Shown piece after piece: positions 1-32,995 of a stretch of DNA of 32,995 nucleotides. Each line of letters starts with the position of its first letter. Positions within the stretch are counted from its first letter, which is position 1. The notes under the pieces were generated by a model. It was not told the DNA's origin. It made no database searches and was given only the letters and a program-made list of their open reading frames with translations. This DNA comes from Thermococcus sp. (lineage in GTDB: Archaea > Methanobacteriota_B > Thermococci > Thermococcales > Thermococcaceae), in the NCBI GenBank assembly GCA_015523195.1, contig WAKU01000054.1, forward strand, positions 1 through 32,995, read 5' to 3'. A program made the position numbers and the translations under genes.

Positions 1-2
1 AC

Positions 3-1049
3 GACGAGTACGTAAACGCCGTGGGTTTCGATGGGAACGAGGTAGTTGTGGCCTTCTCCTCCCGCTTCGGTGGCCCCGACCTCGGTTTCATGGGTGTGGA
101 TCCCGGAACGGGTAGCCTGAGGTGGGTCGAGGAATACAGGCAGGCCATTGATGGAGGTGAACTGTGGAAAATGGGCGGTTTCAACACCCTCTCAGGCGGG
201 AGGCCGATGCTCTACAGCGTCCCGGACGGGTGGCTCTACACCAACGGCCTTGGGGGAAAGTACGACGGCGGCGCCTCGATCTGGCTGAAGCTCGATAAAA
301 AGGGAAATATACTCTGGAGCGGCTTCTGGAACACGAGCCTATACCACGGACAGTCCCCCTCAAGTTTTGCCCTCGCTGGTGATGGAAACTACGTCTTCTT
401 CGACCCGCTCGTCAAGACCTCGCCCTCGGGCGATATCATCAAGGTCTACTACAACGTTCAGCCCTACAGCCACTACATAGTCCGCTCGGGAAAAGGCTTC
501 GTCATCTTCCTCGTTCCGGACAGGCTCCTGAAGCTCGGCCCGAACATGGAGTTCGCGGGCTGTGACGTCCACCACGTCGAGAAGGGCGGGGAGCTAAAGG
601 CATGGGTTCCGAACTTCGTGGAGCTGGGGAAGGGGGATGTAAAGTTCGTGAAGGTGTCCTTCTACTCGAGGGGTAGCTTTAAAGAGGCCTTCGAGTTCGA
701 CGACCTCCCGACCTGGGAGTGGTACAGGATTGGGGAGCCCAGAGTCTGGGTTCACGATCATCCGAGCGAGTACTTCCACGTCAAGGAAGCCTGCAACCAG
801 ACGAGCCCTTCGACAACCCGGAGCTCCAGCTCCTCGCATATCTCAACGACCTCCGAGCCTTCCTCAAGCGCCACACACTCACCGTCTCAGAGTTCCAGTG
901 CAGTTCATTCGAGCACGGGAAGCTTCGGTGAAAATACGGGAGGGAGCCCCTCCAGCACTGCCAGCAGGTCGATAAACTTCACATGCGGGCCGGGATTTAT
1001 TGTTGCCCTGGCTTTACTGCCATTGCTCCTGCTCTGGAGGAGGGGTTGA
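3..1049 (+). CDS. Cell-surface beta-propeller-like protein, C-terminal part (5' end outside window)
   Basis: The frame is open to the left edge, so the true start lies upstream; the GTG at 21 is internal. The visible part has short beta-rich stretches with repeated Asp-Pro-Gly-Thr-Gly and Trp-containing turns, as in PQQ/WD-like propellers (inference). It ends in a Ser/Thr-rich linker (about residues 260-320 of the visible part) typical of O-glycosylated stalks. The last residues are CGPG, a hydrophobic helix and RRG. This is the CGP-CTERM sorting tail known only from Thermococcales, so the protein is probably displayed on the cell surface. The substrate is unknown. It heads a run of four same-strand genes with short gaps. 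Confidence 0.8.
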   Translation, partial: DEYVNAVGFDGNEVVVAFSSRFGGPDLGFMGVDPGTGSLRWVEEYRQAIDGGELWKMGGFNTLSGGRPMLYSVPDGWLYTNGLGGKYDGGASIWLKLDKKGNILWSGFWNTSLYHGQSPSSFALAGDGNYVFFDPLVKTSPSGDIIKVYYNVQPYSHYIVRSGKGFVIFLVPDRLLKLGPNMEFAGCDVHHVEKGGELKAWVPNFVELGKGDVKFVKVSFYSRGSFKEAFEFDDLPTWEWYRIGEPRVWVHDHPSEYFHVKEACNQTSPSTTRSSSSSHISTTSEPSSSATHSPSQSSSAVHSSTGSFGENTGGSPSSTASRSINFTCGPGFIVALALLPLLLLWRRG

Positions 1050-1080
1050 GGTTCGAATCAAAGAGAAGGGAGGTGAGAAA

Positions 1081-1464
1081 ATGGGACTCATCAAAAAGCT
1101 GGTCGTTGGCTTCTTCCTGCTCCTCGTCATAGGGGCCGTGGCCGTCTTTGGCACGCAGTACTACTACCTGCATGCCTACAACAAGGTTCCGGTCGAGCTC
1201 AAAACGGAAACCGTAAGCGGGGACGTCTTCTACCTCTCGCACGTCCTTGAGCCGGGGAAATACTACATCAAGGCGAGCAGTGAAGGTTCCGTGGAGAAGA
1301 TAACGATACTCGACGAGAAGGACAACGTCCTGACCGAATCGGAAACGGACAGCATGATATACGGCTCAAGCAAGCCTTTCCGGGTCAGGGTTGACTACAA
1401 AGCACCTCTCAACGTTGATTCCTACAAGGTCAGCGTCGGCATCTACAGGCTTGAGAAGAAGTGA
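1081..1464 (+). CDS. Small membrane-anchored hypothetical protein
   Basis: The ATG at 1081 is preceded by GGGAGGTGAG at good spacing, so it is preferred over upstream in-frame starts that overlap the previous gene. The product is 127 residues. One hydrophobic helix (about residues 6-26) follows Lys-Lys, and the remaining roughly 100 residues are beta-rich, consistent with a domain held outside the membrane by an N-terminal anchor. No family is recognised. It lies 31 bases after the surface protein gene and 35 before a lipoprotein gene, so all may be co-transcribed as an envelope operon. A T6 run just after its stop could terminate part of the transcripts. Confidence 0.72.
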   Translation: MGLIKKLVVGFFLLLVIGAVAVFGTQYYYLHAYNKVPVELKTETVSGDVFYLSHVLEPGKYYIKASSEGSVEKITILDEKDNVLTESETDSMIYGSSKPFRVRVDYKAPLNVDSYKVSVGIYRLEKK

Positions 1465-1499
1465 TTTCGTTTTTTCACACGAAGAAAGGAGGAATGGGT

Positions 1500-2207
1500 A
1501 TGAGAAAGTTCGTCTTTGCCCTGCTCGCGGTGGCCCTCTTGGTCACCGCGGCGGGCTGTGAAAGCCCCAAGGCAAACGTGAAGACCGAGAAGACCCTCAC
1601 GATAAACGATATAACCGTGCACTACTCCGGAGAGGTTACCCTCTCCCAGGCAAAGTCTTTGCTTAACTTCGTCCGCGACAGCTTCCAGATAAACGGGAAA
1701 ACCGACGTCTACGTCTCCAAGAGCGGAAATGCCTACACGGTCAAGGTGACGACCCCTTACAAGAGCTCCGGCGACATAGACAAGAAAACGGCCTTCTACG
1801 TCAAGACCATGGCCTCCAAGATGTCCCAGGACGTTTTCAACGGTGCAGAACTCACGCTGAAGCTCCTGAACGGAGACGAAAAGGAGGTTTTCTCCGCTGA
1901 GAGCAAATACGCCTACATCGAGTCGAACGGGATAATCGTCTGGTATGCCGGTGTTGGAAAGGACGACGCCCAGAAGGTGCTCGACTACGCGGTTTCCTTT
2001 GCCGGGAGCGGGCCTTGGGACATATTCATCGACGGCAGCAACCCCTACACGGTAAGCGCCATGAGTTCGTTCAACAGTGCCGACGAGATAGGCGATGCTG
2101 AGAGCGCTTACAGGAAGATGGTCTCCGACCTCTCGGAGAGGCTCGGCGGGAAGGTTGTCCTCAGGGTTCTGAGCCCGAGCGGCGAGGAGATAGCGAGGTT
2201 CAGCTGA
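1500..2207 (+). CDS. Lipoprotein of unknown function
   Basis: The start is set at the ATG at 1500, about seven bases after AAAGGAGG; the ATG at 1494 is too close to that site. The 235-residue product begins with MRKF, a hydrophobic helix and a lipobox (VTAAGC), so Cys19 is the probable lipidated residue and the protein is expected outside the membrane. The mature part seems to contain two similar halves: THYSGEVTLSQAKS-like residues near 35-50 and WYAGVGKDDAQKVLD near 140-155 each start an alpha/beta unit, which suggests an internal duplication. No enzymatic motif is seen. It sits in the same-strand run from the window edge to 2676. Confidence 0.75.
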   Translation: MRKFVFALLAVALLVTAAGCESPKANVKTEKTLTINDITVHYSGEVTLSQAKSLLNFVRDSFQINGKTDVYVSKSGNAYTVKVTTPYKSSGDIDKKTAFYVKTMASKMSQDVFNGAELTLKLLNGDEKEVFSAESKYAYIESNGIIVWYAGVGKDDAQKVLDYAVSFAGSGPWDIFIDGSNPYTVSAMSSFNSADEIGDAESAYRKMVSDLSERLGGKVVLRVLSPSGEEIARFS

Positions 2208-2217
2208 GGTGGAAGGA

Positions 2218-2676
2218 ATGGAGAAGGTTCTCTACGTCGTTGGAAACCTTGACTACAGGAAGGGCTTCATGAGAGAGAGCAGGGCGAGCCTCGTGATAAC
2301 CGATGAGAGGCTTATAGTTGCCTTCCTGACACCAGAGCTCGCCAAAAAGATGAAGAAAGAGGCCGGCGGGGGCATCGGGGGCTTCCTTAGGGGCGTTACC
2401 AAAGCCTACGGCCACTGGAACGAATACTACGAGATGGAGCCGGGGGAGATACTCGGCGAAAGCGAAGAGAACTTCGAGATACCGCTCCGCGAGGTCAGGG
2501 AAGTGAAGGTAAAGAGCGGTGACTCGGAATCGGGGAAGAGGGAGGAGCTTGAGGTCAAAGCCAAAAAGAACCACAAGTTCTACGCCGGCGATGGCACTAT
2601 ACGCGTTAGAGAGCTGAAGAAAGTCCTCGAAGGCCTCGGCATCAAGGTCAAGGCCCCGCGCTTCAGCCTCTTCTGA
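2218..2676 (+). CDS. Hypothetical protein, possibly PH-like fold
   Basis: This 152-residue soluble protein starts at the ATG at 2218, with GAGGTGGAAGGA just upstream and only ten bases after the previous stop, implying translational coupling. The sequence has an N-terminal beta-rich part with LVITDERLIV, which resembles the strand-turn-strand of bacterial PH-like (bPH) domains. A Gly-rich insert follows near residue 50, then a strand pair ending in an alpha helix. The PH-like idea is inference from pattern only. No signal peptide or transmembrane helix is present. A T-rich stretch after the stop probably ends the transcript. Confidence 0.65.
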   Translation: MEKVLYVVGNLDYRKGFMRESRASLVITDERLIVAFLTPELAKKMKKEAGGGIGGFLRGVTKAYGHWNEYYEMEPGEILGESEENFEIPLREVREVKVKSGDSESGKREELEVKAKKNHKFYAGDGTIRVRELKKVLEGLGIKVKAPRFSLF

Positions 2677-2695
2677 GCCTTTCTCTTTTTCATTC
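2677..2695 (+). terminator. T-rich transcription terminator
   Basis: CTTTCTCTTTTTC follows directly after the stop of the 2218 gene and lies before the next promoter. Archaeal RNA polymerase terminates at such oligo-T tracts; assignment is by pattern. Confidence 0.45.
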
Positions 2696-2700
2696 AATGG

Positions 2701-2713
2701 AAAAGGTTATATC
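2701..2713 (+). promoter_or_regulatory. BRE/TATA box of the phosphohexomutase gene
   Basis: AAAAGG (BRE-like) is followed by TTATAT at 2707-2712, about 45 bases before the ATG at 2757. This leaves a short leader carrying GGGTGGTC as the ribosome binding site. Confidence 0.55.
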
Positions 2714-2756
2714 CCCTACTCCAGACCACCGAACATAACTCTCACGGGTGGTCATC

Positions 2757-4106
2757 ATGGGGAAGTACTTCGGGACGAGCGGCATCAGGGAGGTCGTCAA
2801 CGAGAGATTAACACCTGAACTCGCTCTGCGCGTTGGAAAGGCCCTCGGCACATACCTCGATGGCGGAACGGTCGTCGTAGGAAAGGACACCAGAACGAGC
2901 GGCGAGATGCTGAAGAGCGCCCTGATAAGCGGTTTGCTCAGCGCTGGCGTCGAGGTTATAGACATCGGTTTGGCTCCAACACCCCTAACGGGCTTCGCGA
3001 TAAGACTCTACAAGGCCGATGCGGGCGTTACAATTACAGCGAGCCACAATCCTCCTGAATACAACGGGGTAAAGGTATGGCAACCGAACGGGATGGCCTA
3101 CACCCCGGAGATGGAGGCCGAGCTGGAGAGGATAATCGACTCAGGGAACTTCAAAAAAGTCCCCTGGAACGAAATCGGAACGGTAAGGAGGGCAGATCCA
3201 AAAAGGGAGTACATCGAGAGGGCCCTTGAGATGCTTCACCTCAAAAACTCCTACAACGTTGTCCTCGACGCCGGCAACGGAGCAGGGAGCGTTTTAAGCC
3301 CCTATCTCCAGCGCGAGCTCGGGAATAAAGTTATCAGCCTCAACTCCCATCCGAGCGGTTTCTTTGTCAGAGAGCTTGAGCCGAACGCGAAGAGCCTCTC
3401 AGCGTTGGCGAAGACAGTTAAGGCGATGGAGGCAGATGTGGGAATAGCCCACGATGGCGATGCAGACAGGATCGGCGTTGTAGATGATCAGGGCAACTTC
3501 GTCGAGTACGAGGTGATGCTCTCGCTAATAGCGGGCTACATGCTGGTGAAGTTCGGGAGGGGTAAAATCGTTACCACCGTTGATGCCGGCTTTGCCCTGG
3601 ACGACTACGTTAAACCACTCGGCGGGGAGGTTATTAGAACGCGCGTTGGAGATGTGGCCGTTGCTGATGAGCTGGCTAAAAACGGTGGCGTCTTCGGCGG
3701 CGAGCCGAGCGGGACGTGGATAATTCCCCAGTGGAACCTAACTCCCGATGGGATATTCGCCGGGGCTTTAGTCCTTGAGATGATAGATGAACTCGGACCG
3801 ATAAGCGAGTTGGCGAAGGAAGTCCCGCGCTACGTAACTTTGAGAGCAAAAATCCCTTGCCCCAACGAGAAAAAAGCTAAGGCGATGAAAATCATAGCCA
3901 AGGAAGCCCTTCGGAGCTTCGACTACGAGAGGCTCATAGACATCGATGGGATCAGGATTGAAAACTCCGACTGGTGGATCCTCTTCAGGCCGAGCGGGAC
4001 GGAGCCGATAATGAGAATAACCCTTGAGGCCCATACTGAGGAGAAGGTCAGGGAGCTGATGGGAAAGGCTGAGAGGCTGGTGAAGGAGGCGATAGCGAGG
4101 GCTTAA
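2757..4106 (+). CDS. glmM: Phosphoglucosamine mutase / phosphomannomutase family
   Basis: This 449-residue alpha-D-phosphohexomutase interconverts hexose 6- and 1-phosphates in the cytoplasm, feeding nucleotide-sugar synthesis. The motifs are complete. TASHNP holds the phosphoserine (about Ser96). DGDADR (about 233-238) binds the metal. GGEPSGT (about 321) contacts the sugar, and FRPSGTEP near the C-terminus binds the phosphate. Length matches archaeal GlmM/ManB proteins. The ATG at 2757 is chosen over the GTG at 2748 because GGGTGGTC lies at proper spacing. Thermococcales usually carry several paralogues, so glucosamine, glucose and mannose specificity cannot be separated from sequence alone. 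Its TAA overlaps the convergent gene's stop in a shared TTAA. Confidence 0.9.
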
Positions 4107-4678
4107 TCGCGGAGGGCTTCTTTTACCCTCTCCACGCTTTTCTCGACATCTTCCTTGTCGAATTCGATGTAAGTTTCTTCTGGAAACCTGGCCATCAGGA
4201 TTTCGAAGAGTACTCCGGGCAGAGGCTTGAGCTTAAATCCCTGCTCGCCAACAAGCTCCTTCGAGCGCTTTAACCTTTCCTCCTTGCCCAGATAGAAGAA
4301 CTCCTGCATGGCTCTGTAAGGGTATTTTTCGGGGTCGCTTGAGCTGGTGTGGAAGACGCCGCAGGTTGGCGACCCTTTAACGCCGACGAAGACGACCTTT
4401 TCCGGCTTTTCCTCTGCTAAAACCCTCCCGATGAAGTCCGCTATTATCTTGGCCCTCTCGCGCATTCCGAGCCTTTCGTAGACTTCCCTGCTTGCTGGAG
4501 CGCGTGGCCAGCCGATTAAAGCGTACTCGGGGCAGGGGTAAGCTAAAACCTGCCACTCATCTCCGAGCCCTCCAAAGAGCTTCCTCAGCCTTCTCGCGGT
4601 CTCGTACTCCTTCCCCTTCGGCCCGCGGTAGACGTAGAATGGGCTGAGGAGGCATGGGGCTATGACAAGGAGGTTCAT
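4103..4678 (-). CDS. DUF523 / TudS-like protein (possible Fe-S desulfidase)
   Basis: This 191-residue protein has cysteines at about 9 (APCLL), 49 (YPCPEY) and 106 (GSPTCG), with GWPRAPA between the second and third. The order and spacing resemble DUF523, the family of the 2-thiouracil desulfurase TudS, in which three cysteines hold a [4Fe-4S] cluster. A sulfur-removal or thio-base reaction is therefore possible, but it is inference. The start is the ATG at 4678 after CGGAGTTGAG; an upstream in-frame TTG is less likely. It converges with the phosphohexomutase gene. A divergent member or another Cys-rich cytosolic enzyme is the main alternative. Confidence 0.6.
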
Positions 4679-4712
4679 GTTACTCAACTCCGAAGATTTT
4701 TAAGAATGGGGC

Positions 4713-4907
4713 TCAGAGCGACTCATAGTATGCCTCCTTGAGGCGCTTGTAGTTTACTTTCTCGACCTTCGTGATGGCCAGAGAGTCCAGAAGGTCATCT
4801 ATATCCTCAGGGATTATCTTTATCTTAACCTTGGAGTGCTGCCTCAGCTTGGGCTTTCTTAATGGCTTCAAAACGCCGTCTTCGTATATAGCCTCAATAA
4901 CCTCCAT
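4713..4907 (-). CDS. AF2212-like (DUF104) antitoxin, without a toxin gene
   Basis: This 64-residue protein begins MEVIEAIYEDGVLKPL and continues with a basic VKIKI strand, the hallmark of the DUF104/AF2212 antitoxin family, whose members normally precede a PIN-domain toxin. The C-terminal half is acidic to amphipathic, as expected for the toxin-binding tail. GGTGGTGGC precedes the ATG. Only 34 bases separate it from the next gene, which is not a PIN protein, so no partner is present on either side. It may be an orphan antitoxin acting on a toxin elsewhere, or a remnant of a lost pair. Confidence 0.75.
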   Translation of the reverse strand: MEVIEAIYEDGVLKPLRKPKLRQHSKVKIKIIPEDIDDLLDSLAITKVEKVNYKRLKEAYYESL

Positions 4908-4940
4908 GCCACCACCGTTTTAAGTTCCCCCCAACTTCCT

Positions 4941-5519
4941 TTAAACTTTCCCCGCGATGTTCTCTATTATCTCCTCCACCTTTCTCCTCAGCTCTTCAAT
5001 GGTTCCCTCGTTAACGATGACGTAATCGGCCAGGTTTTTTAGCCTGCTCGTGTGGTAGAGCCTTTCCTCGGCGTCATCCATCTCCCTGAAGTCGGCGAAG
5101 CTTTTGATGCCCCTGTCCTTCTCGGCCCTCCTTTTCATCAGTCTCTCGAACCTTATCTCGGGCTTTGCCTCGACGTAGATGACCGTTCCGCCGAGCCTTT
5201 TTATAGCCTCTATTTCCTCCTTTGAACGGACGCCGTCTATGACGATGTTTTTACAGTTCCTCTTCTTGTCAACGGCAAGCCGTATGAGTACGTCCCCGCC
5301 GTATTTCTCCTTGAGGTACTTCCCGAGTTCTATCAGCCTGTCGCGCGTCGGCTCGGCCCTCTCTGGCAGTTCCGGAATCCACGAGTAGTCTGAGACGTTG
5401 TGGGTCAGCAGGTCTATCAGCGGGTCGCTGCAGGAAACCCTGCAGAAGCCCTTCTCCTCAAAGAACTTTGCGACCGTAGTTTTTCCCGCGGCGATCTTCC
5501 CTACCACTCCGATTATCAT
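4941..5519 (-). CDS. UPF0200 P-loop protein (dephospho-CoA-kinase-like)
   Basis: This 192-residue protein starts MIIGVVGKIAAGKTT, a Walker A motif at residues 7-15, and contains the VIDGVRSKEEIE segment and Arg-rich LID-like region (RFERLMKRR) typical of archaeal UPF0200 proteins, relatives of nucleoside monophosphate and dephospho-CoA kinases. The substrate is not established. The ATG at 5519 is chosen because GGAGGCGGAGAAG precedes it. It overlaps the stop of the upstream gene at 5516, so the two are translationally coupled. A TTTAAA inside its 3' end may serve the DUF104 gene. Confidence 0.8.
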   Translation of the reverse strand: MIIGVVGKIAAGKTTVAKFFEEKGFCRVSCSDPLIDLLTHNVSDYSWIPELPERAEPTRDRLIELGKYLKEKYGGDVLIRLAVDKKRNCKNIVIDGVRSKEEIEAIKRLGGTVIYVEAKPEIRFERLMKRRAEKDRGIKSFADFREMDDAEERLYHTSRLKNLADYVIVNEGTIEELRRKVEEIIENIAGKV

Positions 5520-6322
5520 CTTCTCCGCCTCCAGTAGCGCCATATCAGGTTTGCCCCATCCGTTGATTCCATAAGGCCCTCGTACGTTAGCTCAGCCACA
5601 AAGCGGATGAGGGCATCGTAATCAACCATCGTGGGAGACTCGAAGCCGAAGAGGTACTTAATTTCAAAGAATCCGATGTGCAAAAATCTGAAGGGGTTCA
5701 TGAGGGCGGTTTCGCTTCTCCATTTCAGCCCAAAGGGAAAGTCAGCGAGGACGAGCTTCGCGTTTCTCTCCCGGGCGAGTTTCACGAGTTTTTCCTCGTC
5801 CGGAAAGAGAACCTCTTTGGGCTCTCCTTCCACCGGCTCGTAGTCCAGCTTTGGGAAAGCGTACCTTATCCCAACGGCTCCGTAGGGTAAGCCCAACTTC
5901 TCGGCGAAGCCGAGCAGGGCTCTCGCGTTGAAGCTGAGGAAGACGAGTGTTTTAACACTTCCTTTCACAGACGGCCACTTCCTCGGCGGGAAGCGCTTTT
6001 CCGCCTCGATTATCGGCAGTAAAAACTCCAGTTCGGTGCCTTTCACGAGCTCTTCTGCTTTGCTGAGCTTCCTCCTCTTTATCGCGAGGTCGAGGTTCGA
6101 GTAGACCGTCACCTGCTTTACCCCAAGCCTCTCCCTGAGCTTTCCAATGACGAGGCTGTTGCCTATCACAACGCTCTTGTCCGTCCTGTCGTGGGCTATT
6201 ATGAAGAGCTTGTCGCCTTCCCCGTCATAGCGAACCTCGTCTATCCTGAACGGACTTTCCGGGAGGTTGTGCTCCCTCCTGATCTGCCTGACCAGTTTGA
6301 CTATCTCATCGGCCGTGAACAT
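5516..6322 (-). CDS. Conserved hypothetical protein with KH-like N-terminus
   Basis: This 268-residue soluble protein is not recognised with certainty. Residues about 45-85 contain SVVIGNSLVIGKLRERLG followed by a beta strand, which resembles the VIGxxGxxIxxL turn of KH RNA-binding domains (inference). The middle part (TLVFLSFNARALLGFAEKLG) looks like the start of a Rossmann or PP-loop unit, but without a clear SGGxDS motif. The C-terminus is rich in Arg and Trp. It is the promoter-proximal gene of a two-gene operon with the UPF0200 kinase-like gene (four-base overlap). A TATA-like TTTTTAA at 6345-6353 and no ribosome binding site suggest a nearly leaderless mRNA. Confidence 0.6.
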   Translation of the reverse strand: MFTADEIVKLVRQIRREHNLPESPFRIDEVRYDGEGDKLFIIAHDRTDKSVVIGNSLVIGKLRERLGVKQVTVYSNLDLAIKRRKLSKAEELVKGTELEFLLPIIEAEKRFPPRKWPSVKGSVKTLVFLSFNARALLGFAEKLGLPYGAVGIRYAFPKLDYEPVEGEPKEVLFPDEEKLVKLARERNAKLVLADFPFGLKWRSETALMNPFRFLHIGFFEIKYLFGFESPTMVDYDALIRFVAELTYEGLMESTDGANLIWRYWRRRR

Positions 6323-6360
6323 AACGGAGAAGGGAGGGGAAGAACGTTAAAAAGCCTTCC

Positions 6361-6813
6361 TTAGAGGTTGCCTATTATCTCCTCTCCCTCGATTGTTCTC
6401 TCGCAGTAGTGGCAGCGGAGCTTTAGCGGTTCTCTGCTTTCCACTCTGAATTTTGGCTTTACGTACTCGTGGTTGCTGACGCAGTTCGGGTTTGGACAGC
6501 TGAGGATTCCGACTATCTCGTCCGGGATTTCCACCTTGAACTTCTCCACTATCTTGTAGTCCCTCACGATGTTCACGGTAGCCATCGGCGCTATCAGGGC
6601 TATCTTGTTGACCTCTTCCTCGCTCAGGTAGCGCCCCTCGACCTTAACGATGTCCTTCCTTCCGAGCTTTTTGCTCGGGACGTTCGAGGCTATGAGCAGG
6701 GTCCCACCGTTGGGCCTCGTGAGGCCGAGTATCTCTATTACTTTGAGCCACTTCCCCGCTGGGATGTGGTCTATGACAGTCCCCTCGGGAATAACCTCAA
6801 CCTTCAGCTCGGG

Positions 6814-6816
<3 letters not shown>
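6361..6816 (-). CDS. pyrI: Aspartate carbamoyltransferase regulatory chain
   Basis: The 151-residue product is the nucleotide-binding, zinc-containing regulatory subunit that joins PyrB trimers in aspartate transcarbamoylase, the first committed step of pyrimidine synthesis. VIDHIPAGK near the N-terminus is the effector-binding start. The C-terminal zinc site has Cys107, Cys112, Cys135 and Cys138 (CPNPNC and CHYC). GGAGGTG lies six bases before the ATG. pyrB is upstream on the same strand, but the usual tight junction is interrupted by about 134 bases (see the repeat entry). Both genes probably still share the pyrB promoter. Confidence 0.95.
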
Positions 6817-7917
<1,101 letters not shown>

Positions 7918-7943
7918 TTTTTAACAGATCCATGGCAAGACAG

Positions 7944-7955
7944 TAGATTTAAAAC
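7944..7955 (+). promoter_or_regulatory. TATA box of thiR
   Basis: TAGATTTAAAAC stands about 38 bases before the GTG start at 7989, and GGTGGTGAT precedes that start. No clear palindromic operator is visible in the 110-base divergent region. Confidence 0.5.
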
Positions 7956-7988
7956 CTTCGGTCGTATTCTATCTCGGGTGGTGATCTG

Positions 7989-8885
7989 GTGAAAATTCCG
8001 GCTCTCTACATAGCCGATGAGCTCCTCCCATTCATAAGGGCGAGGATAGCCAAGAACCTCTACAGCTTGGGCATGACCCAGTCCGAGATAGGGGATTACC
8101 TTGGGATAACTCAGGCCATGGTGAGCAAGTACCTGAGTGGCCATTACAAAAACCCGGATGATGAGATTCTGCCTGTCCTTGAAGGGGTGGCCGATGAGGT
8201 CTCCAGGGCGATAGCCTATGGAAGCTCAAAGCAGGATGCCATAGTTCTCCTCACCAGGAGGATAATGGAGCTCTTCTTAAACGGGGCCCTATGTCCTTCC
8301 TACTCCCGCTACGCCGGGATAGACGAGGAGGTCTGCTACTCGCTCTATCGTCCGAAGGAAAGCGGGAGGGAGGTTTTGGAGACCCTTGAGCTGGCCCTCA
8401 GGAAGCTCCTCGGGATGAAGGGCTTTGGAGGGCTAATCCCCGAGGTCAGGAGCAACTTTGCCTACTCCCTTCCTGCCCCGAAAGGCAAGGACGACGTCGC
8501 CGCGATTCCCGGGAGAATAAACCTCGTCAAGGGCCGTCCCCATGCCCTCTCCCCCGAGTTCGGGGCAAGCTCCTTCACGTCGGGGATACTTGTTGAACTC
8601 GGCAGGATAAGGCCCGAGATAAGGAGCGTGCTCAACATCAGGTACGGGAAGGACGTGGAGGAGGCCATTGAGGCGGCGGGCCTTGAGGCGGCAAGGGTCA
8701 GGAGCGGGCCCAGTAAGGAGGACTCCATAGTTGCCATAGTCTCCCCCTTCAGGGAGCGTACCTATGACGTCGTAATTGATGAGGGGGGCCATGGCCTTGA
8801 GCCCGGCGTCTACATCTTTGGCCTTGATCCCTTTGACGTACTCAGAAAACTTGAGCTCCTGATCAAAAATCTGGGGGTGATGTGA
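7989..8885 (+). CDS. thiR: HTH-ThiN transcriptional regulator of thiamine genes
   Basis: This 298-residue protein has an N-terminal helix-turn-helix (about residues 18-50, with MTQSEIGDYLGITQAMVSKYL). A C-terminal ThiN-type domain (about 115-295) follows, with Pro-Gly-Arg-Ile-Asn, FGASSFTSGIL and the final Gly-rich EGGHGLEPGVYIFG segment. In archaea, HTH-ThiN proteins act as thiamine-phosphate-sensing repressors of thiamine genes; direct evidence here is only the domain order. The GTG at 7989 has a GGTGGTGAT ribosome site. Its TGA overlaps the next ATG (TGATG), coupling it to a YjbQ-family thiamine-phosphate-synthase-like enzyme. It is divergent from pyrB. Confidence 0.88.
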   Translation: MKIPALYIADELLPFIRARIAKNLYSLGMTQSEIGDYLGITQAMVSKYLSGHYKNPDDEILPVLEGVADEVSRAIAYGSSKQDAIVLLTRRIMELFLNGALCPSYSRYAGIDEEVCYSLYRPKESGREVLETLELALRKLLGMKGFGGLIPEVRSNFAYSLPAPKGKDDVAAIPGRINLVKGRPHALSPEFGASSFTSGILVELGRIRPEIRSVLNIRYGKDVEEAIEAAGLEAARVRSGPSKEDSIVAIVSPFRERTYDVVIDEGGHGLEPGVYIFGLDPFDVLRKLELLIKNLGVM

Positions 8886-9298
8886 TGGCCGTCTTCACGG
8901 AGGAGCTGAGGTTCTCCACGAGGGGTGGGATAGACCTCGTTGACATAACCGGCGAGGTTGAGAGGGTCGTGAGGGATTCTGGGATAAGGAACGGCCATGC
9001 CCTCGTCTTCGTGCCGGGGGCGACTGGAGCGATAGTGACGATAGAACATGAAAGCGGCCTTCTGGAAGATCTCAAAAGAACCTTGAGGGAGTTAGTGCCG
9101 AAGGGAAAGGGCTACCTTCACGACAGGATAGACGACAACGCCCACAGTCACCTTAGGGCCACGCTCCTCGGCGCGAGCGAGTGCTTCCCTGTCGTTGACG
9201 GCCGCTTGGTGACGGGAACATGGCAGCAGGTGTTCTTCGTGGAGCTCGACGTGAGGCCGAGGCACAGGCGCGTTATCGTGCAGGTTGTGGGGGAGTGA
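8885..9298 (+). CDS. YjbQ/UPF0047 family protein (secondary thiamine-phosphate synthase)
   Basis: This 137-residue protein has the family signature HDRIDDNAHSHLRATLLG (about residues 79-96) and GTWQQVFFVELD near the C-terminus. YjbQ proteins form trimers and some show weak thiamine-phosphate synthase activity, which is why the family carries that name; the physiological reaction is unsettled. Linkage to a ThiN regulator through TGATG supports a thiamine role (inference). Start: ATG 8885 with GGGGGTGATG upstream; a GTG at 8882 is possible. Its last 26 bases overlap the 3' end of the convergent ATPase gene. Confidence 0.88.
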   Translation: MAVFTEELRFSTRGGIDLVDITGEVERVVRDSGIRNGHALVFVPGATGAIVTIEHESGLLEDLKRTLRELVPKGKGYLHDRIDDNAHSHLRATLLGASECFPVVDGRLVTGTWQQVFFVELDVRPRHRRVIVQVVGE

Positions 9299-10463
9299 GT
9301 TCGAGGAGGAAGGAGGGCACTTCCTCCTTTTCAAGCACCCTTACGTTTTTCGGGTACTTCCTGTGGGCCTTTCCAGCCTTCACCTCGACCTTGAGGTCTC
9401 CGGCAACTGCATCGACTTCATAGGAGTTCCGATAGTAGTACACCTCTCCAAAACGCCGGTGGAGGTGTTCTTGGACTACCCATTCATATAGTGCGTCCTC
9501 CTTCAGCTCGGTCCCGCTCCACAGGGCGAAGAGCCTCGCTAAGAGGGGGTCGCGGAAGAAGAACTTCTTCTTGCGCTTGTAGAGCACCTGGTTACCCTGC
9601 TTGAGGTAGGCTATCCCGAGGATGTAAAGCTCGGTGAAGAACTCGATGTAGTCCTGAACCACCTTGTAGGAGTAGCCGGAGGTCATGCCCGCTAAGGCTC
9701 TGAAACTCGTCGCCGAGGGGGCGCTCCTTATCAGGGCTGAGAGCGTCTCCTCTGCTATCTCAAGGCTCTTCCCAAAGCGGACGATTTCTCCGATATACGC
9801 CCCGAGAAGGTCCTCCATCGGGAGGCCGTTTATCGAGGCTGGAAATCCCCCGGTAGTTAAGTAAGCATCGAAGAGCTTCAGCACTTTTTCCCTCCGCAGT
9901 TCTGGCCTCTCCAGCCCCATTACCTTCACGTACTCCGGAAATGAGAGCGGCATGACCTCTATAGTTTTTCCGCTCCCCCTTCTGCCCGGGAAGAGCTCAA
10001 TGTCTCTCTTGACCCTCAGGGAGCTTGAACCTGTAACCGTAACCACGTCGTTCTCCAAGAGACCGGCGTCTATGGGTGGTTTGACCCCGCGCCACCAGCC
10101 TTCCAAGGAGGTAACCTCATCAAGGAAGATGTAACCCGTTTTAATCCCTTCTTTTGCCTTAAGCCCCTGGAACTCGCGGAGGGGGTTCAGAAGCTCGCGG
10201 TGGCTCGGCAAGACCTCGACGTTAATGTAGAGAACGGCCTCGGGCGGGTTGTCCTTCAGGAGTTCCTGGATCAGGAGTTTTATCCCCGTGGTTTTTCCCA
10301 CCTGTCTCGGGCCGAGGACGAAGTTGAAGGAGAACGGCTTAAGCGAAAGCCTCTCCAGCCATTTTGGCCGCCAGTGGAGCTTCTGTTCTTTCCAGCGCCT
10401 CACATGGTAGTCCTCTCTCCCCTCCCACCAGGGGTTCATGTAGGTGAGATCACCCAGCCTCAT
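9273..10463 (-). CDS. AAA ATPase with C-terminal nuclease-like domain (DUF4143 type)
   Basis: This 396-residue protein has Walker A GPRQVGKTT (about residues 51-59), Walker B YIFLDEV (about 111-117) and a sensor-like TGSSS, as in the AAA_14 family. A winged-helix-like middle (FRALAGMTSGYSYKVVQDY) and a C-terminal DUF4143-type region follow. The end carries Asp-x-(9)-Glu-Val-Lys (VDAVAGDLKVEVKAGK), the PD-(D/E)XK pattern, so the nuclease core seems intact. These ATPases are frequent in Thermococcales, and their role is unknown. The gene has AGGTG before its ATG and a palindromic TATA region directly upstream. Its 3' end overlaps the YjbQ gene. Confidence 0.85.
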   Translation of the reverse strand: MRLGDLTYMNPWWEGREDYHVRRWKEQKLHWRPKWLERLSLKPFSFNFVLGPRQVGKTTGIKLLIQELLKDNPPEAVLYINVEVLPSHRELLNPLREFQGLKAKEGIKTGYIFLDEVTSLEGWWRGVKPPIDAGLLENDVVTVTGSSSLRVKRDIELFPGRRGSGKTIEVMPLSFPEYVKVMGLERPELRREKVLKLFDAYLTTGGFPASINGLPMEDLLGAYIGEIVRFGKSLEIAEETLSALIRSAPSATSFRALAGMTSGYSYKVVQDYIEFFTELYILGIAYLKQGNQVLYKRKKKFFFRDPLLARLFALWSGTELKEDALYEWVVQEHLHRRFGEVYYYRNSYEVDAVAGDLKVEVKAGKAHRKYPKNVRVLEKEEVPSFLLELTPPQPAR

Positions 10464-10470
10464 AGGAACA

Positions 10471-10527
10471 CCTGAGAAGTTATGGTTCTCAATCCTTTAT
10501 AAAGGTTGAGAAGTGTGAGTTCTCAGG
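10471..10527. promoter_or_regulatory. TATA box inside a double inverted repeat (putative operator of the ATPase gene)
   Basis: The centre is the palindrome CCTTTATAAAGG (10494-10505). It is flanked by TTCTCAA (10486-10492) and TTGAGAA (10506-10512), and further out by CCTGAGAA (10471-10478) and TTCTCAGG (10520-10527). All arms share one symmetry centre near 10499. The TATA sits about 33 bases before the ATPase ATG. A factor bound to the TTCTCA/TGAGAA arms would block TBP, so repression is the natural inference. The plus side has no gene facing outward, so the symmetry is not explained by a divergent promoter. Confidence 0.75.
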
Positions 10528-10544
10528 GTTTAAAAATGGAAGGG

Positions 10545-11000
10545 TCAGAGCTTGATGGCTATTTCAGCCTTGCCGCTCTTCTTGAGCTGGAGTATCATGA
10601 GCATCTTTCTCAGCTCGCTGTAGCGACCGTGGGCAACGAATATCATGATGAAGTTGGCAAGGTTTCCAAGGCCGATTATAGCCATTCCTGCGAGGCTGTG
10701 AACCGCAGACACTATCAAGAAAAAGATGCCACCAACTATCCAGCCTCCTATTGAATCATTGCGGGCACTCTTCGCGAGTTCCATGGCTTCCCTAATGGCA
10801 TCCTCGCCGGAATAGTGGGTGGCTATGTACTCGGCACCTTCAGCTTTTTGATAGCTATCTACTGCAGCTCCTATGAGTGCTCCTCCAACTGCTATCCCGA
10901 CTCCTAGCATCTGCATCTCACTGCTAGAACCAAGGAGCATAAGCAGGATTCCTAAAATCCCAGTACCAACAAACGTATATTCCGCGGTTTTATCATTCAT
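10545..11000 (-). CDS. Small multi-pass membrane protein, unknown function
   Basis: This 151-residue protein starts at the ATG at 11000 (MNDKTAEYTF); upstream in-frame codons run into promoter repeats and are unlikely to be translated. There are four hydrophobic stretches: about residues 9-27, 32-50, 88-105 and 107-125. A charged 55-85 segment follows the second, and a basic C-terminus ends the protein. Two helical hairpins are the likely topology. No family is recognised. A TATA (CTATAAATA on the minus strand, 11039-11048) is sandwiched between two copies of a GGAGGAGGGAAAT repeat. Its 3' end abuts the operator of the downstream ATPase gene. Confidence 0.65.
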   Translation of the reverse strand: MNDKTAEYTFVGTGILGILLMLLGSSSEMQMLGVGIAVGGALIGAAVDSYQKAEGAEYIATHYSGEDAIREAMELAKSARNDSIGGWIVGGIFFLIVSAVHSLAGMAIIGLGNLANFIMIFVAHGRYSELRKMLMILQLKKSGKAEIAIKL

Positions 11001-11018
11001 CTGGGATAGTGGTAGCCC

Positions 11019-11041
11019 ATTTCCCTCCTCCCTCCGGGTAT
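11019..11041. repeat. Degenerate copy of the 24-bp repeat
   Basis: The first 15 bases (ATTTCCCTCCTCCC plus flank) match the perfect copies at 11048 and 11847. The next four bases read TCCG where the others read GGAG, and GGTAT then resumes. It lies within the leader of the 10545-11000 gene. Confidence 0.55.
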
Positions 11042-11047
11042 TTATAG

Positions 11048-11071
11048 ATTTCCCTCCTCCCGGAGGGTATA
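11048..11071 (+). repeat. 24-bp direct repeat, left copy
   Basis: The sequence starts ATTTCCCTCCTCCC and ends GGAGGGTATA, and is identical over 24 bases to 11847-11870. It includes CCTCC and GGAGG arms that can pair. It also flanks the TATA box of the minus-strand membrane-protein gene. Confidence 0.85.
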
Positions 11072-11122
11072 ATACTGGGGGGCTCAGGGCATACATCCCC
11101 TTCGAGAAGGTTGGTAAGAAGA

Positions 11123-11131
11123 GTTAAATAT
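11123..11131 (+). promoter_or_regulatory. TATA box of the UPF0175/DUF3368 pair
   Basis: GTTAAATAT stands about 36 bases before the ATG at 11163. Short arms AGAG and CTCT lie on either side of it, which may be an autoregulatory site, but the arms are only four bases long. Confidence 0.45.
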
Positions 11132-11162
11132 GCTCTCGTTCAACATTAATCTGGTGGAGGGA

Positions 11163-11411
11163 ATGGAGATAGTCATTCCAAATGACGTTATTGCCGCCAT
11201 GAAGCTCCCCAAGGATGAAGTTGAAAGGGAGCTGAGACTGGATTTGGCTGTTATCCTCTATCAGCGAGGTGTTCTTCCCCTTGGGAAAGCGGCTAAGCTC
11301 GCAGGAGTGACCAGAAGGGAATTCCTTGAGGAACTCGCTAAGAGAAGGATCCCGAGACACTACACCGAAAGGGAACTGGTGGAGGATGTGGCCTTTGCCC
11401 GTGGTGAGTAA
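11163..11411 (+). CDS. UPF0175 family antitoxin
   Basis: This 82-residue protein starts at ATG 11163 after GGTGGAGGGA (an upstream in-frame ATG at 11130 overlaps the TATA region). It has the UPF0175 pattern: an N-terminal strand MEIVIPNDV, a helix ending in LAVILYQRGVLPLGKAAKLAGVTRREFLEEL (a helix-turn-helix-like segment, about residues 37-63) and an acidic C-terminus. UPF0175 proteins are DNA-binding antitoxins normally paired with DUF3368 PIN-like toxins, as here. The toxin frame overlaps its 3' end by about 26 bases. Confidence 0.85.
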   Translation: MEIVIPNDVIAAMKLPKDEVERELRLDLAVILYQRGVLPLGKAAKLAGVTRREFLEELAKRRIPRHYTERELVEDVAFARGE

Positions 11412-11811
11412 CTCGACTCCATTAATTCATCTCGCTAAAATCGGGAGGCTTGAACTTCTGAGGGAGTTCTTTGGCGAGATCTTAATCCCTGAAGCCGTTT
11501 ACAGAGAATGCGTTATTGAAGGTGACGATAGCGAAGACGCCAGGGCGATTAAAAACGCCGAATGGATTAAAGTGGAGAGGATAGCTGACGAGAGGCTAAA
11601 GAGGTCCCTAATGATCGAGCTGGATGAAGGCGAGAGTGAAGCGATAGTCCTGGCCCTTGAAAAGAGTGCTGAACTTGCCTTGATAGATGATTACGATGGA
11701 AGGGAAGTTGCTAAAGCTCTCGGTCTCAGAGTGACCGGAACCATCGGCATTCTCCTTAAAGCCAAGTTCACCGGGAGGATAACCAGTCTACTCCGAAAAC
11801 CGGCATTATAA
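11386..11811 (+). CDS. DUF3368 PIN-like toxin
   Basis: The product is about 141 residues. It carries VSNSTPLIHLAKIGRLELL near the start, LDEGESEAIVLA in the middle and ALIDDYDGREVAKALGL with VTGTIGILL near the end. This is the conserved DUF3368 pattern, a PIN-fold RNase family that cleaves RNA when freed from its antitoxin. The start is uncertain: ATG 11386 immediately follows GGTGGAGG, while GTG 11401 or 11404 gives the more usual N-terminus (VVSNSTP). It overlaps the UPF0175 antitoxin gene. The module sits between two perfect 24-bp direct repeats. Confidence 0.83.
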   Translation: MWPLPVVSNSTPLIHLAKIGRLELLREFFGEILIPEAVYRECVIEGDDSEDARAIKNAEWIKVERIADERLKRSLMIELDEGESEAIVLALEKSAELALIDDYDGREVAKALGLRVTGTIGILLKAKFTGRITSLLRKPAL

Positions 11812-11846
11812 CGGCAAACCAAACAAGCATCATTAAGCCCGTGTCC

Positions 11847-11870
11847 ATTTCCCTCCTCCCGGAGGGTATA
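11847..11870 (+). repeat. 24-bp direct repeat, right copy
   Basis: Identical over 24 bases to 11048-11071. It lies between the DUF3368 toxin stop and the promoter of the HEPN gene, so the two copies bracket exactly one toxin-antitoxin pair (about 800 bp). Confidence 0.85.
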
Positions 11871-11883
11871 GCAAAGGACGAAG

Positions 11884-11894
11884 GGGTTAAATAC
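11884..11894 (+). promoter_or_regulatory. TATA box of the HEPN/MNT genes
   Basis: GGGGTTAAATA is placed about 30 bases before the GTG/ATG starts at 11914 and 11923. This implies a leaderless or very short-leader mRNA, in line with the lack of a ribosome site. Confidence 0.5.
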
Positions 11895-11922
11895 ACCCAA
11901 TCCAAAACTTTCCGTGATTGTG

Positions 11923-12337
11923 ATGTTCAAGCGGGTCGAGTACGAGAGGTGGATGAAGCAGGCGGAGAAGACCCTTCGCTCCGCCCTCAGGGATTTGGAA
12001 GGAGAGGATTATGAGTGGGCGAGCTTTAAGGCCCAGCAGGCGGCGGAGCTGGCGGTTAAGGCACTCCTCAGGGGAATGGGCTTCGCTCCCATCGGGCACT
12101 CCATAACGAGACTTCTCAGAAACCTGCGCGATGAGGGCGTTGAGGTTCCAAAGGGAGCTGTTCCACAGGGCTATGGAGCTCGACAGAAACTACATAGCTC
12201 CCCGCTATCCAGACGCCTACCTGGAGGGTTCCCCCTTCGAGTACTATTCTGAGGACGTGGCCGAGGAGATGATAGGCTATGCCGAAGAAGTCCTTAACTT
12301 CGTTAAAAGGATGGCAGAGCGTCTCGCCGGAGATTGA
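11923..12337 (+). pseudogene. HEPN-domain protein, frameshifted
   Basis: The first frame gives a HEPN-type helical protein (WMKQAEKTLRSALRDL, FKAQQAAELAVKALL, GHSITRLLRNL) up to about residue 77. It then runs into nonsense and stops at 12252. The expected continuation (LFHRAMELDRNYIAPRYPDAY and FEYYSEDVAEEMIGYAEEVLNFV) is in the next frame to 12337. Removing one G from the GGG at 12153-12155 (AAGGGAG to AAGGAG) restores a continuous 137-residue HEPN protein. HEPN proteins are RNase toxins kept in check by MNT nucleotidyltransferases, and an MNT-like gene follows. The lesion could be a real mutation, a sequencing error or, less likely, programmed frameshifting. Confidence 0.8.
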
Positions 12338-12344
12338 GGGTTTT

Positions 12345-12695
12345 GTGAAGAGGATAGTTGACTACTTCAACGGTGACGTTACTGTTATCCTCTTCGGCTC
12401 CAGGGCGAGCGACTACGACCTGATAGTGATCTCCAAAAAGCTAACCGGAAACTTCTTAGCAAGGACGAAGCCGCTCTACGAGCTCAATGAAGATTTTCTG
12501 CCCGTTGATGTGCTTGCCTACACACCAGCGGAGTTTCTCAAAGCGTTAGAAAACCTCTCTCCTTCAGCCCTCGATGCCATGAGGGAGGGAATAGTTCTCC
12601 ACGACAACGGCTTCTACGAAGTCGCTAAGAGGCACTTTGAGGAGTTGAAGCGGAAGGGGGTTAAGAAGGAAAGGTACTGGGTGATGAGAACTTAG
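12345..12695 (+). CDS. MNT-type nucleotidyltransferase with shortened active-site loop
   Basis: The product resembles minimal nucleotidyltransferases: a leading helix, VTVILFGSRA, SDYDLIVIS, then PVDVLAYTPAEF and an Asp-rich helical end. The family needs Gly-Ser, 9-13 residues, then Asp-x-Asp. Here only three residues (Arg-Ala-Ser) separate GS from DYD, so roughly eight residues of the loop seem deleted in frame. Adenylyl transfer is therefore doubtful. The start is uncertain: GTG 12345 (after TGAGGG) is chosen, while ATG 12279 would overlap the HEPN frame and include SPEIEGF, which looks like authentic N-terminus. It partners the damaged HEPN gene just upstream. Confidence 0.7.
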   Translation: MKRIVDYFNGDVTVILFGSRASDYDLIVISKKLTGNFLARTKPLYELNEDFLPVDVLAYTPAEFLKALENLSPSALDAMREGIVLHDNGFYEVAKRHFEELKRKGVKKERYWVMRT

Positions 12696-12894
12696 TCTTT
12701 CGCTCCTCGGATCTATTCCTGCCCGAAGCGCTTTAGGCTGAAGTTGGGAATTGTTCCCGTCGTCCCAGAGCGTGCGGGTGTTAGCGGTATTGACCAATTC
12801 CCATCTTTATCAAGAATATACCGCAGGACGAGGGTTGGTGAAAGTGATCAGAACCCCCAATACCAAGAAAGTCTCTAAGCTCTGAGAGCTGGGC
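12696..12894. other. Intergenic region without a convincing gene
   Basis: Two small inverted repeats are visible: GCGGTAT/ATACCGC (12784-12790 and 12818-12824) and AGCTC TGA GAGCT (12878-12890). The second lies just past the stop of the minus-strand EamA gene and could form a hairpin in its 3' end. Nothing else is supported. Confidence 0.4.
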
Positions 12895-13311
12895 TTACAG
12901 CGACACCAAAATCGCCCCGATGACGATGAGAACTGCCCCGAGTGCCGTTTTCAGGTTCATTCTGCTCCCGAGGATAATCCACGACAGGAATATCGCGAGG
13001 GCAACGCTGGTCTTGTCTATCGCGACGACAGCTGGAACTTTTCCGTTCTTTATCGCCATGAAGTAGAACAGCCACGAGAGCGCCCCTGCCAGCCCGGAGA
13101 GGGCTATCAAAAGAAGTGCCCTGCCGTCGATTTCACCCACGCCGGTTGAGCCGCTTGCGAGGGCAACGCCCACTAAGAAGAGCGCCATTATAACGGCCCT
13201 CACCGCGGTTGCGAGGGTGGGGTTGACGTCCTTGAGGCCGAGCTTCCCGAATATCGGGACGAGAGAGGCGAAAAAAGCGGCCAAAAGAGCGTAGATTACG
13301 TACTCCCTCAT
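12895..13311 (-). CDS. EamA-family (DMT superfamily) transporter, half-size
   Basis: This 138-residue protein is almost entirely hydrophobic with about five helices. It shows the half-EamA pattern: VIYALLAAFFASLVPIFGKLGL at the start, AVVAIDKTSVALAIFLSWIILG in the middle, and a last helix ALGAVLIVIGAILVSL. Half-size EamA proteins act as homodimers moving small metabolites; the substrate is unknown. The ATG at 13311 follows AGGTGACTGGA. Directly upstream on the same strand is an 80-base sequence able to fold into a long stem, so translation or transcription may be controlled by RNA structure. Confidence 0.85.
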   Translation of the reverse strand: MREYVIYALLAAFFASLVPIFGKLGLKDVNPTLATAVRAVIMALFLVGVALASGSTGVGEIDGRALLLIALSGLAGALSWLFYFMAIKNGKVPAVVAIDKTSVALAIFLSWIILGSRMNLKTALGAVLIVIGAILVSL

Positions 13312-13323
13312 TCCAGTCACCTA

Positions 13324-13403
13324 AGGGGGTAATAACCCGCCCAAGTTCATCGGCTCCGCCTTCGGCGGCACTCCCCGGGCGTTGATAGTTGGGTATTCCC
13401 CCT
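13324..13403 (-). other. Highly structured leader candidate upstream of the EamA gene
   Basis: Nested complementary blocks are visible. GGGGG (13325-13329) pairs with CCCCC (13398-13402), and the ATA and CCC next to it (13332-13338) pair with GGGTAT (13391-13396). GCCC (13339-13342) pairs with GGGC (13377-13380), and CCGCC (13356-13360) with GGCGG (13364-13368) around a three-base loop. On the minus strand the fold would end about ten bases before the EamA ribosome site. It could be a riboswitch-like leader, an unrelated small RNA, or a DNA-level palindrome. No known riboswitch consensus was recognised. Confidence 0.5.
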
Positions 13404-13422
13404 AAAAGCCTTTCGAAAAGTT

Positions 13423-13578
13423 TCAGCAGACGATGGGTTCTTCACGGTTTTCCCCGTACCCCTCTGGCTCCCCCTCATATTTTCTTTCTCTCTTGACGAT
13501 GAGGTAGTAGATGAGCGCCCCGATCAGCGTCAGAAACAGCGCCACCAAGATCCAGATGATCTTCTCCGTCTCGGGCAT
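13423..13578 (-). CDS. Short PLDc_N-like membrane protein
   Basis: This 51-residue protein starts MPETEKIIWILVALFLTLIGAL and has one or two hydrophobic segments followed by YYLIVKRER and an acidic tail ending in Cys. The Trp-x-(n)-Gly-x-Leu-Ile-Tyr-Tyr-Leu pattern is that of PLDc_N, the membrane segment found alone or in front of cardiolipin-synthase-type proteins. The role of stand-alone forms is unknown. The ATG at 13578 is preferred over longer forms that would overlap the TATA-like GTTTTTAAC (13621-13630). GTGATAAGAG is its probable ribosome site. Confidence 0.6.
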   Translation of the reverse strand: MPETEKIIWILVALFLTLIGALIYYLIVKRERKYEGEPEGYGENREEPIVC

Positions 13579-13630
13579 TCTCTTATCACATACCATCACC
13601 GATGGAAATTTGGAAGAGGGGTTAAAAACT

Positions 13631-14977
13631 TCATCCCCTGAGCTTCTCGCACTTCTCAAGCCACTCCTTGAGAACGTCCTTCAGCTTCGGCTGGCCGATC
13701 TCCTCGAGCTCGTACTTGACGCGAACGGCAGGCTTGTTGAGGTTCATGAACCTGCGGAGGTCAACGGGCGTTCCAATAACGACCACATCGGCATCGGCGT
13801 TGTTTATGGTCTCCTCAAGCTCCTTGATCTGCTTCTCCCCGTAGCCCATGGCCGGGAGTATAACGTCGAGGTGGCTGTACTTCTTGTAGGTGTCAACGAT
13901 CGAGCCGACGGCGTAGGGCCTCGGGTCTATTATCTCCTTGGCCCCGAACTTCTTCGCTGCTATGTAACCGGCACCGTACTTCATGCCGCCGTGGGTAAGC
14001 GTTGGCCCGTCTTCCACAACTAAGACGCGCTTGCCCTTGATGAGCTCCGGCTTATCCACGAAGAGCGGCGAGGCACCGTCGATAACGATGGCGTTCGGGT
14101 TGATCTTCTCGATGTCCTCGCGGACCTTCTGGATGTCGTCGCGGTTGGCTGTATCTATCTTGTTGATGATTATCACGTCAGCGCTCCTGAAGTTGGTCTC
14201 ACCGGGGTGGTACTTGACCTCGTGGCCGGGCCTGTGCGGGTCTGTAACCACTATCCAGAGGTCCGGCACATAGAACGGGAAGTCGTTGTTTCCTCCGTCC
14301 CAGAGGATTATGTCCGCTTCCTTCTCGGCCTCGCGGAGGATCTTCTCGTAGTCAACGCCCGCGTAGACGACCATGCCCCTCTCGATGTAGGGCTCGTACT
14401 CCTCGCGCTCCTCGATGGTGCATTCGTATTTGTCGAGGTCTTCGTAGGTGGCGAAGCGCTGGACAATCTGCTTCCTTAAATCGCCGTAGGGCATCGGGTG
14501 CCTTATCGCGACGACCTTGTACCCCATCTCCTGGAGCAGCTTAGCGACCTTTCTGCTGGTTTGGCTCTTTCCGCAGCCGGTTCTGACCGCTGTAACCGCT
14601 ACCACAGGCTTGCTGGACTTGAGCATCGTGCTCTTAGGCCCGAGCAGCCAGAAGTCGGCTCCAGCGGAGTGGGCTCTCGAAGCGAGGTGCATGACGTGCT
14701 CGTGGGAAACATCGGAGTAGGCGAAGACTACTATGTCGATGTCGTGCTCCCTGATTATCTTCTCCATCTCGTCCTCGCTCCATATTGGAATCCCGTTCGG
14801 GTAGAGTTCTCCTGCCAGCTCCGGCGGATATGTCCTGCCCTCTATGTCCGGGATCTGCGTAGCCGTGAAGGCCACAACCTCGTATTCCGGATTGTCCCTG
14901 AAGAAGACGTTGAAGTTGTGGAAGTCCCTGCCAGCGGCCCCGAGAATTAGAACCCTCTTCCTCCTCTTCTCAGGCAT
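13631..14977 (-). CDS. cpgS: Cyclic 2,3-diphosphoglycerate synthase homologue
   Basis: This 448-residue cytosolic P-loop protein belongs to the family that closes 2,3-diphosphoglycerate to the cyclic anhydride with ATP, a thermoprotectant route first found in methanogens. The N-terminal domain begins with RVLILGAAGRDFHNFN. Walker A is GCGKSQT (134-140). Further conserved parts are WDGGNNDFPF, IINKID and PTLTHGGMKYGAG. Whether the Thermococcales enzyme makes cDPG is not shown by sequence. The ATG at 14977 is chosen with GAGGTGAGG ahead. A TATA box lies about 50 bases upstream, so the mRNA has a short leader. Confidence 0.85.
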   Translation of the reverse strand: MPEKRRKRVLILGAAGRDFHNFNVFFRDNPEYEVVAFTATQIPDIEGRTYPPELAGELYPNGIPIWSEDEMEKIIREHDIDIVVFAYSDVSHEHVMHLASRAHSAGADFWLLGPKSTMLKSSKPVVAVTAVRTGCGKSQTSRKVAKLLQEMGYKVVAIRHPMPYGDLRKQIVQRFATYEDLDKYECTIEEREEYEPYIERGMVVYAGVDYEKILREAEKEADIILWDGGNNDFPFYVPDLWIVVTDPHRPGHEVKYHPGETNFRSADVIIINKIDTANRDDIQKVREDIEKINPNAIVIDGASPLFVDKPELIKGKRVLVVEDGPTLTHGGMKYGAGYIAAKKFGAKEIIDPRPYAVGSIVDTYKKYSHLDVILPAMGYGEKQIKELEETINNADADVVVIGTPVDLRRFMNLNKPAVRVKYELEEIGQPKLKDVLKEWLEKCEKLRG

Positions 14978-15025
14978 GTTCCTCACCTCAGAGGCAGTTA
15001 ATTCGGCACTGGTGTATCCCCTTTG

Positions 15026-15037
15026 GCTTTTATAACG
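15026..15037 (-). promoter_or_regulatory. TATA box of the cDPG synthase gene
   Basis: On the minus strand CGTTATAAAAGC is a near-ideal archaeal TATA element, about 50 bases upstream of the ATG at 14977. Confidence 0.6.
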
Positions 15038-15137
15038 GTTTTCGTTGAGCGGTGAAAGCCCTCACTGCAATTCATTCGGAAGGAAAAGAATTCACCTGAA
15101 GGACTTTCAAAAACTCTCTGCACCTAACATACCGAAA

Positions 15138-15148
15138 CCTCTATATCC
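15138..15148 (+). promoter_or_regulatory. TATA box of alaX
   Basis: CCTCTATATCC lies about 26 bases before the ATG at 15169. There is no ribosome site, so transcription should start at or next to the start codon, giving a leaderless mRNA. Confidence 0.6.
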
Positions 15149-15168
15149 CCCATTCCCAACTTCCCGGC

Positions 15169-15618
15169 ATGGACGAGGTCAGAACACACACCGCCCTCCA
15201 CGTGGTCAAGGGGGCCGTCGTTAAAGTTCTCGGCGAGGGGGCCAAGTGGACGGCCTCGACCTACGTCAAAGGCAAGAGGGGTGTCTTAACCGTCAAGTTC
15301 GACCGGAAGCCCACTCCCGAGGAGGTTAGGGAAATAGAGCGCCTCGCCAACGAGAAAATCAGGGAAAACGCCCCCGTCAAGGTTTACGAGCTCCCGCGCG
15401 AGGAGGCCGAGAAGTGCTTCGGCGAGGATATGTACGACCTCTTCCCGGTTCCTTCGGAGGTAAAGACCCTCAAAGTGGTCGTCATCGAGGGCTGGAACGT
15501 CAACGCCTGCAATAAGGAGCACACGAGGACGACCGGAGAAATAGGGGCGATAAAAATTAGGAAAGTCCGCTTCAGGAGGAGCAAGGAGCTTTTGGAAATT
15601 AGCTTTGACGTTCTCTAA
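15169..15618 (+). CDS. alaX: Alanyl-tRNA editing protein AlaX, short type
   Basis: This 149-residue free-standing editing domain hydrolyses Ser (or Gly) wrongly attached to tRNA-Ala. The zinc site is complete: HTALH (His7 and His11) and CNKEH (Cys114 and His118), followed by the conserved [12 protein letters not shown]. The length fits the AlaX-S subgroup, which lacks the N-terminal and C-terminal additions of AlaX-M and AlaRS. The mRNA is probably leaderless. The last 20 bases overlap the 3' end of the convergent ATPase gene. Confidence 0.92.
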
Positions 15619-16855
15619 GCAGAAACTTCCAGAGTGGAATTACCTCGACGGTCTTTCCCCCCTCCCTGAGCTTTTTTTCTTCGTCCATCGTGACGAGGGT
15701 GAGTTTATCAACCCCAAGCCTTTTGCCAGCCTTGAGGAGTCCGAGGACTTCCCTCTCGTAGTTTGAGGGCGTTATTTCGTACGTAACCTGCACCAGCTCC
15801 CTAACTTCACCCCCAACTCTAATGACGAAATCCACCTCGCTGTCTCCATCGGAGTAGTAGGAGAGCTCAATCAGAGGATTGCGGTAGCTTTTCTCCCGCA
15901 GGAGCTCCAGAAAAACCAGGTTCTCAATTTTTCTTCCAGCATCTTGGCCCTTAAAGAATAGGCTTGTAAAGGCCGTATCCACAAGGTAGAGCTTTCTCGG
16001 GCTTCTCATTACCCTTTTTGTGGACGTTGAAAAGAGCGGAAGCTCGAAGACGAGGAAAGAGGACTCCATTGCGTGAAGGTAGTTCATAATCGTCTTAACG
16101 TTCGCCTCAACGCCCAGCCCCTTAAGCGCCCTCTGAAGGGAGCGGTAGGTGAAGTAACCCCCGTAGAGCGATAGGACGTAATAGAAAACCTCCCGGAACT
16201 CCCTCACGTCCCTGAAGGCGAAGTGCTCTATTATGTCGCGGTAAAATATCGTCTCGAGTATTGAAATAACCTTCTCGCGCGATTTCGTCAGCCACACTTC
16301 CGGAAAGCCCCCCCACTTTACGTACTCGTCCAGGAGTTTTCTGAGCTTACCCCTCTCCCTGAATGTCATCGGCCTTTCTTTTCCAACGATCTCGCGAAAC
16401 GACAGGGGGAGAATCAGCTTTGAAAGGTGCCTTCCCCTAAGCTTTGAGGGTATCTCCGAGGAGAGAAGGGCAGAGGATGAGCCGGAGACGTAGATGTTGA
16501 AGTCACCAACGTCGTGGAGCCATCTCAGTTTTGTGTCCCACTCGTCCCACTCCTGAACCTCGTCGAGGAAGAGCGTAACCTTTCCCTCCGGAAACTCCCG
16601 CCTGATTTCCTCCGCCAGCTGGCGGGCGGTGAGCTTCCTCAGCTCGGGCTCATCGAAGGGAAGGTAAAGAACGTTTTCACCCTTTTCAATGAGTTCTCTG
16701 GCAGTTCTAAGCATTAGGAATGTCTTCCCGACCCTTCTCGGGCCGACTATGGCCTTTATGTCGCTTCCCCTCGGGAGGTTAATTTCCCTCGGAATCTTTT
16801 CTCCCTTCTCAAGGGCACCGAGGTATTCGAGTGTTATCTCCCTGAGGCCAATCAT
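15599..16855 (-). CDS. AAA ATPase of the DUF4143 type, second copy
   Basis: This 418-residue protein has Walker [10 protein letters not shown] (about residues 37-45) and Walker [11 protein letters not shown]. It has the SGSSS sensor, LPLSFREI and [11 protein letters not shown], all standard for AAA_14/DUF4143 ATPases. The C-terminal nuclease-like domain keeps ENLVFLEL and SEVDFVI, but the usual Glu-x-Lys is replaced by Gln-Val-Thr, a frequent variant in this family that suggests binding rather than cleavage. The ATG at 16855 is chosen because the TATA in the upstream palindrome lies 20-29 bases away, giving a leaderless mRNA. Its cellular role is unknown. Confidence 0.87.
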
Positions 16856-16865
16856 GTTTATTAAT

Positions 16866-16908
16866 AATACACAATTATATATAAGCATTGTGTATTAAAA
16901 ATACACAA
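16866..16908. promoter_or_regulatory. TATA box flanked by AATACACAA inverted repeats (putative operator)
   Basis: AATACACAA (16866-16874) and its exact complement TTGTGTATT (16888-16896) flank the palindromic TATA TTATATATAA (16875-16884). A third copy, AATACACAA, follows at 16900-16908. The TATA is 20-29 bases from the ATPase start at 16855. The layout is that of a repressor site covering the core promoter. Confidence 0.78.
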
Positions 16909-16931
16909 AAGTAAGTGAGAGTAAGTGGGGC

Positions 16932-17357
16932 CTAAGGAGCGGTCTCGAAGAGAACTGTGAAGTCACTGTCGAAGGTGAAGGCCTTTCTTATCTTCAAGCG
17001 CTCCATCATGGCAAGGGCCAGTGCGTCTATCATGTCCAGACCTTTTTTGTCGGTGTATTTGAAGAATAACTCCCATGCTCTTTCCCAGTCGCCCTCTGTT
17101 TCCCTCTCTATGAAGATGAACTTGCTTGAAGTGTAGAGCCTGTACTGCTCAAGTGCGACGTCCTTGCCGACGTGCTTGCTCACTCCATTGAGGAACTCCA
17201 TTAGTGTGGGTCTCCCGAGGACGAAGCGCGAACCTCTTGAAACGGCCTCCCTGAAAAAGCTCACCGCCCTCTCGTGTTCGGGGTCATCCCTCGCCAGTAA
17301 GGCTATCATCGCACTCGTGTCAAGGTATATCAGCTCTGGCTTCAGCGGCTTCGCCAT
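16932..17357 (-). CDS. vapC: VapC-type PIN-domain toxin
   Basis: This 141-residue PIN RNase carries the acidic metal ligands in the expected order: Asp13 (YLDTSA), Glu54 (TLMEFLNG), Asp108/Asp111 (GLDMIDALALAMM) and Asp130/Asp132 (TFDSDF). It would cleave RNA when released from its antitoxin. It overlaps the antitoxin gene by 16 bases and is translated after it. There are 76 bases between its 3' end and the next gene's start, which contain that gene's operator. The ATG at 17357 has no strong ribosome site, as expected for coupled translation. Confidence 0.88.
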   Translation of the reverse strand: MAKPLKPELIYLDTSAMIALLARDDPEHERAVSFFREAVSRGSRFVLGRPTLMEFLNGVSKHVGKDVALEQYRLYTSSKFIFIERETEGDWERAWELFFKYTDKKGLDMIDALALAMMERLKIRKAFTFDSDFTVLFETAP

Positions 17358-17602
17358 TCGACCACGCCCCAGTCATCGTTGTGGCTGGTTTTCCTGCCCT
17401 TCAGCTCAACAACGCCGAAGGCCTTCCATATCGGGTCGTTTTCAACCTCTTCCTGGATTTTCTTCTCGTTCATCTCGACATATGCCTCCACTGCCTCCCG
17501 CAGAACTTCCTTGAGGCTCTTACCCTCTCTCAGTGATATCAGCCTTAACATGTTGTAAAGATCCTCATCTAATTCGGTTTGTACATGTTTAACAGTTGAC
17601 AT
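17342..17602 (-). CDS. vapB: VapB-type antitoxin (ribbon-helix-helix)
   Basis: This 86-residue protein begins with a strand (VKHVQTELDEDLYNML), a helix, a turn and a second helix (KSLKEVLREAVEAYV), the ribbon-helix-helix dimer pattern. An acidic, flexible toxin-neutralising tail (about residues 50-86) follows. GGTGATTAC precedes the ATG. A TATA-like TCTAAATAC lies about 20-30 bases upstream, flanked by AAATG and CATTT. This fits autorepression by the VapBC complex (inference). It pairs with the overlapping PIN toxin. Confidence 0.82.
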   Translation of the reverse strand: MSTVKHVQTELDEDLYNMLRLISLREGKSLKEVLREAVEAYVEMNEKKIQEEVENDPIWKAFGVVELKGRKTSHNDDWGVVEWRSR

Positions 17603-17636
17603 GTAATCACCAAATGTATTTAGAACTTTTTAGCAT

Positions 17637-18428
17637 TTAAGACTTTCTCACCCACAGCGCCCCCGCCATGCCGAAGTAGGTCGGACAGGCGTAGGCGCTC
17701 TCCTTCAGCTGGAATTCTCCAACCTTCATGGCTCCAAGCATCATGAGCATCTGCCAGTAGCTGTCAACTAAAGCTTTGTTCACCAGCTCCTCGGGAACGC
17801 TGGGAAGCTCTTCAATCCGGTTCTCGTTGATGAGCTCCATGATAAGCCTGTCGTACTCCTCGCTCTCCTTTACCTTACCGTAGGGGCCGTTTTCGCTGTG
17901 CCCGTGCCCGTGGTCAGCGCTGACTATCAGGGCAACTCTCTTCCCGCTCTCCTCAAGGACTTTCCCGAGGATTTCACCCGATTTCACGAGGGTTTCCCCA
18001 TCAATTCCCCTCGACGGCGTCATCAAAACCAGAGGCCTCTTTTTGAGGAACTGGAGAGGGATAAGCTCCCCCCAGCTAAGGGGCCAGCGGGAGTATTGAC
18101 CACTCTTGCTGGCGAAGTTCAGGTCAACGACTGGAATCCCGGCCTTTTTTTCAGCCCTGTAGATTTTCTCGACCAGCTCCCTATCGGTCTTCCACTCTCC
18201 CGGAAGTTCAACTCCCTCGAAGCCGAGCCACGAAACCAGGTTCTCCGCCATGACCACTCCAAGGTGGTCGCTCATCCTCACGTTGTGCGGGCTTATCAGG
18301 ACGTAGGAGTCAACATCAGAGAAGGCTCTCCCGATGTCCCTCAGAACCTCCACTAACTTTTTCGTTTCCTCGTCCGGGGGCTCCAAAACCGGGTTTCCGT
18401 GGGGCATGAGGCCTATTCCGACGAGCAT
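17637..18428 (-). CDS. Class III extradiol ring-cleavage dioxygenase-like (LigB) protein
   Basis: This 263-residue protein starts MLVGIGLMPHGNP and has SPHNVRMSDH, MTPSRGI and SADHGHGH. These are the His-rich, iron-binding pattern of the LigB/MEMO superfamily of extradiol dioxygenases. Aromatic catabolism is not typical for Thermococcales, so the substrate, or even whether it is an oxygenase, is open. The ATG at 18428 follows GAGGTGAGGGGA, only five bases after the threonine synthase stop, so it belongs to the same operon. The GTG at 18437 is less likely. Confidence 0.75.
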   Translation of the reverse strand: MLVGIGLMPHGNPVLEPPDEETKKLVEVLRDIGRAFSDVDSYVLISPHNVRMSDHLGVVMAENLVSWLGFEGVELPGEWKTDRELVEKIYRAEKKAGIPVVDLNFASKSGQYSRWPLSWGELIPLQFLKKRPLVLMTPSRGIDGETLVKSGEILGKVLEESGKRVALIVSADHGHGHSENGPYGKVKESEEYDRLIMELINENRIEELPSVPEELVNKALVDSYWQMLMMLGAMKVGEFQLKESAYACPTYFGMAGALWVRKS

Positions 18429-18433
18429 TCCCC

Positions 18434-19582
18434 TCACCTCAGGCAGTTTTCGAGGTTTTCAAGGGGGCATTCCCTAACTTCCCCGCCTTCCGCATGGGAG
18501 AGCGTCTTCAGCCCGGAGCCAGTGAGGATTGAGACGACCTTCGACCCCTCGGGAATGACGCCGCTTTCAACGAGCTTCTTTACCGCGGCGATTCCGGTCG
18601 CGCTCGCGGGCTGGACGAAGAGGCCTTCTCCTGCGAGCTTTCTCTGGGCCTCGGTTATTTCATCATCGCTCACCGCAACGCACTTCCAGCCAAACTCGCG
18701 GAGGAGCTTCAGAACCGCGTTACCGCTCGGTGGGTAGGGGTTGGCTATGGCCTTTGCTATCGTTTTTAGCTTTTCGAAGCGCTCGATTTTTTCTTTCCCC
18801 TCTTCTAACGCCCTGCATATAGGTGAACAACCTTCCGCCTGAACCGCTATTAGCGTCGGCAGTTCCTCAATCAGTTCATTCTCCTTCAGCTCGATGAATC
18901 CCTTTGCTGTTCCTCTGAAGAGACCGCCGGAGCTGGTTGGGATTAGAACGTAGTCCGGGCTCATCTCCTCCGCTATCTCGAAGGCTATTCCCTTGTAGCC
19001 CTCAACGCGAAACGGGTTGTCGGAGTTTATGAAATAGATACCGAGTTTTTCTCCAAGCTTCAGGCTTTCGAAGTAAAGCTTTCCGTAGTCACCTTTAACC
19101 CTTATCACGTTCCCCCCGTAGACGGAGATGGCTTTTACCTTCTCGTCGCCCGCGTTTTCCGAGACGAGGATTTTCGCCCTAATGCCAAAGCGCGATGCGT
19201 AGGCTGAAACGCTGGCCCCCATGTTGCCGGTCGAGACCGTTCCAACCGCCTTATAGCCCGCTTTGAGAGCGTAGCTCACCGCTAAAAACGTCCCCCTGTC
19301 CTTGAAGCTCCACGTGGGATTTACTGTTTCGTTCTTGAGGTAGAGCTTTACCCCAAGTTCCTTTCCGAGCTTTGATTTAATGAGAGGTGTATCGCCTTCG
19401 CCGAGGGAAAGCTCAAGCTCCGGCTCGATGGGCCAGAAGTCGTAAAACCTCTCCCAGACTGTCTTGGCAATGTAGGGCTCTCCTTTAAAGGGCTCGAACT
19501 CCACCGGCTCACCGCAGGAGCAGCGCTGAACCGGTCTATCGTACTCCCTTCCACAGATCGGGCAGTGCAGCTTTACCCTCAT
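18434..19582 (-). CDS. thrC: Threonine synthase
   Basis: This 382-residue fold-type II PLP enzyme converts O-phosphohomoserine to threonine. It has an N-terminal zinc-ribbon-like CPIC...CSCG (Cys7, 10, 21, 23), then WSFKDRG with the PLP lysine at about 94, TVSTGNMGAS, the phosphate loop TSSGG and a C-terminal LTGSG. All are standard for archaeal ThrC. The start at 19582 (MRVKLHCPIC) is needed to keep the zinc ribbon, so the gene overlaps the 3' end of the upstream protease gene by 47 bases. GCCGGAG lies just before the ATG. Confidence 0.9.
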   Translation of the reverse strand: MRVKLHCPICGREYDRPVQRCSCGEPVEFEPFKGEPYIAKTVWERFYDFWPIEPELELSLGEGDTPLIKSKLGKELGVKLYLKNETVNPTWSFKDRGTFLAVSYALKAGYKAVGTVSTGNMGASVSAYASRFGIRAKILVSENAGDEKVKAISVYGGNVIRVKGDYGKLYFESLKLGEKLGIYFINSDNPFRVEGYKGIAFEIAEEMSPDYVLIPTSSGGLFRGTAKGFIELKENELIEELPTLIAVQAEGCSPICRALEEGKEKIERFEKLKTIAKAIANPYPPSGNAVLKLLREFGWKCVAVSDDEITEAQRKLAGEGLFVQPASATGIAAVKKLVESGVIPEGSKVVSILTGSGLKTLSHAEGGEVRECPLENLENCLR

Positions 19583-20696
19583 TTTCTCCGGCCTCCTCCA
19601 TCCTCCAGGAGAGGAGAACAACCTTCTTCCCATCGTCCTTGATCGTGAAGTGGGCGTAGGGGTTTCCCTTTGCAAGCCTCCTTAAGAAGTCGGCAAAATC
19701 AGCTGCGCTTTTGGAGTCCTTGAACTCCACATTCCAGACGAGGGTTCTGTTTGTTAGGTCGCCCTCTTTGGAGTCCCCCACGACCAGCCAGTCTCCGATC
19801 CAGGCCTCAGCCATTTCAGTGGAGTTAGCCATGCTCGCACCGTGCCCCCAGTAGATGAGGAAGATGTAAAAGGCCCCCATCCTGTCCGAGTAGACTATCT
19901 TAGAGCCCTTCGGGAGCATTGAGACTGCCCTCTCCCTGAGGTTCAGCGGCGTCCAGTTCTCAAGGTAGAGCTCCGGAAACATGACGTCCTTCGTGGTGTT
20001 CGGTAGGTTCCCGTACATTGAGTTCACGAGGGGCCAGCCTCCTTTCCGGTAGAGGTATGCAACGAAGCGGTCGCCGTAGACGTACGGAAATATCCCGAGG
20101 TCTGTGACGGGATCCCTCGTGTAGAGGTCTGTTATCTTGTGGATCGGTATGCCAGTCTCGTTGCAGTAGATGTCCGCCACGAGGTCGGCGTCCCCCTCTA
20201 TCGCCGCCTGTATCGCCTTGCTTGTGTCGAGCGTCGGCCCGCCGTACGGGGCGTTGAACCACTGCTTCTGAAGGACGTGAACGCTCTCGTGGGCTATTAC
20301 CCTCTTCGCGGTTGCCGGATCCGAGAGGAAGTTCTCCTCGATGATGTATATCGTGTCCCCCACTGTGGCCGCTATCCAGCCGACGCTCTGCTCCACCTTC
20401 TCGTGGACGTAGGGGTAGTCCGGCTTCAGGAGCAGGCTCATTTTGTAGACGTCGCCCTCAAGTTTCATCCTCTCCACGTCCGGCCTCCCGGGTTTGAACC
20501 TCTCCTTTGCCTCCGCCCTCGTCAGCACCACTATCTTTGGAGGCTCCTTGAACTGGAGTCCCCTTATGGTCTCAACGCTCTTCAGTATTGCCTGGGCTTC
20601 ACTCAAAACGTTTTCTTTAGGCTGGACCGTTTGAACGGAGGCTGCCAGTGAGAGGATGAGGACCGCGATGAGGGCCGCCGCAACCTTTCCCTTCAT
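19536..20696 (-). CDS. Secreted zinc metalloprotease-like protein
   Basis: This 386-residue protein has an N-terminal signal helix (MKGKVAAALIAVLILSLAAS). Its zinc signature is HESVH (136-140), a HExxH motif in the sequence VIAHESVHVLQKQWF, with EGDAD (168-172) providing a likely third ligand. It is expected outside the membrane. The family is not named with certainty; the central part resembles gluzincin-type peptidases. The ATG at 20696 follows GTGATGGGT. Its TATA is shared with the divergent metallo-hydrolase gene. The C-terminal 15 codons overlap thrC. Confidence 0.78.
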   Translation of the reverse strand: MKGKVAAALIAVLILSLAASVQTVQPKENVLSEAQAILKSVETIRGLQFKEPPKIVVLTRAEAKERFKPGRPDVERMKLEGDVYKMSLLLKPDYPYVHEKVEQSVGWIAATVGDTIYIIEENFLSDPATAKRVIAHESVHVLQKQWFNAPYGGPTLDTSKAIQAAIEGDADLVADIYCNETGIPIHKITDLYTRDPVTDLGIFPYVYGDRFVAYLYRKGGWPLVNSMYGNLPNTTKDVMFPELYLENWTPLNLRERAVSMLPKGSKIVYSDRMGAFYIFLIYWGHGASMANSTEMAEAWIGDWLVVGDSKEGDLTNRTLVWNVEFKDSKSAADFADFLRRLAKGNPYAHFTIKDDGKKVVLLSWRMEEAGENEGKAALPDLWKGVR

Positions 20697-20721
20697 ACCC
20701 ATCACAGGGTTTTGGGCGGGG

Positions 20722-20729
20722 AAATATTT
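20722..20729. promoter_or_regulatory. Palindromic TATA shared by divergent genes
   Basis: AAATATTT is its own complement. It lies 26-33 bases before the protease ATG on the minus strand and 36-43 bases before the ATG at 20765 on the plus strand. It is the only TATA-like element in the 68-base divergent region. Confidence 0.5.
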
Positions 20730-20764
20730 AAGTCCACCTCTTCAGACTTATCTCGGTGAGACGG

Positions 20765-21400
20765 ATGAAGCTCATATGGTACGGTCACTCCTGCTTCTGG
20801 GTCGAGACGAGGGGGGTCAGGATCCTGATCGACCCATATCCGGAGGTAGACGACGACAGGATAGGCGAGGTGGACTACATCCTCATAACGCACGAACACA
20901 GCGACCACTACGGGAAGGTGGAGCTGCTCTCGCGGCTCAGGGGTGCGACGGTGGTGGGACCGAAGCCGGTCTACCTAATGGCCGTGAGCGATGGAATCAC
21001 GCGAGTTCGCGAGATTGAGGACGGGGAAACTCTGGAGCTTGGAAACGGCGTCAGGGTCACGGCCTACCTCATGGAGCACCCATCGAGCCAGTACCCCTTA
21101 GGCTACCTGATAGAGGGGGACAAGAGGCTCCTGCACGTTGGGGATACCTACCCTTTTCCCGCCCTCCAGGAGCTCAGGGGAAAGGTTGACGTTCTGCTCG
21201 TCCCGATAAGCGGCCGTTCGACGGCGAACGAGCGTGAGGCCGTTCAGATAATAGAGGACATAAGGCCCAGGGTGACCATACCAATGCACTACGGTGTCTA
21301 CGGGAACGGCGACCCTGAGAAGCTCAGGCAGCAGCTCCTGAAGGACAGGGTATTCACCTTCCTGCGCGTCCTCAAGCCCTACGAGGAGATCACCCTGTGA
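20765..21400 (+). CDS. Metallo-beta-lactamase-fold hydrolase (UPF0173 type)
   Basis: This 211-residue protein starts [11 protein letters not shown] and has the dinuclear zinc motif THEHSDHY (His43, His45, Asp47, His48), MEHPSSQ, HVGDTY and a final PMHYGVYG. These are typical of UPF0173 hydrolases related to UlaG-type proteins. The substrate is unknown. The ATG at 20765 follows TCGGTGAGACGG. The gene is ten bases upstream of radB, so the two probably share a transcript. Confidence 0.87.
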
Positions 21401-21410
21401 AGGTGTCGCC

Positions 21411-22103
21411 ATGCTGTCCACGGGCGTGGGGTCGCTGGACGAGCTGCTTGGAGGGGGCTTTGCCGAGGGGGTTCTCACCCAGGTCTACGGCCCCTATGCC
21501 ACGGGTAAGACCACCCTGGCGGTTCAAACGGGCCTCCTCAGCGGCGGAAAGGTGGCTTACGTGGACACTGAGGGCGGTTTTTCCCCCGAGAGGCTATCCC
21601 AGATGGCTTCCCTCAGGGGCATCAACCCGGAGGAGGCCCTGAAGAGGTTCATACTCTTCACTCCATCGGACTTCAGGGAGCAGAGGAGGGTCATAGGGTC
21701 GCTGAAGAAGATCGTCAACGCCGACTTCAGGCTCGTTGTCGTTGATTCCATAACGGCCCATTACAGGGCCGAGGAGGACTGGTGGAACCTGACCCCCGAG
21801 ATCAGCAAGCAGCTCCAGGTTCTGCTCTGGATAGCGAGGAGGAACTCGCTCCCCGTCATAGTGGTGAACCAGGTTCACTTCGACAGCAGGCTTGAAAAGA
21901 CCCGCCCAGTGGCGGAGCAGACCCTCGGTTACAGGTGCAAGGACATCCTGAGGCTCGACAGACTGCCGAACGGCAGGGGAGTTGCCGTCCTTGAGAGGCA
22001 CCGCTTCAGGCCCAGCGGCCTAATGACCTACTTCAGGATAACCGATAGGGGGATTGAAGACGCAATCGACACCGAGCAAGAAAAGGGAAAAGGAAACCTC
22101 TGA
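21411..22103 (+). CDS. radB: DNA repair and recombination protein RadB
   Basis: This 230-residue RecA-family paralogue carries Walker A GPYATGKTT (27-35), Walker B LVVVDSITAHYRAE and VNQVHFD. It lacks the N-terminal helix-hairpin-helix domain of RadA, which with its length distinguishes RadB. RadB binds DNA and assists RadA; it has little strand exchange activity of its own. Start ATG 21411 follows AAGGTGTCGCC and the UPF0173 gene by ten bases. The C-terminus is highly charged. Confidence 0.93.
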   Translation: MLSTGVGSLDELLGGGFAEGVLTQVYGPYATGKTTLAVQTGLLSGGKVAYVDTEGGFSPERLSQMASLRGINPEEALKRFILFTPSDFREQRRVIGSLKKIVNADFRLVVVDSITAHYRAEEDWWNLTPEISKQLQVLLWIARRNSLPVIVVNQVHFDSRLEKTRPVAEQTLGYRCKDILRLDRLPNGRGVAVLERHRFRPSGLMTYFRITDRGIEDAIDTEQEKGKGNL

Positions 22104-22145
22104 ACATTACCCGCCGAGTATATTACCCCAATTTCCTGGCCTCTT

Positions 22146-22165
22146 CCCCGCCTTGAAGGGCGAGG
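22146..22165. other. Hairpin resembling an IS200/IS605-type end
   Basis: CCCCGCC TTGAAG GGCGAGG can form a seven-pair stem with one mismatch and is followed by CTTTCGGGAG. GC-rich hairpins of this look occur at ends of archaeal IS200/IS605 elements, but no tnpA or tnpB is nearby. It may be a relic, or simply an intergenic hairpin downstream of radB. Confidence 0.25.
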
Positions 22166-22261
22166 CTTTCGGGAGAAAGAAGTAAAAGACACTGGGAAAT
22201 ATTAAAGGGTTTCCACCGTAACGTTTTTACACTCCAGTGCCCTACTATACCAGGTGAGACT

Positions 22262-22486
22262 ATGGGGATCACAAAGGTAACTAGGAACTATCAAATTACT
22301 ATCCCAAGCGATATTAGGAAGGAGCTGGGGATTAAAGTGGGAGACGTTCTCGTCATCGAGATCGAAGACGGGAAGGCCGTGATCAAAAAGAGCGACCTTG
22401 AACTCCCCCTACTGCCCGGGGGAAAGGGACTGAAGGTCGAGGACATCGAGGAGGCAATAAGAAGGGGTCAGGGTGAGGAGGAGTGA
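22262..22486 (+). CDS. vapB: AbrB/MazE-fold antitoxin (VapB)
   Basis: This 74-residue protein has the swapped-hairpin AbrB motif KVTRNYQITIPSDIRKELGIKVGD (residues about 5-28) that makes a DNA-binding dimer, then VLVIEIEDGKAVIKK. An acidic tail expected to bind the toxin follows. CAGGTGAGACT lies before the ATG. It overlaps the PIN toxin start by four bases (GTGA). Upstream, CACTGG and CCAGTG (22190-22195, 22234-22239) form a loose inverted repeat around the likely promoter. Confidence 0.9.
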   Translation: MGITKVTRNYQITIPSDIRKELGIKVGDVLVIEIEDGKAVIKKSDLELPLLPGGKGLKVEDIEEAIRRGQGEEE

Positions 22487-22869
22487 CGGTAATTGACACC
22501 AACCTCTTCATATACGCCACCCTAAGGGATTCTGAGTTCAACTCGGAAGCGAGAAACATCCTTGCATCGCTGGAAAGATGGGTCGTACCGAGTATCGTCC
22601 TCTACGAGCTCTACTGGTTTTTCAGGGAGGAAGGTTACAGCGGGGAAGAGGTAATGAAGGTGGTCTCCTCGATTCTGAATAGCCCGAGGGCGAAGGTGAT
22701 CGGTGATAACGGGAAGTACACAAAACGCGCGCTTGAACTGGCCAAGAATCCGAAGCGCTTCAACGACATGGTGATCTTAGCAACTGCCGAGGACTTCAAA
22801 AGGCTGGCGACCTACGATAAAAGACTGAAAAAAGATGCTGAGAAGCTGGGCATCAAAACCCTGCCCTAA
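22483..22869 (+). CDS. vapC: VapC-type PIN-domain toxin
   Basis: This 128-residue PIN RNase has Asp5 (VIDTNLFIY), Glu42 (LYELYW), Asp95 ([11 protein letters not shown]) and Asp112 (TYDKRL), the complete acidic set. The GTG start at 22483 overlaps the antitoxin stop in GTGA, ensuring coupled translation. Length is typical. Its TAA overlaps the TAG of the convergent FAU-1 gene by a few bases. Confidence 0.9.
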
Positions 22870-24281
22870 ACCCTCTCGTAGACTTCCTGGGTTATCTTGA
22901 GCACGGCCCGATAGAGCTTCTCGCTGATGATGCCGTCTCTGTAGTGTTCAGTGAGCTTGTCCCTGTCTATTACCTCCTTCTTTCCATCGGGCCACCTGAC
23001 TATGTCCACCTCGAGGTCTATGTAGCGGGCCCTGTCTGGGTACACCTCAACGGGGGTGTTTATGTTGTAGTACTCACCCTTCAGGTTGCCCCTCCTGTCG
23101 TAGTAGCGGTGCACGAACCACCACTTCCCGGCCTCTATCTCGGTTATCGCGTAGTCCCCGCTCTCTATCGGCAGGTCGAGACCGTCGTAAAACTTGCCGG
23201 GCTTCAGGCTCCGCCTCATGGTGATCTTGAGCGGGTTGAAGGAGACCTCTGTTATCTCCCCCGGCCCCAGCTTGAAAACCTGGCCGTCCGGTTTGTTGTG
23301 CTCTAAGAAGAAGAGCCAGCCCTTCTTCGGCCCCTTGCTGTCTATCAGGCCCTCCCAGAACCCCTGGTTGACCTTGAGCCTCTGGCCGGGGATCTTGGCG
23401 AGTATGCTCTCCGCTATCTCAACGGCGAAGCTCATCTCCAGGTCGTAGGCCTTCAGCTGGTGGTGGCCATCTATGGTCGGAACGACCCTGTTCCTAATTT
23501 CGTCGAGCTTCTTTTTGGTGCCCCCTCCGAACTCGACCTCGTAGATGTTCCTCCCCTCTATTATCTGCTCCGGCGCCGATACCCCCTCTGCCTCCTTGAG
23601 CCTGTCCGAGAGCTTTGAAAGCCTTATTATCTCGTCCCTGAGGGTGTTCCAGTCCTTGTAAGCCGCGGCCGTTCTCCACAGGATGCCCCATTCGCCCATG
23701 TCTATACTCAACCCGAGGATCCTGAGCCTCTCCCTCTCCTTCTGCTCCCTTATCTTCCTCGATATCTTGACGTGTCTCTGACTTCCGACGGGTTTGGGGA
23801 TGAGGACGGCGTAGTCCCCGGGGATCGTTATCGTCGTGCTGAGGTGGGGCAGAACGCTGTGCCTCTTAACCTGAACCAGAACCTCGTCGCCCTCCCTCAG
23901 GTTCCGGCCCTCCTCTGCGGGCACGGTTCCTATGGCACTTCCGATGTCCACGTACACGTACTTCTCATCCCTCTTGATGACGAGCCCCTTGTAGATTCCG
24001 TAGAGCTGGTAAGGGAGCTTTCTGAAGAGGGCGTCAATGAACTCCTCCTCGAACAGGGCCTTGACCTTCTCCACGGCATCCCCGGTCAGGATGACCCCTT
24101 GGTGATCCTTCTTGTCGTAGACGTCCACATCGAACTCGTCGTAGCCCCTCTCTATACCGAGCCGTTCGGCCGTTTTCTGGCTTGGCTGGGCGATTTTGAA
24201 GCCCCTGTCGAGGAACAGCTTTGTTAGGGCGGTGCTGTATATCCCCCTAACCCGAACTGAAACTCCTGTGTCTGTAGACAC
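22866..24281 (-). CDS. fau-1: FAU-1-type ribonuclease (RNase E/G-like, DUF402)
   Basis: This 471-residue protein matches FAU-1, an AU-rich-RNA-binding, RNase E/G-related protein of Thermococcales involved in rRNA maturation. It starts with [21 protein letters not shown] and has an S1-like section ([17 protein letters not shown]) near 90-110. The RNase E/G core spans the middle. The C-terminal DUF402 barrel carries [11 protein letters not shown] and [14 protein letters not shown]. The start is uncertain: GTG 24281 has GGGGGTGA at ideal distance, and GTG 24287 is also possible. It overlaps the 3' end of the upstream gene by about 35 bases. Confidence 0.9.
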
Positions 24282-25005
24282 TTTCACCCCCCCGTTCCTT
24301 CTTTTCCACAACTCCAATGAGCGCTAGTCCCTCCAGTATCTCCTCAGGGTCCGCGACCCCGCTGAGCTTCCCAACGTACCTCGCCTCCACCCAGAGAAGC
24401 CCCATGCGGTGCCACTCCATCAGGGCGTTCTCCACGCGGTAGACATCGGATGGATGAAGGTACAGCCTCCCAACGAAGGAGGTAAGCCTTTCAAGCTTCT
24501 CCTCAGTTTCATCGATCTTCCTGAGCCTCTCGATTATACTCGCCGGTGCCTTTTTCTGATTTTCGCTTTCAACGCCCATCCTCTCCATGAACTCAAGCCC
24601 CTCTATCTCCCTGCCGAGGGACACCAGGGCCCTCGAAACTGTGTAGTCGTACACCCTGTGGAACTGGACGAGTCTGTCGAGGGCCACCTTCAGCCTGGCC
24701 TTGGTCGAGTAGTCCTGCGGCTTCGCGAGGATTCCCAACAGCTCCTCAAGGCGGAACTTCATCTGGTGCTCTCCCTTCTGCAGCTCCCTCAGCGTGGACT
24801 CAAGCTCCGGTCCCGCGGCAGCCATCTCCCGGTAGAGGTCGTTCACAAGCTCCATGCTCTCGTTCACTATCTCATAGAGGTTATTTACCAGCTTGTAGAG
24901 CTCCTCAGCCCCCTTCTCAGAATAGAGCTCGGGAAAACGCCTTTCGAAATTCCTGTGAAGATCCTCAAGCCGGTTGAGTATCTCCCTGCCCCTCTCTGTC
25001 CTCAT
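24247..25005 (-). CDS. Coiled-coil protein of unknown function
   Basis: This 252-residue protein consists mainly of long amphipathic helices (residues about 5-60, 65-90, 95-140, 150-185) with heptad-like Leu/Ile spacing. It ends in a short winged-helix-like unit ([25 protein letters not shown] and [16 protein letters not shown]). No enzyme motif is present. GGGGGGAGACC precedes the ATG at 25005. The overlap with the FAU-1 gene suggests joint translation and perhaps a shared RNA-related task (inference). It is divergent from moaA. Confidence 0.65.
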
Positions 25006-25082
25006 GGTCTCCCCCCATCACCCTTCATTTTACCCCTACATTTACTTTTCCCATGATTGTGTTAAACAAATTTGTTTTCTTG

Positions 25083-25096
25083 AAAAAATTTATTAA
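25083..25096 (+). promoter_or_regulatory. TATA box of moaA
   Basis: AAAAAATTTATTAA is an A/T-rich BRE/TATA-like element about 35-40 bases before the ATG at 25128. The surrounding 60 bases are the most A/T-rich part of the divergent region. Confidence 0.5.
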
Positions 25097-25127
25097 CTCA
25101 AAGCGCTAAATAATGCGGGGGGAGGGG

Positions 25128-26051
25128 ATGTTCTACGACCGCTTCGGAAGGCCGGTGACGAACCTCAGGATTTCGCTCACCCAGGAGTGCAACTTTCGCT
25201 GCTTCTTCTGCCACCGCGAGGGCCAGAGGTTCTTAGCTAAAAACGAAATGACACCGGAAGAGATCGAGAGGATCGTCAGGATAGCCTCGCGCCTCGGCAT
25301 CAGGAAGGTCAAGCTCACCGGGGGCGAGCCGACGGTCAGGGAGGACGTACTGGAGATAGTGAGGCGGATAAAGTCCTATCTCATCGACCTCAGCATGACG
25401 ACCAACGGCAGCAGGCTTAAAGAGCTGGCGAGACCGCTGGCAAAGGCCGGCCTCGACCGCGTTAACGTCTCCCTCCACAGCCTCAGGAGGGAGGTTTACA
25501 AACGCATAACCGGCGTCGACATGCTTGAAACCGTTCTTGAGGGGATAGAGGAGGCGGTGAAATACCTCTCTCCCGTAAAGCTCAACATGACGGTTATGAG
25601 GGGCCTGAACGAGGATGAAATATGGGACATGGTTGACTTCGCGGCTAAAACTGGAGCGATACTCCAGCTCATCGAGCTTGAGGCCCCGAGGGAGGTTGAG
25701 GAGACTGCATTTTTCCGGAAGTACTTCTACCCGCTCAAGCCCGTTGAGAGGGAGCTTGAGAAGAGGGCCGTGGAGATGCGCGAGAGGAGGATGCACAGGC
25801 GGAAGAAGTACTTCGTTCCGACCGAGTATGGCATAGCGGAGGTTGAAGTCGTCAGGGCGATGCACAACACGGTCTTCTGCGCCAACTGCACGCGCTTGAG
25901 GGTCACCTCCAACGGGATGTTCAAGACCTGCCTGCTGAGGAACGACGACCTGATAGACTTCATAACCGCCATGAGGAACGGCGCGAGCGACGGGGAGATA
26001 GTGGAGATATTCAGGGAAGCCGTCGTCATGAGGGAGCCCTACTGGAAGTGA
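25128..26051 (+). CDS. moaA: GTP 3',8-cyclase MoaA
   Basis: This 307-residue radical SAM enzyme starts molybdenum (tungsten) cofactor synthesis by converting GTP to 3',8-cyclo-GTP. The N-terminal SAM cluster motif is CNFRCFFC (Cys21, 25, 28), with LTGGEPTVR (62-70) for SAM binding. The C-terminal cluster is [18 protein letters not shown] (Cys250, 253, 267). Start 25128 (MFYDRFGRP) follows GGGGGAGGGG; an ATG at 25113 is possible. The canonical C-terminal Gly-Gly is absent and it ends PYWK. Confidence 0.9.
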
Positions 26052-26060
26052 AGCTTTTAA
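26049..26060 (+). promoter_or_regulatory. TATA box of the methyltransferase gene
   Basis: GAAGCTTTTAAG stands about 30 bases before the ATG at 26089, overlapping the moaA stop. No ribosome site is seen, so the transcript is probably leaderless or nearly so. Confidence 0.5.
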
Positions 26061-26088
26061 GGTGCCGACCGAACCCCTTCTGATACAT

Positions 26089-27099
26089 ATGCCCGCGCTA
26101 AAGGTTCCAAAGCGAGAGGCAGAGCCCGTGAAGAGGAAACTGAAGAGGCTGAACCTCTACGACGGAAAGAGAAGACCGAAGAGGGTGGGTGATTTCGTCC
26201 TCCTCCCAGTTGTTGACGGCGATGAGGTCAGCTTGCTCGGCTACGAGGTTCTACCGGTTGAGCTCCCGCTGAGGCCTGAAAGGCAGATATACAAGAACCT
26301 TGAGAGCGTTTTGGCGGAGAGGCTGAGCGGGGAGGAGCTGAAGCACCTGAGGAGGTACGACGTGATAGGAGACATAGCGGTAGTTCAAATACCGCCGGAG
26401 CTCGAAGGCCGGACCGCCGATATAATCTGGGGCCTCCGGAAGGTTCACCCCTTCATCAGGGTAATCGCTAAGAAGGGCTTCCACGAGGGCAAATTCAGGG
26501 TAAGGGACTACTCGATAATCTGGGGCGAGAAAAGGCTCGAAACAATCCATAAGGAGAACGGCGTCGAGATAAAGGTTGATCTAAGCAGGGCCTTCTTCAA
26601 TCCTCGAATGAAAGGCGAGCGATACCGCCTGGCCCAGCTCGTTCGCGATGGTGAGAGGATTCTAATACCCTTCGCGGGTGTTCTGCCCTACGCGCTCGTC
26701 ATAGCACGCTATAGGAAGGTAAAGATCACGGCGGTCGAGCTGAACAGGGAAGCCTACGAGCTCGGCCTTGAGAACATCGAGCTGAACAGGAAACGCTTGA
26801 AGGGCGAGATAGAGTTCATACACAGCGATGCCTTTGAGGTTCTACCTGAGCTCCCCACTTACGACCGCGTGATAAGCCCAACGCCGCGGGGCGTTGATGC
26901 TTTAGCTTTAACGCTGAGCAAGGCCGAGAGGTGGCTCCACTACTACGACTTCGTTGGCGAGGCCGAGCTTGGTGACTTCAGGAGGAGAATAATCGGGGAG
27001 TGCTCAAGGCAGGGAAAAGATTGCGAGGTGAGGGTGAAGAAGGTGAGCGACTTTAAGCCACGAGTTTTTAAGGTTTGCGCGGATGTGGTGGTGAAGTAA
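26089..27099 (+). CDS. Trm5/TYW2-like SAM methyltransferase
   Basis: This 336-residue class I methyltransferase resembles the Trm5/TYW2 group that acts on position 37 of tRNA. An N-terminal RNA-binding-like part has YKNLESVLAERLS and RRYDVIGDIAVVQIP. It is followed by VDLSRAFFNPRMKGERYRLA, the SAM loop PFAGVLPYALVIAR and the acidic-strand motif TAVELNREAYELGLENIELN. The usual catalytic NLP/NPP-type motif is replaced by ISPTPRG, so it may be a diverged paralogue with another target or chemistry. The ATG at 26089 fits the TATA position. Confidence 0.8.
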   Translation: MPALKVPKREAEPVKRKLKRLNLYDGKRRPKRVGDFVLLPVVDGDEVSLLGYEVLPVELPLRPERQIYKNLESVLAERLSGEELKHLRRYDVIGDIAVVQIPPELEGRTADIIWGLRKVHPFIRVIAKKGFHEGKFRVRDYSIIWGEKRLETIHKENGVEIKVDLSRAFFNPRMKGERYRLAQLVRDGERILIPFAGVLPYALVIARYRKVKITAVELNREAYELGLENIELNRKRLKGEIEFIHSDAFEVLPELPTYDRVISPTPRGVDALALTLSKAERWLHYYDFVGEAELGDFRRRIIGECSRQGKDCEVRVKKVSDFKPRVFKVCADVVVK

Positions 27100-27117
27100 C
27101 GGACTCCGAACGGCATT

Positions 27118-27160
27118 GGTTGCATGGCTATGCAACTCCTTTACTCAGGCTTCTTTTTGA
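27118..27160 (+). terminator. Hairpin and T-tract after the methyltransferase gene
   Basis: GTTGCAT (27119-27125) and ATGCAAC (27130-27136) form a perfect seven-pair stem with a four-base loop. TTCTTTTTGATAATTT follows about 20 bases later. This is a plausible end for the 26089 transcript. Confidence 0.5.
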
Positions 27161-27200
27161 TAATTTGAATAGATGATATGATTTTAAGAAGGGGATAAAC

Positions 27201-27211
27201 CTTATATTTAA
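27201..27211 (+). promoter_or_regulatory. TATA box of the ABC transporter operon, with long leader
   Basis: CTTATATTTAA is a strong TATA element but lies about 115 bases before the ATG at 27326, giving a leader of roughly 90 bases, long for this genome. The leader contains the hairpin GGTGG GAT CCACC (27264-27276). A second A/T-rich spot near 27230 could be an alternative. Confidence 0.5.
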
Positions 27212-27325
27212 AGTAGAAATTTCGTATTTGTGAAGTGAAAAAAAGCGGAGTAGCTTACAATCCGGTGGGATCCACCATTGAGATGTGAAGTTTGTTGAAG
27301 ACCACGCAATTGGGGGATGCTTGAA

Positions 27326-28123
27326 ATGAGACGTTCCGCTGCCCTTTCACTTCTCATCCTATTCCTGCTGGTGCAGTCTTATGCGGCGGTTGCCGGGGCA
27401 CCATTAGCCTGGAGGGGAGACTTTGTAGTGCTTGGAAAGATCAACGCAGGGTATACCTTCACCCTGACGAACCTGACCTACGAGGACAACGGTTCGATTT
27501 ACACCGCCGTTCTGTGGCTTAAAATCACAAGGTGTGTGAACCTCAACCTTTCCTGCCCGAGGACAAAGAGGGTCTCTTTTGTGGTTAAGAAGGACACCAA
27601 CACATTCATCCTCGATGGGAAGCCCGCGTTCTTCGCCTTTTACTGGGCCGGATATACTCTTTCCCGAACTTTCTACAACCTCGGCAACGAGCTTAAACCA
27701 TCGAGGACCGAGATATACCTCCACAACAGCAGCGAGGGAAACCGTATAGGATGGGGCGTGGATCTTGAGGGACGTCCGAGGATTATCGAGAAGTGCACGG
27801 CGTTTTCGATACCGCAGGCCAATGGGAAGTTCCTGAACCAGAGCCCTAAGTGTGTAAGGGCAGGGCCCCGGAACTTCACCACGGACATCGTTTTTAAAGG
27901 CCCCTACCCTGTCACCGGTGAGGTTTATTACAGCTCGGATCCCTTTGGCATTGCAGAAGATCATCCCGTGCTGATAAACTTTGACGTGGTAGACTCACCG
28001 CAGGCTAAGAGCTTTCTCAGATCTGTGAAGGACATCCCCGGAAATAGTCCGCTCAAGCTTTACCTGGCCGGGCTCGCTGCTGCCGTCCTTTTAGGCCTGC
28101 TCCTCTGGAGGTGGAGGAGTTGA
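27326..28123 (+). CDS. Exported protein with C-terminal membrane anchor (ABC operon)
   Basis: This 265-residue protein has an N-terminal signal helix (SAALSLLILFLLVQSYAAVAG). A large beta-rich outer domain follows, with four cysteines (about 71, 78, 161, 179) that could form two disulfides. One C-terminal helix (LYLAGLAAAVLLGLLLW) ends with RWRS. It is not a typical substrate-binding lipoprotein: no lipobox. No family is recognised. GGGGGAT lies before the ATG at 27326; an ATG at 27317 is possible. It is the first gene of a four-gene operon with an ABC permease and ATPase. Confidence 0.7.
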   Translation: MRRSAALSLLILFLLVQSYAAVAGAPLAWRGDFVVLGKINAGYTFTLTNLTYEDNGSIYTAVLWLKITRCVNLNLSCPRTKRVSFVVKKDTNTFILDGKPAFFAFYWAGYTLSRTFYNLGNELKPSRTEIYLHNSSEGNRIGWGVDLEGRPRIIEKCTAFSIPQANGKFLNQSPKCVRAGPRNFTTDIVFKGPYPVTGEVYYSSDPFGIAEDHPVLINFDVVDSPQAKSFLRSVKDIPGNSPLKLYLAGLAAAVLLGLLLWRWRS

Positions 28124-28917
28124 GATCGGTAAAGTTCGTTGGGGTTGAACTCAGGTCAATGCCCCAGTTTATCTCCATCTTGGTCTCCGCCCCGGCAATC
28201 TTGGTCTACATCGTGTGGAACAGACTCTCCAGTGCGACCGTTGTCACAGGATCCTCCGTCTTCCCCCTTCCCCCAAACCACGATCTTCAGGCTCAGGTGC
28301 TCGCCAACCTCACTAAGGACACCAGCATCTTCGTATCTTTTGACCTTGCACAATGGAAGGCGTTTTTCAACGCGGTTTCAGCAGCTGTGGTGTTTGATTT
28401 CATTCTCGGTGGCATTCTCGGGGTCTTCATCTTTGGGGTTCCCATAGCGAGGGGAACCGTGATACACGACATCGCCGCACTGGGAAGTAAGGGAAGAGTA
28501 CTTGCCGTGAGAACCCTCTTTTTAGTCCTCTGCGCCACTTTGCTCTCATCTCTCACCGCTGTTTTTCTGTACTACCTGCCACCCGGGTTCGGGGTATCAC
28601 CTGATGTCAGGTTCTTTTTCGTCCTCCTCGGAACGTCATTCCTCTCTATACTCTCCTCCGCGTTTCTAACTCTCCTCCTTACGGCCCTGTCCCGGGATCT
28701 GGTGGTTCCGGTTTTAGGGGTTTTTACGGTCTTCGTGGGCATCCTTGCGGGCGGGAATTTTGCCCGCCTGTTGCTTCCTTTTAAGGATCTCACGTTTATA
28801 CTTTGGACTCATTCCCACTTTGGTCACCCCGGCGATTACCTGTACGCGGGGTTCCTCTTATACATCGTTCTCAGTGTACTGGCGGTTAAGGCCTTTGAGG
28901 GGGGTGATTTCTATTAG
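28120..28917 (+). CDS. ABC-2-type transporter permease
   Basis: This roughly 265-residue protein has six hydrophobic segments. Between the second and third is a coupling-helix-like stretch (ARGTVIHDIAALGSKGRVLAVRTLFL) typical of ABC-2 exporters, where polar residues contact the ATPase. One larger outside loop follows the first helix. The start is uncertain: TTG 28120 has GGAGGTG at proper distance and overlaps the previous stop (TTGA), and GTG 28111 is the alternative. With the ATPase at 29313 it should make an exporter. The cargo is unknown. Confidence 0.75.
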   Translation: MRSVKFVGVELRSMPQFISILVSAPAILVYIVWNRLSSATVVTGSSVFPLPPNHDLQAQVLANLTKDTSIFVSFDLAQWKAFFNAVSAAVVFDFILGGILGVFIFGVPIARGTVIHDIAALGSKGRVLAVRTLFLVLCATLLSSLTAVFLYYLPPGFGVSPDVRFFFVLLGTSFLSILSSAFLTLLLTALSRDLVVPVLGVFTVFVGILAGGNFARLLLPFKDLTFILWTHSHFGHPGDYLYAGFLLYIVLSVLAVKAFEGGDFY

Positions 28918-29347
28918 GAAGGTCTTCTTGGTCCTGTTTGTGGTTGCTTCACTGCTCTCCGTTGGAACAGCATGGGGGCTCTATCTCCACGCTTCGTCAT
29001 CCCCAGTTGGGGTGGAAGTTCTGTTCCAGTTCCCAGCGACTGGAAAAGGGTTCAACATGGTTCAGGCGGCCAACAAGGAGATCGTGCTCCCCTTAACTGG
29101 GGAGTATTCGGTTGATATGAGGGGCAACGCGGAACTTTACATCCAGACGGCTTCAAAACTCTATAAGAACCCAGTGAAGATCAGCATTAAGGGAAGCAGG
29201 GTTGTCAGAGTTATAATTCTCAACCAGAGCTCTGATGTTCGCGTCGAGTTCCAACACGAGGGGGCGCCCACCTATGCCCTTCCACTGGTTGCCATAGCTC
29301 TTTCGGGGGTGATTGGCTTTGCTGTTGGAATGCTCAAATTTGAGTAA
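28904..29347 (+). CDS. Small protein with two membrane helices (ABC operon)
   Basis: This 147-residue protein has an N-terminal helix (VFLVLFVVASLLSVGTAWGLYL), an outer beta-rich domain of about 85 residues and a C-terminal helix (LPLVAIALSGVIGFAVGML). Its topology repeats in smaller form that of the first gene of the operon. The GTG at 28904 overlaps the permease stop by 14 bases; GAGGGGGGTGA lies on top of it, so an ATT at 28913 would actually be better spaced. No family is recognised. It may be an accessory subunit of the exporter (inference). Confidence 0.65.
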   Translation: MISIRKVFLVLFVVASLLSVGTAWGLYLHASSSPVGVEVLFQFPATGKGFNMVQAANKEIVLPLTGEYSVDMRGNAELYIQTASKLYKNPVKISIKGSRVVRVIILNQSSDVRVEFQHEGAPTYALPLVAIALSGVIGFAVGMLKFE

Positions 29348-30116
29348 GTCATACGGCAATGTAAAAGCACTGCAGAACGTCTCATTCTCCCTTGCGGACG
29401 GGCTGTCCCTAATCTTGGGCCCCAATGGAAGTGGGAAGACGACGTTTTTGAAGATACTCTCCAAGATCATCGAGCCGGATGATGGAAGCATTGTCCTCAG
29501 GGGCAGGAATTACAAGGAGTACCCGCCTCATAAAATTGGATTTTCGTTTGAGAAGACTGTCATGCTCCCCAGGGTTAAAGTCAGGGACTACTTGGAGGCC
29601 GTTGCGGAGTATCGTGGCTTGGATAACGTTGATGAGGTTGTCGACATGTTTGGGCTCAGAGAATACCAGGGGGCAAGGTTCAAGGAGCTATCTCAGGGAT
29701 ACAAACGGAGGTTTTTGGTAGCAGCTGCCTTCGTGGGAAAGCCCGATGTTGTTTTCTTGGACGAACCGTTCAGCAACTTGGACGTGATCTCAAAGGTGGA
29801 GCTAAGCAGGACGTTTCAGGAAATGAAAGGGGAGGTCAGCATCGTCATAGTTTCCCACATAATCTCAGGGTTGAGGAACTTGGATTCATTGGTTCTGCTC
29901 CACAACGGAAGGGTTGTGGTGAACAGAGTAGGGGATAGGGCTAAGACCGTAGGGGGCTTTAGGGCCGTCTTCCAAGACGGATCGGTGGTGGAAGATGATG
30001 TTGGGGAGCTCATGAAGCGGATCAGGGAAGGAAAAGAGCTTGCCCGTATTGAACCGATAACCCCGGAAGACGTGATATACGAGACGCTGAGAGGCAAGGA
30101 ACGTAGGCTCCAGTAG
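29313..30116 (+). CDS. ABC transporter ATP-binding protein
   Basis: This roughly 267-residue nucleotide-binding domain has Walker A GPNGSGKTT (about 36-44), the signature LSQGYKRR in place of the usual LSGGQ, Walker B VVFLDEP, and the switch His in IVSH. A C-terminal tail of about 50 residues (FRAVFQDGSVVEDDV and ITPEDVIYETLRG) is like those of ABC-2 exporter ATPases. The start is uncertain (TTG 29313, 29319 or 29325), with GGGGGTGAT just upstream. It overlaps the previous gene by about 35 bases and ends the operon. Confidence 0.88.
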   Translation: MALLLECSNLSKSYGNVKALQNVSFSLADGLSLILGPNGSGKTTFLKILSKIIEPDDGSIVLRGRNYKEYPPHKIGFSFEKTVMLPRVKVRDYLEAVAEYRGLDNVDEVVDMFGLREYQGARFKELSQGYKRRFLVAAAFVGKPDVVFLDEPFSNLDVISKVELSRTFQEMKGEVSIVIVSHIISGLRNLDSLVLLHNGRVVVNRVGDRAKTVGGFRAVFQDGSVVEDDVGELMKRIREGKELARIEPITPEDVIYETLRGKERRLQ

Positions 30117-30166
30117 CGGCTGTTTTTGCGACTTTTATCAGCGCTCTTTAGTGGTTACGGGGCAGT

Positions 30167-30217
30167 CTGTAAGCTTACAGTGAGAGCCCTCAATGTCTGC
30201 GCGGACGTGAGGGTTCT
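30167..30217 (+). terminator. Palindrome and hairpin after the ABC operon
   Basis: CTGTAAGCTTACAG (30167-30180) is a perfect 14-base palindrome. It is followed by AGAGCCCTCA (30183-30192), which pairs over ten positions (one G-U) with TGAGGGTTCT (30208-30217). The loop between them is itself able to fold. A terminator or processing structure is possible; it could also be a small RNA. T-runs lie earlier (30121-30136). Confidence 0.4.
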
Positions 30218-30287
30218 GATCCACCATTTCTGATGAACCTCGAAAAAGCTAAGTATCAAACGAGAGAAATAGAAATTGGTGACAGAA

Positions 30288-30695
30288 ATGTGTGGCTATT
30301 ATGAGAGCATTTCTGGGTTCCGGTACTGGGATGCCAAAGCATGGAAACAATACATCCAACAAAACATTGCACCGTTATACCCAATAACCACTACGCTCCT
30401 TGAAGTTAGGGGCGAACTTGCCCCGTACACCGGTAATTCCCTTGACGTAATCACAAATTCAAGAAGAGAACTACTGCCGTTTCTCGCAGGCGGGATTAAG
30501 GACGGGGATTACTCGAAGTACAGCCTTGCAAAACTTACCCGGCTTATCTACGGAATTTATGTAGATCCTCGTGAATTCTCAAGTGCCGTCTCAAGCTTGG
30601 GAGAAGAGGGGTTAAGTGAAGTCGTTGTTAAAGCAGAGAAAAAAGGAGAATTCCGTTTTTCTTCGCTTGATGAGCGGTCTAAATCGGCTAAGTAG
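30288..30695 (+). CDS. Hypothetical protein, first gene of the right-end island
   Basis: This 135-residue protein starts MCGYYESISGFRYWD at the ATG at 30288, with GGTGAC five bases upstream. It is soluble and mostly helical, without recognised motifs. Codons are visibly A/T-richer than in the genes to the left, which suggests later acquisition. Its 3' end overlaps the next gene by 80 bases in another frame across an A6 run (30639-30644). The two may be one gene split by a single-base shift, or genuinely overlapping genes. Confidence 0.5.
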   Translation: MCGYYESISGFRYWDAKAWKQYIQQNIAPLYPITTTLLEVRGELAPYTGNSLDVITNSRRELLPFLAGGIKDGDYSKYSLAKLTRLIYGIYVDPREFSSAVSSLGEEGLSEVVVKAEKKGEFRFSSLDERSKSAK

Positions 30696-31512
30696 CCACG
30701 TGCTCGAACTTGCAGATATTGGCCCTTCCGAAATCTCAATCCCGTCTTCTGACGAGATAATCAAACAGCCGGAGAAAATACTGGACGTCCTTAAGGAATT
30801 TTACAGATTCAGTATTTCGCTCAGTGCAAATCACAACTACTACACATTCTTTATTGTCAGCACTAGGGGAACACACTGGAAAGCACTAAGAGAGGGTTAT
30901 CACAAACTGGAGGAGAATCTAGACGGGATACAGGAATTCTTGGGATTAGAAGAGATATTTATTCCCGAAACCGGAAAAGAAGACGTCCAGAGAGATTACA
31001 CAATCTGGAGCCATTCGAGGAATGGCATTGCGGACAGCATTTACTGGATGCAGTTTGGACTCTGGGGACGCTTCAACTTTGAAGTGGAGACCGAAATAAA
31101 CAAGCCTATCCAAGATGCGCTCAAATACATAACCAAGAATCCCGAGGACTTAGCAAAAGACCATAGAAGACTCGTGAAAGAGACTCTGGGAGATCCAAGG
31201 GAGATACATATTGGAAATGAGCGGTTTTACCCGAAGGATAGCTATGACCTGAAAATCGAGGGACTGTGGATAACGGATTGGCCAAATGAAACGTTGATAT
31301 CCGACGCCAAATTCACCAATGCGGCGGGTGTGGCTAGGGATGTGATTATACGCGAACATTCGAAACCCAAACTTTCTCTTATAGACTTCCTTGACAAACT
31401 TGGGCCGTATGTGTTCACAGGGTACGGGGAGATTTCAAGACATCCAAAACACAAGGGGTCCCTCAAATACTACGGGAACATCCCAATGAACGCCGTCTGG
31501 TGGTTGGGATGA
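30616..31512 (+). CDS. Hypothetical protein, second gene of the right-end island
   Basis: This 298-residue protein is read from the GTG at 30616, five bases after GAGGGG; an ATG at 30670 would give 280 residues. It is soluble, with aromatic-rich segments (NHNYYTFFIVSTRGTHW, ADSIYWMQFGLWGRFNFEVE). A Lys/His-rich C-terminal half ends NAVWWLG. No domain is recognised. Codon use is A/T-rich like its neighbours. Its TGA overlaps the next gene's ATG (ATGA), so translation is coupled and the two products probably act together. Confidence 0.6.
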   Translation: MKSLLKQRKKENSVFLRLMSGLNRLSSHVLELADIGPSEISIPSSDEIIKQPEKILDVLKEFYRFSISLSANHNYYTFFIVSTRGTHWKALREGYHKLEENLDGIQEFLGLEEIFIPETGKEDVQRDYTIWSHSRNGIADSIYWMQFGLWGRFNFEVETEINKPIQDALKYITKNPEDLAKDHRRLVKETLGDPREIHIGNERFYPKDSYDLKIEGLWITDWPNETLISDAKFTNAAGVARDVIIREHSKPKLSLIDFLDKLGPYVFTGYGEISRHPKHKGSLKYYGNIPMNAVWWLG

Positions 31513-32995
31513 ATGAGCAAAGAGATGAAACTAAAAGAAAATCAAAATATCACAGAGAACGAAAGGAAAGGGAAAGACGGGAGGAAACGGCTTCCCATCA
31601 CCCCACACATGCCACACAAGAACCCAAGATAGAAAAGCTTAGGAATCACACTCCAAAGGAGGGCAAAGCCCAACAAGAGTCACCTGAAGGTATTGAGCAC
31701 ATCTCAAAATCGGTAGTACAAGTAAATGAGCCTTACAAAGTTACCATCCCAAAAGTACTGCTCTCCACCCCAACAATCGAGTATGACCTGATCAAAATGG
31801 ATACCGAGTATTTTATCAAAAAGAAGAAGCAGAGGGTACAGGTACCAACCATCAAAATAAACGCTCCTATCTTGAAATTTCACAAGATATCCATGGATAG
31901 CAATGTTACAATGACAAAGAAAGTCAAGAGGTTTATGAAAATCCCCAAGATAATGCTCCACGCCCCAGTTTTTGTCTTTCAAGACAAAACCCTTGACTTA
32001 GTGATAGACATTAGTCCTAATCCTAACCCCCTTTTAAGTGACATTTCACAGCGCCCAATGGTTCAAGAAAAGGAAACTCAAAGGGCCATTCAGGCAATTT
32101 CAGTTCCGAAACACGAGACTAGACCCCTTGAAACTACCCAAGAAACTGAAGCCGTAAGTTTGTCTGAAACAGGCAGTAGCAACTGGATTATTGAAACAGA
32201 GACAGAGGACTTCATAAAAGCTCTCTTCGGTGTTAGCAGTCAAGAACTAAGAGAACCTAACGCCGCAATCATACTTTTCAAAGACGTTAGAGACGAGGGT
32301 TATATCCACCTCTTTGAAAAGCTCCTTTTGAGACTCCAGAGAGAAAAGGGAAAAACAGGAAAGGTCAAAAAACTGACTTTGAGTGATGAAGATTGGAACA
32401 AAGAAGAAATTGAAAGGTGGCTTGACGAGGGCGGTATCATATTCATTGAAGTCGCCAATAGGGAAATCCTTGATAAACTGACAAAGAGCGACATAGCAGA
32501 CAGGTTATGGGCAATTTTCTCGAAGGGGGATGGAACAGTCGTGTTTCACACCAAAGACGATGATACTTTCTCCGCAATCAATGAGCTTGTCCAAGAGCTG
32601 AACTGGGACAAACTGGGATTAAAGCCCGAGATCTTCAAGATACTTGCCAGAGAACTGTCGTTTGAGGAAAAACTGAGAATTATAGAGCATATTTATGGTT
32701 TCGTGCCCCTCCCTGACCTGATGCCTGGTTCAAAAGTCTCATGGATTGTGAATACTGCTGAGAAACTATACTTGAAAGTTCTAAAACGGATTATGCACCA
32801 ATATGAACCGTTCTTCCCCGTCAGATCTTCAGATGATGAAAGTGCCGAGCATGTCTTGGCAAAATATTTCATAATTCACACGCTTATTAAACGGCTCCAG
32901 AGAGAAGGGAAACTACCTTCCCGTTTACAGGATGTTGAATGGGATAAGGTTAGGACAATAATAGAAACCGAGCCTGAGAGTTATCCAAGGCCAGA
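31509..32995 (+). CDS. Large hypothetical protein with N-terminal repeats, 3' end outside window
   Basis: The frame is open from the ATG at 31509 to the right edge (495 codons). Residues 1-70 are highly charged and probably disordered. Residues about 78-165 hold three imperfect units of about 32 residues with the pattern V-x-(V/I)-P-x-I-x-L-x-(A/T)-P-x-(I/L)-x-(Y/F) followed by Asp and a Lys-rich turn. A mixed alpha/beta domain follows (about 215-390; AAIILFKDV, GGIIFIEVA, TVVFHTKDD), without a P-loop. Near the edge, Glu-Ser-x-x-His and a following Lys, then TIIETE, recall the start of a PD-(D/E)XK nuclease. This last point is inference and the domain is incomplete. Confidence 0.72.
   Translation, partial: MNEQRDETKRKSKYHRERKERERREETASHHPTHATQEPKIEKLRNHTPKEGKAQQESPEGIEHISKSVVQVNEPYKVTIPKVLLSTPTIEYDLIKMDTEYFIKKKKQRVQVPTIKINAPILKFHKISMDSNVTMTKKVKRFMKIPKIMLHAPVFVFQDKTLDLVIDISPNPNPLLSDISQRPMVQEKETQRAIQAISVPKHETRPLETTQETEAVSLSETGSSNWIIETETEDFIKALFGVSSQELREPNAAIILFKDVRDEGYIHLFEKLLLRLQREKGKTGKVKKLTLSDEDWNKEEIERWLDEGGIIFIEVANREILDKLTKSDIADRLWAIFSKGDGTVVFHTKDDDTFSAINELVQELNWDKLGLKPEIFKILARELSFEEKLRIIEHIYGFVPLPDLMPGSKVSWIVNTAEKLYLKVLKRIMHQYEPFFPVRSSDDESAEHVLAKYFIIHTLIKRLQREGKLPSRLQDVEWDKVRTIIETEPESYPRP

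Follow-up and report, generated by a model that had tools for sequence, protein, structure and literature searches.

What does it mean that the gene of an archaeal ATPase begins amid repeated copies of one short motif arranged about its TATA box, and which protein would read them? The question arises at a site in a 32,995-nt stretch of Thermococcus sp. DNA, the whole of which is referred to here as the window. Exact copies of AATACACAA occur three times, at 16866-16874 (+), 16888-16896 (-) and 16900-16908 (+), with TTATATATAA between the first two, and the initial annotation described them as an inverted repeat around a TATA palindrome followed by a third copy. The copies are real and the TATA box does lie between them, but a fourth half-site with one mismatch, missed in that description, is found at 16855-16863, and the four half-sites therefore form two tandem 19-bp palindromes (consensus TGTGTATTnnnAATACACA) at 16855-16873 and 16889-16907, spaced by 34 bp. 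The arrangement registers as a direct repeat of 20 nt with a spacing of 34. In a paired-palindrome scan of the whole window, this site scores highest (31/32) and a site at 10473 is second (29/32), whereas 12 composition-matched random windows reached 26-28.

The upper palindrome, putative operator O1 (16889-16907, the perfect palindrome TGTGTATTAAAAATACACA), is located upstream of the TATA box on the BRE side, and the lower one, putative operator O2 (16855-16873, TGTTTATTAATAATACACA, one mismatch), overlaps both the start codon and the point where transcription is expected to begin; neither is assigned a strand. The TATA box (TTATATATAA, 16875-16884, minus strand) occupies the linker between both. 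With gene starts assigned by rule, the start codon of the ATPase P0001 is at 16855, not 16888, and adjoins the lower palindrome. Thus, as would be expected of an autogenous regulator, symmetric sites cover core elements of the gene's own promoter, with the palindromes flanking the TATA box. Between a LigB gene and P0001 lies a pair (16932-17602, minus strand) made up of a PIN (VapC-like) gene and its small partner, and in several relatives, the ATPase gene directly follows LigB with no PIN pair. That the operators belong to this neighboring pair was considered and rejected, as orthologues elsewhere carry them directly after LigB in its absence.

P0001 (418 aa; 15599-16855, minus strand) has Pfam matches to AAA_14 (2.2e-32; 112.2 bits, cut-off 27) and DUF4143 (2.1e-19; 70.3 bits, cut-off 28.1). 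An AF2 model built from 67 sequences of the window and its relatives (pLDDT 90.5) contains helices at residues 217-230, 237-246 and 253-265 and a strand at 269-272, with pLDDT of about 91-95 in this region. Residues 217-272 are thus predicted to form a winged helix that follows the AAA domain (residues 32-156) and precedes a PD-(D/E)XK-like domain (~306-418). The predicted winged helix-turn-helix (residues 217-275; 16031-16207, minus strand), whose recognition helix would span ~253-265, is rich in clade-specific residues and supplies, as a prediction, the DNA-binding domain expected in the product of an autogenously regulated gene. When residues conserved within but differing between clades are ranked, this stretch is 10th of 360 protein windows (mean difference 0.60), and the best window, which starts at residue 229, overlaps the winged helix. 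In the co-variation test that the initial annotation proposed, and with whole-protein distance controlled for, the winged helix tracks motif distance no better than other segments do. The best fold matches of the model in the PDB, at modest TM-scores, are PABY2304, DnaA, Cdc6/Orc1 and STAND NTPases (e.g., NLR resistosomes); a sequence search of the PDB found no close relative.

The second-ranking site of the window belongs to another AAA_14 ATPase gene, P0002 (396 aa; 9273-10463, minus strand), which has the same upstream layout with its own motif, TGAGAACnnnnnGTTCTCA. Putative operators O1 (10507-10525, TGAGAAGTGTGAGTTCTCA) and O2 (10473-10491, TGAGAAGTTATGGTTCTCA), again without assigned strand, are 34 bp apart and enclose a TATA box at 10496-10503 (minus strand, TTTATAAA). 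Both proteins had been assigned to the DUF4143-type ATPases; this holds for P0001, whereas P0002 matches only AAA_14 in Pfam (78.4 bits, cut-off 27; DUF4143 falls below the reporting threshold), and it is by profile comparison, aligned over residues 43-356 with a probability of 99.9, that its architecture resembles that of P0001. The structure model of P0002 was poor (pLDDT 56, 16 rows) and was left out of the analysis. Its nuclease-like PD-(D/E)XK motif is apparently intact (YEVDAV...VEVKAG), and where P0002 has EVD...EVK, P0001-type proteins have IQVT or IQVS. The suggestion of a leaderless mRNA fits P0001, for which about 25 nt separate the TATA center from the ATG as read from the sequence, but not P0002, whose promoter would allow a leader of about 10 nt. 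Both P0001 (1.4e-96 over residues 29-415) and P0002 (1.5e-29) match the PADLOC profile PDC-S01, and by this match, they would be members of a candidate defence family.

To ask how general this layout is, we collected homologues from the genome of the window and from 60 congeneric ones (136 in all, non-redundant), and scored 132 upstream regions. Of the 25 spacings tested (one scoring scheme), the largest excess falls at 33, 34 or 35 bp in 10/10 DUF4143 paralogue clusters, and each cluster carries its own palindrome sequence, such as TTGGTACnGTATAnnGTACCAA at a spacing of 35 bp, TGTTTTATnnATAAAACA at 34, GGTAAAGTTGAnTTTACC and TTGCCAAnnnnnATTGGCAA at 33, and ACCAGTATnnTGGT at 34 in two or three copies. 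Paired palindromes, defined by a score of at least 24, precede 93 of the 132 ATPase genes and none of 211 control genes, although many single family members score weakly. The controls were drawn as 212 genes from 13 random 20-kb stretches. One of them scored 27 and proved to be itself an ATPase of this kind, a paralogue of P0002 whose motif is TTTGCA...TGCAAA; the other 211, the true controls, scored at most 23. Orthologues of P0001 with 71-74% protein identity retain the same palindromes in differing flanks, and the pairing rule is obeyed in all 25 of the P0002 orthologues read (at least 80% identity). A spacing set by the protein would stay constant while the sequence differs from paralogue to paralogue; this combination of constant spacing and variable sequence suggests a geometry dictated by the binding protein and a specificity that resides in a variable element.

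The survey of upstream inverted repeats proposed in the initial annotation, carried out here on congeneric genomes, thus recovers paired private palindromes in all 10 clusters, and the idea that each such ATPase has a private promoter element of its own extends to the P0002 family and beyond the order. The centering of the repeat on the TATA box, which had been offered as the rule, does not survive. In most cases the linker holds the TATA box. In the ACCAGTAT-type cluster (the one cluster so arranged, 19 genes), however, the array is upstream of the box, and in the GGAAATATTT cluster, the box lies inside a palindrome; what stays invariant is a tandem array of two or three palindromes with a spacing of 33-35 bp. 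In some genes (L046, L118, L210), three operators follow one another at steps of about 33-34 bp. We also observe tandem private palindromes directly before genes of the ATPase_2 family (PF01637; L007, L018, L019, L022 and L032 in the window's own genome), e.g., ATTCACTTAGTGAAT and ATTCAGTTGGTGAAT, with a spacing of 16 or 19 bp, unlike the 33-35 bp described here.

Beyond the genus, a search across prokaryotic genomes gave 80 relatives. Among these, the upstream regions of archaea outside the Thermococcales (41 loci) have a sharp spacing excess at 33 bp (z = 18.0), and those of bacteria (29 loci) a weaker, modest one (z = 6.8 at 33 bp and 4.9 at 34 bp). Examples, in which single taxon labels may be wrong since some records are metagenome bins, include TGGAATAGTATTCCA from Brockarchaeota, GTGGATTGTAAGTCCAC from Thermofilum and CCTTGTTAACAAGG from Thiomargarita, each with a spacing of 34.

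In genome-wide searches, two of the motifs occur only at the slot of their own gene, and two more are found mainly at theirs. Across 61 genomes, the clade A motif (at most 1 mismatch) is confined to one slot, where it is upstream of the ATPase in 10 cases and persists as a remnant after LigB with no gene in 3. The clade B motif is upstream of the ATPase in 15 genomes, and in 7 others, it occupies the same slot beside a gene for an Xer-like recombinase with the ATPase absent. The motif of a third cluster is found mostly at its own gene, apart from six single sites (five genomes, and also G057 close to a truncated DUF4143 match), and the P0002 motif forms, in each genome, one pair that stands out from a background of zero to a few single sites. 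Because the motifs are confined only or mainly to the slots of their own genes, a single global regulator, the explanation that would have undone the private-motif idea, does not account for those searched and was rejected; for P0002, each genome has mainly one locus at which the motif exceeds background.

Taken together, we favor the reading that the palindromes are operators for the downstream ATPase, which would bind them and repress its own gene, and we put the probability of this reading at roughly three in four. A dimer of the ATPase would bind each palindrome through its winged helix, and two dimers, or one higher oligomer, would hold the two palindromes 33-35 bp apart. Since O1 adjoins the BRE side and O2 the start, the bound protein would cover the BRE, the TATA box and the start site, shutting its own promoter by blocking access of TBP/TFB and RNA polymerase. 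The ATP state or a signal from an intruder may release this lock. The outcome would be a self-limited, inducible single-gene system operating with no cross-talk among many paralogues. In the cluster with operators upstream of the TATA box, the arrangement would also suit activation.

An observation that counts against self-repression is that conserved operator-TATA-operator blocks persist in genomes lacking the cognate ORF, so that something other than self-regulation may keep them. At the P0002 slot, which is the 3' end of a UPF0047 gene, such blocks or parts of them are kept in 15 genomes with no close relative of P0002 and in two with one. The operator arms of these solo blocks are about 94% identical between genomes, compared with 36-45% at fourfold sites of the neighboring gene and, unlike the arms, 56-58% at the operator centers; as the solo sites were found by motif, the arms are partly preselected, but no such selection applies to the TATA box or to a pair's second palindrome. 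For clade B, the identity of the unselected operator exceeds that of fourfold sites in most pairs, one locus being falsely low as it is one base out of register. Solo blocks that are better conserved than neighboring fourfold sites occur at L216-L222, L236 and L238-L252. The clade B slot (L050-L060, L216-L222) is the 3' end of an Xer-like tyrosine recombinase gene. These conserved blocks either have a function of their own or reflect an ORF that is repeatedly gained and lost. At two loci (L237:2429-4065 and L203:1362-3797), a solo P0002-type block is close to a complete P0002 gene that has operators of its own, which suggests a gene that has returned near an old slot.

One way to accommodate the solo blocks is that the operator pair serves as both lock and address: the ATPase silences itself, its ORF is gained and lost precisely beside the pair, and solo blocks function as sites of landing or memory for a mobile ATPase-nuclease that regulates itself. 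We regard this fuller scenario as unlikely. The solo blocks also allow for a second binder, and each ATPase gene could be controlled by a separate transcription factor encoded elsewhere, with the ATPase itself not binding. Such an arrangement would call for about a dozen dedicated regulators with one target locus per genome each, all keeping, in archaea and bacteria alike, to a pairing at 33-35 bp, and no recurrent linked regulator gene was seen in the loci examined; we consider it improbable.

An equally improbable view is that the palindromes are primarily an address for homing-like gene movement, in which the ATPase-nuclease ORF enters and leaves its slot and repression is secondary. Empty and occupied alleles do exist at one slot, as for a homing gene, and in clade B, they differ by about the exact ORF (L054 versus L216, 1269 bp versus 7 nt); solo blocks recur at the same slot in many genomes, and the ATPase has a PD-(D/E)XK-like domain. 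There is also a precedent in I-TevI, a homing endonuclease and mobile-gene product that represses its own gene, although this GIY-YIG nuclease of a phage intron has neither an AAA domain nor 34-bp paired palindromes, unlike the P0001-type system. However, insertion does not disrupt the recognition site here: both palindromes remain intact in occupied alleles, in which respect the ATPase genes differ from most homing endonuclease genes. Moreover, the P0002 junction could also be obtained by deletion at a TGAG microhomology, and the catalytic lysine position is not retained in P0001 (IQVTY).

Control at the RNA level, with the palindromes acting as transcript hairpins or terminators, is very improbable: near a convergent gene end, they could form hairpins in solo alleles, but O1 is upstream of the TATA box and outside the gene's transcript, the spacing around the TATA box is conserved, and the operator arms are kept while the centers vary. 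Finally, AT-rich archaeal promoter regions do raise palindrome scores, but chance or composition can be considered already refuted, as upstream regions of same-genome controls and shuffles fall short of the observed scores and the spacing peak is sharp.

Self-repression through paired operators, the reading we favor, has partial parallels among known systems. PDC-S01, an ATPase with PD-(D/E)XK, is listed in PADLOC-DB as a single-gene phage defence candidate and ranked as the fourth most common defence across prokaryotes in a 2026 survey, with experimental validation pending for most PDCs (PMC12988326). P0001 and P0002 match this same protein family, for which operators, autoregulation and a winged helix are unmentioned in that report. 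The best PDB fold match of the P0001 model, PABY2304 of P. abyssi (PDB 2qen), shares the AAA fold, but the overall TM-score is low (0.40/0.47), and PDB searches gave no sequence match to 2qen. SSO1545 of S. solfataricus is an archaeal Walker ATPase of known structure (PMC5760070), and it is not among the P0001-model fold matches listed. Orc1/Cdc6, which is among them, likewise has an AAA domain followed by a DNA-binding winged helix; it binds replication origins, however, whereas the putative sites of P0001-type ATPases are in their own promoters and private to each paralogue, and only the latter have a C-terminal nuclease-like domain. Mycobacterial IniR combines an ATPase with a DNA-binding domain and activates iniBAC (PMC5760070). 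It is similar in being an AAA ATPase that serves as a one-component transcription regulator, but it differs in domain order, activates another operon and is only remotely similar through the ATPase domain.

Autoregulation by palindromic operators is of a known kind. In the open-licence literature searched, no such promoter rule was reported for DUF4143, COG1373, DUF234, SSO1545 or autoregulated archaeal ATPases, and as far as searched, the fixed 33-35 bp pairing with private motifs throughout a large candidate-defence family is new. Few candidate defence genes of prokaryotes are as frequent as those of the PDC-S01 ATPases, whose way of working is little understood. The fixed pairing of private palindromes indicates that each ATPase is probably a sequence-specific DNA-binding protein, and the rule gives a predicted binding site directly from any genome. 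The private motifs suggest how many paralogues can coexist with no cross-talk, and the conserved solo operators, a puzzle in their own right, could point to gene mobility or to a second function so far unsuspected.

Follow-up and report, generated by a model that had tools for sequence, protein, structure and literature searches.

What do the three overlapping open reading frames at the right end of this Thermococcus contig encode, and do their products act together? The window, meaning the whole stretch of 32,995 nucleotides analysed here, is contig C54 of a 1.71-Mb genome in 115 contigs that is 86.6% complete. An earlier note on this DNA had described three consecutive, coupled genes of no recognisable family in an A/T-richer island, and comparison with relatives resolved these into two genes, here called A and B.

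Reading frames and gene A

The three frames indeed exist as described, with overlaps of 80 bases (ORF1/ORF2) and ATGA (ORF2/ORF3), and the difference in composition was confirmed, the GC content being 0.436 in the A-B stretch and 0.543 in window positions 1-30100. The features are as follows:

30240 to 30287, forward strand: putative promoter and ribosome-binding block of A-B, kept in all four aligned sequences
30288 to 30695, forward strand: ORF1, by homology the N-terminal portion of A (homology over about 118 residues; out of frame after about 30640)
30616 to 31512, forward strand: ORF2, which supplies the rest of gene A, with homology starting at about 30640
31509 to 32995, forward strand: ORF3, gene B, truncated by the contig end after 495 of about 600 residues

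Searching the order with ORF2 gave matches in 11 of 94 genomes, and of the loci fetched from those genomes, seven contained one continuous frame of 376-420 aa, with an ORF1-like start and an ORF2-like end. When the DNA of the window was aligned with that of three close relatives, at a mean column identity of 94%, a one-base length change in the run of A near 30640 set it apart from them. Judged from this alignment, ORF1 and ORF2 are therefore a single gene A, split in the window copy or in its assembly, and the 80-base overlap results either from the frame being broken or from an error in assembly. The single A frame in relatives, together with the change in the A-run, thus ruled out the reading of three genes; a broken frame in a MAG can pass for an additional gene. 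Programmed frameshifting at the A-run may be considered as another origin of the split, but the relatives L020 and L021 are unbroken there. The relative L022 is also broken, at places other than the A-run.

Intact relatives of gene A encode about 350-475 aa; helices are predicted over about 300 residues, and the C-terminal part varies. Foldseek searches against PDB and viral structures returned nothing at E under 0.001, and the best VIA score was Z 3.7, which is no fold match; this does not show that the fold is new. The statement that the products belong to no recognisable family also held, as ORF1-ORF3 gave no credible family in Pfam, NCBIfam, PHROGs, PADLOC or PDB sequences. With PADLOC, ORF2 and ORF3 had no match and ORF1 matched a cyclase model at a non-credible E of 0.023, while profiles of A, of the middle of B and of the end of B found nothing credible among PDB sequences. 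We recognised no description of A-B in searches of the open-access literature.

Upstream of the pair, the block contains a BRE/TATA-like element, TCGAAAAAGCTAAGTAT (30240-30256), and GGTGA (30278-30282), names that we infer from the known archaeal promoter layout. Conservation in the four aligned sequences begins at about 30223-30240, and the sequence upstream of this is not conserved.

Domains of gene B

Gene B encodes about 510-780 aa in most relatives, and 601-603 aa from its ATG in L020 and L021. In relatives, one codon of the nuclease-type domain always specifies Asp; the window contig ends after the first two bases of this codon, which leaves the catalytic core of the domain outside the window. 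Three regions can be delimited in the window copy:

31740 to 32010, forward strand: predicted N-terminal low-confidence region, in which a repeat of 32-33 residues, VPxIxLxxPxIxFxxxxLDxxI in type, occurs about three times (positions taken from relatives; repeat length about 32 residues within the window's branch)
32211 to 32789, forward strand: predicted AAA+-like domain without Walker A (VIA, Foldseek and motif scan)
32838 to 32995, forward strand: start of the putative PD-(D/E)XK-type domain, where a helix carries ExxxHxxxK and the H is encoded at 32850

The model of B from L021 had a mean pLDDT of 66, with values under 50 for residues 27-228, and both its AAA+-like and its C-terminal domain were confident. 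Residues 233-425 matched AAA+ chains with a VIA Z of about 10, and Foldseek also returned AAA+ proteins. The matches included ORC, RFC and Rif2; the AAA+-like part scored Z 10.1 against 7pxc_D (177 residues, 5.5 A) and Z 10.1 against Rif2 4bj6_A (139 residues, 3.4 A). The fold searches of the products thus yielded an AAA+-like fold for B and none for A. A Walker A motif (G4GK[ST]) was found in 0 of 42 B sequences, so that B was not classed among the ATPases.

The C-terminal domain of B carries, in order, the ExxxHxxxK helix, then E, D and [E/D]x[E/K]T. Among the 35 B sequences having the C-terminal end (of 39; L118, L026, L022 and L101 were left out by choice as near-copies or cut), the H, the D and the E or D were present in all 35 and the T in 34, and the helix retained its E in 33 and its K in 34. 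The third catalytic position is E in 28 and K in 7. Residues 444-557 of the L021 model, mostly with pLDDT over 90, follow an alpha-beta-beta-beta-alpha-beta order, as read by eye. B thus resembles the PD-(D/E)XK superfamily in its succession of secondary structures, its D, its [E/D]x[K/E] and its helix with E, H and K; it differs in having E for K in 28/35 and in lacking a nuclease match by sequence, as neither a profile search of PDB sequences nor Pfam returned one for the C-terminal domain. In the fold search of B, the matches were filled by the AAA+ part. BamHI also has ExE. Taken together, motif and model make a nuclease architecture well supported and cutting activity a prediction, and the E in place of K at the third position means that activity may be altered or lost. 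The nuclease-like end that the earlier note attributed to the last protein therefore holds for the B family, but in the window the catalytic core lies beyond the contig end.

Distribution and insertion site of the A-B pair

Among 51 archaeal loci, 36 have intact A and B adjacent on the same strand in the order A-B (among them L026, whose B has its N-terminal part split off), 10 are broken and 5 are cut by contig ends. Homologues thus keep the same order, and the gap between A and B ranges from -62 to +26 nt, except in L096 and L091 (contig end). In L096, A and B are separated by a gene of 208 aa that weakly matches TFIIE-alpha/wHTH. Over 35 of the 36 intact pairs, L107 being excluded for masked bases, the A distances track the B distances (r 0.88, against at most 0.18 after permutation), a correlation that shared descent alone could produce. 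Furthermore, Ka/Ks of 0.11-0.33 in the pairs tested indicates purifying selection.

The distribution of A-B is patchy. Gene B was detected in 17 of 115 genomes of the window's phylum and gene A in 29 of 398 genomes of another archaeal phylum (that of L006), so that the pair is present in Thermococcales and in a second phylum. At 15 of the 16 loci measured, the GC content of A-B is below that of its flanks.

In the window and in L020, L021 and L022, A-B lies to the right of moaA- and trm5-like genes, and in the latter three it lies to the left of the clamp-loader genes rfcL/rfcS, whereas the window contig ends before the rfcL side; these gene names are our presumed assignments. Elsewhere in the genus, A-B was present in none of the 20 trm5-like to rfcL stretches fetched, which were taken from 54 genus genomes with an rfcL match and include one (L181) without a detectable trm5-like gene. 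The gap at these junctions varied from 14 nt to several kb, and the cargo in the relatives (L181-L200) comprised HepT-like, nucleotidyltransferase (NTP_transf_2), AAA_14/DUF4143, KaiC-like and other genes, ten proteins having been tested with Pfam and the others assigned by eye. Since both the gap and the cargo differ among genus genomes, this junction is a hotspot for insertions, conflict-type genes among them.

Two occupants of this hotspot bear comparison with A-B. The AAA_14/DUF4143 proteins (PF13173/PF13635) share with B an AAA-type domain followed by a nuclease-like C-terminal domain, as the DUF4143 domain is nuclease-like, whereas B has no Pfam match and no Walker A, and has N-terminal repeats and the partner A. 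The HEPN-MNT pairs are likewise two-gene operons at this site, but their proteins are unrelated to A and B and much smaller.

The insertion site and the low GC content would also suit a mobile-element cargo, namely a plasmid or provirus remnant in which B served as a replication or partition nuclease. We consider this improbable, as no A-B relatives were found in viral contigs with the A and B profiles, none in plasmids and phages with B as the only query, and no integrase gene was seen adjoining the window copy. Similarly, the fold matches to ORC, RFC and Rif2 and the rfcL gene adjoining A-B in L020-L022 might suggest a DNA repair or replication accessory, in which a nuclease would be combined with an ORC/Rif2-like pseudo-ATPase and the place beside rfc would have functional reasons. 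However, rfcL is a neighbour at one insertion site only, all 20 other stretches lack A-B, most A-B loci other than the rfcL-side ones have different neighbours, and the patchy distribution also speaks against such a role, which we regard as quite doubtful. As a separate observation, rfcS is longer in L021 (1621-5535, 1304 aa) and L022 (12234-14522, 762 aa) than in L020 (329 aa), with segments that by eye look like inserted inteins.

An ABC-type operon stands between the trm5-like gene and A-B in the window (27317-30116) and in L021. In L199, the operon occupies the same junction (5012-7838) with no A-B there, and the operon and A-B are thus independent inserts. The earlier note had also placed a structured boundary of the unit at 30167-30217. 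A strong hairpin is real at about 30180-30218 (z -3.95 on a hand-picked 51-nt stretch, -1.65 on 81 nt), but the 30167-30217 structure is common in full only to the window and L021, which has the same left flank, and it is missing at that place in L020 and L022, both of which carry A-B, so it does not bound the unit. An RNA family was ruled out as well, Rfam giving one sub-threshold match located elsewhere. Over 23 bases, its core agrees in 22 with the 3' end of the L022 trm5-like gene, which makes the hairpin a likely recombination scar from the insertion of the ABC operon.

Proposed function and accessory genes

We read the locus as an accessory operon of two genes, broken in this copy and probably an anti-mobile-element nuclease cassette, and give this reading a probability of about one half. 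The insertion hotspot, the patchy distribution and the decay of the pair make a role in defence or conflict plausible, and A-B is most likely a system of this kind. For the joint anti-virus or mobile-element activity that had been suggested, the coupling and the conserved gene order stand, and the defence part is plausible on the grounds of hotspot, distribution and decay just named. In the proposed mechanism, B would be the nuclease effector, with its N-terminal repeats, an AAA+-like scaffold without an ATP-binding P-loop, and the C-terminal PD-(D/E)XK domain. A, the helical partner translated just before B, would likely be a sensor or restraint in complex with it. The complex would rest inactive until an invader or stress signal is recognised, either by A or by A with lineage-specific helpers such as the proteasome-like Thr protease of some relatives, whereupon B would cut nucleic acid. 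With a nuclease-type effector, a scaffold of pseudo-ATPase type, a partner that matches no fold and, sometimes, a proteasome-like protease of its own, A-B would be a specific candidate open to testing, present in two archaeal phyla, that current defence libraries overlook. One article (PMC12988326) describes archaeal immunity as poorly charted.

One helper candidate is c2, a proteasome-like Ntn hydrolase found in 6 of 94 genomes of the order, in all six beside A-B, and outside Thermococcales in 10 of 398 genomes, where it lies beside A-B or B in four and not in the other six. Copies beside A-B or B are found in L117 (5250-6086), L112, L111, L113, L115, L120, L081, L083, L006 and L139; none was found in the window's own genome, which is 86.6% complete. 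Like the proteasome beta and HslV-type hydrolases, c2 shows a marginal match to PF00227 (22.9 against a cutoff of 22.4 bits in one member, the other tested member falling below), weak PDB matches to proteasome beta, and residues T2, D22 and K36, invariant in 7 of 7 aligned sequences, which we take to correspond to T1, D17 and K33 of the proteasome. It differs from them as a stand-alone gene beside A-B in only some lineages, and c2 is not known to have been described as a stand-alone archaeal protease. Between c2 and A, five loci (L112 at 11061-11996, L113, L115, L117 and L120) contain a family of 304-311 aa, c7, for which no credible family match was obtained. Another gene, HExxH-like by eye, lies just upstream of A in L101 (7000-7884), L104, L105 and L106, and overlaps the start of A in three of these four loci; the L101 protein contains a HELCHH stretch and is possibly a zincin-type protease.

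These genes allow a more specific scheme, a protease-gated archaeal immune nuclease, in which A would sense the invader, the N-terminal repeats of B would restrain it, and a protease cut in B would free a pseudo-AAA+/PD-(D/E)XK nuclease. The cutter would be c2 in some lineages and the HExxH-type protein in others, and in lineages without either protease, such as that of the window, a host protease or A itself would cut B. We regard this scheme as a long shot.

As for defence genes around the homologues, the hotspot holds HEPN-MNT and AAA_14 genes, but outside it such genes near A-B loci are few, and the PADLOC survey of neighbours is weak. PADLOC models matched numbered 105 among 143 A-B neighbours (of 197; 150 drawn, 7 judged c2 or c7 removed) against 16 among 149 control genes (of 182; 150 drawn, one long gene omitted), the control positions being hand-typed round numbers and not random. 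Of the 25 models listed for the neighbours, 20 were mutually overlapping methyltransferase models, and each model was matched by at most 2 of the 143 genes.

We also weighed a toxin-antitoxin-like addiction pair, in which B would be a nuclease toxin and A its antitoxin, the pair persisting without protecting the host. Consistent with this are the tightly coupled two-gene operon with A first, the HEPN-MNT pairs at the same trm5-like/rfcL hotspot, and the decay of A-B in 10 of 51 loci. On the other hand, A and B are both large, at about 350-475 and 510-780 aa, several lineages carry extra genes (proteases, wHTH, GHKL ATPase), and A is kept where B is broken (L115) or missing (L099), so that we consider an addiction pair unlikely.

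Finally, in L094 a gene for a 958-aa sacsin/GHKL ATPase with a NOV_C end follows immediately after B (11662-14538).
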